Source of the DNA: Aeromicrobium camelliae
Lineage (GTDB): Bacteria; Actinomycetota; Actinomycetes; Propionibacteriales; Nocardioidaceae
Direction of reading: 5' to 3'
DNA: 64,000 bases
Assembly: GCF_003850045.1 (NCBI RefSeq)
Contig: NZ_RQJX01000005.1
Span: 1-64,000 of the forward strand
The position numbers and the translations under genes were made by a program. Below the pieces are notes generated by a model. The model did not search any database. It was not told the DNA's origin and saw nothing but the letters and a program-made list of their open reading frames with translations. Of this stretch, positions 1-64,000 are shown piece by piece. Within the stretch, counting starts at the first letter, position 1. Every line of letters starts with the position of its first letter.

Positions 1-21
1 AAGACAACCCGCAGGGCGTCA

Positions 22-223
22 GTCTCGATACAAGTCAGAACGCCAGCAACAGCCCACACCCATCTTCACCGTCTCGATACGTGGTCTCGATACGCCCGCT
101 CGTTCCTCGCGGGCTACTCGACCACCTATTGCGGCCGTAGGAGGTGGCTCAACGCCGATGGAGCGAGACCCGTGCGGGCGGTGTGGTCTTGCTCCCTCGT
201 TCCTCGGTCGTCACTCGACGATC
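22..223. repeat. Degenerate intergenic palindromic repeats at the left edge
   Basis: The 10-mer GTCTCGATAC occurs three times in direct orientation at 22-31, 71-80 and 84-93. The last copy opens a hairpin (81-126): GTGGTC at 81-86 can pair with GACCAC at 120-125, and GCCCGC at 94-99 pairs with GCGGGC at 109-114 around a TCGTTCCTC loop. A decayed copy with the same CTCGTTCCTC core lies at 181-223. Intergenic units of this shape are common in actinobacterial genomes, but I cannot tell whether they are mobile. No gene is visible in 1-237. Confidence 0.5.
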
Positions 224-237
224 GGGGCTGACGGGGG

Positions 238-1428
238 TCAGGTGCAGTGGGCGAGGATGAGGTCGCGGTAGGTGGCGGCGCAGCGGAGCACCTCGTCGAT
301 CGGAACGGATTCGTCGACGGCGTGGGCGCCGGTGATGTCGCCCGGGCCGTACTGCACGGTGGGGATACCGGCGCTGGCGTACAGGCGAAGGTCCGAGCCG
401 TAGGGCGCTCCCGACACCGGAGCGCCGGTGAGGCTCTGCACCTGCTGCACGAACGGATGATCCGGCTCCGTCACGCCGGCCGCGAACCGTCCGCCCGACC
501 ACGTCACCTCGATCGGGTGCTCGCGCAGCCACGGATCGGCTTCGCACAGCTCGGCGAGGTGCGCCTCGAACAACGCCTCGGCCGCGGCGAAGTCCTCGTC
601 CGGCCGGACCCCGTAGCGGCCCTCGGCCACCAGCCGGTCCGGCACGGTGCTCGCCCAGTCACCCGCGTTCACGATGCCGATCGAGATGGGGAACGGCAGC
701 GGCCCGAAGAGCGTCGCCACATCGGCGTTCCGCTTCTCCTCGAGCGACTCGAGTGCGGTGAGCACCCGCGGCAGCAGCTCGATGGTGGAGACGCCCGACC
801 GGCGCATCGAACCGTGGGTGGCGGCCCCGCGGAGCTCGAGACGGAAGGTCAGCGACCCCGCGTTGGCGGTGACGAGCCGGCCGGCCGTGGGTTCGGCGAT
901 GAGGCACGCGTCGCCGTCGTGCCCGCGGCGGAGCGTCTCGAAGGTGCCGAGACCGCCGTCCTCCTCGGCGACGACGGTGTGGATCGCGAAGGGGCGGCGC
1001 AGGGAGGCGTGATCGACCGCTCGCGCCGCGGCGAAGATCGCGGCGACGCCGCCGAGCATGTCGCACGTGCCGCGCCCGCGCCACTGGCCGTCGCGTGAGG
1101 TGAGCGTGAAGGGATCGGAGTCCCAGAGCGCGAGATCCCCGGTCGGGACGACGTCCACGTGCCCGGCCAGGATGAGCGCCGGCCGGTCGCTGTTCGTGGC
1201 CGCGACACAGCCCCACATCTCCTCGCGCGCGACTTCCTCGCCGGGGTAGTCAGGCTGCGAACGCGCCTCGTCGAGGTCCACCCGCCAGTGGTCGACCTCC
1301 AGCCCGAGCGAGGTGAGCCGCTCGGCGCACCAGTGCTGGATCGCCACCTCGGCCTCGCTGCCACCGACCGCGCCGAAGCCCACGAGGGCGGCGAGATCGT
1401 CGCGCAGAGCGTCCTCATCGATGTCCAC
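238..1428 (-). CDS. M20-family metallopeptidase / ArgE-DapE-type deacylase
   Basis: A 396-residue zinc hydrolase of the M20 family (acetylornithine deacetylase, succinyl-diaminopimelate desuccinylase and relatives), which cleaves amide bonds of N-acylated amino acids or peptides in the cytoplasm. The metal-binding core is visible: GHVDVVP with His90 and Asp92, GTCDMLGG with Asp123, and AEED near residue 155. An insert with SMRRSG follows, as in the dimerisation lid. The frame stays open upstream to 1785, but that extension is low-complexity and unlike the family. I chose the GTG at 1428 because homology begins there and because GACACT lies 6 nt upstream (1435-1440), like other leaderless starts here. 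It is divergent from the trp leader. The exact substrate cannot be read from the sequence. Confidence 0.85.
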   Translation of the reverse strand: MDIDEDALRDDLAALVGFGAVGGSEAEVAIQHWCAERLTSLGLEVDHWRVDLDEARSQPDYPGEEVAREEMWGCVAATNSDRPALILAGHVDVVPTGDLALWDSDPFTLTSRDGQWRGRGTCDMLGGVAAIFAAARAVDHASLRRPFAIHTVVAEEDGGLGTFETLRRGHDGDACLIAEPTAGRLVTANAGSLTFRLELRGAATHGSMRRSGVSTIELLPRVLTALESLEEKRNADVATLFGPLPFPISIGIVNAGDWASTVPDRLVAEGRYGVRPDEDFAAAEALFEAHLAELCEADPWLREHPIEVTWSGGRFAAGVTEPDHPFVQQVQSLTGAPVSGAPYGSDLRLYASAGIPTVQYGPGDITGAHAVDESVPIDEVLRCAATYRDLILAHCT

Positions 1429-1526
1429 GGCCTCAGTGTCGCAGCGTCCGCCCGGCCGGATCACGCTGGCTCGGCACGCCGACGTCCCGTCGTCGGCGTC
1501 GCTCCCGGGGCGGGGGACGTATGCGC

Positions 1527-1532
1527 TACGCT
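1527..1532 (+). promoter_or_regulatory. -10 box of the trp leader transcript
   Basis: TACGCT ends 6 nt before the ATG of the leader peptide, so transcription probably begins at that ATG. There is no Shine-Dalgarno sequence in front of the leader ORF, which agrees with leaderless translation. No convincing -35 was found. Confidence 0.5.
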
Positions 1533-1538
1533 GCCGCC

Positions 1539-1571
1539 ATGACGACTCGCACCTGGTGGCGCCGCCGATAG
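1539..1571 (+). CDS. trpL: trp operon leader peptide (10 aa, tandem Trp codons)
   Basis: The ATG at 1539 opens a 10-codon ORF, MTTRTWWRRR, ending in TAG. Two adjacent TGG codons (1554-1559) in such a short reading frame, 96 nt before a chorismate-utilising synthase gene, are the hallmark of ribosome-mediated attenuation: a ribosome stalled on the Trp codons when charged tRNA-Trp is scarce changes the fold of the downstream RNA. Arg-rich tails after the Trp codons are common in actinobacterial trp leaders. This is too short for ordinary gene calling and rests on context and composition, not on homology. Confidence 0.8.
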   Translation: MTTRTWWRRR

Positions 1572-1591
1572 GTGGCCTGTCGTCTGCATTC

Positions 1592-1628
1592 AACGCCCAG
1601 TCCGCCGTCTCGGCCGGTACTGGGCGTT
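1592..1628 (+). terminator. trp attenuator hairpin
   Basis: AACGCCCAGT (1592-1601) and ACTGGGCGTT (1619-1628) form a perfect 10-bp stem around a 17-nt loop, 21 nt after the leader stop codon. This is where the attenuator stem is expected. A strong U-tract does not follow (CGTCGTCCTCGG), so termination may be Rho-assisted, or the hairpin may act on translation. I could not identify an unambiguous antiterminator partner by eye. Confidence 0.65.
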
Positions 1629-1666
1629 CGTCGTCCTCGGCCGCGACCGACCTAGAAAGTCCCTCC

Positions 1667-3532
1667 ATGACCCTGCTCGACGACCTCCTCGCCCAGCCGG
1701 CGTTCGCGCTCATCCGCGGGCGCGAGGCTGACACGGTCACGCTGCTCGGCGGTCCCCGGACCGACCTCGAGAGCCTCGCCGACATCCCCCTCGCCGAGGG
1801 CGCCGAGGAGCGGTGGGATCACCTCGTCCTCGTGCCGTACGCGCAGGTGCGTGAGCGCGGCTTCGACGCGCGCGAGGACGGCACGCCGCTGTCGGTGATC
1901 CGCGCCGACGTCCTCGAGGAGATCGCGCTGAGCGATCTGCTCACGCTCCTTCCCGACGTGCCGGTCGAGTTCGTCGACCGCGGCGGGTTCGAGACGAGCG
2001 ACGACGAGTATGCGGGGATCGTCCGCCGCATCATCGACGAGGAGATCGGCCACGGCGAAGGCGCCAACCTCGTGATCGGCCGGCATTATCGCGCGCACGT
2101 GGCCGACTGGGGGCACGAACGCGCTTTGACGGTGCTGCGCCGACTCCTCGAGCGCGAGCGTGGCGCCTTCTGGACGTTCTGCATCTTCACCGGCGACCGC
2201 TACCTCATCGGCGCGAGTCCCGAGCGGCACGTCAGCCTCGATGCGGGCCAGGTGCGGATGAACCCGATCTCGGGCACGTTCCGGATGCGCGGTCTGGAGA
2301 CGCACGCCGATCGCAAGCGTGAGCTGCTGAGCTTCCTGTCCGACGAGAAGGAGATCTACGAGCTCTTCATGGTCGTCGACGAAGAGCTCAAGATGATGTG
2401 CGACATCTGCCATGAGGGCGGACTCGTGCTCGGGCCGTATCTCAAGCCGATGAGCCACCTCGTGCACACGGAGTACCTGCTCGCCGGGCGGACCGATCGC
2501 GACGTCCGCGAGGTGCTGCGCGACTCGATGTTCGCTGCCACCGTCACCGGAAGCCCTGTGGAGAACGCGTGCCGGCTCATCGCGCAGTACGAGCCGGAGG
2601 GCCGCGGCTACTACGCCTCGATCGCCGCGCTCATCGGCCGCGACGCCGACGGACGACAGAAGGCCGACGCCCCGATCCTCATCCGCACCGCGGACGTCGA
2701 CCTCGAGGGCCGGCTGAAGGTCAGCGCCGGGGCCACCCTCGTGCGCGACTCCGACGCCGAGTACGAGACCGCCGAGACGTGGGCGAAGGCCGCGGGCATC
2801 CTCAGCGCGTTCGGTCTCGTCGAGGCGGCGCCGCCGGCGGCCGACGGGTTCGACGCGTTCACCCGCGAGGACGACGTGCTCATCGCGCTCGGGTCACGCA
2901 ACCAGCGGCTCAGCCAGTTCTGGCTCAGCGACCAGTCGGGCACCCCGCCGATGCCGCAGTTGGCCGGCAAGCGGGTCGTGATCCTCGACGGCGAGGACGA
3001 CTTCGTCAACATGCTGTCGCACGTCTTCAGCGTGCTCGGCATGACGACCGACATCGTCCGCCACGACGCGTACGTCGACGGTGCGTTGGACGACTACGAC
3101 CTCGTCGTGGTGGGTCCCGGGCCGGGCGACCCTCGGGCCGACGAGCCGAAGATGCACGTGCTGCGGGGCGCGGTCGACCGGCTGCTGGAGCGCCGCCAGC
3201 CGTTCCTCGGCGTGTGCCTCGGGCACCAGGCGCTGAGCCACCAGCTGGGCCTGGACCTCGTGTTCAAGGACATCGTCTTCCAGGGCACGCAGAGCCGGCT
3301 GCAGGTGCTGGACCGTGAGGAGACCGTCGGGTTCTACAACACGTTCGTCGCGCGGGTGCCGGAGTCCGGCCTCCCCGACGGGGTGAGCGTGCAGACCGAC
3401 GAGCGCGGCGACGTGCACCTCATCGCGGGTCCGCACTACCGGGGCATCCAGTTCCACGCCGAGTCGATCCTCACGCAGAACGGCTTCGCGATCCTGCGTG
3501 ACCTCGTCTGCGAACTGCTTCCCGCCGCCTGA
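1667..3532 (+). CDS. trpEG: Anthranilate synthase, fused TrpE-TrpG (PhzE-like architecture)
   Basis: A 621-residue single-chain enzyme. The chorismate-binding domain fills roughly residues 100-400 (GSPVENACR and EGRGYYAS blocks, then ILIRTADV). A class I glutamine amidotransferase domain starts near residue 434, with the nucleophile in GVCLGHQ (about Cys516) and FHAES (about His597/Glu599). It would make anthranilate from chorismate and glutamine, the first step of tryptophan synthesis. The fusion resembles PhzE (2-amino-2-deoxyisochorismate synthase), but no other phenazine genes are near and the leader peptide carries Trp codons, so the tryptophan role is favoured. The start is the ATG at 1667 with AGAAAG as a weak ribosome site. 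The long open extension to 1313 is leader DNA and not protein. Confidence 0.88.
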   Translation: MTLLDDLLAQPAFALIRGREADTVTLLGGPRTDLESLADIPLAEGAEERWDHLVLVPYAQVRERGFDAREDGTPLSVIRADVLEEIALSDLLTLLPDVPVEFVDRGGFETSDDEYAGIVRRIIDEEIGHGEGANLVIGRHYRAHVADWGHERALTVLRRLLERERGAFWTFCIFTGDRYLIGASPERHVSLDAGQVRMNPISGTFRMRGLETHADRKRELLSFLSDEKEIYELFMVVDEELKMMCDICHEGGLVLGPYLKPMSHLVHTEYLLAGRTDRDVREVLRDSMFAATVTGSPVENACRLIAQYEPEGRGYYASIAALIGRDADGRQKADAPILIRTADVDLEGRLKVSAGATLVRDSDAEYETAETWAKAAGILSAFGLVEAAPPAADGFDAFTREDDVLIALGSRNQRLSQFWLSDQSGTPPMPQLAGKRVVILDGEDDFVNMLSHVFSVLGMTTDIVRHDAYVDGALDDYDLVVVGPGPGDPRADEPKMHVLRGAVDRLLERRQPFLGVCLGHQALSHQLGLDLVFKDIVFQGTQSRLQVLDREETVGFYNTFVARVPESGLPDGVSVQTDERGDVHLIAGPHYRGIQFHAESILTQNGFAILRDLVCELLPAA

Positions 3533-3541
3533 CACGTCGAA

Positions 3542-3580
3542 AGCCCGCCGTGACGACAGGACGCGTCATCGCGGCGGGCT
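3542..3580 (+). terminator. Terminator after trpEG
   Basis: AGCCCGCCG (3542-3550) pairs with CGGCGGGCT (3572-3580), followed by CTTT. It lies 9 nt after the trpEG stop codon, between convergent genes, and may serve both. Confidence 0.6.
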
Positions 3581-3600
3581 CTTTCGTGGCGGGTGGCCGC

Positions 3601-4844
3601 TCAGCAGACGGTGTCGCGAGAAGTGGGCACGGCGAGCCCGAACAGCGGCCTCAGCTTCAGGCCCACCCAGGTCCCGCCCAGCGCGACCAGGCCCCAGGCC
3701 CAGCCGGAGACGCTGCCCGTGGTGATACCGCCCAGGTAGGCGCCGATGTTGCAGCCGTTCGCGAGGCGGGCGCCGATACCCAGCAGGATGCCGCCGAGGA
3801 ACGCGGCGAGCGCCTCGCGTCCGCTGAACCGATGCCGGAGCGTGTAGACGCCCGCCAACGTGGCGCCCACGGCCGCGCCGACGATGATGCCGATGTTGGT
3901 GAGCGAGTTCTTGTCGGCGAGCACGGGTCCGGCCAACTGCGCCGACGGCCCGGGCTGCTGCCAGTACGCCCAGGTCTCCGGGTGCATGCCGAGCAACTGC
4001 AACAGCTTGGCGCCCCACAGCGCGAAGGCGCTCGTGATGCCCCAGATGCCGCCGGACACCCATAGGACGCCGACCGCCAGGACGCCGAGGACCACCGCGC
4101 CCACGAGCATCGGCCACGAGCCGCGCCAGATCCGATCCCATCCCGTCGCGCTCGGCGGACGACCGGTCGGCGGTGGGGTGCGACGGGCCTGGTAGGCGCG
4201 CGACGCCCCCACGATGAGCAGGAGCAGGCCGATGGTGATCGCCCAGGCGCCGAGGTAGCCCACGTGGTCCTGCAGCAGGATCGGCTCCCACGCCGGCAGG
4301 TCGTCCACGAGGTCGTACTGCCAGGTGTAGAGCACCGACCCGACGATGAAGCCCGCAAGCGTCACGAGGATGCTGCTCTGGCCCGAGCCGACCGCGAACA
4401 GGGTGCCCGAGGCGCAGGCGCCGCCGAGCTGCATCCCGACCCGAAGAGGAACGACCCGAGCAGCAGCCCCACGCCCAGGGGCGCGCCGGCCGGTGCCGGC
4501 GCGTTGCCGAAGAGGCTGTTGCCGCTGGCCAGCACGATCAGCCCGAGGGTGGCGGCCGTACCGAGCAGCAGCGCGTGCGCGCGGACGCCCGAGCCGTTGC
4601 CGACGGCGACGAGCTGCCGCCAGCCGGACGTGAAGCCGAAGCGGGCGTGAAAGAGCGTGAACCCCAGGCCGAGACCGAGTGCGAGCAGTACGGCCTGCTG
4701 TGCTCCGTGCCGGAGGCCGACGAAGAGAACCGCCGCCGCCGCGATCGTGAGGGCGACCGCCGCCGGCCCGCGCTGGACGGGCGGTGCGGGCGGCGATGGG
4801 GGAGTCGGGACCGACGTGCGTGCCGGCGTCAGCAAGCTGCTCAT
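3601..4844 (-). pseudogene. YeeE/YedE (thiosulfate transporter-like) gene broken by a one-base frameshift
   Basis: Two reading frames together encode one multi-spanning membrane protein. The N-terminal part runs from the ATG at 4844 (FHARFGFTSGWRQL block, then two hydrophobic helices) to about 4443. The C-terminal part runs from about 4440 to 3601 (GGACASGTLF, then NGCNIGAYLGGI). YeeE/YedE proteins carry sulfur compounds such as thiosulfate across the membrane through conserved cysteines, and the Cys in GGACASG and in NGCNIG are both present. The frames join if one C is added to the CCC at 4440-4442 (plus strand), which restores FGVGMQLGGACASG. This is either a genuine single-base deletion or a homopolymer sequencing error. 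A leaderless -10, TAGCGT (4857-4852), sits 7 nt before the start. About 414 residues would result if repaired. Confidence 0.8.
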
Positions 4845-4973
4845 GTCGACGACGCTAAGCGCGCTCCGGCACGAGAACCGGGGCGTTTCGGCATCTGGAC
4901 CGGCGAGGGTGAGTTGTGTCTCAGCGTGTTCGGGGCCGTCGAGGAGGCCGCGGAGGCGAGCTGGTGCAGCAAG

Positions 4974-4979
4974 TAGGCT
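4974..4979 (+). promoter_or_regulatory. Leaderless -10 box of purL
   Basis: TAGGCT ends 6 nt before the GTG start of purL and no ribosome site is present between them. The 141-bp gap between the YeeE gene and purL holds this box and the divergent one for YeeE; I see nothing else in it. Confidence 0.5.
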
Positions 4980-4985
4980 GGTGCC

Positions 4986-7250
<2,265 letters not shown>

Positions 7251-7270
7251 TCGGGAGTACTCTGCGGTCT

Positions 7271-7465
7271 GTGTCCCCACTTCACCCCCGGGAAGAGCAC
7301 CGGTCGGAGCCGCTCGACGAGCGGCTCCGCGACAACGCCGCGCTCGACGAGATCGAGCTGACCAGCAGGCTCATGATCGCCGCCACGGGGGCCGATGCTC
7401 CGCTCTCCCAGGATGAGGTGGACGAGCTGCTCGGCGTGGACGGCGATGACGACTCCGTGAACTGA
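7271..7465 (+). CDS. Small conserved-looking acidic protein downstream of purL
   Basis: 64 residues from the GTG at 7271, 20 nt after purL and probably in the same transcript. The sequence has an Arg-Glu-rich head, a helix-like ELTSRLMIAAT segment, and a C-terminal PLSQDEVDELLGV followed by an acidic tail. I recall short actinobacterial proteins of this kind (LSxxEIDxLLGV), but no function is known to me. It could instead be non-coding; the codon bias and the lack of a competing frame favour a real gene. ATG codons inside would leave too little of the protein, so GTG is the only sensible start. Confidence 0.5.
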   Translation: MSPLHPREEHRSEPLDERLRDNAALDEIELTSRLMIAATGADAPLSQDEVDELLGVDGDDDSVN

Positions 7466-7557
7466 CGGCGAGCAAGGGGCGACCGCGATTCGTCCGCGTG
7501 GTGAGGCGCCCTTTAGCATGGTGGGCGGCCCAGTTCCGCCTCTCAAGGGAGCCTTGC

Positions 7558-8175
7558 GTGCGGTTTCGCATTCGACCGGTCGAAACGACCTTCTACGACT
7601 TGTTCACCGAGTCGGCCCAGCATCTGGTGAAAGGTGCCGATCTGCTCGCGCAGGTGCTCGACATGGACGTCACCAACGGTGACATCGCCGAGCGGATGCG
7701 TGAGGCCGAGCACCAGGCCGACGAGACGACGCACCGCATCATCAAGCGCGTCAACAGCACGTTCATCACCCCGTTCGACCGCGAGGACATCTACGCCCTC
7801 GCCAGCGGCCTGGACGACGTCATGGACCACATGGACGAAGCCGTCGACAGCATCGTCTTGTACGGCGTGACGGACTTCCCCGAGGCGTTCGCCGGCCAGG
7901 TCGCGGTGCTCCAGCGCGCCGCGCAGCTGACTGCCGAGGCCATGCCGCGGCTGCGCACCATGAAAGATCTCGAGGAGTTCTGGATCGAGATCAACCGCCT
8001 CGAGAACGAGGGGGACCGTAACCACCGGCGGATCCTCGCGCATCTGTTCGACGGCAGCTACAAGGCCATGGCGGTCCTCAAGCTCAAAGACATCGTCGAG
8101 TCGGTGGAGTCGGCCATCGACGCTTTCGAGTCGGTCGCCAACACCATCGAGCAGATCGCCGTCAAGGAGTCCTGA
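7558..8175 (+). CDS. DUF47 / PhoU-like regulator of phosphate transport
   Basis: 205 residues, all-helical, of the DUF47 family that accompanies PiT permeases and is thought to gate or regulate phosphate uptake. Typical features are VETTFYDLF at the N terminus, ADETTHRIIKRVNSTFITPFDREDI in the first third, and an ENEGDRNHRRILAHLF block later, with acidic pairs suited to metal binding. The GTG at 7558 is chosen because AAGGGA lies 7 nt upstream (7545-7550); the frame is open to 7498 without a matching ribosome site. Three bases separate it from the permease, so the two are co-transcribed. Confidence 0.9.
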   Translation: MRFRIRPVETTFYDLFTESAQHLVKGADLLAQVLDMDVTNGDIAERMREAEHQADETTHRIIKRVNSTFITPFDREDIYALASGLDDVMDHMDEAVDSIVLYGVTDFPEAFAGQVAVLQRAAQLTAEAMPRLRTMKDLEEFWIEINRLENEGDRNHRRILAHLFDGSYKAMAVLKLKDIVESVESAIDAFESVANTIEQIAVKES

Positions 8176-8178
8176 CCG

Positions 8179-9192
8179 GTGGATCTCACCCTGGCCATGG
8201 TGATCGCGGTCGTCGTGATCGCGCTCGTGTTCGACTACACGAACGGCTTCCATGACGCCGCGAACGCCATCGCCACGTCGGTGTCGACACGCGCTCTGAC
8301 GCCGCGCGCCGCGCTCGCGATGGCGGCGATCCTCAACTTCGTCGGGGCCTGGCTGGGGGTCGGCGTCGCGCAGACGATTCAGGAGATCATCCAGATCGAG
8401 GCGGCACCGGGGGAGGGGTCTGCCCACGCGCTGACGATCGTCCTGGCCGCGCTCGTCGGCGCGATCACCTGGAACCTCATCACCTGGTACTTCGGCATCC
8501 CGTCCTCGTCCTCGCACGCCCTCATCGGCGGCATCGTCGGCGCCGGCGTCGCCTCGGCCACGACGGTCAGCTGGGACATCCTCGTCAACAAGGTCGCGAT
8601 CCCGATGGTCGTGTCGCCTGCGGTGGGCTTCCTGGGCGCGTATCTGCTGATGGTCGCCATCATGTGGGCGTTCCGCAAAGCGCGTCCGGTCCGGGTGAAC
8701 CGCGGCTTCCGTCTCGCGCAGACCGTCTCGGCCGCCGGCATGGCGCTCGGGCACGGCCTGCAGGATGCACAGAAGACGATGGGCATCATCGTGCTCGCCC
8801 TCGTCGCCGGCGGCCTGCACGACGGCAACGACGTGCCGTTCTGGGTCATCGTCGCGGCCGCCACGGCGATCGCGGCCGGCACCTACTCGGGCGGGTGGCG
8901 GATCATGCGCACCCTCGGTCGGCGGATCATCGAGCTCGACCCGCCCAAGGGCTTCGCGGCGGAGGCGACCGCGGCGTCCGTGCTGTACGTGATGGCGATC
9001 GGCCTGCACGCGCCGGTGTCGACGACGCACACCATCACGTCCGCGATCATGGGTTCGGGCGCGACGAAGCGGTTCAGTGCCGTGCGCTGGGGAGTGGCGC
9101 AGGGCATCGTCGTCGCGTGGGTCATCACGATCCCCGCCGCCGCCACCGTCGCCGCCCTCTTCTACTTCATCGCCCGCCTCTTCCTCCCGTAG
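8179..9192 (+). CDS. pit: PiT-family inorganic phosphate permease
   Basis: 337 residues with about 9-10 membrane helices. PiT proteins import phosphate as a metal-phosphate complex with protons. The inverted-repeat signature is visible twice: DYTNGFHDAANAIAT near residue 17, and HGLQDAQKTMG in the second half. In the second copy the usual Asn before Asp-Ala is replaced (LQDAQ), a mild variation. FGIPSSSSHALIGG and APVSTTHTIT are the conserved SSSSH/STTH loops. The start is a GTG 3 nt after the DUF47 gene. The long hairpin element that begins at 9209 follows. Confidence 0.93.
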   Translation: MDLTLAMVIAVVVIALVFDYTNGFHDAANAIATSVSTRALTPRAALAMAAILNFVGAWLGVGVAQTIQEIIQIEAAPGEGSAHALTIVLAALVGAITWNLITWYFGIPSSSSHALIGGIVGAGVASATTVSWDILVNKVAIPMVVSPAVGFLGAYLLMVAIMWAFRKARPVRVNRGFRLAQTVSAAGMALGHGLQDAQKTMGIIVLALVAGGLHDGNDVPFWVIVAAATAIAAGTYSGGWRIMRTLGRRIIELDPPKGFAAEATAASVLYVMAIGLHAPVSTTHTITSAIMGSGATKRFSAVRWGVAQGIVVAWVITIPAAATVAALFYFIARLFLP

Positions 9193-9208
9193 CGAGGCGC
9201 GGCGCGGT

Positions 9209-9446
9209 TTACCAGGTTACGTAGGTTTCTTGTCACTTCTCCGGGCGAACTTCGCTCGAGAAGTGGCAAGAAACCTGGTGGGGTCGACGAGAGTGCGAGC
9301 TGAGACCGGGACGTCCGGGTCAGGCGTTCGGGCCGGCCGGCCGAGGCTCGCGCGCGGTGAGCTGGCCGCGACGTCTCGAGATTTTCCCTCACTTCACCGG
9401 GAGAACTCACCCGGAGGAGTGAGGGAAAACCTACGTAACCTGGTAA
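9209..9446. repeat. 238-bp element with 20-bp terminal inverted repeats and two internal hairpins
   Basis: The ends are perfect 20-bp inverted copies (9209-9228 and 9427-9446; core ACCAGGTTACGTAGG against CCTACGTAACCTGGT). Inside, 9223-9241 and 9258-9276 form a 19-bp stem with one wobble pair and a 16-nt loop. Near the other end 9382-9393 pairs perfectly with 9418-9429, and CCGGG (9397-9401) pairs with CCCGG (9410-9414). The two hairpins resemble each other (CACTTCxCCGGGxGAACT cores). The element fills the whole gap between two convergent genes. It could be a non-autonomous MITE-like element, a tandem of two terminators, or an extreme bidirectional terminator. There is no ORF in it. Confidence 0.75.
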
Positions 9447-9450
9447 TCCG

Positions 9451-10734
9451 TCAGGCTCCGAGCACGCGCGCGAGGTAGGGGTTGGTGAAGCGGCGGTCCG
9501 GATCGGCGGCGTCGCGGACGGCGCGGAAGTCCTCGAAGCGCGGGTACAGGCGCGCGAAGTAGTCGGCGTCGAGCGTATGCAGCTTGCCCCAGTGCGGCCG
9601 ACCCTCATGCGCGACGAAGATGTCCTGCGCCGCGGCGAAGTACCGCTGGAAGTCGACGCGGTGGTACTGGTGCACGGCGACGTAGACGTTGTCGCGCTCG
9701 TGCCCCGTGGAGAGCCAGACGTCGTCCGCCGCCGTGAACCGCACCTCGATCGGGAAGCCGACGAACTCGTCTCGTCGACCGAACCACCGCTGCAACTCTC
9801 TGATGACGTCCGCGGCGGCCGCCCGCGGCATCGCGAACTCCGACTCTCGAAACCGCACGTCACGCGGCGAGACGAACACGGCGTACGAATGGTCGATGTA
9901 CTCGCGCGCCCCGAGCGTCGAGCCGGAGATCGCGTTCAGCCGCGGGATCAGCGCGGGACGGGCGGCCGACAACCGGTTGACCCGCTCGTAGACGGTGTTG
10001 GAGAGAAACCGATCGTCGAGCCACGAACGCCAGCGGGGCAGCGGCGCGCGCTCCGTCCCCTCCGGCACCCGGTTGTTGCGCTTCGTGAGCGCTTTCTCGG
10101 TGTGCGGGAACCAGTAGAACTCGAAGTGGTCGTTGCCGTCGACGAGATCGTCGAGACCGGCGAGCACCTCCGGCAGCGGCATCGGCGCCTCGCGCGCGCG
10201 CAACAGGAACGCGGGCACACACTGCAGGGTGACCTCGGTGACGATGCCGAGCGCCCCCAGCCCGACCCGTGCGGCGCCGAACCACGGGTGCGCCTCGTTG
10301 ATCTCGACGACCGAGCCGTCGCCGATGACGAGCTGAACGCCCACGACCGCGGCTGCGATGCCGTGCAAGCGTCCGCCGGTGCCGTGGGTGCCGGTCGAGA
10401 TCGCGCCGGCGACCGACTGCGGGTCGACGTCGCCGAGGTTGGGCAGGGCGAGCCCGAGCCGCTGCAGGTGCGGGTTCAGCTCGCGCAGCGAGATCCCCGC
10501 CTGCACCCGCACGCGCCCGGTCGCCGGGTCGTGGTGCAGTACGCGGTTCATCCGGTCGAGCCGCAGCTGCACGCCTTCAGTCGCGGCGATGGGCGTGAAC
10601 GAGTGGCTCGCGCCGACGGCCTTCACCGTCGGGTGGGACCGCACGAGGGTGGCGACCTCCTCTGTGCTCGCCGGGTGCGCGACGAGCGCCGGGGTGGCGG
10701 TGACGTTGCCGCCCCAGTTGGTCCACGTGATCAT
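9451..10734 (-). CDS. FAD-dependent D-arabinono-1,4-lactone oxidase-type enzyme
   Basis: 427 residues of the vanillyl-alcohol-oxidase superfamily, in the aldonolactone oxidase / alditol oxidase branch. The FAD-binding domain carries VGASHSFTPIA near residue 40; His44 is in the position that covalently binds FAD in many relatives. DVDPQSVAGAISTGTHGTG follows near residue 105. The C-terminal part has the HWGKLHTL motif of ALO enzymes. It would oxidise a sugar lactone or alditol with oxygen; the substrate is not determinable. The ATG at 10734 overlaps the stop of the upstream gene by 4 bp, so translation is coupled. The two genes are often neighbours in actinobacteria. Confidence 0.88.
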   Translation of the reverse strand: MITWTNWGGNVTATPALVAHPASTEEVATLVRSHPTVKAVGASHSFTPIAATEGVQLRLDRMNRVLHHDPATGRVRVQAGISLRELNPHLQRLGLALPNLGDVDPQSVAGAISTGTHGTGGRLHGIAAAVVGVQLVIGDGSVVEINEAHPWFGAARVGLGALGIVTEVTLQCVPAFLLRAREAPMPLPEVLAGLDDLVDGNDHFEFYWFPHTEKALTKRNNRVPEGTERAPLPRWRSWLDDRFLSNTVYERVNRLSAARPALIPRLNAISGSTLGAREYIDHSYAVFVSPRDVRFRESEFAMPRAAAADVIRELQRWFGRRDEFVGFPIEVRFTAADDVWLSTGHERDNVYVAVHQYHRVDFQRYFAAAQDIFVAHEGRPHWGKLHTLDADYFARLYPRFEDFRAVRDAADPDRRFTNPYLARVLGA

Positions 10735-11891
10735 CCGAAGTTCTTTCCCTCGCCCCGATACGTGGGGGTGCGCACGATGTGACCGCCCGAGGTGACGACG
10801 GCGACCTCGTCGAAGCGTTCACACATCTCGCCTGCTTTGGCGTGCCGGAAGACGACCCGATCGCCGATCGCGAGCCGGCGTGCCGCTGATCCCTGCACCG
10901 GGGTCTGCACCTCGCCCGCTCCCTCGGTGCCGAGCAGTGAGAGCCCCTCGGGCCACACCGGCGTCGGCACGCGCGATTCACCGGCCTGCCCGGAGGCGAT
11001 GTAGCCGCCGGAGAAACAGGTTGCGATGTCGCGAGTGGGTTTGCGCACCACGGACAGCGCGAAGAACGCCGCCGGTCGGGAGGTGAACGCGCGGTACCCG
11101 TCGAAGAGGGTGGGGGAGAACAGTCCGGAGCCGGCGGTGAGCTCGGTGACGGACGGGTCGGTGCCGGTGACGTGCAAGCTGCCGGTGCCGCCGGCGTTGA
11201 CCAGCCGAAGATCGGTGAGGTTCCCGACCGCCTTGACGATGCGCTTGCGGCGACGCTGCAGCTCGGCGTGCGAGCGGCGCTTGACGGTGCGGACCGCGAG
11301 CGAGGAGTCCGGCAGCCCGGCGATCTGGGCGTCGTAGAACATGAGGCCCACCAGGTCGAAGCCCGGACGCTCGACGATCGCCTGCGCCAGCTTCTTGACC
11401 TCGCGTTTCGTGTGCACAGGGGACCGCCGGACGCCGAGATGCGCTCCGGCCACGCGCCAGGACGCGTCGACGTCGATGGCGACCTTGATGGGCGGGTGAC
11501 CGGCTCCGAGGACGTGATCGATGTAGTCGATGCCGTCGATCGAGTCGATCATCACGGTGATGGCGGCGAGCCGGTGGTCCTTGGCCGTGAGCTCGAGCAG
11601 CGCCTCACGGTGCACGGTCGGGTAGGCGAGGAGGATGTCGTCGACGCCTTGGTCGGCCAGCCACACGGACTCGGGCAGGGAGTACGTCATGACGCCGCGG
11701 AAGCCGTCGAGGGTCAAGGCGTTCTTGATGATCGAGCGGACCCGCACCGACTTCGTGGCCAACCGGATCGGCTTGCCGCCCGCGCGCGCGATCAGGTCGG
11801 CCGCGTTGGCCCACAGCGCCTCCTCGTCGACGATCGCGTAGGGCGGGTCGAGCGAGGCGGTGGCGCTGAGCAGCCGTTCGTAGTCGGGCAC
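10731..11891 (-). CDS. PLP-dependent amino acid deaminase/aldolase (alanine racemase N-terminal fold)
   Basis: 386 residues. The N-terminal barrel has the alanine racemase / D-threonine aldolase fold, with a lysine in RLATKSVRVRSI as the likely PLP anchor, and conserved stretches KVAIDVDASWRVAG and LRLVNAGGTGS. The C-terminal region (GEVQTP, GDRVVFRHAKAGE) resembles the D-serine dehydratase-like domain, where His in FRHAKAGE may bind a metal. The reaction is likely on a D-amino acid or hydroxy amino acid; I cannot name the substrate. I prefer the GTG at 11891 because GATACT lies 6 nt upstream; an ATG at 11930 would add 13 non-conserved residues. It is translationally coupled to the downstream oxidase. 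Confidence 0.82.
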   Translation of the reverse strand: MPDYERLLSATASLDPPYAIVDEEALWANAADLIARAGGKPIRLATKSVRVRSIIKNALTLDGFRGVMTYSLPESVWLADQGVDDILLAYPTVHREALLELTAKDHRLAAITVMIDSIDGIDYIDHVLGAGHPPIKVAIDVDASWRVAGAHLGVRRSPVHTKREVKKLAQAIVERPGFDLVGLMFYDAQIAGLPDSSLAVRTVKRRSHAELQRRRKRIVKAVGNLTDLRLVNAGGTGSLHVTGTDPSVTELTAGSGLFSPTLFDGYRAFTSRPAAFFALSVVRKPTRDIATCFSGGYIASGQAGESRVPTPVWPEGLSLLGTEGAGEVQTPVQGSAARRLAIGDRVVFRHAKAGEMCERFDEVAVVTSGGHIVRTPTYRGEGKNFG

Positions 11892-12021
11892 GCGCCCAGT
11901 ATCGCGCAGTCTGCGTGCCTCTCGTGGCACCTTTCCGACACGCCTCTGTGGGTCCGCGCCCTCGCTACGTGAGTGCGTGGCGGGGGCTGTGCCCTACGAT
12001 GGTCGGGCGGCTCGGCCGCAT

Positions 12022-12097
12022 GCCCCTGTAGCTCAGTTGGTAGAGCGCCTTACTTGTAATAAGGATGTCGCGGGTTCGAATCCTGTCGGGGGCTCCA
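12022..12097 (+). tRNA. tRNA-Thr (anticodon TGT)
   Basis: A complete 76-nt cloverleaf: acceptor GCCCCTG pairs with CGGGGGC, the D-arm is GCTC/GAGC, the anticodon stem is CCTTA/TAAGG around CTTGTAA, and the T-arm carries GTTCGAAT. Loop positions 34-36 read TGT, which decodes ACA threonine codons. The 3' CCA is encoded. No integrase or attachment-site duplication is visible nearby. Confidence 0.97.
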
Positions 12098-12105
12098 CGA
12101 CCGGC

Positions 12106-12567
12106 TCACTCGGTCAACGGCGCCCGGAAGAGGTGAAGATCGTCGCCCCGGGCCTCAGCGGTCTCGGCGAGCGACCACCCCAGCTTCGCGAAGAACTCGA
12201 ACCCTGCGGGATTCTCCACGTCGACGTAGGCCCGCCATGCGCGCGTCACAGGGTGGCCCGGCCACGCGGTGAACGCCCGGACCGTCGCAGAGGCCCACCC
12301 TTCGCGTCGCCGTCCGGGGTCGACGGCGAGATCGGTGATGACGTGGTCGGGGTCGTCGCTCGTGCCCCAGACGCACCCGACGACCGCCACGGGTACGTCG
12401 CCGTCACACGCCACCAGTTCGACGCCGTCGTCTTCGCTGAGGACGTGGTGCAGCCATGCCTCGTCGATCGGTCCCAACTGCTCGTCGAGCTGCGGGTCGG
12501 CGTACCAGTCGCGCAGCCACGGCCAGTCCGCCTCCGAGAAGCGGCGCAGCGTCACCTCGCCCGCCAT
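12106..12567 (-). CDS. GNAT-family N-acetyltransferase
   Basis: 153 residues, the size of a single GNAT domain. The acetyl-CoA pyrophosphate loop is seen as GRRREGWASATV (R/Q-x-x-G-x-A motif) after the ITDLAVDP strand, and the C-terminal VENPAGFEFFAKLGW motif closes the fold. The start TLRRFSEADW is typical. It transfers an acetyl group to an unknown small molecule or protein amine. The ATG at 12567 shares one base with the stop of the upstream HNH gene, which suggests coupled translation although the functions look unrelated. Confidence 0.88.
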   Translation of the reverse strand: MAGEVTLRRFSEADWPWLRDWYADPQLDEQLGPIDEAWLHHVLSEDDGVELVACDGDVPVAVVGCVWGTSDDPDHVITDLAVDPGRRREGWASATVRAFTAWPGHPVTRAWRAYVDVENPAGFEFFAKLGWSLAETAEARGDDLHLFRAPLTE

Positions 12568-13244
12568 CAGCACCGCCGCAACTCGCGCCGCATCGCGTCG
12601 GCCTCCGCCTGGGTGACCCAGACGCCGTAAGTCGCCTTCACGTTCACGATCTTGCTCACGTACGTGCACCGGTAGGCGCGGTGGGGCGGCAGCCAGGTGG
12701 CGACGTCGGCATCGCTCTTCGCGCTGTTCGCGGCGCCGTCGACGGCCAGCAGGTTGATCGGGTCGTTGGCGAAGGCGATGCGCTTCTCGCGGCTCCATTG
12801 CTGCGCGCCCTTCTGCCAGGCGTCGGACAGCGGCACGAGGTGGTCGATCTGAACCTCGCTCGACGTGCGTTCGCCGCGCCGGAAGTCGATGCGTTCGCCG
12901 GTGTAGGGGTCGTCGAGCACGCCGGACATCACCCGGCACCCGCGGTCGTCGCCGAAGACGACCTCGGTGAGGTCGCGCCGCAGGATGTCGTTGCGGGTGT
13001 CGCAACCGTTGCGCCCGTACTCGACGTCGACGGCGTCGGTCCACGGTTCGCCGAACTGCTCGCGCGCGTAACCCGTCTTGGGCGCACGCCCCCTGACGTG
13101 CAGGCTGTCGACGAGCTCGGCGGAGGCACCAACGTCCGCGGCGGGCGCCGGCTCGGAGCGCGCGAGGATGTCGTCGCCGGTCCACCCGAGCACGACCGCG
13201 AGCAGCACCACGACACTCGCGATCCCTGTGAGAACCCGCTTCAT
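12567..13244 (-). CDS. Secreted HNH endonuclease-family protein
   Basis: 225 residues: an N-terminal membrane-spanning or signal segment (MKRVLTGIASVVVLLAVVLGW, cleavage site uncertain), then a DUF1524/HNH-type domain. Key features are NGCDTRNDILRRDL, the catalytic EVQIDHLVPLSDAWQKGA (Asp-His pair) and AFANDPINLLAV with the metal-binding Asn. Such proteins are widespread in actinobacteria and are predicted extracellular or wall-associated nucleases; a role in nutrient scavenging from DNA is guesswork. GGAAGG precedes the ATG at 13244. The 225-bp gap to lpd holds the lpd promoter only. Confidence 0.85.
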   Translation of the reverse strand: MKRVLTGIASVVVLLAVVLGWTGDDILARSEPAPAADVGASAELVDSLHVRGRAPKTGYAREQFGEPWTDAVDVEYGRNGCDTRNDILRRDLTEVVFGDDRGCRVMSGVLDDPYTGERIDFRRGERTSSEVQIDHLVPLSDAWQKGAQQWSREKRIAFANDPINLLAVDGAANSAKSDADVATWLPPHRAYRCTYVSKIVNVKATYGVWVTQAEADAMRRELRRC

Positions 13245-13433
13245 CACTGCCTTCCACTCGCTGCGGCGCCGCCCCGGACAGGGCACGGCACGAGCACAGT
13301 AGCCGTCGCGACCGACAGTCACGATCGCCCCCGGATCGACAGTCGGACGGGCATCCGCCCGCGGCTGTGCTCGCAGTGATTCCGCGCCCTCCGCCCCAGG
13401 GAAGCCGCCGCGAGCCGAATGCTCCTGCCTTGC

Positions 13434-13439
13434 TAGGTT
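13434..13439 (+). promoter_or_regulatory. Candidate -10 box of lpd
   Basis: TAGGTT lies 30 nt upstream of the lpd ATG, leaving a short 5' leader with a proper ribosome site AAGGGGAG (13459-13466). No clear -35 was identified. Confidence 0.35.
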
Positions 13440-13469
13440 GGAAGGCGACCAATCTTCGAAGGGGAGTCC

Positions 13470-14867
<1,398 letters not shown>

Positions 14868-14894
14868 TCCCCCGCGGCCGTAGCCGGCCGCAGC

Positions 14895-14947
14895 AACGGA
14901 CGGCGGGTCGTCGGCATCCCAGCGTGGATGCTCGGCGGTCCGCCGTT
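14895..14947 (+). terminator. Likely terminator after lpd
   Basis: A GC-rich imperfect palindrome: AACGG...GGCATCC (14895-14919 region) folds on GGATGC...CCGTT, with the GGCATCC/GGATGC core stem and outer AACGG/CCGTT arms. It is placed 28 nt after lpd; bulges make the exact fold uncertain. Confidence 0.45.
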
Positions 14948-15004
14948 CGTCGTCTCGAGTCGATCCGATAGCCCCGAGCCCGGGAGGGTGACGAGGAGCG
15001 GTGG

Positions 15005-15628
15005 ATGCGTGAACTCACGATGGCGGTCGACAAGCAGCGATCGTTGAGGAGACTGAATTTCTCGATCAGCTTCGCGCTGACGGGCTTGTTCGTCGTCCTC
15101 GGTCTGATGCAGCTGCTGATCGGCTCGCCGGCGGGGGTGATCTATCTGGCGGCCGCGCCGCTGATGGTGGCGCTGACCCTCGTGCTCGTGAAGCGCCAGG
15201 AGGCCCAATCGAGGGTGATCTTCGGCGACGGTTCCTATGAGGCGGCGGGGATGTTCCGCCGGCAACGCTTCGAGGTCGACGCCGTGGAACGCGTGATCAC
15301 CGTCAACTCCATGCCGTTCGGAGCGTTGGCACCGACGCACCATCTGATCGTCCTGGGGGCGACGAAGCGCCTCCTCCTGCTCGTCGGGTACATGTGGACG
15401 GTCGAGCAGTTGACCGAGCTGGCCAACGACCTCACCAGCCGCGGCGTTCCGCTCACAGCCATCCGCGTGCCCATCACCCCGGCACAGCTGCAGTCGCTCG
15501 ATTCCCGCACCCTCGAGTGGTGGCGCGCGCACCCGGTGCTGTTCGCCATCCTGCTCTCGGTTCTCGTGGTGATCGTCGTCGTCGGGGCCGGCATCGTCAT
15601 CGTGGCCGGATTCGTCCTCGCTACATGA
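15005..15628 (+). CDS. Uncharacterised membrane protein
   Basis: 207 residues, function not recognised. Two closely spaced transmembrane helices lie near residues 20-60 (FALTGLFVVLGLMQLLI, then VIYLAAAPLMVALTLVLV). A central soluble part of about 100 residues looks beta-rich and PH-domain-like (FGDGSYEAAGMFRRQRF, LIVLGATKRLLLLVGY). A last helix with a Val-rich core (VLFAILLSVLVVIVVVGAG) ends the protein. GAGGAG (14994-14999) supports the ATG at 15005. It has no evident operon partner: the next gene is convergent. Confidence 0.7.
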   Translation: MRELTMAVDKQRSLRRLNFSISFALTGLFVVLGLMQLLIGSPAGVIYLAAAPLMVALTLVLVKRQEAQSRVIFGDGSYEAAGMFRRQRFEVDAVERVITVNSMPFGALAPTHHLIVLGATKRLLLLVGYMWTVEQLTELANDLTSRGVPLTAIRVPITPAQLQSLDSRTLEWWRAHPVLFAILLSVLVVIVVVGAGIVIVAGFVLAT

Positions 15629-15640
15629 GCCGGCCGGGTC

Positions 15641-16396
15641 TCACGCGGACGTGAGCCGGCCCTCGAGCTCGGCGCGCGCGGTCACCAGCGATGGCCCGTA
15701 CCACGTCAGGGAGCGCCCCGAGCACAACACGGTCCGCGTCCGGGTGAACGACTCGGGTCCGTCGTCGGGGGTGAAGACATACGGCTCGTCCGGGAGCAGG
15801 ACGAGATCGATGTCCGTGCGATCGAGTTCGTCGAGCTCGACGTGCGGGTATCGCTCGGGGTGATGCGCGAAGACGTTCTCGAGGCCCAGCCGCGCCATGA
15901 CGTCACCGGTGAAGGTCGACGAGCCCACCACCATCCACGGATCGCGCCAGATCGCCATCGCGGCACGACCGCGGAACTCGCCCGGCGGCTCCGCCCACAC
16001 CTGCTCGGCCTCGACCAGCCAGTCCGGCACACCCCAGCCGAGCGCGGTGACGAACAGCCGGCGCATGGAGGCGAACGCCTCGTCCAGGGTCTCGATCTTG
16101 GTGACCCAGACCGGGATACCCTCCGCGCGCAGTCGCCGGACGTCGAGCTCGCGGTTCTCCTCCTGATTCGCCACGACGAGGTCCGGACGCAGCTCGGAGA
16201 TGAGGTCACGGTCGGGATTCTTGGTGCCGCGGACACGGGTGACGTCGAGACCGGGTGGCTGAGTGCACCAGTCCGTGGCTCCGACCAGCGCCTCCGGCCG
16301 GGTGGCGGCGAGGGCCTCCGTGAGCGACGGGACGAGACTCACCACGCGGCGTACGGGATGGCGGGTGATGAGCTCGGTTCCCAGATCGTCGCGCAT
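15641..16396 (-). CDS. BtuF-like helical-backbone metal receptor, cytoplasmic form
   Basis: 251 residues of the periplasmic-binding class III fold (cobalamin/siderophore/metal receptors). The start RRVVSLVPSLTEAL and the WCTQPPG, GTKNPDRDLISELRPDLVVANQEENR blocks are typical. There is no signal peptide or lipobox, so it is not the usual surface receptor; family members of this kind exist in actinobacteria without transporter genes, and their role is unknown. It directly follows a truncated ABC ATPase, but TAAGGT (16408-16403) lies 6 nt before its ATG, so it probably has its own leaderless promoter. Confidence 0.8.
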   Translation of the reverse strand: MRDDLGTELITRHPVRRVVSLVPSLTEALAATRPEALVGATDWCTQPPGLDVTRVRGTKNPDRDLISELRPDLVVANQEENRELDVRRLRAEGIPVWVTKIETLDEAFASMRRLFVTALGWGVPDWLVEAEQVWAEPPGEFRGRAAMAIWRDPWMVVGSSTFTGDVMARLGLENVFAHHPERYPHVELDELDRTDIDLVLLPDEPYVFTPDDGPESFTRTRTVLCSGRSLTWYGPSLVTARAELEGRLTSA

Positions 16397-16405
16397 ACGT
16401 CCACC

Positions 16406-16672
16406 TTAGGCGGGCCAGCTGGGAAGCGGCTGAGGAGCGACGACGGCCCCGGTCAGGAGGTCTGAGGGGTGATCGCCGTTCACGAGGACCGAGCCGCTGG
16501 TGGGTCGGCGCAGCGCGGCGAAGGTGGAGACGAGGGTGGATTTGCCCCAGCCGTTGCGGCCGAGAAGCCCGTAGATGCCGCCGGCGGCGAGGTCGAGCGT
16601 CACGCCGCGGAGGGCCTCGATGTCGTCGTAGCGAACGCCGAGATCGCGCGTCTGCACGAAGTAGCCGTTCAC
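16406..16672 (-). pseudogene. Truncated ABC transporter ATP-binding protein (88 aa)
   Basis: The first 88 residues of an ABC ATPase of the YtrB type: VRYDDIEALRGVTLDL, then Walker A GRNGWGKST near residue 38, Q-loop region APQPLPSWPA, and then a TAA stop. The signature motif, Walker B and switch His are all absent (normal length is 230-300), so it cannot hydrolyse ATP as a transporter subunit. Sequence downstream goes straight into the next gene's promoter and shows no remnant. It overlaps the GntR gene by 4 bp (ATGA), the standard arrangement of GntR-ABC operons, so a transporter was probably lost by deletion. Expression as a short protein remains possible. Confidence 0.8.
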
Positions 16673-17034
16673 GGGGTGTCCTTCCTGTGGCGGTCGATGT
16701 AGGCGGTGAGTTCGGCGGCGTCGATGCCGAGGATGTCCGCTTCGTGGACGAGCGGGTCGACCTTCTCGGCGAAGAAGTCCTGGCGTCGCTGCTCGCGCAG
16801 ACGGGCGCGCGCGCCCTCGGCGACGAACATGCCGACACCGCGTTGCTTGTAGAGCACGCCCTCGTCGACGAGCTGGCCGAAGGCCTTGGCGGCAGTCGCC
16901 GGGTTGATGCGGTACGTCGTGGCGTACTGCGTCGTGGACATGACCTGCTGGCCCTCCTCGAGCGCTCCGGCGAGCACGTCGTGTCGGATCTGGTCGGCGA
17001 TCTGGACGTAGATGGGATCACGGCCGTCGAACAC
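16669..17034 (-). CDS. GntR-family (YtrA subfamily) transcription regulator
   Basis: 121 residues: a winged helix-turn-helix (DPIYVQIADQIRHDVLAG, then MSTTQYATTYRINPATAAKAFGQLVDEGVLYKQRG) and a short C-terminal helical tail, as in the YtrA subfamily that controls small ABC operons. The start is decided by the ribosome site: GGGAGG at 17048-17043 stands 6 nt from the GTG at 17034 but overlaps the GTG at 17040. An autoregulatory operator lies just upstream. Its former partner, the ABC ATPase, is truncated, so it may now regulate only itself or the divergent menB region. Confidence 0.88.
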   Translation of the reverse strand: MFDGRDPIYVQIADQIRHDVLAGALEEGQQVMSTTQYATTYRINPATAAKAFGQLVDEGVLYKQRGVGMFVAEGARARLREQRRQDFFAEKVDPLVHEADILGIDAAELTAYIDRHRKDTP

Positions 17035-17059
17035 GCTCACCCTCCCGCCATTGTTAACT

Positions 17060-17105
17060 GGTTCGTTACTTGAGTAACGTACCATAGGACCAGGGTTGCG
17101 GTCAA
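17060..17105 (-). promoter_or_regulatory. Promoter and palindromic operator of the GntR gene
   Basis: CGTTACTTGAGTAACG (17064-17079) is a perfect 7+2+7 palindrome, extended by GGT/ACC to 17060-17083. On the minus strand TTGACC (17105-17100) and TACGTT (17081-17076), 18 nt apart, form a good -35/-10 pair, and the -10 lies inside the palindrome. YtrA-type regulators bind such sites and repress themselves; the binding here is inferred. The site is 66 nt from the divergent menB start. Confidence 0.65.
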
Positions 17106-17135
17106 GCCGACCGCGTACCGTCGCCTCGATCGTCT

Positions 17136-17141
17136 TAGGCT
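17136..17141 (+). promoter_or_regulatory. Leaderless -10 box of menB
   Basis: TAGGCT ends 7 nt before the menB ATG and there is no ribosome site, so the mRNA probably begins at the start codon. Confidence 0.5.
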
Positions 17142-17148
17142 GAGGCCC

Positions 17149-17982
17149 ATGAGCTCCGCCCCGATCGACTGGACCGCGTCCGGTGACTACGACGACATCC
17201 GTTACGAGACGACGAGCGACGGGATCGCCAAGATCACGATCTGCCGCCCTGAGGTGCACAACGCCTTCCGGCCGCAGACGATCATCGAGATCTCCGAGGC
17301 GCTCAACGTGGCCCGCGAGGACGAGCGGGTCGGGGCGATCATCCTCACCGGCGAGGGGGAGAAGGCGTTCTGCTCCGGCGGCGACCAGCGCGTGCGCGGA
17401 GACAGTGGCTACAAGACCGACGCGGGAGCCACCGGCCGGTTCCACGTCACCGACCTGCACGTGCAGATGCGCCGCACCCCCAAGCCGATCGTCGCGATGG
17501 TCGCCGGGTGGGCCATCGGCGGCGGCCACGTGCTGCACCTGGTGTGCGATCTGACGATCGCCGCGGACAACGCCCGCTTCGGCCAGGTCGGCCCGAAGGT
17601 CGGCTCGTTCGACGGCGGTTTCGGCGCCAGCATCCTCTCCGATCTCGTCGGCCCCAAGAAGGCCAAGGAGATCTGGTTCCTGTGCCGCCAGTACGACGCC
17701 TCCCAGGCGTTGGAGATGGGGCTCGTCAACACGGTCGTGCCGCTCGCCGAGCTCGAGGCCGAGACCGTGAAGTGGTGCCGCGAGATGCTGCAGCACTCGC
17801 CGTTCGCCCTGCGTCTGCTCAAGGCCAGCTTCCACGCCTCCGAGGACGGCTACGCGGGCCTGCAGCAGCTCGCCCACGACGCCAACCTCCTGTTCTACGG
17901 CAACGAGGAGGCCAAGGAGGGGCGCGAGGCCTTCAAGGAGAAGCGCCGCCCGGAGTTCGAGCGCTTCCCGCGCCGTCCGTAG
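17149..17982 (+). CDS. menB: 1,4-dihydroxy-2-naphthoyl-CoA synthase
   Basis: 277 residues of the crotonase fold, matching MenB closely: [10 protein letters not shown], then [16 protein letters not shown] near residue 80, [23 protein letters not shown] split over the oxyanion region, and [14 protein letters not shown] with the active-site Asp. The end, FERFPRRP, is the classic MenB C terminus. It closes the naphthoate ring from o-succinylbenzoyl-CoA in menaquinone synthesis. No other men genes are in the window. The ATG at 17149 is preceded by TAGGCT 7 nt upstream. Confidence 0.95.
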
Positions 17983-18004
17983 TCGGGTCCTCGAGAAGGT
18001 ACGG

Positions 18005-18048
18005 AACCGGCCGTGTCCGCGCAGATCGCCGCGTGAGCACGGCCGGTT
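18005..18048 (+). terminator. Rho-independent terminator after menB
   Basis: AACCGGCCGTG (18005-18015) pairs perfectly with CACGGCCGGTT (18038-18048) and is followed by TT; 22-nt loop. Confidence 0.8.
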
Positions 18049-18133
18049 TTCGTCGGTCTCGCGGTGAACGGCGGGTGACCGGAGGGTGATACGCCTGATC
18101 AGTCAGCGAGACCGCTTTCGTACCATGGTCCCC

Positions 18134-19003
18134 ATGCGTTCCCCCCGTATCCTCGGCCTCTCGGCCGCCGCCAGCCTGCTCGTTCTCGCCTCGGCCTGCG
18201 CGCCGGCCGACGAGAACGACGCCGATTCCGCCAACGACGCCGCCGGAGACGGTCAGTGCTCGACCGACTCGCTGCCCCTCAAGAACGACGGCGTGCTCAC
18301 CATCGCGACCGACGATCCGGCCTTCGAGCCGTGGTTCGTCGACAACGACCCGAGCAACGGGGAGGGCTTCGAGAGCGCGGTCGCCTATGCCGTCGCCGAG
18401 GAGCTCGGCTTCGGCGAGGATGAGGTCGAGTGGGTCGTCGTGCCGTTCAACTCCTCGTACCAGCCCGGCGCGAAGGACTTCGACTTCGACATCAACCAGA
18501 TCTCGATCACCGAGGAGCGCAAGAACGCGGTCGACTTCTCCGAGCCGTACTATTCGGCCGCGCAGGCCATCATCACGCTCGAGGGCTCGCCGTTCGCCGA
18601 CGCCACCTCGCTGGAGGACTTCAAGGATGCGCGCCTCGGTGCCCAGATCGGCACGACGTCGCTGACCGCGATCGAGCAGATCGATCCGGCGACCGACCCG
18701 CTGGTGTACGACGACACCACCAAGGCCGCCCAGGCGCTGCAGAACGACCAGGTCGACGGCATCGTCGCGGACCTGCCCACCGCGTTCTACCTCACCGCCG
18801 CGGAGATCGACGGTTCCACGATCGCCGGCCAGTTCCAGCCCGAGACCGGCGAGTCCGAGGAGTTCGGCCTGCTGCTGGAGAAGGGCAGCAAGCTCACGCC
18901 GTGCCTGGACGCGGCGATCGAGTCGCTCCGTGAGGACGGCACGCTCGACGACATCGAGCAGCAGTGGCTCTCGGAGTCGGCGAACGTCCCCGAGCTGCAG
19001 TGA
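18134..19003 (+). CDS. Polar amino acid ABC transporter substrate-binding lipoprotein
   Basis: 289 residues. An N-terminal signal ends in a lipobox (LVLASAC, Cys about 21), so the protein is a membrane-anchored lipoprotein. The body is a family 3 solute-binding protein: VLTIATDDPAFEPWF, then ISITEERKNAVDFSEPYY (the conserved amino acid-binding signature), and IGTTSLTAIEQI. It delivers a polar amino acid or related compound to the permease next door. The start at 18134 is preferred over 18125 because TACCAT (18121-18126) is 7 nt upstream, fitting a leaderless transcript. First gene of a three-gene operon. Confidence 0.9.
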   Translation: MRSPRILGLSAAASLLVLASACAPADENDADSANDAAGDGQCSTDSLPLKNDGVLTIATDDPAFEPWFVDNDPSNGEGFESAVAYAVAEELGFGEDEVEWVVVPFNSSYQPGAKDFDFDINQISITEERKNAVDFSEPYYSAAQAIITLEGSPFADATSLEDFKDARLGAQIGTTSLTAIEQIDPATDPLVYDDTTKAAQALQNDQVDGIVADLPTAFYLTAAEIDGSTIAGQFQPETGESEEFGLLLEKGSKLTPCLDAAIESLREDGTLDDIEQQWLSESANVPELQ

Positions 19004-19863
19004 CCTCCTCGCTCCCACCCGGGGCGGGCCGCACGCTCAGCGCCCGCCAGCTCGAGCGCAACGCCTATCGGCAGCGTCGCTCGCGGCGCCGCGTCACGGT
19101 CGCCGCCGTCTCCACGGTGGTCGTGCTCGGCCTGATGCTCGTCGTGGTGGTCAACGCCCCGGGCTGGGAGCGGGTCCAGGCGACGTACTTCGACTGGCGC
19201 CACGCGCGTGAGTCGTTCCCTGCGATCGTCGACGCCTTCTTGCTGAACATCCGGCTGTTCCTCACCATCGAGCTGCTGGTGCTCGCGCTCGCGCTGCTGG
19301 TCGCGGTGGTGCGGGTCATCCCCTCGCCCGCGCTGACCCCGTTGAAGATCCTGGCGGCGCTCTACACCGATGTGTTCCGCGGCATCCCGACGCTGCTCGT
19401 CGTGCTGCTCGTCGGTTTCGGCGTGCCGGCGCTCAACCTCAGCGGTCTGCCGACCAGCCTGTTCTGGCTCGGCGTCATCGCCCTGACGTTGAGCTATGGC
19501 GCGTACGTCGCCGAGGTGTTGCGGGCGGGCCTCGTCTCGATCCATCCCACGCAGTGGGCCAGCGGACGGGCCCTGGGCATGAGCTACGGCCAGACCTTGC
19601 GGCACATCGTCCTGCCGCAAGCGGTCCGCCGGGTCGCGCCGCCGCTCATCAACGACTTCGTCTCGTTGCAGAAGGACACCGCGCTGCTGTCCACCATCGG
19701 TCTCGTCGAGGCGCTGCGTGCCGCGCAGGTCTACTCGGCGAAGACCTTCAACTTCACGTCGCTGTGCATCGCCGCGCTGTTCTTCATCGTCGTGACCATC
19801 CCGCTCGCGCGATTCACCGACTGGCTCACGATCCGCTCCCTGCGGCGCGAGAACGGGATCTGA
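19000..19863 (+). CDS. Polar amino acid ABC transporter permease
   Basis: 287 residues. A basic cytoplasmic N-tail (about 45 residues) precedes five or six membrane helices. The HisM/GlnP family signature is visible: TDVFRGIPTLLVVLL, SYGAYVAEVLRAGLVSI, and the EAA loop RALGMSYGQTLRHIVLPQAVRRVAPPLIN that contacts the ATPase. It forms the membrane channel, probably as a homodimer because the operon has only one permease. The GTG at 19000 overlaps the stop of the binding-protein gene (GTGA), so translation is coupled; an in-frame ATG further upstream lies inside that gene. Confidence 0.93.
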   Translation: MTSSLPPGAGRTLSARQLERNAYRQRRSRRRVTVAAVSTVVVLGLMLVVVVNAPGWERVQATYFDWRHARESFPAIVDAFLLNIRLFLTIELLVLALALLVAVVRVIPSPALTPLKILAALYTDVFRGIPTLLVVLLVGFGVPALNLSGLPTSLFWLGVIALTLSYGAYVAEVLRAGLVSIHPTQWASGRALGMSYGQTLRHIVLPQAVRRVAPPLINDFVSLQKDTALLSTIGLVEALRAAQVYSAKTFNFTSLCIAALFFIVVTIPLARFTDWLTIRSLRRENGI

Positions 19864-19864
19864 C

Positions 19865-20593
19865 ATGCTGCGGATCAACGGACTGACCAAGGCGTTCGGG
19901 GAGAACGTGGTTCTCGACGGCATCGACCTCGAGGTCGCGCGCGGCGAGGTCGTGTGCCTCATCGGCGCGTCCGGCTCGGGCAAGTCAACGCTCCTACGCT
20001 GTCTGGATCTGCTCGAGGTGACCGACGACGGCGACATCTGGCTCGACGGCGAAGAACTCACCGACCCGGCGATCGACGTCGACCGCGCGCGGCGCGAGAT
20101 CGGCATGGTCTTCCAGGCGTACAACCTCTTCCCGCATCTGAGCGTCCTCGACAACGTGACGATCGGCCCCCGGCGCGTGCTGAGGCAGTCCAAGGCGGAC
20201 GCCGAGCGTCGTGCCCACGCGCTTCTCGACCGCATCGGCCTGAACGGCAAGGCGGACGCGTATCCGGACGCCTTGTCGGGTGGTCAGCAGCAGCGGGTCG
20301 CGCTCATCCGCGCCGTCGCGATGCAGCCGAAGCTGCTGCTGCTCGACGAGGTGACCGCCGCCCTCGACCCGATGCTGGTCGGCGAGGTGCTCGACGTCGT
20401 GCGCGACCTCAAGAACGAGGGCCACACGATCGTCATGGCCACCCACGAGATGGCGTTCGCGCGCGAGTGCGCCGATCGCGTCGTGTTCCTCTCCGGTGGC
20501 GTGCTGATCGAGGAGGGGACCCCCGAGCAGATCTTCACCGCACCGCGCGATCCCCGGACACGCGAGTTCCTGGCCCGGTACCTGCCGAGCTGA
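19865..20593 (+). CDS. Polar amino acid ABC transporter ATP-binding protein
   Basis: 242 residues, the usual length. It contains Walker A GASGSGKST near residue 38, the Q-loop FQAYNLFPHLSVLDN typical for amino acid importers (GlnQ/HisP class), signature LSGGQQQRVAL, Walker B LLLLDEVTAALD and switch His in THEMAFARE. Note that the Walker B segment reads DEVTAALDP where most members have DEPTSALDP; the catalytic Glu is kept. It powers the import system of the two preceding genes, one base after the permease stop codon. Confidence 0.95.
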   Translation: MLRINGLTKAFGENVVLDGIDLEVARGEVVCLIGASGSGKSTLLRCLDLLEVTDDGDIWLDGEELTDPAIDVDRARREIGMVFQAYNLFPHLSVLDNVTIGPRRVLRQSKADAERRAHALLDRIGLNGKADAYPDALSGGQQQRVALIRAVAMQPKLLLLDEVTAALDPMLVGEVLDVVRDLKNEGHTIVMATHEMAFARECADRVVFLSGGVLIEEGTPEQIFTAPRDPRTREFLARYLPS

Positions 20594-20596
20594 CCC

Positions 20597-21310
20597 TCAC
20601 CGCATGACGCGGGCGAGGAACGCGCGGGTCGCGGCGAGCGTCTCCTGGGCGGCCTCGAGCCGGAGGTCGAACTGGAACTCGTGCTGCAGGGCCGGCGTGT
20701 AGTCGTCGGGCCAGAACATCGTGGTCACGTCCACGCCCGCGGCGGTCAGCCGTTCGGCGAACGCCTTGCCTTGGGGAGTGAGCGGGTCAGCGTTGCCGCC
20801 GGTGACGAGGGTCGGTGGGTACGAGGGGCCCACCTGCGCAGCGACCGAGGCGTCATGCACGTGCGGTTCGTCGAACGACGAGGTGGCGAAGTAGGCGCGA
20901 CCGATCGTCCGGATGAACCAGCCCTCGACTCCGTGGGCATCCTCAAGTAGTTCGGGCAGTTGCGGGCCACAGTGCGAGATGACGCCGCGCAACTGGTGGG
21001 CGGCGACGGTCGGCTCGACGCCGATGCGTGCGGCGTACGAGGGGTCGGTGATGGCGATCGCGAGCTGGGCGCTGATCTGCGCGCCGGCCGAGTCGCCGGC
21101 GAGCACCAGCCGGTCGATGTCGACGTGGACCTCGTCGGCGTGTTCGGTGAGCCAGCTGAGCGCGGCCCCGACCTGCCGCAGCGGCAGGGGATAGCGCGCT
21201 GCCGGAGCCAGAGCGTAGTCCACCGCGACGACGGTGTATCCCTCGGCGGCCAGGATCTTGGCGTAGGGCTCGACATCGGCGGTCGAGCCCGCGACCCAGC
21301 CGCCACCCAA
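20597..21310 (-). pseudogene. 5'-truncated alpha/beta hydrolase (HSL-family esterase)
   Basis: 237 residues corresponding to the catalytic part of a hormone-sensitive-lipase-type esterase: GGGWVAGS (oxyanion hole), AVDYALAPAARYPLP, nucleophile elbow LAGDSAGAQIS, NADPLTPQG with the acid, and a C-terminal His in HEFQFD. The family normally has HGGGW and about 60-80 residues before it; here the His is replaced by Leu (TTG) and no upstream coding sequence is found. The missing part is replaced by a long palindrome (21328-21384) and repeats, so an insertion or deletion has probably removed the 5' end. Expression from the TTG codon cannot be excluded. Confidence 0.7.
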
Positions 21311-21327
21311 CCCCGCTTCCCTCCCCG

Positions 21328-21472
21328 CGAGTGGCGCAGTCTGGGGCCGTTCCGCTCCGAAACACCCCCAGACTGCGCCACTCGGTATTCACTTTGCGCC
21401 ACTCGGCGAGGTGGGAACAGCGGCGAGCGGGCCCGGCGGCGAGCGCGGTGCCGGCCGGCGCGCGCCACTCGG
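21328..21472. repeat. 19-bp perfect palindrome plus dispersed GCGCCACTCGG copies
   Basis: The arms 21328-21346 (CGAGTGGCGCAGTCTGGGG) and 21366-21384 are perfect inverted copies with a 19-nt loop. The terminal 11-mer GCGCCACTCGG recurs in direct orientation at 21375-21385, 21396-21406 and 21462-21472. The stretch between the esterase remnant and the flavin reductase (21311-21489) holds nothing else. It sits at the 3' end of the ssu operon, so it could serve as its terminator as well. Confidence 0.7.
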
Positions 21473-21489
21473 CGACCAGGCCGGCGCGG

Positions 21490-21981
21490 TCAGAAGGCCT
21501 GGTGCGTGCCGAACGTGCGCTGCCAGTAGCTCAGCGGGCGCCCTCCCGCGGCCTCCGCCGCGACCACGTCTCCGAGGACGAGCATGTGGTCGCCCGCGGG
21601 GACGAGGCTGCTGACGTCGGCGAGCACCCACGCGTGCGCGTCGGCCAGTCGCGGAGCGCCGGCGTCGTCCCAAGGGATGTCGGCGAAGCGATCGTGCACG
21701 TCCTTACTGAACCGCAACGCGATCTGATCCTGATGCGCTGACAGCACGTTCACGCCGAAGGTGCCACCGCGGCTCAGCCGGGCCAACAGGCTCGAGGTGC
21801 GAGCCAGTGACAGCAGCACCATGGGCGGGTCCATCGACAGTGACATGACGCCGCTCATCGTCGTCCCGTGCGGACGGCCGCCTCCCGACGACGTGGTCAC
21901 GACGCACAGCCCGGTGGTGAGGTTGGCCATCGCCTGTCGCAGCCCTGCCTGCACGCCAGGATCGGCACGCGTCACGGTCAC
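21490..21981 (-). CDS. Flavin reductase (FMN reductase, DIM6/NTAB type)
   Basis: 163 residues of the flavin reductase family that supplies FMNH2 to two-component monooxygenases. Typical segments are LTTGLCVVTTSSGGGRPHGTTMSGV split over the flavin-binding strand, SMDPPMVLLSLARTSSL, and FGVNVLSAHQDQIALRFS. It is the last gene of the ssu operon and is expected to reduce flavin for the SsuD enzyme beside it, taking the place of the non-homologous SsuE. The GTG at 21981 overlaps the ssuD stop codon (GTGA); the next in-frame GTG is at 21975. Confidence 0.88.
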   Translation of the reverse strand: MTVTRADPGVQAGLRQAMANLTTGLCVVTTSSGGGRPHGTTMSGVMSLSMDPPMVLLSLARTSSLLARLSRGGTFGVNVLSAHQDQIALRFSKDVHDRFADIPWDDAGAPRLADAHAWVLADVSSLVPAGDHMLVLGDVVAAEAAGGRPLSYWQRTFGTHQAF

Positions 21982-23108
21982 GACACCACCCCGCGTTTCT
22001 GAAGAATCGGGCGCACGCCCTCGGCGAACCAGTACGCCTCCTCCACATGCGGGTAGCCCGAGAGGATGAACTCGTCGATGCCGAGCGCGTGATACTCCTC
22101 GATGAGCGAGGCGACCTCCGCGTGCGAACCGACCAAGGCCGTGCCCGCGCCGCCACGCACGAGGCCCACCCCAGCCCACAGCCCCGGCGAGATCTCGAGC
22201 GCGCGTGCGTCGCGTGCGTGGCGCGCTCCGGCGTGGAGTTCACGCATGCGCTGTTGGCCCACCGATTCTGACTTCGCCAGGGCGGCCTGGGCCTGCTCGA
22301 TGTGCGCCGGGTCGAGGCCGTCGATCAGCGTCTGAGCTTCCGCCCACGCTCGCTCGCTGGTGTCGCGCGTCAGGACGTGAAGCCGGATGCCGAACCGCAG
22401 CTCGCGGCCCTCCTCCTTGGCCAGCCCGCGTACCCAGTCGAGCTTCTCCGCGACCTGAGCCGGCGGTTCGCCCCACGTGAGGTACACGTCGGCGTGACGC
22501 GCGGCGACGGGGCCGGCCGGCGCCGACGACCCGCCGAAGTAGAGCCGCGGAAGCGGATCGGGAGCCTGGCGCGTCCGCGCGTCCACGACGTCGTAGTAGT
22601 CGCCGGAGAAGTCGAACCCTCCCTGCCACGCGCCCCGCAGCACCGAGAGGAACTCGTCGGTCCGCGCGTAACGTTCCGCAGCGGTCAGCCGGTCGCCGAA
22701 GCGCGCCTGTTCGTCGGGCTCGCCGCCGGTGACGACGTTGAGCAACAGCCGACCGCGCGAGTGGCGCTGGAAGGTCGCCGCCATCTGCGCCGCGAGCGTC
22801 GGCGCGATCGCTCCGGGCCGGAACGCGACGAGGAACTTCAGCCGCTCGGTCTCGCGCAGCAGCGCGGCCGTGGTCAGCCAGGCGTCCTCGCACCACGTGC
22901 CGGTCGGGGTCAGAACGCCCTCGAAACCCAGGAGTTCGGCGGTGCGCGCCACCTGCGCGAGGTACTCGATGTCAGGCTCGCGGAAGGCGGCTGCGGTCCC
23001 GACGTCCGCCGTCGGGACGCCGATCCCGCGAGGCACGCTGTGACCGCCGCCGACGAGGGTGCGCCCGTCGCCTGTGGTGGGCAGGAACCAGTGGGTGCTG
23101 ATGCTCAT
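21978..23108 (-). CDS. ssuD: FMNH2-dependent alkanesulfonate monooxygenase
   Basis: 376 residues of the bacterial luciferase-like barrel, matching SsuD: STHWFLPTTGDGR at the start, GFEGVLTPTGTWCEDAWL near residue 62, FLVAFRPGAIAPTLAAQMAAT split over the FMN site, and LLLNVVTGGEPDEQARFGD. It cleaves C-S bonds of alkanesulfonates using FMNH2 and oxygen, releasing sulfite for assimilation. Cysteine of GTWCEDAW corresponds to the conserved active-site-loop Cys. It lies 1 base after ssuA and overlaps the flavin reductase. Confidence 0.93.
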   Translation of the reverse strand: MSISTHWFLPTTGDGRTLVGGGHSVPRGIGVPTADVGTAAAFREPDIEYLAQVARTAELLGFEGVLTPTGTWCEDAWLTTAALLRETERLKFLVAFRPGAIAPTLAAQMAATFQRHSRGRLLLNVVTGGEPDEQARFGDRLTAAERYARTDEFLSVLRGAWQGGFDFSGDYYDVVDARTRQAPDPLPRLYFGGSSAPAGPVAARHADVYLTWGEPPAQVAEKLDWVRGLAKEEGRELRFGIRLHVLTRDTSERAWAEAQTLIDGLDPAHIEQAQAALAKSESVGQQRMRELHAGARHARDARALEISPGLWAGVGLVRGGAGTALVGSHAEVASLIEEYHALGIDEFILSGYPHVEEAYWFAEGVRPILQKRGVVS

Positions 23109-23109
23109 G

Positions 23110-24123
23110 TCAGTTCTCCTTCGTGGTGGCGAGGACGGCGTCGTCGAACCGGTCGATGAAGTAGCTGCCTAGGTCGACGTCCTGGCGCGTGAGTTGGCCC
23201 TGCTCGGTGAAGGCGTCCCACATCTCCTGCTCGGACGGGACGGCGTCGCTGACGGCGATGGGCTGGTAATCGCGTCGTTCGATCGCGCGCCGGGTGACCT
23301 CCGACGGCAGGCCGGTCTCGGCCGCCCAGGCGTCCGCCCACTCGTCGGGGTGGTCGTTGGCCCACTGTTGCGCCCGTGCGATGCGCGTGAGGTAGTCCTC
23401 GATGGCCGCGGACGTCGCGGGGTCCTCGAGGGCGGCGTCGGAGGCCACCTGGAAGCCGATCCCGTTCACGACGCCCTCGCCGCTGGTCAGAATCCGCGCC
23501 TGGGCCGTCAACTCGGCCTGCGCCGTGAACGGGTCCCAGATCGCCCACGCATCGACGTGGCCTCCGGTGAAGGCCGCCAGCGCCTCGGTGGGCTGTAGAA
23601 AGACGGGCTCGATGTCGTCCCAGCCGAGTCCGGCCTTCTCCAGCTGTGCGAGCAGGTGGTAGTTCGCCGAACTGCCCTTGGCGACGGCGACCTTCTTGCC
23701 CGCGAGGTCGGCGACCGAGGAGACCGGGGAGTCCTCCTTCACGACGATGGCGTCGCTGTGGGCTCCCTGGCGCGACGCCTGGACGACCTTGAGGTCCTTG
23801 TCCTGATCGATCGCGAACAGCGGTGGGGTGTTCCCGACGCCACCGAGATCGACCGCGGCCGTGTGCACGGCATCGAGCAGCGGCGGCCCGGACGTGAACG
23901 GCTTGAACTCGATCGCGTACTCGACCTCGTCGAGTTGACCCGAAGCGGTGAGCAGCGCCTGCGACCCACCCTTCTGGTCGCCGACCACGAGGGTGACGGC
24001 GGAGAGGTCGATGCTGCCGTCCTCGCCGATCGCGTCGGCGTTGGAGGTGCCGCAGCCTGTCAGGAGCGCGAGCACGGCCGTGGCGGACAGCAGGGCGGTG
24101 GTGCGGTGGTTGCGGTGCCTCAT
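23110..24123 (-). CDS. ssuA: Aliphatic sulfonate ABC transporter substrate-binding lipoprotein
   Basis: 337 residues with an N-terminal signal and lipobox (LALLTGCG), hence a lipoprotein. The mature part is a NMT1/SsuA-like receptor: VTLVVGDQKGGSQALL, PPLLDAVHTAAVDLGGVGNTPPLFA split across the hinge, and VDAWAIWDPFTAQAE. It captures alkanesulfonates for the SsuBC importer. The ATG at 24123 overlaps the ssuB stop by 4 bp (ATGA). Confidence 0.92.
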   Translation of the reverse strand: MRHRNHRTTALLSATAVLALLTGCGTSNADAIGEDGSIDLSAVTLVVGDQKGGSQALLTASGQLDEVEYAIEFKPFTSGPPLLDAVHTAAVDLGGVGNTPPLFAIDQDKDLKVVQASRQGAHSDAIVVKEDSPVSSVADLAGKKVAVAKGSSANYHLLAQLEKAGLGWDDIEPVFLQPTEALAAFTGGHVDAWAIWDPFTAQAELTAQARILTSGEGVVNGIGFQVASDAALEDPATSAAIEDYLTRIARAQQWANDHPDEWADAWAAETGLPSEVTRRAIERRDYQPIAVSDAVPSEQEMWDAFTEQGQLTRQDVDLGSYFIDRFDDAVLATTKEN

Positions 24124-24860
24124 GCGGTGACCCTTCCTGGGAGTTCGACGCCGAGCTGGGCGAGCAGGCGCTCGCGATGCTCGACGAGATCGGGGGAGTG
24201 GAGATCGCGCGGGCGCGCGGAGCGGACGGCGATGTCGAGGGCGATCCGGCCCTGGTCGAGGACGATGACCCGGTCGGCGAGGGTGAGGGCCTCGTCGACG
24301 TCGTGCGTGACGAGGAGGACCGCCGGACGGTGGCGGGCCCACACGTCGAGGACCAGCGCGTGCATCTCGATACGGGTGAGGGCGTCCAGCGCGCTGAACG
24401 GCTCGTCGAGCAGGAGCAGCTCCGGTTCGCGGACGAGGGCGCGGGCCAGGGACGCTCGTTGCGCCTGCCCGCCCGACAGGGTGACCGGCCAGACGGACGC
24501 CTTCTCGGTCAGGCCGACCTCCGCGAGAGCTGAGCGTGCCCGGTCGCGGCGCTCGGTGCGCGTCCCCTCGCGGAGTGCGAGTTCGACGTTGCGGCCGACC
24601 CGCCGCCAGGGAAACAGGCGGGGTTCCTGGAAGGCCACGGAGACGGTACCGGGCACGGTCACCTGCCCTGCGTCGGGCCGATCGAGACCGGCGAGGAGAC
24701 GTAAGAGGGTCGATTTTCCCGAGCCGCTGCGGCCGAGCAGGGCGACGAGTTCGCCCGGCACGAGGTCGAGGTGGAGGTCGTCGAGCACCGGCGTGCCGCC
24801 GAAGCTGCGGCGCACGCCGCGGACCGTCGCGGTGGGTGGCGGGATCAGCCGAGTCGCCAT
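24120..24860 (-). CDS. ssuB: Aliphatic sulfonate ABC transporter ATP-binding protein
   Basis: 246 residues: Walker A GRSGSGKST near residue 43, Q-loop AFQEPRLFPWRRV (characteristic of the Ssu/Tau/nitrate class), signature LSGGQAQRASL, Walker B LLLLDEPFSALD, and switch His in VTHDVDEAL. It energises sulfonate import with SsuC and SsuA. The ATG at 24860 lies 16 bases inside the end of ssuC, a larger overlap than elsewhere in the operon, but the only start that keeps the whole first strand. Confidence 0.95.
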   Translation of the reverse strand: MATRLIPPPTATVRGVRRSFGGTPVLDDLHLDLVPGELVALLGRSGSGKSTLLRLLAGLDRPDAGQVTVPGTVSVAFQEPRLFPWRRVGRNVELALREGTRTERRDRARSALAEVGLTEKASVWPVTLSGGQAQRASLARALVREPELLLLDEPFSALDALTRIEMHALVLDVWARHRPAVLLVTHDVDEALTLADRVIVLDQGRIALDIAVRSARPRDLHSPDLVEHRERLLAQLGVELPGRVTA

Positions 24861-25639
24861 TGCAGAGCCTTCCTTTCGATGGAGCGGACGAGAGCGTCGG
24901 TCGCGAGGCCGAGCAGGCCGTAGATGAGCAGCCCGCCGACCATCTCGTCGGTGCGGCCGAAGCTGGCGGCGTCGGAGACCAGGTAGCCGATGCCGCTGGT
25001 GGTGTTGATCTGTTCGGCGACGATGAGCGAGAGCCAGGCGACGCCGAGGCTGAGGCGCAACCCGATGAGAATCGACGGAAGCGCCGACGGGAGGATCACC
25101 TGGCGCAGTCGTTCGGCGGCGGAGAGTCCGAGCACGCGGGCGGTGTCGAGGAACTTGGGATCGACGCCGCGGATACCGCCGACGGTGTTCACGTAGAGCG
25201 GGAAGGCGACGCCGAGCGCGATCAGTGCGATCTTCGGCGTCTCGTCGATGCCGAACCACAGCACGAACAGCGGGAGCAAACCGAAGTGCGGGAGGGTCCG
25301 CAGCATCTGCATGGGCGGGTCGATCGCGTTCTCGCCCGCCCGGGACAGGCCGGCGAGGACGGCGAGCAGGATGCCGACGGAAGCACCGAGCGCGAAGCCC
25401 GCGAGGACGCGCTGAACGGAGATGCCGACGGCGTCGGCGAGGCGGCCGTCCGCGACCATCGTCCAGAGCGCGTCGAACACGGCCGTGGGAGGGGCCAGGG
25501 TCTCCACCGGAAGGAGGCCGGTCGTCGAGGCGAGCTGCCACGCGAGCAGCAGCACGAGCGGGCTGATGGCTCGGTGCCAGCCGCGTTGTCGGCGCTCGCT
25601 CCGGGGGAGCGAGGTGGTGAGAGGAGCGGTGGTTGCCAT
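24845..25639 (-). CDS. ssuC: Aliphatic sulfonate ABC transporter permease
   Basis: 264 residues with about six membrane helices and the BPD_transp_1 EAA loop VLGLSAAERLRQVILPSALPSILIG split over the cytoplasmic loop. LRTLPHFGLLPLFVLWFGI is the typical SsuC/TauC motif. It is the first gene of the leftward operon ssuC-ssuB-ssuA-ssuD-flavin reductase, in which every junction overlaps or abuts. No ribosome site is evident; GTCAG (25644-25648) and CTGAC (25657-25661) form a small inverted repeat just upstream that might be an operator for sulfur-source control. Confidence 0.92.
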   Translation of the reverse strand: MATTAPLTTSLPRSERRQRGWHRAISPLVLLLAWQLASTTGLLPVETLAPPTAVFDALWTMVADGRLADAVGISVQRVLAGFALGASVGILLAVLAGLSRAGENAIDPPMQMLRTLPHFGLLPLFVLWFGIDETPKIALIALGVAFPLYVNTVGGIRGVDPKFLDTARVLGLSAAERLRQVILPSALPSILIGLRLSLGVAWLSLIVAEQINTTSGIGYLVSDAASFGRTDEMVGGLLIYGLLGLATDALVRSIERKALQWRLG

Positions 25640-25684
25640 GTGCGTCAGGTTGGCAACTGACCACCCCTGACAGCGGGCTGCTCA

Positions 25685-25745
25685 CCCAGTGGCCCGGCGG
25701 CCCCAGTCGCCCGGTTTCGTGCTAGCGGCGCGAGCCGCCACTGGG
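25685..25745. repeat. 9-bp inverted repeat upstream of ssuC
   Basis: CCCAGTGGC (25685-25693) and GCCACTGGG (25737-25745) are inverted copies separated by 43 nt of GC-rich sequence with further weak pairing. It may be a regulatory stem or one more intergenic hairpin. Confidence 0.35.
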
Positions 25746-25760
25746 CGAACGACGCAGAAA

Positions 25761-25798
25761 TGGCCGTGATCACCGGGCTTTCCCGGTGATCACGGCCA
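25761..25798 (-). terminator. Strong terminator of the coiled-coil membrane protein gene
   Basis: A perfect 17-bp stem (25761-25777 with 25782-25798, core GGCCGTGATCACCGGG) and a CTTT loop. On the minus strand it is followed by TTTCTG, so it ends transcription of the gene at 25825 before it reaches the ssu promoter. Confidence 0.85.
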
Positions 25799-25824
25799 GT
25801 TCATGCGGTCGTGTGAGAGAGACG

Positions 25825-26412
25825 TCAGCGGGGCTCGGTGCCGGGATCGCGGCGCGCGTGCCGCGGGTCGGCGCCGTCGTCGACGATCTCCTCTTCGCGC
25901 ACATAGCGCGCGTCGCCGGTCGGGCGCGGGTCGCCAGCACCGGGCGTATCGGTCGTACCCGCCGTGCCTGCGGCACCCGCGCTGCCGGTCTGATCGGCCG
26001 CGTCACGCGGGTGCGCGTCGGGCTGCCCTTCGCGTCGCGTCGCGTGATCAGTTCCCGCGTCGGGGTCGATGTGCTCGGCCTTGCGCAGCTTGTCGGTCGC
26101 CGACTCGTGCCGCTCGGCGGCGTCGTGGCGCAGACCCTCGGCTTTGGCCTCGAGCCGCTCCGCCTCGAGCCGTGCCTGGTCGGCGTCGGCGCGCGCGCTC
26201 GTCGCCTCGGCCTCCGTGCGCTGCACGTGGATACGTTCCTCCTGGGCGGACTGCCGGAGTTCGGCCGCCTTCTCGCGCTTGCGCCGTTCCTCCTCGAGCC
26301 TGCGCTGCTCCTTGGCGCGGCGAGAACCGCGCATTGCCGCCACGAGTCCGATCAGCAGCAGGATCACCACCACGGCGATCAGAACCCATACCCACCACTG
26401 CACGTCGTTCAT
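25825..26412 (-). CDS. Single-span membrane protein with long charged coiled coil
   Basis: 195 residues, function unknown. One N-terminal transmembrane helix (VWVLIAVVVILLLIGLVAA, residues 8-26) is followed by about 85 residues of Arg/Glu/Lys-rich heptad-like sequence (RRAKEQRRLEEERRKREK onwards), and then a disordered, Ala/Gly/Thr/Asp-rich tail. The layout is that of small actinobacterial membrane-anchored scaffolds; the coiled coil would lie in the cytoplasm if the positive residues follow the helix. GAGGAG precedes the ATG at 26412. It ends at a strong terminator and stands alone. Confidence 0.75.
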   Translation of the reverse strand: MNDVQWWVWVLIAVVVILLLIGLVAAMRGSRRAKEQRRLEEERRKREKAAELRQSAQEERIHVQRTEAEATSARADADQARLEAERLEAKAEGLRHDAAERHESATDKLRKAEHIDPDAGTDHATRREGQPDAHPRDAADQTGSAGAAGTAGTTDTPGAGDPRPTGDARYVREEEIVDDGADPRHARRDPGTEPR

Positions 26413-26536
26413 GTCGTTCTCCTCTCGGCCAGTCGAGCGCGCCCGGTGACGCGTCGTCCACCCCTACGTCCTTGGTACCGCACCTGAGCGGTCCGTGCCG
26501 GGTGACGACGTGCGCTGACCAGCGCGAGGAGGTGGA

Positions 26537-29500
26537 TCAGACGTTGCGCCGGTACTGCCCGCCCACCTCGAAGAACGCCTCGGTGACCTGCTGGAGCGAG
26601 CAGACGCGGGCGGCGTCCATGAGCACCGCGAAGACGTTCTCGCCGGACATCGCGGCCTCCTTGAGCCGGGCGAGCGCCGCCTCCGCCTCGGTACGGTGTG
26701 CGCTCTGGAACGCGGCGAGCCGCTCGAGCTGCGAGCGCTTCTCCTCCTCGGTCGCACGAGCCAGTTCCACCGCGGGCGGTTCGACGTCCTCGTGCGGCGG
26801 GCGGAAGGTGTTGACGCCGATGATCGGCAGCGACCCGTCGTGCTTGCGATGCTCGTACAGCATCGACTCGTCCTGGATGCGGCCACGCTGGTAGCCCGTC
26901 TCCATCGCCCCCAGCACGCCGCCGCGTTCGCTGATCGCGTCGAACTCGCGCAGCACCGCCTCCTCGACGAGGTCGGTGAGCTCGTCGATGATGTACGAGC
27001 CCTGCAGCGGGTTCTCGTTCATCGCCAGGCCCCACTCGCGATTGATGATGAGCTGGATCGCGAGCGCTCGCCGCGCCGACTCCTCCGTCGGCGTCGTGAC
27101 CGCCTCGTCGTAGGCGTTCGTGTGCAGGCTGTTGGCGTTGTCATAGATCGCGATGAGCGCCTGGAGCGTCGTCCGGATGTCGTTGAAGTGCATCTCCTGC
27201 GCGTGCAGCGACCGGCCGGACGTCTGAACGTGGTACTTGAGCTTCTGGCTGCGCTCGTTGGCCCCGTACTTCTCCTTCATCGTGATGGCCCAGATGCGTC
27301 GGGCGACGCGCCCGAGCACCGAGTACTCCGGATCCATGCCGTTGCTGAAGAAGAAGGACAGGTTGGGGGCGAAGTCGTCGACGTCCATCCCGCGGGCGAG
27401 GTAGGACTCGACGTAGGTGAAGCCGTTCGCGAGCGTGAACGCGAGCTGGCTGATGGGGTTGGCGCCGGCCTCCGCGATGTGGTAGCCGGAGATCGAGACG
27501 GAGTAGAAGTTGCGGACGCCGTTCTCGATGAACCACTCCTGGATGTCGCCCATCATCTTGAGCGAGAACTCCGTGGAGAACAGGCACGTGTTCTGGCCCT
27601 GGTCCTCCTTGAGGATGTCGGCCTGCACCGTGCCGCGGACGGTCTGCAGCGCGTGCGCTCGCAGCTCGGCGCGCTCCTGCTCGTCGGGCTCTCGACCCTC
27701 CCGCTCGCGGAAGGCCTCCATCTGCTGATCGATCGCCGTGTTGAGGAAGAACGCCAGCACGGTGGGTGCCGGCCCGTTGATCGTCATCGACACGCTCGTC
27801 GTCGGGGCCACGAGGTCGAAGCCGTCGTACAGAACCAACATGTCGTCCAGCGTCGCGACGGAGACCCCCGAGGTGCCGACCTTGCCGTAGATGTCCGGAC
27901 GCAGGTCGGGATCGCGTCCGTACAGCGTTACGGAGTCGAAGGCGGTAGAGAGCCGGGTCGCCGGCTGACCCTCGCTGAGCAGCTTGAAGCGGCGGTTGGT
28001 GCGGAACGGGTCGCCCTCGCCGGCGAACATGCGGGCCGGGTCCTCGTTGTCGCGCTTGAACTTGAAGACGCCGGCGGTGAAGGGGAAGAACCCCGGCAGG
28101 TTCTCGCGCCGCCAGAACCGCACGAGTTCGCCGTGGTCGGTGTAGCGGGGAAGCGCGACGCGCGGGATCTTGGTGCCCGAGAGCGATTCGCGGGTCAGCC
28201 GGGTGTGGATCTTCTTGTCCCGGACGACGACGACCTGCTCGTCGCCGGAGTAGTCCTCGACGATCTGCGGCCACGCGGTCAGCTGGTCGCGCACGGCCGG
28301 CGGCAGTTCGGACTCCGCCCGCGCGGCCGCTTCCGCGACCGTGCTGTCCTCGGGCAGTTCCTGCGCGACCTGAGCGAAGCGCTGAGCGCGGCTCGCCTGC
28401 TGCGCCAGTCGTTCGGTCTCCGCGTGGTAGGCGCGGACGGTCTCGGCGATCTCGGCCAGGTATCGCACCCGATCGGGCGGCATCACGTGGTTCTCGTCGG
28501 TGGAGTGGCACACAGCGACCGATGGCAGGACGCCCGGCTCGATGCCGAGGAGTCCACGCAAGTGCTGGTAGAGGGCGGTGACGCCGTCGTCGTTGAACGT
28601 GGCCGCAGACGTGCCGAACACCGGCATGTCGTCCGGCTTCGCCCCGAACGCCTCGCGGTTGCGCACCAGCTGGCGTCCCACGTCGCGCAGCGCGTCCTTC
28701 GCACCGCGGCGCTCGAACTTGTTGATCGCCACGACGTCGGCGAAGTCGAGCATGTCGATCTTCTCGAGCTGCGACGCGGCGCCGAATTCGGGCGTCATGA
28801 CGTACAGCGAGTGGTCGACGAAGGGCAGGATGCCGGCGTCGCCCTGTCCGATGCCGGGGGTCTCCACGATGACGAGATCGTGGTTCGCCGCTTTGAGGAC
28901 CGCGATGGCGTCGGCCAGTCCGTCGGGCACCTCGTGCGCCCCGCGGGTGGCGAGCGACCTGAAGAACACCCGATCGCCGTCGAGCGCGTTCATCCGGATG
29001 CGGTCACCGAGCAGTGCGCCGCCGCCCTTGCGTCGGGTCGGGTCCACGGCGATCACCGCCACCCGAAGCTTGTCCTGCTGGTCGACGCGAAACCGGCGCA
29101 CCAGCTCGTCGGTGAGCGAACTCTTGCCCGATCCGCCGGTACCGGTGATGCCGAGCACGGGCGCGGTCGAGGCAGCGGCCGCCTCCCGGATGCGCTCGGC
29201 GAGGACACCGTCGAGGCGCCCCAGCTCGGCGCCGGTGAGCGCACGTGCCACGGCCGCGCGGTCGCCGGAGAGCACCGCGGCCGGTTCCGGCCGGGAGGTG
29301 TCCCACAGGTCGACGTCCGTCTCGGCGATGAGCTCGTTGATCATGCCGACGAGGCCGAGGCGCTGGCCGTCCTCAGGGGAGAAGATGCGCACGCCGGCCT
29401 CGCGCAGGCGGCGGATCTCCTCGGGGACGATGACGCCGCCGCCACCGCCGTAGACCTTGACGTGACCCGCGCCGCGCGCCGCGAGCGACTCCACGAGGTA

Positions 29501-29728
29501 CTCGAAGTACTCGACATGCCCGCCCTGGTAGGAGCTCACTGCCACGCCCTGCACGTCCTCCTCGACGGCGGCGTCCACGACCTCGGCGATCGACCGGTTG
29601 TGGCCGAGGTGGATCACTTCGGCGCCCTGACTCTGCAGGATGCGCCGCATGATGTTGATGCTCGCGTCGTGGCCGTCGAAGAGCGCGGACGCGGTGACGA
29701 AGCGAACGGGGTGGGTCGGGACGTGCAT
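26537..29728 (-). CDS. icmF: Fused isobutyryl-CoA mutase with GTPase chaperone domain
   Basis: 1063 residues, the length of IcmF. In order: a B12-binding domain (SALFDGHDASINIM, Asp18/His20; GGGGGVIVPEE), a MeaI-type G3E GTPase (P-loop GTGGSGKSS at 196-204, ETPGIGQGD switch region, NKFERRG), a linker, then the TIM-barrel mutase (about residue 530 onward). In the mutase, Gln712 (EDQGQNTCLF) stands where methylmalonyl-CoA mutases have Arg, which fits isobutyryl/n-butyryl-CoA (or pivalyl/isovaleryl-CoA) as substrate. It interconverts branched and straight acyl-CoAs with adenosylcobalamin. It is divergent from a MarR regulator. GAGAGG precedes the ATG. Confidence 0.95.
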   Translation of the reverse strand: MHVPTHPVRFVTASALFDGHDASINIMRRILQSQGAEVIHLGHNRSIAEVVDAAVEEDVQGVAVSSYQGGHVEYFEYLVESLAARGAGHVKVYGGGGGVIVPEEIRRLREAGVRIFSPEDGQRLGLVGMINELIAETDVDLWDTSRPEPAAVLSGDRAAVARALTGAELGRLDGVLAERIREAAAASTAPVLGITGTGGSGKSSLTDELVRRFRVDQQDKLRVAVIAVDPTRRKGGGALLGDRIRMNALDGDRVFFRSLATRGAHEVPDGLADAIAVLKAANHDLVIVETPGIGQGDAGILPFVDHSLYVMTPEFGAASQLEKIDMLDFADVVAINKFERRGAKDALRDVGRQLVRNREAFGAKPDDMPVFGTSAATFNDDGVTALYQHLRGLLGIEPGVLPSVAVCHSTDENHVMPPDRVRYLAEIAETVRAYHAETERLAQQASRAQRFAQVAQELPEDSTVAEAAARAESELPPAVRDQLTAWPQIVEDYSGDEQVVVVRDKKIHTRLTRESLSGTKIPRVALPRYTDHGELVRFWRRENLPGFFPFTAGVFKFKRDNEDPARMFAGEGDPFRTNRRFKLLSEGQPATRLSTAFDSVTLYGRDPDLRPDIYGKVGTSGVSVATLDDMLVLYDGFDLVAPTTSVSMTINGPAPTVLAFFLNTAIDQQMEAFREREGREPDEQERAELRAHALQTVRGTVQADILKEDQGQNTCLFSTEFSLKMMGDIQEWFIENGVRNFYSVSISGYHIAEAGANPISQLAFTLANGFTYVESYLARGMDVDDFAPNLSFFFSNGMDPEYSVLGRVARRIWAITMKEKYGANERSQKLKYHVQTSGRSLHAQEMHFNDIRTTLQALIAIYDNANSLHTNAYDEAVTTPTEESARRALAIQLIINREWGLAMNENPLQGSYIIDELTDLVEEAVLREFDAISERGGVLGAMETGYQRGRIQDESMLYEHRKHDGSLPIIGVNTFRPPHEDVEPPAVELARATEEEKRSQLERLAAFQSAHRTEAEAALARLKEAAMSGENVFAVLMDAARVCSLQQVTEAFFEVGGQYRRNV

Positions 29729-29750
29729 CAGATACCTCTCGCCGGATTGC

Positions 29751-29779
29751 TAGGTCTTAAAATAGTCGGATGACCTAGT
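29751..29779. promoter_or_regulatory. Inverted repeat between icmF and marR, candidate MarR operator
   Basis: CTAGGTC (29751-29757) and GACCTAG (29773-29779) are perfect inverted copies with a 15-nt A/T-rich spacer (TTAAAATAGTC), the only AT-rich spot in the area and the place where both promoters must lie. Binding by the adjacent MarR protein is inferred from position. Confidence 0.5.
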
Positions 29780-29819
29780 AAATGGAAGTGGAGGTGTCGG
29801 CACGGCTAGGCTTCCGCCC

Positions 29820-30308
29820 ATGGCACCGCTGGAGTTCGACCCGATCGAGCGCGCTGGTGAGCTCTGGGAGAAGCGCATCGGTGACGCGACCGCGATGCGT
29901 CTCGTCACCTCGCTCATGCGGGCGCAACAGCTCGTCCTGACCCGACTCGAGGCGGCGCTCCGCCCGCTCGGCATCACCTTCGCGCGGTACGAGGTCCTGC
30001 GGTTGCTCTCGTTCAGCCGGACCGGATCGCTGCCGCTCAGCCGCATCGGCGAGCGGCTCATGGTGCATCCCACGTCGGTCACCAACGCCATCGACCGGCT
30101 CGTCGCGCAAGGCCTCGTCTCCCGCGAGGTCGACGAGGCCGACCGGCGCCGCGTCCTGGCCTCGCTCACCCCCGAGGGCGAGAAGGTGCTCGAGGTCGCC
30201 ACGGATACGCTGGTCGACCTGGGTTTCGGCGTCGACGCGCTCACTGCCGACCAGCAGCGCGAGGCGTACGAACTGCTGCGCGTCCTGCGCTCCGCCGACT
30301 GGTCCTGA
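29820..30308 (+). CDS. MarR-family transcription regulator
   Basis: 162 residues with the winged helix of the MarR fold: FARYEVLRLLSFSRTGSLPLSRIGERL, then MVHPTSVTNAIDRLVAQGLVSREVDEADRRRVLASLT including the conserved wing DxxDRR. The N-terminal WEKRIGDATAMRLVTSLMR helices form the dimer and ligand region. Divergent orientation and the shared inverted repeat suggest it controls icmF in response to an acyl-CoA or related ligand. The ATG at 29820 follows TAGGCT by 6-7 nt (leaderless). Confidence 0.88.
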   Translation: MAPLEFDPIERAGELWEKRIGDATAMRLVTSLMRAQQLVLTRLEAALRPLGITFARYEVLRLLSFSRTGSLPLSRIGERLMVHPTSVTNAIDRLVAQGLVSREVDEADRRRVLASLTPEGEKVLEVATDTLVDLGFGVDALTADQQREAYELLRVLRSADWS

Positions 30309-30366
30309 GGAGTCTCGGGTCGCCGTTCGACGTGCGACAGATGCCGAACGGGCATAGAACCGGGTC

Positions 30367-31812
30367 ATGTCGAAAGTCGAACTCGGTCGGGTGGAGACCA
30401 AAGTCCCCGCTCGCATGGATCGCCTCCCGTGGGCACGCTGGCACTGGCTGATCGTCATCGGCCTCGGCACCGTCTGGGTGCTCGACGGCCTCGAGGTGAC
30501 CATCGTCGGTAATCTCACCAACGCTTTGAAGGATCCTGACGCTGGTCTCGGCCTCAGCAGCGCCGACATCGGCCTCGCCGGCGCCATCTACGTCACCGGG
30601 TCCTGTCTCGGAGCGTTGTTCTTCGGGCAGCTGACCGACCGGTTCGGACGTAAGAAGCTCTTCATCATCACGCTGATCGTGTACATCGTCGGCACCGTGC
30701 TGACCGCGTTCTCGATGAATCCCGCCTGGTACTTCGCGTGCCGGTTCCTCACCGGTACCGGCATCGGCGGCGAGTACGCCGCGATCAACTCGGCCATCGA
30801 CGAGCTCATCCCGGCCAAGTACCGGGGCCGCATCGACATCACCATCAACGGCTCGTACTGGCTCGGTGCGGCGGGCGGCGCGCTGCTGACGGTCCCGCTG
30901 ACCGACCCGAACGTCATCGATCAGGGCCTCGGCTGGCGGCTGGCCTTCGGGCTCGGCGCGATGCTCGGCTTCGCCGTCCTGTGGGTGCGCCGCAAGGTTC
31001 CGGAGAGCCCGCGCTGGCTGTTCATCCACGGCAAGGAGGATCAGGCCGAACGCATCGTCGGCGACATCGAGCACACGGTCGAGCACGAGGACAAGCTCCG
31101 GCTCGAGCCGGTCTCCGACGACGAGGCGATCGTCATCCGGCAGCGTCGGACGATCCCCTTCACGACCATCGCGCACACCGTCGTCAAGCTGTACCCGCGC
31201 CGGACCATTCTGTGCCTGTCGCTGTTCGCGGGACAGGCGTTCCTCTACAACGCGTTCTTCTTCACCTACGCCGACACCCTCACCACGTTCTTCGGGGTCG
31301 AGCAGACCGGCTGGTACATCGCGGTGTTCGCATTGAGCAACTTCGTCGGAGCACTCGTTCTGGGGCCGCTGTTCGACAAGGTCGGCCGCATCCCGATGAT
31401 CTCCGGCACCTACATCGGCTCCGGCGTGCTGCTGGCGGTGGCGGGGCTGCTGCTGGCCGATCTCAACGCCTTCACCCTCACGGCCTTCGGCGTCGCCACG
31501 TTCTTCATCGCCTCGGCGGGCGCGAGCTCGGCGTATCTCACGGCGAGTGAGGTCTTCCCGCTGGAGACGCGAGCGCTGTGCATCGCCTTCTTCTACTCGG
31601 TCGGCACCGCCATCGGCGGTATCGCCGGGCCGTTGCTGTTCGGCCGGTTGATCGAGGCGGCCAGCGAGGCGGGCGACGTGACGGGGATCGCCCCGGGCTA
31701 CTTCATCGGCGCCGCGCTGATGACTGCTGCGGGTGTCGTGGCGATCTTCCTCGGAGTCAAGGCCGAGGGTCAAAGCCTGGAGAACATCGCCAAGCCCCTC
31801 ACCGCGGAGTAG
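30367..31812 (+). CDS. Major facilitator superfamily transporter (sugar-porter-like)
   Basis: 481 residues with 12 predicted helices. The MFS motif GQLTDRFGRKKLFI lies between helices 2 and 3, FLTGTGIGGEYAAINSAIDELIPAKYRGR carries the sugar-porter-like motif on helix 4/5, and VRRKVPESPRWLFIHGKEDQAER marks the PESPRWL motif before the central loop. GPLFDKVGRIPMI repeats the motif in the second half. The substrate is unknown; relatives carry organic acids, metabolites or sugars. It is 58 nt after marR in the same direction. TAGAAC lies 6 nt before the ATG, possibly its own weak -10. Confidence 0.85.
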   Translation: MSKVELGRVETKVPARMDRLPWARWHWLIVIGLGTVWVLDGLEVTIVGNLTNALKDPDAGLGLSSADIGLAGAIYVTGSCLGALFFGQLTDRFGRKKLFIITLIVYIVGTVLTAFSMNPAWYFACRFLTGTGIGGEYAAINSAIDELIPAKYRGRIDITINGSYWLGAAGGALLTVPLTDPNVIDQGLGWRLAFGLGAMLGFAVLWVRRKVPESPRWLFIHGKEDQAERIVGDIEHTVEHEDKLRLEPVSDDEAIVIRQRRTIPFTTIAHTVVKLYPRRTILCLSLFAGQAFLYNAFFFTYADTLTTFFGVEQTGWYIAVFALSNFVGALVLGPLFDKVGRIPMISGTYIGSGVLLAVAGLLLADLNAFTLTAFGVATFFIASAGASSAYLTASEVFPLETRALCIAFFYSVGTAIGGIAGPLLFGRLIEAASEAGDVTGIAPGYFIGAALMTAAGVVAIFLGVKAEGQSLENIAKPLTAE

Positions 31813-31829
31813 GGCGCCGGCACCCACAC

Positions 31830-32426
31830 TCAGCGCGTGCGGAGGTCGAGCATGCGGGTGATCACCAGGCGAAGCCGGGCGAGCTCGTGGTCGGCGTCAA
31901 AGCCGTCGTCCATGCAGCGCAGGTAAAGCCCGTCGATGACGCTGTGCACCCACTGTGCAGCGTGCGCCGCGTCCCAGTCGGGATCGGCCTGGCCGTCGGC
32001 TTGCAGGCGCGTGATGAGGTCCGCCAGGAGCGCTTGCGCGTACGCGTCGGTGGCGCCGAGGATCTCGCCGATGGCCGGGTCCACCGTGAGTTGTCCGAGG
32101 ATCGCCAGTGTCAGCGCACCCGCGGTGGGGTCGCGAAGGTCCTGGGTGATGCGCTCCACGACGTGCCAGAACGCGCTCAGCGGATCACGCATGTCGAGGT
32201 CGGCGAGGTCGGCGAGGGTGACGTCGCGATCTGCCTCGAGCACGGCGTGAAAGATCGCCCGCTTGTCGGTGAAGTAATGAAAGAGCGTTCCCGAACCGAC
32301 GCCCGAGCTCCTGCAGATGTCTTTGACGGTGGTGCGGTCGTAGCCCTTCTGCGCGAAGGCCTCGGCCGCGCCGGCGAGGATCTGTGCGCGGCGGGCGGCG
32401 TGGCGTGCCGGGTCAACGGTCCGCAT
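31830..32426 (-). CDS. TetR-family transcription regulator
   Basis: 198 residues. The helix-turn-helix is at the N terminus: ILAGAAEAFAQKGYDRTTVKDICRSSGVGSGTLFHYFTDKR split over helices 1-4. The C-terminal ligand domain (residues 65-198) is all-helical. The ATG at 32426 is chosen because the longer frame up to 32483 lies within the upstream gene. It overlaps that gene's end by 14 bp, so both are probably one transcript. The target is unknown; the convergent MFS gene is a candidate but no operator was found. Confidence 0.88.
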   Translation of the reverse strand: MRTVDPARHAARRAQILAGAAEAFAQKGYDRTTVKDICRSSGVGSGTLFHYFTDKRAIFHAVLEADRDVTLADLADLDMRDPLSAFWHVVERITQDLRDPTAGALTLAILGQLTVDPAIGEILGATDAYAQALLADLITRLQADGQADPDWDAAHAAQWVHSVIDGLYLRCMDDGFDADHELARLRLVITRMLDLRTR

Positions 32427-33105
32427 CGCCCTCCTCGGCGCGTTGCTCGCGTTCGAGCCGCTTCTTGCGCCGGTCGAGCTCACCGACGGCGATCGCGATG
32501 GCGACGAGCACCGGCACCACGTACTGCAGCCACGACAGGTCGAGATCAGGCAACCAACCGAACCAGTCCCAGTCCGGCAGCACGCGGCTGAGCCAGTAGA
32601 GGGGGTCGATGTAGCGCAACGATGATGGTGGCGAGATGTCGGGAAGATCGGGAAGCCACGACCAGTCGATCCGCGGCACGAACTGGCTGAGGAACGCGCT
32701 GACCAGTGCCCCCACGCCGAGGATGCCGATCAGGATTCCGCCGATCGAGCCGGCGACATGGCGCGCAGCGTAGAGCCGAGGATGTGCCTCCTGCAGGTCG
32801 TAGCGGCGCCGGGCCTTGGTCCCGGGCGGTGGGACGAACGGCACGACGAGCGGGCGCGCCTCGTCCTCGTCGGCGGGTTTCTCGCGCATCTCGACACGGC
32901 GCACCTGCTTGCGCACGCCGAGATGGACGCGCACGGTCTGCTCGACGTCATCGACGGGGCCGAGTTCGAGAGTGAGGTCGTCCAGCAGCTCGCCGGTCCG
33001 TTCCTCCAGGAGTTCGCCGTCGACCTCGAGGCGCACGCAGCCGTTTCCATCATCGTGAACGGAGAGTTCGCGCCGGCGGTCGCGCAGCGTCCACGTCAAG
33101 GTCAT
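32413..33105 (-). CDS. Uncharacterised membrane protein with Trp/Asp/Pro-rich loop
   Basis: 230 residues, family not recognised. The N-terminal 100 residues are soluble and beta-rich (LTWTLRDRRRELSVHDDG, LGVRKQVRRVEMREK), a membrane helix follows near residue 120-140 (HVAGSIGGILIGILGVGALVSAFL), then an unusual loop rich in Trp, Asp and Pro (RIDWSWLPDLPDISPP, LPDWDWFGWLPDLDLSWL), a second helix (YVVPVLVAIAIAVG) and a basic tail. The start at 33105 is the first ATG after the divergent regulatory region; the frame extends to 33174 without support. It is divergent from an ArsR gene and overlaps the TetR gene. Confidence 0.7.
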   Translation of the reverse strand: MTLTWTLRDRRRELSVHDDGNGCVRLEVDGELLEERTGELLDDLTLELGPVDDVEQTVRVHLGVRKQVRRVEMREKPADEDEARPLVVPFVPPPGTKARRRYDLQEAHPRLYAARHVAGSIGGILIGILGVGALVSAFLSQFVPRIDWSWLPDLPDISPPSSLRYIDPLYWLSRVLPDWDWFGWLPDLDLSWLQYVVPVLVAIAIAVGELDRRKKRLEREQRAEEGDADR

Positions 33106-33199
33106 GGCGCCGACATTACTGGAACGCTCAATCCAGGAAAAGGTCACCCGCGAATTCAACCAGATGGTTGACAACGGCCGAGCTCGGAAGGTTGACTAG

Positions 33200-33221
33200 T
33201 TCTCAACCGAGAAGTTGAGAA
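33200..33221 (+). promoter_or_regulatory. Inverted repeat upstream of arsR-like gene, candidate operator
   Basis: TTCTCAAC (33200-33207) and GTTGAGAA (33214-33221) are perfect 8-bp inverted copies 6 nt apart, ending 9 nt before the start codon. TTGACA (33168-33173) and TTGACT (33192-33197) upstream are candidate -35 boxes. Autorepression by the encoded ArsR protein is inferred. Confidence 0.55.
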
Positions 33222-33230
33222 AGCTGAGAG

Positions 33231-33590
33231 ATGCCCGAGGACTCGTTATCGAAGGTGTTCGCCGCTCTGGCGGACCCGACCCGCCGTGACATCGTGGCCC
33301 GTCTCGCCGACGGCGATGCCACGGTCGGGGAGCTCGCCGAGCCGTACGACGTGAGCGTCCAGGCGGTCTCGAAGCACCTCAAAGTGCTTGAGGACGCCGG
33401 TCTGGTGACGCGCTCGCGCCAAGCCCAGCGGCGACCGGTGCATCTCGAGGCCGAGGTGTTCGACCTCATGGAGAAGTGGATCGAGCGCTATCGCCGCAAA
33501 GCCGAGGAGCGGTACCGCCGCCTCGACCGAGTGCTCGCCGAGCTGGCGAGCGAGGACACGCCCCACCGTGACGAAGGAAACGCATCATGA
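33231..33590 (+). CDS. ArsR/SmtB-family regulator (SdpR-like, no metal site)
   Basis: 119 residues with a winged helix: LSKVFAALADPTRRDIVARL, then VGELAEPYDVSVQAVSKHLKVLEDAGLV and the wing TRSRQAQRRPVHLE. The ELCVC metal-binding box of arsenic or zinc sensors is absent (ELAEPYDV instead), so this is the non-metal branch usually paired with SRPBCC proteins. Its stop overlaps the start of the SRPBCC gene (ATGA). An inverted repeat directly upstream is the likely operator. Confidence 0.9.
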   Translation: MPEDSLSKVFAALADPTRRDIVARLADGDATVGELAEPYDVSVQAVSKHLKVLEDAGLVTRSRQAQRRPVHLEAEVFDLMEKWIERYRRKAEERYRRLDRVLAELASEDTPHRDEGNAS

Positions 33591-34072
33591 CTACCCAGCA
33601 GCGAGAGGCCACCATCGAGGCCCACCCGACTCTTCCCCTCATCACCATCACCCGCGACTTCGATGCCACCGTCGACCAGCTCATGCGCGCCCACACCGAC
33701 CCGGAGTTGTACGCCCGGTGGGTCGGGCCTGACGTCATCGAGACGCGCATCCTCGAGTGGGACGCCCGTCGCGGCGGTGCCTGGAGCTTCATCAACCTGC
33801 ATGAAGGCCAGGAGTTCCGCTTCTTCGGGAGCTTCCACGACGTCGGCGCGGACCGCATCGTGCAGACCTTCACGTTCGAGGGCATGCCCGAGCACGTGTC
33901 GCTCGAGACCCTGCGCTTCGAGGATCTCGGCGACGGCCGCACCCGGCTGCACGCGCAGTCCCTCGTCGACAGCATCGAAGGGCGGGACGCCTGGTTGCGC
34001 AGCGGCATGGAGGTCGGCGTCAACGAGGGATACGCCAAGCTCGACCAACTGGTGGCCGATGGCGCTCTCTGA
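33587..34072 (+). CDS. SRPBCC (AHSA1-like) domain protein
   Basis: 161 residues forming one START/Bet v1-like helix-grip domain: TITRDFDATVDQLMRAHTDPELYARWVGP at the N terminus (the FDAPVELVFRAWTDPE motif of the family), GGAWSFIN and RIVQTFTFEGMPEH in the sheet, and a long C-terminal helix. Such proteins bind hydrophobic ligands; their pairing with an ArsR regulator is widespread, but the ligand and role are unknown. Translation is coupled to the regulator by a 4-bp overlap. Confidence 0.88.
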   Translation: MTTQQREATIEAHPTLPLITITRDFDATVDQLMRAHTDPELYARWVGPDVIETRILEWDARRGGAWSFINLHEGQEFRFFGSFHDVGADRIVQTFTFEGMPEHVSLETLRFEDLGDGRTRLHAQSLVDSIEGRDAWLRSGMEVGVNEGYAKLDQLVADGAL

Positions 34073-34100
34073 CGCCCCCCACCCGGGGACGGCTCCGCCG

Positions 34101-34164
34101 CGAGATGTGGTCGGTTTTGTGTCACCCGGACCGGACTCGGTGACCCGGAAGTGACCACATCTCG
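34101..34164. repeat. Nested intergenic palindrome
   Basis: CGAGATGTGGTC (34101-34112) pairs perfectly with GACCACATCTCG (34153-34164), and inside it GTCACC (34121-34126) pairs with GGTGAC (34139-34144). It lies 29 nt after the SRPBCC gene, where it may end transcription; no U-tract follows. Confidence 0.65.
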
Positions 34165-34250
34165 GGCCGGAGGCCGTCGCCGTGCGGGGAGGCGCCCGCC
34201 TGCGTAGCGTCGATCGCGAAGCCATCCGCCCCAGCAGAGGAAGGACGATC

Positions 34251-35090
34251 ATGACGCAGCCGCCGCAACAGCAGCAGCCTCCGGGAACCGAACAGGAGAT
34301 GACGCCCAAGCCCGATCACGGGGAGGACAGCTACCAGGGGTCCGGTCGACTCGAGGGCAAGGTCGCGGTCATCACGGGAGCCGACAGCGGGATCGGCAAG
34401 GCCGTCGCCATCGCCTACGCGCGCGAGGGCGCGGACGTCGTCATCAGCTACCTCAACGAGCACGAGGACGCCGAGGAGACGCGCCGCCTCGTCGAAGGCG
34501 CCGGCCGCACAGCGGTCGTCATCTCCGGCGACCTCGCCGACCCGGCGCACTGCCGCGAGATCATCCAGAAGACCGTCGACGAGTTCGGCCGGGTCGACGT
34601 GCTCGTGAGCAACGCCGCGTTCCAGATGAACCACCCGACGCTCGAGGAGATCCCCGACGAGGAGTGGGACACGACGCTCGCCATCAACCTGAGCGCCTAC
34701 TTCCACCTGGTGAAGGCGGCGCTGCCGCACATGCCCGAGGGGTCGTCGATCATCGGCTCGTCGTCGGTCAACTCCGACATGCCGTCGCCCACGTTGCTGC
34801 CGTACGCGGCGACCAAGGCCGCGATCGCCAACATGACCGCCTCGCTCGCGCAGCTGCTCGCCGAGCGCGGCATCCGGGCGAACAGCGTGGCTCCCGGCCC
34901 CGTCTGGACCCCGCTCATCCCGGCCACGATGCCCGAGGAGAAGGTCGAGAGCTTCGGCCAGCAGGTGCCGATGGAGCGGGCGGCGCAGCCGGCGGAGCTC
35001 GCTCCGGTGTACGTCATGCTCGCGTCCGACGAGGCGAGTTACGTCTCGGGCGCGCGCGTCGCCGTGACCGGTGGCAACCCGATCCTGTGA
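34251..35090 (+). CDS. Short-chain dehydrogenase/reductase (YhdF/YhxC-like)
   Basis: 279 residues. A Gln/Pro-rich N-terminal tail (about 40 residues, PPQQQQPPG) precedes the Rossmann fold with GADSGIGKAVA (TGxxxGIG variant), SNAA at the NNAG position, catalytic Ser in GSSSVNSDMPS, and YAATK with Tyr-x-x-x-Lys. SNAAF replaces the usual NNAG. The long tail and the RLEGKVAVITG start are typical of the general-stress SDR group of Gram-positive bacteria. Substrate unknown. The ATG at 34251 has AGGAAGGA upstream. It is convergent with the next gene, one base apart. Confidence 0.88.
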   Translation: MTQPPQQQQPPGTEQEMTPKPDHGEDSYQGSGRLEGKVAVITGADSGIGKAVAIAYAREGADVVISYLNEHEDAEETRRLVEGAGRTAVVISGDLADPAHCREIIQKTVDEFGRVDVLVSNAAFQMNHPTLEEIPDEEWDTTLAINLSAYFHLVKAALPHMPEGSSIIGSSSVNSDMPSPTLLPYAATKAAIANMTASLAQLLAERGIRANSVAPGPVWTPLIPATMPEEKVESFGQQVPMERAAQPAELAPVYVMLASDEASYVSGARVAVTGGNPIL

Positions 35091-35091
35091 C

Positions 35092-35697
35092 TCAGCGCCG
35101 GTGAGCGGGACCGAACCGCAGCCGGAACGAACGGATCGCGACGGACACCAGCGGGCGGAACCCGGCGAGATGGCCGAGCGGACCGTCCGGCGCGATCGTC
35201 CACTGTGAGCGCACGGGCGACGCCCGGACGCGGCCACGCACCGGCGTGGTCAGCGTCCGGGCGTCGCGCCGTTGCGCCACGGTGAAGCGCGTCGGAAGCA
35301 TGGCGGCGAGGCGAGCGGCGCGCCGCACGGTCGTGGTCGCGATGCCGCGCGCCGCGTAACGCGGTGCGGCGATCTCGAAGTCGGCGAGCTCTTTGGGGAT
35401 CGCCCAGAGCGCGCGGCCGCCGTCGCGCGAGGCAGCGCTGTCGACCCAGATGTGGGTGATGTGGACGAAGGGCCGCAGTCCGCGACGAACGAGGGTGGCG
35501 GCCATGACCTCGCGGTATGTCAGCGGGCTCGGCGGTTCGTAGACGAAGAAGGCGAGGGCGACCACCGCGCGGCCGCCGACCGTGACCGGACGCGTCCCCG
35601 GCGGGGCCTGGACGGCGGTCGCATCCGTGAGTCCCGCCGCGACCACGGCATGACCGGCGAGGTCCCAGGGTTCGGTGGGGAAGGTCCTCACATCCAT
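35092..35697 (-). CDS. Acetoacetate decarboxylase-family protein
   Basis: 201 residues that fit the acetoacetate decarboxylase-like fold: ALAFFVYEPPSPLTYREVMAATLV (the strand with the conserved Glu/Tyr region), HITHIWVDSAASRDGGRALWAIPKELADFEI (WxxPK motif seen in ADC relatives), then a variable C-terminal sheet. Family members are true decarboxylases or lyases and hydratases acting on acyl or keto acids; the function here is open. The Lys in the usual Schiff-base position cannot be assigned with confidence. It overlaps the monooxygenase gene by 10 bp and ends the operon TetR-BVMO-this gene. Confidence 0.7.
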   Translation of the reverse strand: MDVRTFPTEPWDLAGHAVVAAGLTDATAVQAPPGTRPVTVGGRAVVALAFFVYEPPSPLTYREVMAATLVRRGLRPFVHITHIWVDSAASRDGGRALWAIPKELADFEIAAPRYAARGIATTTVRRAARLAAMLPTRFTVAQRRDARTLTTPVRGRVRASPVRSQWTIAPDGPLGHLAGFRPLVSVAIRSFRLRFGPAHRR

Positions 35698-37100
35698 TGG
35701 AACTCCTCCGTGCGGACGGCCGCGACCTTCTGTTCGTAGCCGCGGGTGCCGCCGGGCCAGTTCGAGGTGATCCGGCCAGACACCGGGTGCCGGTACCAGC
35801 TCGAGCAGGACGCCCATGCCGAGCGTTCGAGCGCGTCCTGCACCTCGTCGTCCCAGCGTGCCTCGGCGTCGGCGCGCGCTTCGACGGTCCGGGCGCCTCG
35901 GGCGGCGAGGTGATCGAGCACCTGGCGGATGTGCCGGGCCTGGGCTTCGAGCATCGCGATGATCGACCCGCCGCCGAGATTGGTGTTGGGGCCGTAGCTC
36001 ACGAAGAAGTTGGGGAAGCCGGGCACGTGGACGCCGAGATGAGCGCGGGCGCCGTCCTTCCAGAGGTCGTGGAGACGCCCAGCGGGCCCATGGACGTCGA
36101 GGGTGCCGAGGAAGTCCTGCGCCGCGAAGCCGGTGGTGAAGCACAGCGCGTCGACCTCGCGAGTCGCCCCGTCGGCGGTCTCGATTCCCGTCGGGGCGAC
36201 GGCCACGAGCGGCGCCGTGACGAGGTGGACGTCGTCGCGGGTCAACGCGGGGTAGTAGTCGTTGGAGAAGAGGATCCGCTTGCAGCCGATCGGATAGCGC
36301 GGGGTGAGCGCCCGGCGCAGCTCGGGGTCTCGCACCTTCGCGCGCAGGTGGCCGAGCGCGAGCGCGTGGAGGAAGCGCGCCATCGTCGACCGCGGGTCGA
36401 GACCGCGGGAGAACTGTTGAGTGACCCAGTCGATCGGGTCGCGCTCGCGTGGGGCGTGGCGCCGATACCAGCGCGGGAAGCGTCCATCGGGCTTCGGCAG
36501 GATGTAGTTGGGGGTGCGCTGCACGACGACGACGTCGCGCGCGACCCCGGCGAGTCGGGGGACGACCTGCACTGCGGTCGCGCCGGAGCCGATGACCGCC
36601 ACCCGGCGGCCGGACAGATCGACGTCGTGCGCCCAGCGGGCCGAGTGGAAGACCGGTCCGTCGAAGTCGGCGAGCCCGGGAAGCTCGGGTATCTGCGGTT
36701 CGGAGAGCTGACCGACCGCGCTCACGAGCACGTCGACCCGCTCCGAGGTGCCGTCGGCGAACTCGACCGTCCATCCGTCGTCCCAGCGGGCCGTGGTCAC
36801 GTGACGGCCGAAACGGCACCTCTCGGTCACCCCGAAGCGCTCCGCGACGTCACGCAGGTACGCGTGGATCTCGCCCTGACTCGGGTAGCGGCGCGTCCAG
36901 CCGTCGTGGGGCGCGAAGGAGTAGGAGTACAGGGCGGCCGGCACGTCGCAGGCGGCCCCGGGGTAGGTGTTCTCGCGCCAGACGCCGCCGATGTCGTCGG
37001 AGCGTTCCCACAGGCGGACGTCCTCGTGGCCGTGCCGCATCAACTCGATCGCGACGGCGATCCCGCCGAAGCCCGTCCCGATGATCCCGACCGACGTCAT
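35688..37100 (-). CDS. Flavin-containing Baeyer-Villiger-type monooxygenase
   Basis: 470 residues. FAD-binding GTGFGGIAVAIEL near residue 8, the Baeyer-Villiger fingerprint FDGPVFHSARW near residue 150, NADPH-binding GSGATAVQVVP near residue 172, and DALCFTTGFAAQDFLG. The G-G-V-W-R-E-N-T-Y-P-G-A motif at 37-49 is typical for cyclohexanone/steroid monooxygenase relatives. It would insert oxygen next to a carbonyl to give an ester or lactone, with NADPH and oxygen. It lies between a TetR gene (4-bp overlap) and the ADC-like gene, divergent from a GMC oxidase, which suggests attack on an alicyclic or steroid-like alcohol/ketone. Confidence 0.9.
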   Translation of the reverse strand: MTSVGIIGTGFGGIAVAIELMRHGHEDVRLWERSDDIGGVWRENTYPGAACDVPAALYSYSFAPHDGWTRRYPSQGEIHAYLRDVAERFGVTERCRFGRHVTTARWDDGWTVEFADGTSERVDVLVSAVGQLSEPQIPELPGLADFDGPVFHSARWAHDVDLSGRRVAVIGSGATAVQVVPRLAGVARDVVVVQRTPNYILPKPDGRFPRWYRRHAPRERDPIDWVTQQFSRGLDPRSTMARFLHALALGHLRAKVRDPELRRALTPRYPIGCKRILFSNDYYPALTRDDVHLVTAPLVAVAPTGIETADGATREVDALCFTTGFAAQDFLGTLDVHGPAGRLHDLWKDGARAHLGVHVPGFPNFFVSYGPNTNLGGGSIIAMLEAQARHIRQVLDHLAARGARTVEARADAEARWDDEVQDALERSAWASCSSWYRHPVSGRITSNWPGGTRGYEQKVAAVRTEEFQWM

Positions 37101-37690
37101 CGCGGCTCCTCCGTCACGACCGCGAGGACGGTCGCGCAGACCGCGGCGCTGACCTCGTCGCGGGTGAGCGTTCCACGCACGAGCCATTCGCGGCACAGCG
37201 CCTTGACGTAGGCGGCGACGGGGCGCAGCCGGGCCCGCCGGTGCGGGTCGTCGGGCAGGCAGAGTGCGTCGAGGACGAGCCGGGCCGCCCGGTCGTCGGC
37301 CTCGTCCACGATCGCCTGGACGTCGGAGTCCCCGTGCAGGTTGGCGGCACCCGAGGCGGCCACCCACGCCTGGCCGTAGGTCGTCGCGGCGTCGAGAATC
37401 CAGTCGATCGTGTGCCGAACCCGTTCGGGCATCGGCAGCGCCGAGAGGTCCGGCAGCGCTTCGGCCGGCATCATCACCGACTCGCGCATCACCGCGAGGA
37501 ACAGCTCACGCTTCGTGCCGAAGTAGTGGTTGATCAGGCCGCGGGTGACCCCTGCGGCGCGCGCCAGCTCGGCGGTGGAGACGTCGTCGTACGGGCGCTG
37601 CGCGTAGAGCGCGCGAGCCGCGTCGATGAGGGACTGTCGGCGCGAATCCGGTGCCAGGCGGGTGCGGGCCGAGGTGGACGGCGAGGTCAT
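37097..37690 (-). CDS. TetR-family regulator of the BVMO operon
   Basis: 197 residues with an N-terminal HTH ([45 protein letters not shown] in pieces) and an all-helical ligand domain. It heads the leftward operon and very probably controls both directions from the operator at 37711-37725. The ATG at 37690 is chosen over 37717 because GAGACT (37702-37697) lies 6 nt upstream, 17 nt from TTGACA, a good leaderless promoter. Confidence 0.88.
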
Positions 37691-37696
37691 GCGGGC

Positions 37697-37739
37697 AGTC
37701 TCGTGGACTATTGGCAAAGTGTCAACAAGTGCGTAGTGT
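37697..37739. promoter_or_regulatory. Divergent promoters sharing one operator (BVMO operon / GMC oxidase)
   Basis: TTGGCAAAGTGTCAA (37711-37725) is a near-perfect palindrome (TTGGCA against TGTCAA). Its right half read on the minus strand is TTGACA, which with GAGACT (37702-37697) makes a 17-nt-spaced promoter for tetR-BVMO. Its left half TTGGCA (37711-37716) with TAGTGT (37734-37739), also 17 nt apart, makes the GMC promoter. One TetR dimer on the palindrome would cover both -35 boxes. Confidence 0.65.
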
Positions 37740-37747
37740 CTCGCGCC

Positions 37748-39421
37748 ATGAGCCAGTTCGACTACGACGTCGCGGTCATCGGCTCCGGTTTCGGCGGGAG
37801 CGTGACGGCGATGCGGCTGACCGAGAAGGGCTACCGCGTGGCCGTCCTGGAGGCGGGCCGCCGCTTCGCCGACGACGAGCTGCCGCGCACGTCATGGGAC
37901 GTGCGGCGCTACCTCTGGGCGCCGTGGGCGCGGTGCTTCGGCATCATGCGCATCACCCTGCTGCGGGACGTGCTCATCGCGAGCGGCGCCGGGGTCGGGG
38001 GCGGTTCGCTCGTCTACGCCAACACGCTCTACGAACCCGGCGAGCCCTTCTTCCGCGACCCGCAGTGGGCCGACATCACCGACTGGCGGGCCGAGCTCGC
38101 GCCCCACTACGCCCAGGCGCGGCGCATGCTCGGCGTCGCCACCTACCCGGGCTGGACAGTCCCGGATCGGTTGCTCGCCGAGATCGCCGACGAGATGGGG
38201 GCCGGAGACACCGTGCATCGCGCGGATGTCGGCGTGCTGTTCGGCGACCGGCCCGGCGAGGAGGTCGCGGACCCGTTCTTCGGCGGGAGCGGACCACGGC
38301 GACGCACCTGCACCGAATGCGGCTCATGTATGACCGGCTGCCGCGTGGGGGCCAAGAACACGCTGGTCAAGAACTACCTGCACCTGGCGGAGCAGGGCGG
38401 GGCGGAGGTGCATCCACTGACCGCGGTCACCGACGTGCGGCCGATGCCGGGCGGCGGCTACCGACTGCGGACCCGGCACAGCGGACGACCCTGGCAGCGA
38501 CGCACGCTGCGGGCCGAGCAGGTCGTCTTCGCCGGGAACGCGCTGAACACCCAGACGCTGCTCCACCGACTGCGGCGCCGGTCGCTGCCGCGGCTCTCAT
38601 CGCGGATCGGCGTGCTGAGCCGGACGAACTCCGAGGCGGTGCTGACGGCGCGAGCCGGCGAGCGCGCCGCGGACCACACCGCGGGGCTGGCCATCACCTC
38701 GTCGTTCCACCCCGACGAGCACACGCACGTCGAGCCCGTCCGGTACGGTCCGGGATCGGGCCTCATCGGGCTGCTCAACGCCCACCTCGTCGATCCGGTC
38801 GAGGGTGTACGGCGGTGGCGCGCCGCGATCCGGCAGTACCGCAAGCTGGGCGCCCGAGCGGCGCTGAGTCTGCATCGGCCGGGGCGTTGGGCGGAGCAGT
38901 CGATCGTGCTGCTGACGATGCAGTCGCTCGACAACTCGATCACGACGTTCCTACGGCGGCGGCCGTGGGGGTTGCGGCTCACCAGCCGCCAGGGCACGGG
39001 GGAGCCGAACCCGGAGTGGATTCCGGTGGCCCATCAGGTCGCGCGCCGACTGGCCGAGAAGGTCGACGGCGTGGCGGGCGGCTCGATCGCGGACCTCGTC
39101 GGCATCCCGATGACGGCGCATTTCATTGGCGGGTGCGCGATCGGCACCGGCCCGGACTCCGGGGTCATCGATCCCTACCAGCGCGTGTTCGGCTACGAGG
39201 GCCTGCACATCGCCGACGGTTCCGCGATCAGCGCCAACCTGGGGGTCAATCCCTCGCTCACGATCACCGCCCAGGCCGAGCGGGCGATGTCCTTCTGGCC
39301 GGTCAAGGGCGAGCCGGACCCGCGCCCGCCCCTCGGCGCCGCGTACCGGCGTCTCGATCCCGTCCCTCCGCGCACTCCGCTCGTCCCCGATCACGCTCCC
39401 GCCGCCCTCCACTGGGCCTGA
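37748..39421 (+). CDS. GMC-family oxidoreductase (cholesterol-oxidase/ChoD-like)
   Basis: 557 residues. FAD-binding [13 protein letters not shown] at residue 11, then [19 protein letters not shown] with the second flavin contact, a Cys-rich segment [21 protein letters not shown] in pieces near residue 190 (four Cys, ferredoxin-like CxxCxxxC), and the C-terminal GMC end with HFIGGCAIG and [15 protein letters not shown]. It resembles mycobacterial ChoD and would oxidise a sterol-like or secondary alcohol to a ketone, a natural substrate supplier for the divergent BVMO. The ATG at 37748 follows TAGTGT by 8 nt. The large frame extension upstream to 37241 is antisense to tetR and not coding. Confidence 0.87.
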
Positions 39422-39422
39422 A

Positions 39423-39488
39423 CCCAGATGTGCGCGCAATCCGCGTACCGCGGGCCCCTTCGGTGCGCGGATTGCGCGCAAATCTGGG
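39423..39488. repeat. 28-bp stem-loop after the GMC oxidase gene
   Basis: The arms 39423-39450 and 39461-39488 pair over 28 positions with one mismatch and one wobble (core TGCGCGCAATCCGCG against CGCGGATTGCGCGCA) around a 10-nt loop. It starts 2 nt after the GMC stop codon and is the terminator candidate for that gene, though no U-tract follows. Confidence 0.75.
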
Positions 39489-39499
39489 GTCTCGCCGGG

Positions 39500-39543
39500 G
39501 GAATACGAGGAGCTTGAGGAAAGTTGATACGGTTAGACTCAAG
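39500..39543 (+). promoter_or_regulatory. dnaK promoter: SigH/SigR-like with HspR (HAIR-like) half sites
   Basis: GGAAT (39500-39504), 18 nt, GTT (39523-39525) matches the consensus of the thiol-stress sigma factors SigR/SigH, which are known to transcribe dnaK operons in mycobacteria. CTTGAGG (39513-39519) and ACTCAAG (39537-39543) match halves of the HspR target (CTTGAGT-N7-ACTCAAG), but are 17 nt apart; the better-spaced left half is the degenerate GTTGATA (39523-39529). Repression by HspR encoded in the same operon is therefore likely but the exact site is uncertain. Confidence 0.55.
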
Positions 39544-39585
39544 TCAGTCGACCTCATAGATTTTCCCGACATTCAGGAGGAACCC

Positions 39586-41429
<1,844 letters not shown>

Positions 41430-41433
<4 letters not shown>

Positions 41434-42032
41434 CGCAGCAGCCCGACGATCACGGCACGACCGACGAGCCCGTCGAGCAGCCTGACGCCGAGGCCACGCC
41501 GGACGCCTCCCCCGAGGGGGAGGCTCCGGCCGCCCCGGCCGACGAGGGGCCCTCGCTCGAGCAGCAGCTCGCCGAGCGCACCGCCGATCTCCAGCGTCTG
41601 CAGGCCGAGTACGTCAACTACAAGCGCCGGGTCGATCGCGACCGCGAGCTCATGCGGGTTCAGGGACGTGAGGACGTCCTGAACGCCCTGCTCACGGTGC
41701 TCGACGACATCGGCCGGGCCGAGGAGCACGGCGAACTCACCGGCGGCTTCAAGGCGGTGGCCGACGCATTGCGTTCGAGCACGGCCAAGTACGGCCTGGA
41801 GGCCTTCGGCGCCGAAGGTGAGCCGTTCGATCCGGCGCTGCACGAGGCCGTGTTCCACGCCGGCGAGTCCGCCGACGTCGAGACCACGAGCATCGCGCAG
41901 GTCATGCGCATCGGTTACCGGGTCGGCGAGCGTATCCTGCGCCCGGCGACGGTCGGCGTGGTCGACCCCGCTTCGGACGCATCCGCTGACACCACGGAGT
42001 CGGCCGACTCCGCGGAGGACGCACCCAACTGA
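41430..42032 (+). CDS. grpE: Nucleotide exchange factor GrpE
   Basis: 200 residues: a disordered acidic N terminus (about 45 residues), a long coiled-coil helix ([25 protein letters not shown] in pieces), and the C-terminal beta domain with [12 protein letters not shown] and [16 protein letters not shown]. It releases ADP from DnaK. The GTG at 41430 overlaps the dnaK stop (GTGA), so the two are translationally coupled. Confidence 0.96.
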
Positions 42033-42054
42033 CGGCAGAGAGGAGGGGAATGTC

Positions 42055-43194
42055 GTGAGCAACCCCAGTGACTGGGCGACCAAGGACTACTACAAGACGC
42101 TCGGCGTGAGCAAGGACGCCTCGGCCGCCGACATCAAGAAGGCGTACCGCAAGCTGGCGCGCGACAACCACCCCGACTCCAAGCCGGGTGACAAGGCCGC
42201 CGAAGAGCGCTTCAAGGAGATCTCCGAGGCGTACGGCGTGCTGAGTTCGCCGGAGAAGCGCAAGCAGTACGACGAGCAGCGGTCGCTGTTCGGCCAGTTC
42301 AAGAACGGGTTCCCGCCCGGCGGCGGGTTCCCCGGAGGCGGCACGAGCGGCGGCACCGAGTTCGATCTCGGCGATCTGCTCGGGGGCATCTTCGGCGGCG
42401 GCGGCCGAGGCGGTCGCCGCCGCCAGCCCCAGGCCCGCCGTGGCGAGGACCTCGAGTCCGAGGCCACGATCACGTTCCAGCAGTCGGTCGACGGCGTCAC
42501 GCTGCCGTTGCGGCTCACGAGCGAGGAAGCGTGCCCGACGTGTCACGGCACGGGAGCCAAGCCCGGCACCGTCCCGCGGGTCTGCCCCAAGTGCCAGGGC
42601 AGCGGCATGCAGACCGGCACCGCCGGCGGCCTGTTCGCCATGACCGAGCCCTGCTCGCAGTGCTCGGGACGAGGCCTCATCGTCGAGCATGCGTGCGCGA
42701 CGTGCCACGGCAGCGGTCGCGCGCCGTCGAGCCGCACCATCAACGTCAAGGTGCCGGCCGGCGTCAAGGATGGCCAGCGCATCAAGATCAAGGGCAAGGG
42801 CGGCAAGGGCGACGCCGGTGCCCCCGCCGGCGACCTCTACCTCATCGTGCACGTCGAGTCGCACCCGCTGTTCGGCCGCAAGTGCGACGATCTGACCATC
42901 ACGGTGCCGGTCGCGTTCGACGAGGCCGCCCTCGGCGCGCAGATCAGCGTGCCCACGCTCGACGGGCCACCGGTCAAGCTCAAGATCCCGGCCGGCACGC
43001 CCACCGGGCGCACGTTCCGGGCCCGGGGTAAGGGCAGCGCCAAGAAGGATGGCCAGAGGGGCGACCTCCTCGTCACGATCGAGGTGCAGGTGCCCGACAC
43101 CCTGACGGACGAACAACGTGCCGCGGTCGAGGCGCTCCGCGCGGCGCGTGGCAACGAGGATCCCAGGGCCGCCGTGTTCCAGGCGGCCGGCTGA
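42055..43194 (+). CDS. dnaJ: Chaperone protein DnaJ
   Basis: 379 residues: J domain with [24 protein letters not shown] in pieces and the HPD tripeptide (NHPDSKPGD), a Gly/Phe-rich linker ([25 protein letters not shown]), four CxxCxGxG zinc-finger repeats ([32 protein letters not shown]), and the C-terminal client-binding domain. It delivers clients to DnaK and triggers its ATPase. The GTG at 42055 has AGGAGGGG upstream (42041-42048). This is the DnaJ1-type linked to dnaK. Confidence 0.97.
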
Positions 43195-43208
43195 GAGGGT
43201 GGTGAACG

Positions 43209-43589
43209 ATGAGCGCATCCGGCTTCGTTCCGCCGGGACCCGATGCGAAGGTGTTCGTCATCTCCGTCGCGGCCGAACTGTCCGGGCTGCACCCGCAGAC
43301 GCTCCGCACGTATGACCGGCTCGGCATCGTCGAGGCGGGGCGGACCAGCGGCGGCGGCCGGCGCTACTCGCTGCGCGACATCGAGCAGTTGCGGGAGGTC
43401 GCCCGGCTGACCGCGGAGGGCCTCGGCCTCGAGGGCGTCAAGCGTGTCATCGAGTTGGAGAATCAGGTGGCCGCCCTGCGCGAGCGGGTCGCCGAACTTC
43501 AGGCGGAGCTCGCGGCCGCACAGCAGCCGCAGAATCTCCCCGCGGTGGTCGCCCGGCACCAGATCACGCTCTGGCAGCGGCGCGGCTGA
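43209..43589 (+). CDS. hspR: Heat shock repressor HspR (MerR family)
   Basis: 126 residues: a MerR-type winged HTH (VISVAAELSGLHPQTLRTYDRLGIVEAGRT in pieces, RRYSLRDIEQLREVARL) and a C-terminal coiled coil (LENQVAALRERVAELQAELAA). In actinobacteria HspR, with DnaK as co-repressor, shuts the dnaK operon from HAIR sites. The N terminus has about 14 extra residues compared with short HspR proteins. It is 14 nt after dnaJ. Confidence 0.95.
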   Translation: MSASGFVPPGPDAKVFVISVAAELSGLHPQTLRTYDRLGIVEAGRTSGGGRRYSLRDIEQLREVARLTAEGLGLEGVKRVIELENQVAALRERVAELQAELAAAQQPQNLPAVVARHQITLWQRRG

Positions 43590-43682
43590 GCGGGTCTTCG
43601 TGTTCCTCGCCTCGGGGCCACGGGACGTGGGACGGCAGGGCGGTGAGAGCCTAGGGGGGCCGAGCTAGCCGAAGGAGCGCAG

Positions 43683-44522
43683 ATGAAGCGCGCCATCCTC
43701 TCGCCGTCGACGATCGTGGTGACCGTCCTCAGCGCGATCGTGAGCATCCCGGTCGTGTGGATCATCGCCGCCGATCCGGACGATCTCGTCGAGCCCATCG
43801 GCTGGTACGCGATGCTCCCCGGCGTCGTTCCGACGGCGTGGGCGGTGCTCCAGGCGGTCTGGAGTCGCGACCCGGATCGGTCCGGCATCATGGTCGCGCT
43901 CGCGCGGACCCTCGCGATCCCGTTCATCGCGGCACCGGTCGGGGCGGTCGCGAACACCGTGGTGGTGGCGCTTCCGCCGGTCATGGACCGCGTCCGGGCA
44001 GCGCAGGCCGACGGTCACCACTACTGGTTCGCGGCGGACGCCGGCCACCCCGTGGTGCAGACGCTCGGACTGGGTCTGATCGCCGGGCTGTTCGCGTCGA
44101 TGCTCGTGGGCCTCGCGCTCAGCGTGTTCGTGGTGCTTCCCGCCATCGCGTTCGTGCGACCGCGCCAGGCGATCGCCGACAACATGCTCAACGGCGCGCC
44201 CGAGCACGAGGCCGCCAACACCGCGGTCATGCGGGTCTTCGCGCTGATGGTCATGATCATCTTCGCGTCGCCGACGCTCATCGTCGTCGGCGCGAACAGC
44301 GCCTCGGCCGACGGCATCGGCGAGCTGTTCGGCGGCATCGGCTACTACGTCGCTGCCCCCGGCGACCACCTCGCCGAATGGAGCTGGCTCCTCGGCATGG
44401 CGTTGATTCCGCTGGGGCTGCTCGCGGGCGGATTCGTGTGGAGCCGGCAGCGGGTGGACCACGCGGCGCGCGATCAGCTCGGCCGTTTCCGCGGCCTCCC
44501 CAACCCGCGCGACCAGCGCTGA
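43683..44522 (+). CDS. Uncharacterised multi-spanning membrane protein
   Basis: 279 residues, family not recognised. Hydropathy suggests six or seven helices: IVVTVLSAIVSIPVVWII, AMLPGVVPTAWAVLQAV, ALARTLAIPFIAAPVGAVANTVVV in part, LGLGLIAGLFASMLVGLAL, VFALMVMIIFASPTLIVVG and WLLGMALIPLGLLAGGFVW. A conserved-looking cytoplasmic segment RPRQAIADNMLNGAPEHEAAN lies in the middle. AAGGAG stands 6-7 nt before the ATG. It is an isolated gene between hspR and ppc. Confidence 0.75.
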   Translation: MKRAILSPSTIVVTVLSAIVSIPVVWIIAADPDDLVEPIGWYAMLPGVVPTAWAVLQAVWSRDPDRSGIMVALARTLAIPFIAAPVGAVANTVVVALPPVMDRVRAAQADGHHYWFAADAGHPVVQTLGLGLIAGLFASMLVGLALSVFVVLPAIAFVRPRQAIADNMLNGAPEHEAANTAVMRVFALMVMIIFASPTLIVVGANSASADGIGELFGGIGYYVAAPGDHLAEWSWLLGMALIPLGLLAGGFVWSRQRVDHAARDQLGRFRGLPNPRDQR

Positions 44523-44557
44523 CGCGGCCGCGTCACGCAACCGTCATCGAACGCCCC

Positions 44558-44563
44558 TAGGCT
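44558..44563 (+). promoter_or_regulatory. Leaderless -10 box of ppc
   Basis: TAGGCT ends 6 nt before the ppc ATG, without a ribosome site. Confidence 0.5.
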
Positions 44564-44569
44564 CGGGGC

Positions 44570-47356
44570 ATGACGTCCAGCGAGTTCGACGCCATCGCCC
44601 GTTCCATCGACGACACCATGCGCCATGACGTGCGCCGGGTCGTCGACCTCCTCGGTGAGACGTTGCGCCGCCTCGAGGGGGACGACCTCTTCGACCGCGT
44701 CGAGCGGGTCCGCGCGCACGCCAAGCGCATCGAGGAGAGCGACGACCCGGCCGAACGCGAGGCGTCGTCCGATGCCATCCGCGCGCTGTTGCGCGAAGTG
44801 CCGTCGGAGACCGTGGGCAAGCTCGTGCGTGCCTTCAGCGTCTACTTCAGCCTCGCCAACGCGGCCGAACAGGTCGCTCGGGTGCGCGGGCTGGAACACC
44901 GTCCGGAGGACGAGGGCTGGCTGGCGCGCACCATCGCCGAGGTCGTCGCTGAACAGGGCCCCGAGGGCCTCGCCGACGGCGTCAAACGGCTCCACGCCCG
45001 GACGGTCTTCACCGCCCACCCGACCGAGGTCAGCCGTCGCACGGTCCTCACCAAACTGCGCCGCATCGCGGACATCCTCGCCGATCCGTCCGAGCCCGGG
45101 AGCCGCAAGCGCCGCCGCCAGGACGCGGACCTCGCCCAACTCGTCGACCTCATCTGGCAGACCGACGCTGTCCGCCGGACGCGCCCGACGCCGCTCGACG
45201 AGGCGCGGCACATGGTCTTCTACCTCCAGCAGATCCTCGACGAGGCCATGCCCGCGCTAGGGCGCGAGCTCACCGACATGCTCGCCGAGCACGGTGTCGA
45301 CCTGCCGCCCACGAGCCGGCCGTTCAGTTTCGGTTCCTGGATCGGCGGCGATCGCGACGGCAATCCCAACGTCACGCCGGAGGTCACTCGCGAGGTGCTG
45401 GCGCTGCACAACCGCATCGCGACGCGCATCGTGACCGACCGGCTGGACGTGCTGATCCGCGAGCTGTCGCCGTCGTCCGAACTCGTCGGAGTAAGTGGGG
45501 AGTTGACGGAGTCGCTGCACGCCGACCTCGAGAACCTCCCCGACCTCGACCCGCGGCTGCTGACCGTCAACGCCGCCGAGCCGTACCGGCTGAAGCTCGC
45601 CTGCATGCGCCTCAAGGTGCAGAACACCGCGGCTCGCATCGCCGACCGCCAGCCGCATCGTCCCGGAGTGGACTACGCCGATCGCGACGAACTGCTGGCC
45701 GACCTCGCCATCGTCGATCGTTCGCTGCGCGAGAACGGCGGAACTCTCATCGCCGACCGGCTGCTCGCGGACGCTGTCCGCTCCATCGCGCTCGTCGGTC
45801 TCCACCTCGCCACCCTCGACATCCGGGAGCATGCCGACGCGCACCACCACGCCATCGGACTCATGGTCGACCGTCTCGGCGAGCTGGACAGCGCGTACGA
45901 GGTACTCGAGCGAGCCGAGCGCACCGGCGTGCTGTCGCGGGAGCTGCGATCGCGCCGCCCGCTCAGCCCCGTCCCGCCGGCGCTCGACGAGTGGGGAGCG
46001 CGCACGTACGGCGTGTTCGATGCCGTGCGCGAGTTGAAGCAGACGTACGGCGAGGACGTCGTCGAGAGCTACATCGTCTCGATGGCTCGCGGCGCCGACG
46101 ATCTGCTGGCCCCCGTGGTGCTCGCCCGCGAGGCCGGGCTCGTCGACCTCGTGGGCGGGCCGGGCGCCGAGCCGTTCGCACGATTGGACTTCGTGCCGCT
46201 GCTGGAGACGATCGAGGAGATCCGCCGAGCCGGTGAGGTGCTCGACGACCTCCTCTCGGACGAGTCGTACCGCGAGGTCGTGCGTCTGCGCGGCGACGTG
46301 CAGGAGGTCATGCTCGGGTACTCCGACTCCAATAAGGAAGGCGGCATCACCACGTCGCAGTGGGAGCTGCACCGGGCGCAGCGCAGCCTGCGCGATGTCG
46401 CCCTCAAGCACGGCGTGCGGTTGCGGCTCTTCCATGGGCGGGGCGGCACGGTCGGCCGCGGCGGTGGCCCGACGTACGACGCGATCCTCGCCCAGCCGTA
46501 CGGGGTGCTCACGGGCGACATCAAGTTCACGGAGCAAGGCGAGGTCATCAGCGACAAGTACGCGCTCCCGCAGCTCGGGCACGAGAACCTGGAGCTGTCG
46601 CTCGCCGCGGTGCTCGAGGCCTCCACGCTCCACCTGCAGACCCGTCATCGCGAGGGGCAGACCGAGGCCTGGGACGCGACGATGACGCTGGTGAGCGACG
46701 CCGCCTACACGGCGTACCGCGGACTCGTCGAAGACCCGGGCCTGTTCGACTACTTCCTCGCCGCCACGCCCGTCGACCAGCTCGGCGAACTCAACATCGG
46801 CTCGCGCCCCTCGCGGCGTCCCGACTCCGGTGGCGACATCTCCGGCCTGCGGGCCATCCCGTGGGTGTTCGGTTGGACGCAGACCCGACAGATCGTGCCC
46901 GGGTGGTACGGCGTCGGCAGCGGACTGCGTGCCGCGCGCGAGGCGGGCCACGAGGAGGTACTGCGCGAGATGCTCGCCCAGTGGCAGTTCTTCCGCACGT
47001 TCGTGTCCAACGTCGAGATGACCCTGGCCAAGACCGACCTGCGCGTCGCCGAACGCTACGTGCAGGCGCTCGTCCCCACACAGCTGCGGCACGTGTTCGA
47101 CCTCGTCCGCGCCGAGTTCGACGTGACGGTGCAGGAGGTGCTGCGCCTGACCGGTGAAGCCGAACTGCTGGACCACCAGCCCGGGCTCAAGCGAACCCTG
47201 GACGTCCGGGACGCCTACCTGCAGCCGATCTCCTTCGCGCAGGTCGATCTGCTGGCCCGGGTCCGTCAGGAGCCGGACTCGGTTGACGACGCGATGCGTC
47301 TCGCGCTGCTGCAGACCATCAACGGCATCGCCAACGGTCTGCGCAACACGGGCTGA
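44570..47356 (+). CDS. ppc: Phosphoenolpyruvate carboxylase
   Basis: 928 residues, the normal length. Catalytic blocks are [13 protein letters not shown] (His150), [14 protein letters not shown] near residue 262, [16 protein letters not shown] (Lys near 590), and the Arg-rich loop [15 protein letters not shown] near residue 622. The C terminus NGLRNTG is the invariant PEPC end. It makes oxaloacetate from PEP and bicarbonate to refill the TCA cycle. The ATG at 44570 follows TAGGCT by 6 nt. Confidence 0.97.
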
Positions 47357-47359
47357 GAC

Positions 47360-47743
47360 TCAGGAGCCGCCGTGGGTGATCGTGGTCTGCTGGTACAGCG
47401 TCAGCCGCGGCGAGCCGTCGAGCACGCGGTAGTGGCTGGACATCAGGGCGACGAACGGCTCGTCCTGTCCGTCGCGGTGAGCCGTCGCCGTGTAGACGAG
47501 CGCCGCGGAGGTCTCGCTCGTCGGCACGAGGCGTGCATCGTCCAGGCGGTACGACGACCACGGCGGCGAATCGTTCAGGGCGTGCGCGATGGTCGGCCGG
47601 TCCATGACCATGCCGTTGACCAGGATCATGACCGCGTCCGGCGTCATCAGCTCGCCGTAGAAGCTTCCTCCTCGTGACGAACTGAGCGCCTCCCATCCGC
47701 GGTGTTCGAGCTCGAGGAGCCGGTCGAGAGTGAGGTCGCTCAT
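47360..47743 (-). CDS. SnoaL-like / NTF2-fold protein (DUF4440 type)
   Basis: 127 residues, one cone-shaped NTF2-like domain: LTLDRLLELEHRGWEALSS helix, GSFYGELMTPDAVMILVNGMVMDRPTIAHAL, and a sheet ending RLTLYQQTTITHGG. Family members bind small molecules or act as isomerases or cyclases; no specific role can be given. TACCCT (47756-47751) is 7 nt upstream of the ATG at 47743, a leaderless start. It is convergent with ppc, 3 nt apart. Confidence 0.82.
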   Translation of the reverse strand: MSDLTLDRLLELEHRGWEALSSSRGGSFYGELMTPDAVMILVNGMVMDRPTIAHALNDSPPWSSYRLDDARLVPTSETSAALVYTATAHRDGQDEPFVALMSSHYRVLDGSPRLTLYQQTTITHGGS

Positions 47744-47762
47744 GGCAGGGAGGGTAACGGCC

Positions 47763-48689
47763 TCACCGCTGCTGGTCGAGCCACCAGGCGATCGTGGTCT
47801 CGACGGCGGTGTCGAGATCGGTGGGGGTGAGACCCAGCAGCGCCTCGGTGGCCGAGGAGTCCATGACGAACGGGCGGTCCCACTGGTGCAGCATCTCGGC
47901 CAGCTCACGCATGTCCCGCTGAACTCGCCCGAGCGCACGTACCGCCGCGCCGGGGATCGGACGAATGCGCGGAACCGGCACGCCGGCGGCCGCGGCGTAA
48001 CGAGCGACGAGTTCGCGCTGCGTGATCGCAGGACCGGTGGGCGCGAACATCAGGTCGTTGCAGCGCGGGTCGTCGGCGGCACGGATCATCGCCTCGGCGA
48101 GGTCGGGCAGATAGGTGAAGGAGTGCGGGTGGTCCGCCGATCCCAGCGGCCGGACCGTCCGTCCGCGCAGGAGCGGGACGATCATCCGCTCGCCGGCGTG
48201 AGCATTGGCCCGTGCCAACGGGCCGAAGTAGTCCGAGGCTGCGACGCTGACCGTGCGGACGGGTGCGGCCTCTCGTGCCGCGAGCAGATCCACCCGCACG
48301 GCGCCTTTGGCCGAACCCGGCGTCCGCGCTGATGTTTCGGTGAACGGCTGCGGTGCCGCGTCCAACCCGTACAGGCTTTCGGGGAACGTTACGACGGCCC
48401 CTTCTCGTTCGGCAGCGCGGAGCACGACGCGTTCGGCCGCAGGCAACTCGCGCCGCCACACCTCCGCCCGGTACGCGGTGGCATGGATGCAGTGGTGGAT
48501 CGCCTCGGTGCCACGAGCGGCGCGTTCGACCGCCTCGCTGTCGGTCGCGTCGCCGACGACGCGTTCGATCGCGGGATGGTCCGGGCCACTGCCGCTGCGG
48601 GTCATGAGGCGTACGTGGTCGCCGCGCTCGGCGAGGCGCAGCGCGAGGGTGGTGCCGATCGGTCCGGCGCCGAGGACGAGGTGGGTCAT
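47763..48689 (-). CDS. NAD(P)-dependent epimerase/dehydratase-like protein
   Basis: 308 residues of the extended/atypical SDR group. Rossmann motif VLGAGPIGTTLAL at the N terminus (GxGxxGxxL, as in ketoreductase/NmrA-like members), FPESLYGLD where the catalytic Tyr would be expected, ADHPHSFTYLPDLAEAMI and a C-terminal helix pair. The usual YxxxK is not clear, so it may be a redox sensor or a non-catalytic member. AAGGAG precedes the ATG at 48689. It is divergent from a TetR gene and probably its target. Confidence 0.82.
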   Translation of the reverse strand: MTHLVLGAGPIGTTLALRLAERGDHVRLMTRSGSGPDHPAIERVVGDATDSEAVERAARGTEAIHHCIHATAYRAEVWRRELPAAERVVLRAAEREGAVVTFPESLYGLDAAPQPFTETSARTPGSAKGAVRVDLLAAREAAPVRTVSVAASDYFGPLARANAHAGERMIVPLLRGRTVRPLGSADHPHSFTYLPDLAEAMIRAADDPRCNDLMFAPTGPAITQRELVARYAAAAGVPVPRIRPIPGAAVRALGRVQRDMRELAEMLHQWDRPFVMDSSATEALLGLTPTDLDTAVETTIAWWLDQQR

Positions 48690-48705
48690 CGCGTTCTCCT
48701 TGTGT

Positions 48706-48766
48706 GAGCAGTGCTCTCTGTTTTCAGGATGAGCGATGCTGACACGAAAAGCAAGAGCAGTGCTCT
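48706..48766. promoter_or_regulatory. Twin operators between the epimerase gene and tetR
   Basis: GAGCAGTGCTC occurs twice, at 48706-48716 and 48755-48765, each a near-perfect palindrome and the second extended to 48754-48766. Their starts are 49 bp apart. The right copy lies just upstream of the tetR -10 (TATGCT, 48788-48793, 6 nt before its ATG); the left copy lies over the region where the leftward promoter must be. Binding by the divergent TetR protein is inferred. Confidence 0.65.
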
Positions 48767-48799
48767 CTTTTGTTCCTCGTGCTCCGATATGCTGCTGCC

Positions 48800-49498
48800 A
48801 TGTCCACCCCGCGCGAACGTGCACGCGAGCAGACGATGCGCGACATTCTCCGCCTCGGCCGTGAGCACCTCGCGGCTGTCGGTCCCGCCCAGCTGTCATT
48901 GCGCGCCATCGCCCGCGACCTGGGCATCGTGTCGTCAGCCATCTACCGGTACGTGGCCAGCCGCGACGAGTTGCTGACGCTGCTCATCGTCGACGCGTAC
49001 GACGAGCTGGGCGACGCCGTCGACGAAGCGATCGCTCAGGCCGGGACGGAGCCGCGTGAGCAGTTCGTCGCGGCGGGGAGAGCGGTGCGCCGTTGGGCGC
49101 TGGCCGAGCCGGCGCGATACGCCCTCGTCTTCGGTACGCCGGTGCCGGGCTATGAGGCGCCGGGGGAGCGCACGACCGAGCCCGGCACGCGGGTGATCGT
49201 TGCACTACTCGCGATCCTCGAGCGAGCGTGGCGCGCAGGGGCGCTCCGCCCGAGCGCGGCCGCCGAAATGGGCGGCGGCCTCGCTCAGGACCTGGCTGCG
49301 ATCCGCGAGGAGTACCGGCTCGACCTTTCCGACGGCGCGCTGGTGGCCGCCACCGTCGTGTGGACCGGGCTGTTCGGTGCGGTGAGTTTCGAGGTGTTCG
49401 GGCAGTACGGCGACGGCACGATCCGCGCGGCCGACGCGCTCTTCGACGCCCAACTCGACGTCCTGGCGCAGGCCGCGGGGTTGCCGGCCCCTAGTTGA
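48800..49498 (+). CDS. TetR-family transcription regulator (TetR_C_33-like)
   Basis: 232 residues. HTH: ILRLGREHLAAVGPAQLSLRAIARDLGIVSSAIYRYVASRDELLTLLI in pieces. C-terminal domain with RAVRRWALAEPARYALVFGTPVPGYEAP, typical of a TetR subfamily next to SDR/epimerase genes. The ATG at 48800 is chosen because TATGCT is 6 nt upstream; the frame extends 10 codons further without support. Its end overlaps the convergent acyl-CoA ligase gene by 8 bp. Confidence 0.9.
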   Translation: MSTPRERAREQTMRDILRLGREHLAAVGPAQLSLRAIARDLGIVSSAIYRYVASRDELLTLLIVDAYDELGDAVDEAIAQAGTEPREQFVAAGRAVRRWALAEPARYALVFGTPVPGYEAPGERTTEPGTRVIVALLAILERAWRAGALRPSAAAEMGGGLAQDLAAIREEYRLDLSDGALVAATVVWTGLFGAVSFEVFGQYGDGTIRAADALFDAQLDVLAQAAGLPAPS

Positions 49499-51011
49499 CC
49501 GTTCGGTCGCGGCCCTCCCAGAACTCCTGGCGGAGTTTGAACTTCTGGAGCTTGCCGGTTGCCGTGCGGGCGAGTTCCTCGCGGAAGAGCACCCGCTTGG
49601 GCACCTTGTAGCCGGCCAGCCGTTCGCGCGCGTGCGCCTTGAGTTCGTCCTCGGTGACCTCGCCGTCGGTGACGACGAGCGCCGTGACGAGTTCACCCCA
49701 GCGGTCGTCGGGGATACCGATCACGGCGACCTCGCGCACCGCGTCGTGCGAGGCGAGGGCGTCCTCGACCTCGATGGACGACACGTTCTCGCCGCCGGAG
49801 ACGATGACGTCCTTCTTCCGGTCCGAGATCGACACGTACCCCTCTTCGTAGGTGCCGCCGTCACCGGTGTGGAACCAGTCGCCGGCGAGCGCCTCGTCCG
49901 TGGCGTCCGGGTTCTCCCAGTAGCCCTCGAACACGGTGTTGCTGCGCACGAGGATCTCACCCGAGTCGTCCACCATGACCGAGGTCGACAGCGCGGGCGC
50001 CCCGGCGCGGCCGAGGTTGCGCGCCTGCTCGGCCGGATCGAGGTCGTCCCATTCGGCCCGCATCCGGCTCATCGTCAGGAGTGGCGCGGTCTCGGTGAGC
50101 CCGTAGATCTGGATGAACTCCCAGCCGAGCTCCTCGCGGACTCGCTCGATCGTGCGGGTCGGTGGCGGCGCGCCGGCCACGACGCAGCGGACGCGGTCGC
50201 GACCCGTCGGGCCGTCCCACTCCTTGAGCGCGTCGAGCACGATCGACAGCACCGCCGGGGCGCAGCACAGGTACGTCACCTGGTGCTCCTCGATGCGGCG
50301 GAGGATCTCTGCGCCGTCGATCTGCCGCAAAACGATGTGCTGGGCGCCCATGCCCGTCACGCCGTACACCTGGCCCCAGCCGTTGCAGTGGAACATCGGG
50401 AGGGTGTGCAGGTAGACGTCCCGGTCGCTCACGGAGGCCTGCCAGCCGAACACGGTGGCGTTGACCCACAGGGCCCGATGTGTCTGCTGCACGCCCTTGG
50501 GGCGCGCCGTCGTCCCGGACGTGTAGTTGATGGTGGCCGTCGCGTCCTCGTCCGGCTCCCAGGGCTCCGGGTCGGCGGTGCTGGCCCAGATCCGCTCGTC
50601 GTCCTCACCCAGGATGAACACGTGCTGCGCTTTGACGACGTCGGCCAGATGCGCGAGGTCGGGGTCCAGCAGCACGACTTCGGCACCGCAGTGCCCCACG
50701 ATGTACTCGACCTCGGCCGCAGCAAGGCGGAAGTTGATCGGGACGAACACGCGGCCCCACCCCGACACACCGAAGAACGACACCAGCGTGCGGGCGGCGT
50801 TGTGCGAGACCATCGCGACCCTCGCGCCGCGCTCGACCCCGAGGTCGTCGAGCGTCGCCGCCTGGGAGCGGGCCAGGCGCATGACGTCGCGATAGGTCAG
50901 TTCGCCCCATGACGGGGCGGGCTGCCGGGGCTCGTCGACCACGGCGATGCGGTCCGGATACACGGCATGGGCGCGGTCGAGGAAGTCGCGGACGCTGAAC
51001 GGGACCTTCAT
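49491..51011 (-). CDS. Acyl-CoA synthetase (fatty-acid-CoA ligase, AMP-forming)
   Basis: 506 residues of the adenylate-forming family: P-loop NYTSGTTARPKGVQQTHR near residue 165, LPMFHCNGWG, YGLTETAP near residue 300, TGDGGTYEEGYVSISDRKKDVI in pieces (hinge), and the C-terminal Lys in TATGKLQKFKLR. It activates a carboxylic acid to acyl-CoA with ATP; AlkK-like medium-chain or aromatic acids are plausible. GAGGAG precedes the ATG. Together with the next gene upstream it would feed beta-oxidation, but a hairpin separates them. Confidence 0.92.
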   Translation of the reverse strand: MKVPFSVRDFLDRAHAVYPDRIAVVDEPRQPAPSWGELTYRDVMRLARSQAATLDDLGVERGARVAMVSHNAARTLVSFFGVSGWGRVFVPINFRLAAAEVEYIVGHCGAEVVLLDPDLAHLADVVKAQHVFILGEDDERIWASTADPEPWEPDEDATATINYTSGTTARPKGVQQTHRALWVNATVFGWQASVSDRDVYLHTLPMFHCNGWGQVYGVTGMGAQHIVLRQIDGAEILRRIEEHQVTYLCCAPAVLSIVLDALKEWDGPTGRDRVRCVVAGAPPPTRTIERVREELGWEFIQIYGLTETAPLLTMSRMRAEWDDLDPAEQARNLGRAGAPALSTSVMVDDSGEILVRSNTVFEGYWENPDATDEALAGDWFHTGDGGTYEEGYVSISDRKKDVIVSGGENVSSIEVEDALASHDAVREVAVIGIPDDRWGELVTALVVTDGEVTEDELKAHARERLAGYKVPKRVLFREELARTATGKLQKFKLRQEFWEGRDRTVN

Positions 51012-51029
51012 GGATCGCTCCTCACGGTG

Positions 51030-51060
51030 TGGTGTGGCTCACGATCATCGTGCCGCACCA
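51030..51060 (-). terminator. Hairpin between 3-hydroxyacyl-CoA dehydrogenase and acyl-CoA ligase
   Basis: TGGTGTGGC (51030-51038) pairs with GCCGCACCA (51052-51060, one wobble) and ACGAT/ATCGT closes the loop inside. It lies between two leftward genes and probably separates their transcripts. Confidence 0.5.
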
Positions 51061-51113
51061 CGCCTGGAGCAGCCACCCGCGTGCGGCGAGCGGTGGTGGT
51101 TCTGCGGTGAGCG

Positions 51114-51971
51114 TCAGCTGTAGGGGTAGAACCCGTGTCCGGACTTCTTGCCGAGGAGTCCGGCGTCGACCATGCGGTCGAGCAGCGGCGGCGGGGAGTA
51201 GAGGGGCTCCTTGAACTCCTCGTACATCGATTCGCCGATCGCCTTGATGGTGTCGAGGCCGATGAGGTCGCTCAGCGCGAGCGGTCCCATGGGATGCCCG
51301 CAGCCCAGCACCATGCCGCGGTCGATGTCCTCCGCCGACGCGTAGCCGGCCTCGTACATGCGGATGGCCGACAGCAGGTACGGCACGAGCAGTGAGTTGA
51401 CGATGAAGCCCGCGCGGTCGGTCGCGTCGATGGGTTGCTTGCCCAACTGCTCGGACACGTAGCCCCGCATCGTCTCGAGCGTCTCGGGCGACGTGGTGAG
51501 GGAGGGGATGAGCTCGACGAGCTTCATCACCGGAGCGGGGTTGAAGAAGTGCACGCCCATCACGCGACCGGCGCGTCCGGAGACGGCGCCGAGCTTGACG
51601 ATCGGGATGGACGAGGTGTTCGAGGCGAGGATCGCGTCGTCGTCGGTGAGGATCGCGCCCACCTTGGTGAAGAGGTCGAGCTTGATCTGCTCGTTCTCGC
51701 TGGCCGCCTCGACCACGAGCTGGCGATCGGCCAGCTGGCCGAGGTCGCTCACGGCGCGGATGCGCTCCATCGTGGCGGCGACGTCCTCGGCGCTGATCTT
51801 GCCGCGCTTCTCGGCCTTGTCCAGCGACGCCTGGATGCGTCCGCGTGCGGCGAGCGCGGCCTCCTCGGAGACCTCGACGAGCACGACGTCCAGGCCCGCG
51901 CGGGCGTTGACCTCGGCGATGCCCGATCCCATCAGGCCGCCGCCGATGACTCCCATGCGTTCGATCGTCAT
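51114..51971 (-). CDS. 3-hydroxybutyryl-CoA dehydrogenase
   Basis: 285 residues, the usual size of the stand-alone enzyme (FadB2/Hbd/PaaH). NAD-binding GVIGGGLMGSGIAEV at the N terminus, SNTSSIPI with the catalytic Ser/Asn region, GVHFFNPAPVMKLVELI with the catalytic His-Glu pair, and PMGPLALSDLIGLD. It oxidises 3-hydroxyacyl-CoA to 3-oxoacyl-CoA in beta-oxidation or butyrate/PHB metabolism. The ATG at 51971 has GGAGAG upstream; the frame extends five codons further without support. Confidence 0.94.
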   Translation of the reverse strand: MTIERMGVIGGGLMGSGIAEVNARAGLDVVLVEVSEEAALAARGRIQASLDKAEKRGKISAEDVAATMERIRAVSDLGQLADRQLVVEAASENEQIKLDLFTKVGAILTDDDAILASNTSSIPIVKLGAVSGRAGRVMGVHFFNPAPVMKLVELIPSLTTSPETLETMRGYVSEQLGKQPIDATDRAGFIVNSLLVPYLLSAIRMYEAGYASAEDIDRGMVLGCGHPMGPLALSDLIGLDTIKAIGESMYEEFKEPLYSPPPLLDRMVDAGLLGKKSGHGFYPYS

Positions 51972-52073
51972 GCTCTCCGCTCCCAACGTGAGGTTCTTCT
52001 CATGTTCGCGCTTCGATCCTAGTCCTCGGAGCGCCGCCGCCGACCGGCCGGTGGGAGGTGGTGGGATAGGACC

Positions 52074-52472
52074 ATGCTCCGCCGTGCTTGGGTCACCGTC
52101 GTGATGGTCGCTGTCCTCGCCGCCTGCGGGAGCGGCGGAACCAGCGAGGATCCGGCGCCGACCACCGAGCCCGAGCCCACCGAAGCGGCGCTCGGCAAGG
52201 GCGAGCCCGCGGCGGACGCCCTGGAGAGCTTCACCTGCCGGGCGAACGAGGAGGGCGTCTGGTCGGCGACCGGCGTCGTCACGAACACGGCGCCCGCGTC
52301 GGAGAGCTACCAGGTCGCGGTGCTCGTGTCCGACACAGAGGCGGGTAACGCCAAGACCACCACGGTCGAGTCGATCCAGCCGGACGAGTCCACGACCTTC
52401 GAGATCGCCGAACTCCCGGTGGCCGGCGAGAAACCGACGTGCCGCGTCACCGTGGTGCGTCTCGCCCGCTAG
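52074..52472 (+). CDS. Small secreted lipoprotein (FxLYD-like)
   Basis: 132 residues. The signal ends in a lipobox VLAACG (Cys18), followed by a Pro/Thr/Glu-rich linker (about residues 20-45) and an immunoglobulin-like domain (GVWSATGVVTNTAPASESYQVAVLV in pieces, IQPDESTTFEI), the shape of FxLYD domains. Two Cys in the mature part (FTCRAN and PTCRV) may form a disulfide. Surface role unknown. It stands between convergent-facing neighbours and ends at a strong hairpin. Confidence 0.82.
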   Translation: MLRRAWVTVVMVAVLAACGSGGTSEDPAPTTEPEPTEAALGKGEPAADALESFTCRANEEGVWSATGVVTNTAPASESYQVAVLVSDTEAGNAKTTTVESIQPDESTTFEIAELPVAGEKPTCRVTVVRLAR

Positions 52473-52485
52473 GCCCCGTCAATGT

Positions 52486-52521
52486 CAGACGTCCTGAGGG
52501 CTGGAGCCCTCAGGACGTCTG
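52486..52521. terminator. Bidirectional terminator
   Basis: A perfect 16-bp stem (52486-52501 with 52506-52521, CAGACGTCCTGAGGGC) with a TGGA loop between the convergent lipoprotein and fprA genes. Confidence 0.85.
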
Positions 52522-52538
52522 CGTCGCTGTCGTGGGGG

Positions 52539-53900
52539 TCAGGAACGCGCGATGCGCACCATCTCGTCGCGGGGGACGACCTTGACGCGCTCGCGCTCGA
52601 CCTCGTGCGCCTCGCCGAGGGCCTGCTCGTGGGCGTCGAGCTTCTCCCAGCCCTCCCACGTCGTGTACTCGAGGCCGCGCGAGTCGAGGTAGCGGTCGAA
52701 CGCCTCCGGCTCCGCGTGCTCGGGCGCGGGGAGCTGGTCGATGTCCTCGACCAGCATGCCGATCGTCTGGGCAGCGTCGGACTTGGTGTGACCGATGAGG
52801 CCCACCGGGCCGCGCTTGATCCAGCCCGTCACATAGACGCCCGGCAGCGGCGAGCCGTCGAGGTCGATGACGTGGCCGCCGTCGTTCGGGACGACTCCGG
52901 CGGCCGCGTCGAACGGCAGGCCCGGAAGCACGTCGGAGTAGTAGCCGATGGCGCGGTAGACGGCCTGGACCGGCCAGTCCTTGAACTCGCCCGTGCCGCG
53001 CACGTTGCCGGTGCCGTCGAGCTCGGTGATCTCGGTGCGCAGGCCCACGACCCTGCCGTCCTCGCCGAGGATCTCGACGGGGTTCTGGCAGAAGTGGATG
53101 TGGATCCGGTGCGGGGCGCCGCTCGGCTCCGCGGCGAGGTACTTGGTGAGCACGTCGACGACGAGTTTCTGGCTCTTGGCGGCCTTGAGTGCCTCCATCG
53201 AACCCTCGTCGAACTCGAAGCCCTCGGGGTGCACGATGACGTCGATGTTGGGGCTGTGGTTCAGCTCGCGCAGCTCCATCGGCGTGAACTTCACCTGCGC
53301 CGGACCACGCCGCGCGAAGACGTGGACGTCGGTGGTGGCGTTCTTCTTGAGGCCCTCGTAGACGTTCTCGGGGATCTCGGTGACGAGGAGTTCGTCGGCG
53401 GTCTTGGCGAGGATGCGCGACACGTCGAGGCCGACGTTGCCGACGCCGAGCACGGCGACCTCCTTGGCGTGCGGCTGGAACGGCCACTCGCGGGGCACGT
53501 CGGGATGGCCGTCGTACCAGTAGACGAAGTCGGCGGCACCGTACGAGCCGTCGAGGTCGATGCCGGGGATGTCGAGGTCGCGGTCACGGCGGGCGCCGGT
53601 CGCGAAGACGATCGCGTCGTAGAACTGGCGCAGGTCCTCGAGCTTGACGTCGTCGCCGAACGCGACGTTGCCGAAGAAGCGGATGTCGGGGTTGCTCATG
53701 ACCCGCTTGAGCGCCTTGATGATCTCCTTGATGCGCGGGTGATCGGGCGCGACGCCGTACCGGATGAGCCCGAACGGCGTGGGGTCGCGGTCGATGAGGT
53801 CGACGGTCACGTCGAGCCCCTCGGTCTTCGTGAGGATGTCGGCGGCGTACACGCCGGCCGGCCCGGCGCCCACGACGGCCACCCGCAGCTTCCTGCTCAT
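52539..53900 (-). CDS. fprA: NADPH-ferredoxin reductase FprA
   Basis: 453 residues of the adrenodoxin-reductase-like family: FAD-binding VVGAGPAGVYAAD at residue 9, FGLIRYGVAPDHPRIK, NADP-binding VLGVGNVGLDVSRIL near residue 158, FARRGPAQVKFTPMEL and C-terminal GWIKRGPVGLIGHTKSDA in pieces. It passes electrons from NADPH to ferredoxins, for example for cytochrome P450s. A short ribosome site GGAG precedes the ATG. A DtxR-like box upstream suggests iron control. Confidence 0.95.
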   Translation of the reverse strand: MSRKLRVAVVGAGPAGVYAADILTKTEGLDVTVDLIDRDPTPFGLIRYGVAPDHPRIKEIIKALKRVMSNPDIRFFGNVAFGDDVKLEDLRQFYDAIVFATGARRDRDLDIPGIDLDGSYGAADFVYWYDGHPDVPREWPFQPHAKEVAVLGVGNVGLDVSRILAKTADELLVTEIPENVYEGLKKNATTDVHVFARRGPAQVKFTPMELRELNHSPNIDVIVHPEGFEFDEGSMEALKAAKSQKLVVDVLTKYLAAEPSGAPHRIHIHFCQNPVEILGEDGRVVGLRTEITELDGTGNVRGTGEFKDWPVQAVYRAIGYYSDVLPGLPFDAAAGVVPNDGGHVIDLDGSPLPGVYVTGWIKRGPVGLIGHTKSDAAQTIGMLVEDIDQLPAPEHAEPEAFDRYLDSRGLEYTTWEGWEKLDAHEQALGEAHEVERERVKVVPRDEMVRIARS

Positions 53901-53938
53901 GTCACTCCTGCAATCACGACGAGATCGGCCAACTGGCC

Positions 53939-53957
53939 TTAGGCCAGCCTAACGGGG
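53939..53957 (-). promoter_or_regulatory. DtxR/IdeR-like iron box upstream of fprA
   Basis: TTAGGCCAGCCTAAC (53939-53953) contains the palindrome TTAGGC-CA-GCCTAA. Against the consensus TTAGGTTAGCCTAACCTAA, 13 of 19 positions agree in the window 53939-53957. It lies 39 nt upstream of the fprA start, in promoter distance. Iron-dependent repression is inferred. Confidence 0.45.
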
Positions 53958-54093
53958 GAAGCGAAGCGACCCCTAGTCGTCCGGGATGTGAAATCGGCTG
54001 CGTCCGGCATGAGGTGAGACCGATGCGGCATGGCCGTGCCGGATGCCGAGAATGACGGCCGTCGCGGCGAGCGGCGTTGTTAGCGTCGCGCCC

Positions 54094-55047
54094 GTGACCA
54101 CCATGCCTGCCCACGCTGTCGTCCTCACCGCGCCCCTTCCCGGCTCCCTCGATGCGACCGTGCGGGAGCGGTACGGGGCGGTCGGCTGGGAGGAGGCGCG
54201 GGCCGCCGGCGAGCTGGCCGGCGCTCGTGTGGCGGTGACCACGGCGCGATTCGGGGTGACGTCCGAACTGCTCGACGCGGCGCCGGGGCTGGAGGCGATC
54301 GTGAGCTATGGCGCCGGGTACGACAACCTCGACCTTCCCCGCCTCGTCGAGCGCGGCATCCGCGTCAGCACGACGCCGGACGTCCTCTCGGCGGCAGTGG
54401 CGGACACCGCGGTCGGACTCCTCATCGACGTGCTGCGGGGCCTGACCGAGGCGGATCGCTTCGTGCGCGAGGGCCGCTGGCACGATGCGCCCTTCCCGTT
54501 CCGTCGTGACGTCACGGGTCGTCGCGTCGGCATCCTCGGTCTCGGTCGGATCGGCCGCGCCATCGCCCGGCGGTTGGAGGGCTTCGACTGCGAGATCAGC
54601 TACCACAGCCGGCGCCCGCGCACGGACGTTCCGTACCGCTACGCGGAGGACGTCCACGCGCTCGCCCGGGATGCCGACGCGCTCGTGATCGCGGCGCCCG
54701 GCGGGGCGCACACCCGCCATCTCGTCGATGCCGACGTGCTGCGGGCACTCGGGCCGGACGGCGTGCTGGTCAACATCGCGCGGGGGAGTGTCGTGGACGA
54801 GAATGCCCTCATCGCGGCCCTACGCGACGGGACGATCGCGGGTGCCGGGCTCGATGTGTTCACGGACGAGCCCCGCGTCCCGGCCGGGCTGCTGGACCTG
54901 CCGCAGGTCGTGCTGACGCCGCATCTCGGCTCCGCCACCGTGGAGACCCGTGCGGCCATGGCTGCCGGAGTGCTCGCGAACCTGGACGCCTGGGCCGACC
55001 GCGGGGACCTGGCCACCCCGCTGGATCTGAACGCCGCCATGGCATGA
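54094..55047 (+). CDS. D-2-hydroxyacid dehydrogenase (NAD(P)-dependent)
   Basis: 317 residues: catalytic half with YGAGYDNLDLPRLVERGI, Rossmann GILGLGRIGRAIARRL near residue 150, and the catalytic triad in NIARGSVVDENALI (Arg), DVFTDEPRVP (Glu) and LTPHLGSAT (His). It reduces or oxidises 2-keto/2-hydroxy acids such as glyoxylate or hydroxypyruvate. The GTG at 54094 is chosen because TAGCGT (54081-54086) is 7 nt upstream; the ATG at 54103 is an alternative. Its stop overlaps the next gene (ATGA). Confidence 0.9.
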   Translation: MTTMPAHAVVLTAPLPGSLDATVRERYGAVGWEEARAAGELAGARVAVTTARFGVTSELLDAAPGLEAIVSYGAGYDNLDLPRLVERGIRVSTTPDVLSAAVADTAVGLLIDVLRGLTEADRFVREGRWHDAPFPFRRDVTGRRVGILGLGRIGRAIARRLEGFDCEISYHSRRPRTDVPYRYAEDVHALARDADALVIAAPGGAHTRHLVDADVLRALGPDGVLVNIARGSVVDENALIAALRDGTIAGAGLDVFTDEPRVPAGLLDLPQVVLTPHLGSATVETRAAMAAGVLANLDAWADRGDLATPLDLNAAMA

Positions 55048-55718
55048 GCGAAGCGCTTCTCCTGCTCGCCGGGGTGGGAGCCGGATTGTGCGGATCGATC
55101 GCGGGGCTGGCCTCGTTGGTGAGCTACCCCGCGTTGCTCGCGTACGGGCTGCCGCCCTTCGCCGCCAACGTCACGAACACGACGGCGATGATCGGCACGG
55201 CGATCGGCGCAGCGGCCGGGTCACGGCCCGAACTGCGAGGCCGGGGACGGCGGGCGGCCGCCGTCATGCTCCAGTGCGCAATCGGCGGAGCGCTGGGCGC
55301 GGCCCTGCTGCTGGCGCGCGACGTCATCCGCCGCCGGATCGACGCGGCCGCACAGACGCGTGGCCGCCCTCGCAGCGCGCCGTGGACCGGACTCACGGTC
55401 GCGGCCGGCGCGTACGGCGGCTACTTCGGCGCCGGGGTGGGCATCATCCTGCTGTCGGTGCTCGGCCTGCGCGACCGCGAGCCGCTCGCGGTGACCAACG
55501 CGATCAAGAACGTGGGCACGGGAACGGCCAATGCGGTCGCCGTCGTCGCCTACGTGTTCGCCGCTCCGGTGCACTGGTGGGCGGTCCTGTGGATGGGGCT
55601 CGGCGCACTGGTGGGGGCGTGGTGCGGTCCCTACGTCGTGCGCGTGCTGCCGGAGCGGCCCGTGCGCTGGGCGATCGCGCTGGCGGGCTACGCGCGCGCC
55701 GCCTCGCTGCTGTGGTGA
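55044..55718 (+). CDS. TauE/SafE (TSUP) family permease, shortened
   Basis: 224 residues with about six helices, where relatives have about 250 and eight. Opening AGVGAGLCGSIAGLASLVSYPALLAYGLP and the second repeat GAYGGYFGAGVGIILLSVLG, NAIKNVG are the conserved blocks. Between AALLL and ARDVIRRR the usual TPxxxFExxVPWLIA helix is missing, an apparent in-frame loss of about 25 residues. TSUP proteins export or import sulfite, sulfoacetate, organosulfonates or small organic acids. It is translationally coupled to the hydroxyacid dehydrogenase, so a hydroxy/keto acid is a possible cargo. Function of the shortened form is uncertain. Confidence 0.78.
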   Translation: MSEALLLLAGVGAGLCGSIAGLASLVSYPALLAYGLPPFAANVTNTTAMIGTAIGAAAGSRPELRGRGRRAAAVMLQCAIGGALGAALLLARDVIRRRIDAAAQTRGRPRSAPWTGLTVAAGAYGGYFGAGVGIILLSVLGLRDREPLAVTNAIKNVGTGTANAVAVVAYVFAAPVHWWAVLWMGLGALVGAWCGPYVVRVLPERPVRWAIALAGYARAASLLW

Positions 55719-55719
55719 C

Positions 55720-57054
55720 TCAACGGTTCCGGGCGAGGCAGGGACGCTTGGCGTCGAACTCCCACCCCGGCACCAGGTGCTGCATCGCCGCCGCGTCGTC
55801 GCGCGCGCCGAGGCCGTGCTCGAGGTACAGCTCGTGGGCCGCCGCGAGCGCGTCCTCGTCGAGTTGCACGCCGAGCCCGGGGGTCTGAGGAACGGCGATC
55901 TCGCCCTCCTTGATCTGCAGCGGCGCTGTGGTGAGCGCCTGTCCGTCCTGCCAGATCCAGTGCGTGTCGAGCGCGGTGATGTCGCCCGGTGCGGCGGCGC
56001 CGACGTGGGTGAACATCGCCAGGGAGATGTCGAAGTGGTTGTTCGAGTGCGATCCCCACGTCAGCCCGAAGTCGTGGCAGAGCTGGGCGACGCGAACCGA
56101 GCCGCGCATCGTCCAGAAGTGCGGATCGGCGAGCGGGATGTCGACTGCGTGCGTGCGGACGGCATGCGCCATCTCGCGCCAGTCCGTCGCGATCATGTTG
56201 GTCGCGGTCCGCAGGCCGGTGCGGCGGCGGAACTCCGCCATGACCTCGCGACCGGAGAACCGGCCCTCAGCGCCGCACGGGTCCTCGGCGTACGCGAGGA
56301 CGTCCGCGGCGTCGGAGAGCCACCGCACCGCGTCCTCGAGCAGCCAACCCCCGTTGGGGTCCAGCGTGATGCGGGCATCGGGGAACCGGGCGGCGAGCGC
56401 GCGGATCGCGGCGACCTCGTCGTAGCCGTCCAGCACGCCGCCCTTGAGCTTGAAGTCGCGGAAGCCGTACCGCTCGTGCGCGGCCTCGGCGAGGGCGACG
56501 ACGGCCTCGGGGGTCAGTGCCTCCTCGCGGCGCAACGCCTCCCACCGATCCGCCGGCCGGGCCGGGGTGGGCTCGTAGGCGAGCGGGGTGCGGGTGCGGT
56601 CGCCCACGAAGAAGAGGTATCCGAGGACCGGCACGGACTCGCGCTGCTGTCCCTCGCCGAGCAGTTCGGCGACCGGAACGCCCAGCTGCTGTCCATGCAG
56701 GTCGAGCAGTGCCGACTCCAGAGCGGTGACGGCGTGGATCGCGACGCGCTGGTCGAAGGTCTGCAGGCCGCGGCCGCCCGCGTCCAGATCGGCGAACCGC
56801 GCGGCGGCCTCCCGCAGGAGCGAGCCGAACCGTGCCACGGGCTGCCCGACGAGCAGTTCGCCGGCAGCCTCGATGGTCGCGCGGATCTGCTCCCCGCCCG
56901 GCACCTCGCCGACGCCCGTGCGGCCATCGGAGTCCGTGACGACCGCGATGTTGCGCGTGAAGAAGGGGGCGTGTGCGCCGCTGAGGTTCAGCAGCATGCT
57001 GTCCCGGCCGGCCACGGGCACGGCGCGCACGGAGGCGATGGTGGCGCTGGTCAT
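55720..57054 (-). CDS. gudD: Glucarate dehydratase
   Basis: 444 residues of the enolase superfamily matching Gud[13 protein letters not shown] near the N terminus, [16 protein letters not shown] (catalytic KxK), [15 protein letters not shown] (metal ligand Asp), [11 protein letters not shown] (second Glu), [12 protein letters not shown], and [22 protein letters not shown] in pieces with the catalytic His. It dehydrates D-glucarate (and L-idarate) to 5-dehydro-4-deoxy-D-glucarate. The ATG at 57054 is chosen from family length. A motif shared with the tctC upstream region lies at 57097-57115. It is followed (leftward) by the convergent TSUP gene. Confidence 0.95.
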
Positions 57055-57096
57055 CGGAGTCCTTTCGACACTGGGTGACGCCACGCTAAGTCGCGA

Positions 57097-57115
57097 GGTC
57101 ATGCGCGTCCAACAC
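57097..57115 (-). promoter_or_regulatory. Candidate LysR site upstream of gudD
   Basis: On the minus strand GTGTTGGACGCGCATGACC agrees at 15 of 19 positions with the sequence at 58065-58083 upstream of tctC, and both face the downstream gene in the same orientation. It is 43 nt from the gudD start. Shared control by the LysR protein encoded between them is inferred. Confidence 0.45.
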
Positions 57116-57146
57116 CGGTGATGGATCGACCGATGCGCCGACGGTA

Positions 57147-58031
57147 TCAGCTGCCGGCGGCCCGCAGGCTCTCGACGACGTGAGCGAGGACCGGATTGCG
57201 GGCGTCGTGACGCCACAGCAGGTGCAGCTCGACCGGCTCGGGCGGCAGGCCGGCCAGCGGGACGAACCGGACCCCCTCGATGTGCAGGTGCTGTGCCGAC
57301 TCGGGCACGAACGCCAGGCCGCGGCGACCGGCCACGAGCCAGAGCATCGTGAGGATCTGACTCACCGTGTGCTTCACGTTCTGGTGCGGGACCGGGATGT
57401 GCTTGACGACGAGGTCGTAGAAGTACCGGGCCTTGGTCGGCGAGTGCATGATGATCGGCTCGCGACCGAGTTCGTCGGCGGACACCGGAGCGGTGGCCTG
57501 GGCGAGTCGATGACCCTCCGGGACGGCGAGGACGAGGTTCTCGCGGGCGATGAGGTGCGAGGCGTACGCCTCGGCGTCGAACGGGGGCCGCGCGAGGCCC
57601 AGATCGAGCTCGCCGTGGTCGAGAGCGTCCACCTGTTCGCGCGTCACCATCTCGTACAGGTCGATCGAGACCTCGGGTAGTCTCGCGCTGATCGTGTCGA
57701 GGATCTGCGTCAACGTGCCGTAGGTGGACGCTGCGGTGAAGCCGATCCGGATCGTGCCTACGGAGCCCTGGCTGATCCGTTGAGCCAGGGCGGGGGCGGT
57801 GTCGGCGAGAGCGAGTAGTCGCCGGGCTTCATCGAGGAAGGCCTCACCGGCGGCGGTGAGCGCGACCCGGCGCTTGTCGCGCTCGAGCAGGCGCACGCCG
57901 ACCGACCGCTCCAGCTTCTGAATCTGACGGCTCAAGGGGGGCTGCGTCATGTTGAGCCGAGCCGCAGCCCGACCGAAGTGCAACTCCTCGGAGACCGCGA
58001 CGAAGCCGCGGAGCTGTTCGAAGGTAAACAT
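57147..58031 (-). CDS. LysR-family regulator of the aldarate cluster
   Basis: 294 residues: N-terminal HTH ([40 protein letters not shown] in pieces) and a C-terminal substrate-binding domain ([25 protein letters not shown]). The closest look is of the CatR/BenM-like group, which senses aromatic or sugar-acid metabolites. It lies between gudD and the tct transporter, divergent from the latter; the natural effector would be an aldarate or its dehydration product. Confidence 0.9.
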
Positions 58032-58056
58032 GATGCCGCGACGGTATCACTCGATA

Positions 58057-58083
58057 TCCAAGTGGCGTTGGACATGCATCACC
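58057..58083 (+). promoter_or_regulatory. LysR-type operator upstream of tctC
   Basis: TCCAA (58057-58061) and TTGGA (58068-58072) form an inverted repeat 6 nt apart, and the right half runs into GCGTTGGACATGCATCACC (58065-58083), the copy of the motif seen before gudD. It lies between the divergent lysR and tctC genes, 92 nt before tctC. Nothing else is seen in the 143-bp gap. Confidence 0.5.
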
Positions 58084-58174
58084 ACGGGTTTCTAAAGTCT
58101 CGTCAGGCCAGGTGATGCGAGTCACAGCGCACATGCGAGGTGGGCGAGGCCCCCTCGCCGGACAAGGAGTAACC

Positions 58175-59182
58175 ATGACCACGACGTTCAGACGACTCGG
58201 CGCCGTGTCCGCGACCGCCGGACTCGTCCTCCTGACGGCTGCCTGCGGCGGCAATCTCGGCAGCAAGAGCGCCGAGGAGGCGGCCGAGAACTTCCCCGAC
58301 GGCCCGGTCACGCTGACCATCGGACAGGACCCCGGCGGCAGCACGGACCTCATCGGCCGCGCGCTGGCCGGTCCGGTGTCGGACGACCTCGGCGTGTCGA
58401 TGCCGGTCGTGAACCGGCCCGGCGCCAACGGGGCACTCGCCGCGAAGGAGCTCGAGAGCGCCGAGGCCGACGGCCAGAGCCTCATGGTCATCAACATGTC
58501 GCTCGCCGCCATCACTCCGCTCGCGGTCTCGGAGGACCAGGCGGTCGACGTCAACGACTTCGAGATCGTCACCGGCATCTCCACCGACGACTACGTCCTC
58601 GTGACGAACGCCGACAACGGCTGGTCGACGATCGACGACCTCAAGAACGCCGGCAAGACCCTGAGCTACGCCACGACCGGCGTCGGCACCGGCAGCCAGC
58701 TCAGTTCGGAGCTGCTGTTCAAGCTCGCCGAGATCCCGGGCAAGGCCGTGCCCTTCGACGGCGGCGCGCCGGCGCTCACCGCGGTGCTGGGCAACCAGGC
58801 CGACGTCGCGTCGGTGCAGCTGGGTGAGGCCATGCCGCAGATCGAGGCGGGTAAGGTCACGCCGATCGTGACGTTCGCCAAGGAGCGCAACCAGTACCTC
58901 GACGACGTGCCGACCGCGGTCGAGAGCGGCTACGAGGTCGAGGTGCAGCAGGCGCGAGCGATCGCGGCTCCCAAGGGCACGCCGCAGGAGATCCTCGACG
59001 AGCTCAAGGCCGCCTTCGACGCCGCCTTCGAGACCCAGGCGTACCAGGACTTCAACACCGACAACCTGCTGACGCCCAACGAGGTCAGCGGCGATGAGGT
59101 CGTCGAGCAGTGGACGACGGCGCTCGACCGGTATCGCGAGCTGACCGAGGAGTACGACATCGACCTCGGCGGCGGTCAGTGA
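58175..59182 (+). CDS. tctC: Tripartite tricarboxylate-type transporter substrate-binding protein
   Basis: 335 residues: signal with lipobox LLTAACG (lipoprotein), then the TctC/Bug fold with LTIGQDPGGSTDLIGRALA, VVNRPGANGALAAKEL, GTGSQLSSELLFKLAEI and PKGTPQEILDELKAAFDAA in pieces. It binds organic acids outside the membrane; by its neighbours the ligand is probably glucarate, galactarate or a related diacid, not citrate. AAGGAG lies 6 nt before the ATG at 58175. First gene of tctC-tctB-tctA-usp-adh. Confidence 0.92.
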   Translation: MTTTFRRLGAVSATAGLVLLTAACGGNLGSKSAEEAAENFPDGPVTLTIGQDPGGSTDLIGRALAGPVSDDLGVSMPVVNRPGANGALAAKELESAEADGQSLMVINMSLAAITPLAVSEDQAVDVNDFEIVTGISTDDYVLVTNADNGWSTIDDLKNAGKTLSYATTGVGTGSQLSSELLFKLAEIPGKAVPFDGGAPALTAVLGNQADVASVQLGEAMPQIEAGKVTPIVTFAKERNQYLDDVPTAVESGYEVEVQQARAIAAPKGTPQEILDELKAAFDAAFETQAYQDFNTDNLLTPNEVSGDEVVEQWTTALDRYRELTEEYDIDLGGGQ

Positions 59183-59691
59183 CGATGTCCGCGTCGCACG
59201 AGGCGAGGACGCCTGAGGAACTCGCCGAGCAGTGGGAGGCCGAGAAGCCTCCCGCTGCCGGCCCCCTCAGCACCGCGGCGGCTGCGGCCGTCGTGGTGCT
59301 GCTGGGGGCCGCGGTGATGGTCGCGTCGTTCCGACTGGGCGTCGGATCGGTCCAGCAGCCGGGCGCCGGCCTGTGGCCGCTGATGATCGGCGCGTTCCTC
59401 GTCGTCAGCTCCACCGTGCTCGTGCTGACTGCGCGGCGCTTCGACGACGCCGAGCGGTTCGTCTCCTCGAGCTGGCTCGTGCTCGTCGGGCTCGGCACGA
59501 TGGTCCTCTTCGCGCTGGTCGTCGGCACCATCGGCTTCGAGATCCCCGGCGCGGTGCTGGCCTTCGTGTGGCTGCGCTTCCTGGGCAAGGAGTCCTGGCG
59601 GCTGTCGACGATCGGCGCGGTCGCGATGGTCGTGGCGTTCTACCTCATCTTCGTGCTCGCGCTCCAGACTCCGATCCCCCACCTGTTCTAG
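59179..59691 (+). CDS. tctB: Tripartite tricarboxylate-type transporter small membrane subunit
   Basis: 170 residues with four helices, the TctB pattern: AAAAVVVLLGAAVMVAS, GAGLWPLMIGAFLVVSSTVLVL in pieces (PGxGxxPxxIG motif), WLVLVGLGTMVLFALVVG and IGAVAMVVAFYLIFVLAL. It forms the membrane complex with TctA. The GTG at 59179 overlaps the tctC stop (GTGA); ATG at 59185 is an alternative. Confidence 0.88.
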   Translation: MTMSASHEARTPEELAEQWEAEKPPAAGPLSTAAAAAVVVLLGAAVMVASFRLGVGSVQQPGAGLWPLMIGAFLVVSSTVLVLTARRFDDAERFVSSSWLVLVGLGTMVLFALVVGTIGFEIPGAVLAFVWLRFLGKESWRLSTIGAVAMVVAFYLIFVLALQTPIPHLF

Positions 59692-59700
59692 GACTCCGTC

Positions 59701-61209
59701 ATGGACTACTCCTCGGTGATCCAGGGCTTCAGCGTCGTGCTGCAGCCCGAGAATCTCCTCTACTGCTTCATCGGCGTGCTGGTCGGCATGCTCGTCGGCG
59801 TGCTGCCGGGCCTCGGGCCCGCGGCGACGGTCGCGATCCTGCTCCCGATCACCCTCAACGTCGAGCCGGTCACCGCGATCATCATGCTCGCCGGCATCTT
59901 CTACGGGGCGCAGTACGGCGGCACCATCACCTCGGTGCTGTTGCGGCTCCCGGGTGAAGCGTCGTCGGTCGTCACCGTCTTCGACGGCTACGCCATGGCG
60001 CGCGACGGCCGGGCCGGGTCGGCCCTCGGCATCGCGGCCATCGGGTCGTTCGTCGGCGGTACCGTCTCGATCGTCGCCCTGACATTCTTCGCGCCGTTCG
60101 TCGCCCGCTTCGCACTCGACTTCGGGCCGCCGGAGTACGCGGTCCTTGCGCTCCTGGGCATCCTGCTCGTGGCGAGCGTCGGCAGCGGGTCGCGGCTCAA
60201 GGCGCTGGTGGCCGCGGGCCTCGGCCTGCTGCTCGCGACCGTCGGCCGGGACGGGTTCACCGGGGCGGAGCGGTTCACCTTCGATTCGCTCGCGTTGACC
60301 GACGGCATCGACTTCGTGCCGATCGCGATGGGGCTGTTCGGCCTCGGCGAGATCCTCTACAACCTCGAGGACCGTTCGGGCCGGGCGACGGCACCGCCGA
60401 AGATGGTCCGGGCGCTGCCCAGCAAGGACGAGGTCAAGCAGTCCTCCGGCGCCATCGGCCGCGGTTCGGTCATCGGCTTCCTGCTCGGCATCCTGCCCGG
60501 CGGCGGTGCGGTGCTGTCCTCGATGGCCGCCTACGCCTACGAGAAGAAGCGCTCGAAGCACCCCGAGCGCTTCGGTCAGGGCGCGATCGAGGGCGTCGCC
60601 GCCCCGGAGACGGCCAACAACGCCGCCGCGACCTCCTCCTTCATCCCGCTGCTGACCCTCGGCATCCCGGCCAACGCGACGATCGCGGTCATCTTCGGTG
60701 CCCTGCTGATCCAGGGCGTGACGCCCGGGCCGCAGCTCATCACCGAGCACCCCGACCTGTTCTGGGGCGTCGTCAACTCGATGTATGTCGGCAACATCCT
60801 GCTGCTGATCATGAGCATCCCGCTGATCGGGATCTTCGTGCGGATCCTGCGGGTCCGGGGCACGATCCTGGCGCCGATCACGGTGCTCATCACGCTGATC
60901 GGTGCCTACACGGTCGCCAACAGCGTCTTCGACATCATGCTCGTGTGCGTCTTCGGCGCGCTCGGCTACCTGATGAAGAAGTTCGGGTTCGAGCCCGGAC
61001 CCCTCGTGCTCGCGTTCGTACTCGGATCGTTGCTCGAGAGCGCGCTGCGGCGGTCGCTCATCCTGTTCGACGGTGACCCGAGCGGCTTCGTGACCCGCCC
61101 GATCTCGGGGGTGCTCGTGCTGGCACTCGTCATCGTCGTGGCGGCCCCGGCGCTGCGGGCGCTGATGACCCGCCGCCAGAACCGCGCCAAGAATGAGGAG
61201 CTCGTATGA
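59701..61209 (+). CDS. tctA: Tripartite tricarboxylate-type transporter large membrane subunit
   Basis: 502 residues with about 12 helices and the TctA signature: LVGMLVGVLPGLGPAATVAILLPIT in pieces near residue 25, GAQYGGTITSVLLRLPGEASS, GFLLGILPGGGAVLSS, and PETANNAAATSSFIPLLTLGIPANATIAVI in pieces. It is the translocating subunit, driven by an ion gradient. It follows tctB after 9 nt and overlaps the usp gene (ATGA). Confidence 0.95.
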   Translation: MDYSSVIQGFSVVLQPENLLYCFIGVLVGMLVGVLPGLGPAATVAILLPITLNVEPVTAIIMLAGIFYGAQYGGTITSVLLRLPGEASSVVTVFDGYAMARDGRAGSALGIAAIGSFVGGTVSIVALTFFAPFVARFALDFGPPEYAVLALLGILLVASVGSGSRLKALVAAGLGLLLATVGRDGFTGAERFTFDSLALTDGIDFVPIAMGLFGLGEILYNLEDRSGRATAPPKMVRALPSKDEVKQSSGAIGRGSVIGFLLGILPGGGAVLSSMAAYAYEKKRSKHPERFGQGAIEGVAAPETANNAAATSSFIPLLTLGIPANATIAVIFGALLIQGVTPGPQLITEHPDLFWGVVNSMYVGNILLLIMSIPLIGIFVRILRVRGTILAPITVLITLIGAYTVANSVFDIMLVCVFGALGYLMKKFGFEPGPLVLAFVLGSLLESALRRSLILFDGDPSGFVTRPISGVLVLALVIVVAAPALRALMTRRQNRAKNEELV

Positions 61210-61601
61210 CCGTTCTCGTCTCTTACGTCCCCACCCCGGTCGGCGACGCCGCCTTCGACGCCGGCCTCGATGAGGCGGCTCGCCGCGGCGAGAACGTCGT
61301 CGTCGTGAATTCCCCGCATGGTGGAGCGACCGTCGACGCCGACCTCGTCGACGAGGCTCACGCGCAGCGGCTCAGCGAGCGCGCCGAACAACGCGGCGTG
61401 ACGGTGGAGTGGCGCCGCGACGCGCACGGCGACGATGTCGTCGACGTCGTCCAGCGCGTCGCGGACGACGTCGACGCGAGCCTGGTGGTCATCGGGCTGC
61501 GTCGCCGCAGCCCGGTCGGCAAGCTGCTGCTGGGCAGCGTCGCCCAGCGCATCCTGCTGCACGTGGACCGCCCGGTTCTCGCGGTCAAAGCCCCCGCGTG
61601 A
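61206..61601 (+). CDS. Universal stress protein-like UspA domain
   Basis: 131 residues, one UspA domain: TVLVSYVPTPVGDAAFDAGLDEAARRG in pieces, DVVQRVADDVDASLVVIGLRRRSP and GKLLLGSVAQRILLHVDRPVLAV in pieces, which carries the ATP-binding GxxxxGSxxxxxxxxxxxPVLxV pattern. Usp proteins of this kind are often fused or linked to transporters in actinobacteria and may sense ATP or energy state. It is translationally coupled to both tctA and the dehydrogenase. Confidence 0.9.
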   Translation: MTVLVSYVPTPVGDAAFDAGLDEAARRGENVVVVNSPHGGATVDADLVDEAHAQRLSERAEQRGVTVEWRRDAHGDDVVDVVQRVADDVDASLVVIGLRRRSPVGKLLLGSVAQRILLHVDRPVLAVKAPA

Positions 61602-62584
61602 CGCTCACGATGCGCGCGGCCACGTTGGCCGCGCCGGGTGAGATCGTCGTCGGCCACTTCCCCCGTCCTGCTCCGCAGGCGGGGGACGTGCTCGTGCGGA
61701 TGGAGCACGCCTCGATCTGCGGCTCGGACGTCCACGTGGTCTTCGACGGGTTCCAGCGTCCCGAGATGGTGGGCCGACCCGGCTATCCCGGTCATGAGGG
61801 GGTCGGGGTCGTCGTCGAGTCGCTCGACCCCGCATTCGCGCCCGGCACTCCCGTCCTCACCGTCCCGCCCGGCGCCCAGGGCCAGTGCTTCGCCGAGTTC
61901 CAGGTGGTGCCGGGCACGTACCTCGTGCCGTTGCCCGACGGTGCCGACCTGCGGCGGATGCTGATGGCCCAGCAGGTGGGCACGACCCTCTTCGCGATGC
62001 GGCGGATCGGCCGCCCGCCCGGCGACGTGGCCGTCGTGATCGGTGCCGGTTCCGCCGGCACGTACTTCGTGCAGCACCTGCGACGCGCCGGCTACGCGTC
62101 GGTGATCGTCTCCGACCCGAACGCGCAGCGTCTCGCCACGGCCGCCGCGCTCGGTGCGACGCACCCGGTGCTCGTGCCCCAGGAATCCCTCGAGCAGACG
62201 GTGCACGAGGTGACCGGCGGGCAGGGCGCTGACCTCGTCATCGAGGCCGCCGGGTACGACGACTGCCGCAACGCCGCGATCGAGCTCGTGCGGTGGCAGG
62301 GCACCGTGTGCTTCTTCGGCTACCCCGAACGCGCGGGACTGGCGCCGTACCCGTCGTTCCTGGCCTTCCGGCGCTGCGTCACGATCGCGTGGATCAACGG
62401 CGCCCAGGCCGAGCCCGAGCTCCTCTCCTTCCGGGAGGCGGTGCAGCTGATCGACGACCGGACGATCGAGGTCGACCACTGCCTCGAACGCATGCTGCCG
62501 CTGGAGCAGGCCGCGGACGCACTGGACCTGGCCCGGCGAGCCGGTGGCGGCGCCACCAAGGTCGGTATCGACATCGCGTCCTGA
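61598..62584 (+). CDS. Zinc-type alcohol dehydrogenase (MDR) of the aldarate operon
   Basis: 328 residues. Catalytic-zinc residues are seen in ICGSDVH and GHEGVGVVVES; NAD(P)-binding GAGSAGTYFVQHL near residue 150. The four-Cys structural-zinc lobe present in many relatives (CxxCxxCxxxxxxxC) is absent; only one Cys (GQCFAEF) is in the area. It could oxidise a hydroxyl of an aldarate or reduce a product; I cannot name the substrate. The GTG at 61598 overlaps the usp stop; ATG at 61610 is an alternative. A strong hairpin follows. Confidence 0.85.
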   Translation: MTLTMRAATLAAPGEIVVGHFPRPAPQAGDVLVRMEHASICGSDVHVVFDGFQRPEMVGRPGYPGHEGVGVVVESLDPAFAPGTPVLTVPPGAQGQCFAEFQVVPGTYLVPLPDGADLRRMLMAQQVGTTLFAMRRIGRPPGDVAVVIGAGSAGTYFVQHLRRAGYASVIVSDPNAQRLATAAALGATHPVLVPQESLEQTVHEVTGGQGADLVIEAAGYDDCRNAAIELVRWQGTVCFFGYPERAGLAPYPSFLAFRRCVTIAWINGAQAEPELLSFREAVQLIDDRTIEVDHCLERMLPLEQAADALDLARRAGGGATKVGIDIAS

Positions 62585-62630
62585 GCACGACGAAGGGCCC
62601 CGGCGCACTCGCCGGGGCCCTTCGTCGTGC
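62585..62630. terminator. Bidirectional terminator of the aldarate operons
   Basis: A perfect 21-bp stem (62585-62605 with 62610-62630; core GACGAAGGGCCCCGGCG) with a CACT loop between convergent genes; it starts right after the dehydrogenase stop codon. Confidence 0.9.
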
Positions 62631-62643
62631 GTGGGTGCTGCCG

Positions 62644-63843
62644 TCAGCGGAAGGTCTCGCTCGCGACGGTCCACGCCCGTGCCTGCTCGCTGAGAGTGAA
62701 CCCGAGGCCGGGGCGATCGGACAGCCACATGCGACCGTCACGCGTCTCGAGGCGCTCCTCGAACAGCGGGTCGAGCCAGTCGAAGTGCTCGACCCACGGC
62801 TCCAGACCGTACGTCGCGGCCAGGTGCAGATGGATCTCCATGGCGAAGTGCGGAGCCAGGGAGAGTTGGCGGCTCTCGGCGATCGTCGTGAGCTTGAGGA
62901 ACTGGGTGATACCGCCGATGCGGGGCGCGTCGGGCTGGATGATGTCGGCACCGCCGGCCTCGATGAGGCGAAGGTGCTCGGCGACGCTGCTGAGCATCTC
63001 GCCGGTCGCGATGGGAGTGTCGAGCGAGCGGGCGAGCTGGGCGTGGCCTTCGACGTCGTAGGCGTCGAGCGGTTCCTCGATCCAGACGAGGCCGAACTCC
63101 TCGAAGATCCGGCCCATGCGCTGCGCGGTCGGCCGGTCCCACTGCTGATTCGCGTCCACCATGAGCGGGACGTCGGGGTCCAGGAACTCGCGCACGGCCT
63201 CGACGCGTCGCAGGTCCTCACGCCAGTTGGGCTGGCCGACCTTGAGCTTGATCGCGCCGATGCCCGCCTCGAGCGAGCGTGCGGCATTCTCCTTGACCTG
63301 CTCGATCGGCGTGTGGAGGAACCCGCCCGACGTGTTGTACGTGCGGACGGAGTCGCGCTGAGCGCCGATGAGCTTCGCCAGCGGCAGGCCCGCACGCTTG
63401 GCCTTGAGGTCCCACAGGGCCACGTCGATGGACGCGATCGCCTGAGTCGCCAGGCCGCTGCGGCCGACCGAGGCGCCGGCCCAGGTCAACTTGGTCCAGA
63501 TCTTGGCGATGTCGTTGGGGTCCTCGCCGATGAGCACCGGCGCGATCTCCCGGGCGTGGGCGTACTGCCCCGGGCCGCCGGCGCGCTTGGAGTAGGAGAA
63601 CCCGACTCCCTGGTGTCCGTCGCGCGTGCGGATCTCAGTGACGAGGAAGACCACTTCGGTCATGGGCTTCTGCCGCCCGGTGAGCACCTTGGCGTCGCTG
63701 ATCGGCGTCGCGAGAGGCAGCACCACCGAGGAGAGCGTGACCTCCTCGATCCGGTCGATCGAGGCGGGACCGGCTGCCGCGGCCGTGAGAGCGGCGTCCG
63801 GCGACGCCAGGGCGCTGGTGGGGCGATCGGTCGACAGCGTCAT
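62644..63843 (-). CDS. Mandelate racemase/enolase-family aldarate dehydratase (talarate/galactarate type)
   Basis: 399 residues. An N-terminal Ala-rich tail (about 25 residues) precedes the enolase-like capping domain. The barrel shows [11 protein letters not shown] (KxK catalytic base), LMVDANQQW (metal Asp), [11 protein letters not shown] (Glu), IATGEML (Glu), DAPRIGG and [14 protein letters not shown] (His-Asp dyad region). These blocks match L-talarate/galactarate dehydratases. It would give the same 5-dehydro-4-deoxyglucarate as GudD from galactarate. It overlaps the upstream aldehyde dehydrogenase gene by 4 bp (ATGA). Confidence 0.9.
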
Positions 63844-64000
63844 GAGGCGGTCTCCTTGCTGGTGGTGTCCTGAAGTTCGGGGGCGAGCAGTTCCGTGGGC
63901 ACGTTCTGATAGACGACCGGACGCACGAAGCGCTCGATCGCGCGGGCGCCGACGGACGTCGTCGCGGGCGCCGACGTGGCCGGGTACGGTCCGCCGTGCA
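63840..64000 (-). CDS. Aldehyde dehydrogenase, probable 2-oxoglutarate semialdehyde dehydrogenase (C-terminal fragment)
   Basis: The last 52 codons of a gene that continues beyond the right edge. The readable end has [21 protein letters not shown] in pieces and [14 protein letters not shown], which is the C terminus of NADP-type aldehyde dehydrogenases of the 2,5-dioxovalerate (alpha-ketoglutarate semialdehyde) class ([32 protein letters not shown]). It oxidises the semialdehyde to 2-oxoglutarate, the last step of aldarate breakdown. It is coupled to the dehydratase gene by ATGA. The catalytic Cys and Glu are outside the window. Confidence 0.85.

Follow-up and report, generated by a model that had tools for sequence, protein, structure and literature searches.

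In the window, the whole 64,000-nt stretch of Aeromicrobium camelliae DNA analysed (positions 1 to 64,000 of contig NZ_RQJX01000005.1), a 244-bp element at 9206-9449 lies between the convergent genes for a PitA-type phosphate transporter and an FAD-linked oxidoreductase (Table 1). The perfect 20-bp terminal inverted repeats described in an earlier note are present (TTACCAGGTTACGTAGGTTT at 9209-9228 and AAACCTACGTAACCTGGTAA at 9427-9446), and the arms reach 3 bases further on the outside (GGT..TCC here, GGA..TCC in other copies), making 22 of 23 positions complementary. Both internal stems claimed in that note were also recovered, the first pairing 9223-9241 with 9258-9276 (19 nt, 95%) and the second pairing 9379-9404 with 9407-9432 (26 nt, 85%), and the element fills the convergent gap as had been proposed.

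The predicted RNA fold of the element has a minimum free energy of -150 kcal/mol compared with -97 kcal/mol for shuffled sequences (z = -11.1; 0 of 200 shuffles as low), and it is the longest hairpin within the window. No intrinsic terminator (a GC-rich hairpin followed by a T run) was found at the element, and no Rfam family matched it above the gathering score. Elsewhere in the window, the hairpins at 25761-25798, 52486-52521 and 62585-62630 are ordinary intergenic, GC-rich and terminator-like, and do not resemble the repeat families.

Table 1. Positions of the element, its parts, the adjoining genes and two further solo hairpins in the window
Feature	Position	Strand	Remark
PitA-type phosphate transporter gene	8179..9192	+	stop 13 bp ahead of the element
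Whole element, probable gene-less two-hairpin derivative of a palindromic unit bearing a putative nuclease gene	9206..9449	.	
Left terminal inverted repeat, GGTTTACCAGGTTACGTAGGTTT	9206..9228	+	
Left inner hairpin, 19-nt stem	9223..9276	.	aligns without gaps to the left ends of gene units
Left subterminal block	9273..9289	+	has a homologue inside the gene units' left hairpin (CCTCGCGAAGTCGGGG in G060)
Spacer, likely position of the putative nuclease gene in gene units	9290..9369	.	judged from alignment of both ends
Right subterminal block, GACGTCTCGAG	9370..9380	+	compare G061 solo, GACGTCCCGAG
Right inner hairpin, 26-nt imperfect stem	9379..9432	.	aligns without gaps to the right ends of gene units
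Right terminal inverted repeat, GGATTACCAGGTTACGTAGGTTT on the minus strand	9427..9449	-	
FAD-linked oxidoreductase gene, convergent	9451..10734	-	stop 1 bp past the element
Solo hairpin, second family, GAGATGTGGTCGGTTTTG..	34100..34165	.	gene-bearing copy at G000:C37:18401 (this genome)
Solo hairpin, third family, GAACCCAGATGTGCGCGC..	39420..39492	.	TGA-interrupted gene-bearing copy at G000:C38:117132 (this genome)

Dispersed copies and gene-bearing units

The earlier note had proposed looking for copies in the genome and its relatives, and the ends proved to be dispersed in both. A pattern search with the 20-mer end, allowing up to 3 mismatches, gave 25 occurrences in this genome and 0 in the reversed control. 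The family has about 14 copies here, mostly 88-bp hairpins, plus fragments; most copies are hairpins of 82-88 bp, and two are compound. Most near-complete copies have a stop codon no more than 35 bp away; they occupy convergent gaps or separate tandem genes, and none is in a divergent gap. A half-element consisting of the right end only (L063, 1441-1519, and L243) sits in the divergent gap upstream of prfB, with an identical length of 79 bp here and in the nearest congener, G023. A covariance model detected related hairpins in 15 of 48 other congeners, nearly always exactly 88 bp long and with species-specific arms. Scanning 84,980 species for the paired ends returned 7 scattered matches in unrelated taxa, close to the chance expectation, and the exact ends are therefore not widespread.

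At 22 congener loci, GTTTACC-like ends akin to those of the window element bracket a single gene (three of the 22, with variable ends, were assigned by eye). Eleven such gene units could be delimited in eleven species, and all measure 1220-1262 bp, with a terminal inverted repeat and an inner hairpin at each end and one gene inside. In G061, the same terminal repeat bounds a ladder of sizes (88, 118-119, 139 and 201-214 bp and, once, 1246 bp), of which the 1246-bp unit holds a single 331-aa gene; the homologues in G049 and G060 are likewise bracketed by the hairpin versions of their own genomes. The left (84 bp) and right (80 bp) ends of the window element aligned without gaps to 10 of the 11 units, for example with 53/84 and 46/80 identities. 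For each end the score equalled or exceeded the best of 2000 shuffles, and it was higher in nearly all cases. Since both ends align to gene units, the window element is best read, from these alignments, as such a unit minus its gene, and not as chance neighbours or a duplicated terminator.

An inverted duplication of a terminator, which the earlier note had offered as an alternative, is thus not borne out: one hairpin corresponds to the left end of the gene unit and the other to its right end, and two-hairpin forms of about 200 bp recur in G061. An origin from two decayed neighbouring 88-bp copies was considered and dropped, as the forms of about 200 bp and the gene units share subterminal blocks. 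The suggestion of a MITE-like passenger is supported, in that the element is non-autonomous and multi-copy and carries the ends of the congeners' gene units; no classical transposase was among what was found. The earlier note had proposed looking for a transposase with matching ends; a gene-bearing parent unit was found, and its gene encodes a putative nuclease and no known transposase.

Neither this genome nor G023 has a gene of the cognate clade, although this genome contains about 14 well-kept copies. Loss of the gene here after the copies had spread is the simplest reading. The assembly comprises 40 contigs and is 100% complete, so it is unlikely, but not impossible, that the gene was missed.

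The protein encoded by the units

The N-terminus of the G061, G049 and G060 proteins matched the AbiEi_4 winged helix at 25.4-33.9 bits (curated cut-off 25; the G061 match lies just above it), and PADLOC labelled the N-terminal half AbiEi. The C-terminal domain of some members matched REase_MTES_1575 (PF18741) and DUF559 (PF04480) and contains invariant E, D, E and D residues; in relatives, the PF18741 matches fell below the cut-off and the PF04480 matches included one case just above it. REase_MTES_1575 is a Vsr-fold nuclease domain (PMC3710099). These weak profile matches and the conserved E/D residues point to a putative endonuclease of the Vsr-fold/DUF559 type (PD-(D/E)XK-like). Sequence searches found no convincing relative in the PDB, and the protein had no HUH/Y1 match.

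A profile of the protein had matches in 46 of 49 genomes, with up to 9 copies each and three in the genome of the window, while phage records gave no match and plasmid records very few. At a locus common to G061 and G049, the nuclease-like proteins are 56% identical compared with 89% for the adjacent aldolase Fba, and the nuclease-like protein is thus fast-evolving. Next to fba, which encodes a class II aldolase, lie gene units of G061, G049 and Arthrobacter (L259, L266, L362), the Arthrobacter one on the other side of the gene; this adjacency is possibly due to chance.

Known AbiEi proteins bind promoter inverted repeats. The AbiEi-like N-terminal domain would accordingly fit an operator-like role, with the flanking hairpins autoregulatory and the dispersed copies serving as a regulon or as decoys. 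We consider this very unlikely, because the repeats stand on both sides of the gene, the outermost arms delimit the unit, and the dispersed copies occupy gene 3' ends instead of promoters. The AbiE type IV toxin-antitoxin system shares with the units the N-terminal winged-helix domain (PF13338, PADLOC AbiEi profiles) and differs from them in three respects: the delimited units have no room for an AbiEii partner, a nuclease-like domain is fused to the winged helix, and dispersed hairpins flank the gene. Vsr, REase_MTES_1575 and DUF559 nucleases are matched by the C-terminal domain, whereas for them a partnership with a repeat family is undescribed in the literature searched.

Site histories and other hairpin families

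The nearest congener, G023 (pitA 96% identical), revealed a mixed history across the element sites: at some a diverged orthologue of the copy remains, at others the gap has become shorter, and at others again a hairpin from a different family is present. Because of this mixture, fixed terminators alone would not account for the repeats, nor would recent insertions alone. In the pitA/oxidase gap itself, G023 has a hairpin of another family, resembling that at 34100-34165. The earlier note would have taken a lone copy kept at one and the same position in all relatives as the sign of a terminator; this gap does not show that pattern, although some other element sites do keep an orthologous copy. 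Other species carry several of the solos at the orthologous sites, which makes the pattern partly vertical.

Inspected copies showed no visible target-site duplication, and no clean pair of empty and filled sites with target marks was recovered. One gap, in which both flanks align, holds an 88-bp solo in G061 and a 1262-bp gene unit in G016. An intergenic gap that carries the element in six species (L108, L123, L127, L129, L131, L097) suggests a preferred or repeatedly overwritten site; a different gap carries it in three. The arms in these two gaps are mostly typical of their species, and the paired arms usually fit each other better than they fit the arms of other species.

Dispersal of the families belonging to this genome's own nuclease-like genes was assessed in a 454-kb sample. 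Two of them have gene-less solos in it, among them the one of each family in the window (34100-34165 and 39420-39492), and the family of the third own gene had none there. The family at 39420-39492 had five further matches in 390 kb of this genome. Gaps in G009 orthologous to this genome's element sites (L247-L256) contain other repeated hairpin families (GCGGTAGACCATCAACC, GCGGTGACTTACGCACC, GGTTGTGGCCC), several of which resemble the ends of G009 nuclease-like genes.

Positions beside stop codons, the absence of near-complete copies from divergent gaps, very stable folds and the compensating arm changes in some copies at orthologous sites would all suit cellular bidirectional terminators or mRNA 3' stabilisers maintained by selection, with the protein acting as a binding regulator and nothing moving. 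Against such a role, which we judge unlikely, stand the missing U-tract terminator, the different hairpin family at the window gap in the nearest congener, the species-specific arms that match each genome's own gene unit, and the alternation of gene unit and solo at one site.

Generality, proposed mechanism and known counterparts

The association of gene and hairpin was compared with 55 control genes, the cross-genome null being spoiled by orthologous loci. At 45 of 52 nuclease-gene loci, the flanking inverted repeats scored above the maximum of the controls (median 60 vs 24; p = 6e-18). Dispersed hairpins matched the gene unit of their own genome with a mean of 72.8, compared with 35.7 after permutation (1 of 2000 permutations). 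A tree of 67 proteins placed the 22 that have GTTTACC-like ends together in a single clade with 100/100 support, and end types (GGTTTACC or GCGGTG type, about 85 bp) changed 5 times on that tree compared with 27.8 times when shuffled. Arthrobacter sp. StoSoilB13, a member of another genus, has two homologous genes, both flanked by hairpins. Its two large plasmids contain these hairpins at 10 and 40 places, and they are absent from all other plasmid records. A distant homologue in Tsukamurella lacks a flanking repeat.

One alternative is a conventional MITE family that an unrelated DDE transposase mobilises, with the AbiEi/nuclease gene as a captured passenger (e.g. for defence or as a toxin-antitoxin). 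Terminal inverted repeats and a deletion ladder are typical of MITEs, and AbiEi profiles are catalogued as defence proteins. The element shares with MITEs its terminal inverted repeats, short length, lack of an ORF, multiple copies and an internal deletion series from a gene-bearing unit. We nevertheless find this explanation quite unlikely: eleven units in different genomes all span 1.22-1.26 kb around one gene and leave no room for a transposase gene, different protein clades carry different ends, and the arrangement holds at most of the loci compared. The pattern scans made gave no longer element with matching ends, no DDE transposase parent was found, target duplications were not seen at the copies inspected, and each end is itself a hairpin.

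Our preferred reading, which we regard as probable, takes the window element for a non-autonomous form, without its gene, of a putative nuclease unit with palindromic ends; these ends would have been copied into or over gene-end hairpin sites, and the cognate gene would have been lost here. The winged helix would bind the palindromic ends, and the nuclease may nick or cut the extruded hairpins. Repair or replication could then copy the ends into, or over, other gene-end hairpin sites, and such copying or overwriting would leave no visible target duplication, comparable to what has been proposed for REP/RAYT. Internal deletion of the gene unit would give rise to the 244-bp and 88-bp solos, which may be retained wherever they do no harm, or where a stable 3' hairpin is of use in a convergent gap. 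The cognate gene would later have disappeared from this genome. Movement by the nuclease is the step that we infer from this arrangement.

RAYT genes are known for inverted flanking repeats, retained position, co-divergence and fast evolution (PMC2817692). The organisation and co-divergence seen here resemble those described for RAYTs: palindromic repeats, like REPs and REPINs, are dispersed extragenically, the cognate gene lies between two inverted copies, and the repeats co-diverge with a fast-evolving, essentially chromosomal protein, here rare in plasmid and phage searches. Actual membership in a REP/RAYT or IS200/IS605-type system is hardly credible. The genome has no Y1 transposase (PF01797), in a search whose control was positive in 5 of 14 genomes, and the partner protein combines an AbiEi winged helix with a putative Vsr-fold/DUF559 nuclease in place of an HUH/Y1 transposase. 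The ends also differ, being about 85 bp long (terminal repeat plus inner hairpin) where REPs have 20-40 nt and GTAG/CGTC heads, and several families coexist per genome. The missing Y1 enzyme and the different end structure led us to reject this assignment.

The system instead looks like a second, unrelated counterpart of REP/RAYT repeats. Our confidence is evenly divided on a broader proposal, that of a new class of mobile or homing DNA which probably extends across the actinobacteria. In this class, a nuclease with an AbiEi winged helix and a Vsr fold would spread its own cognate hairpin ends through the gaps at gene 3' ends and overwrite them there. Each genome would thereby hold several co-existing, rapidly turning-over populations of hairpins that serve as its gene-end hairpins, a non-HUH counterpart of REP/RAYT. 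The open-access literature searched contained no description of AbiEi/DUF559/Vsr-type proteins tied to dispersed palindromes.

To our knowledge, REP repeats have so far had one kind of partner, the RAYT transposases. The units described here display a REP/RAYT-like ecology with an unrelated putative nuclease: a cognate gene between inverted palindromes, gene-less copies at gene ends and fast co-divergence. The proposed mechanism would explain why the convergent gaps of these genomes hold different hairpins in different species, and it gives a testable role to a protein family whose only profile matches are AbiEi-like or DUF559-type and which is multi-copy in the genus. It would also provide a second, independent case for studying how partnerships between repeats and enzymes persist in bacteria.
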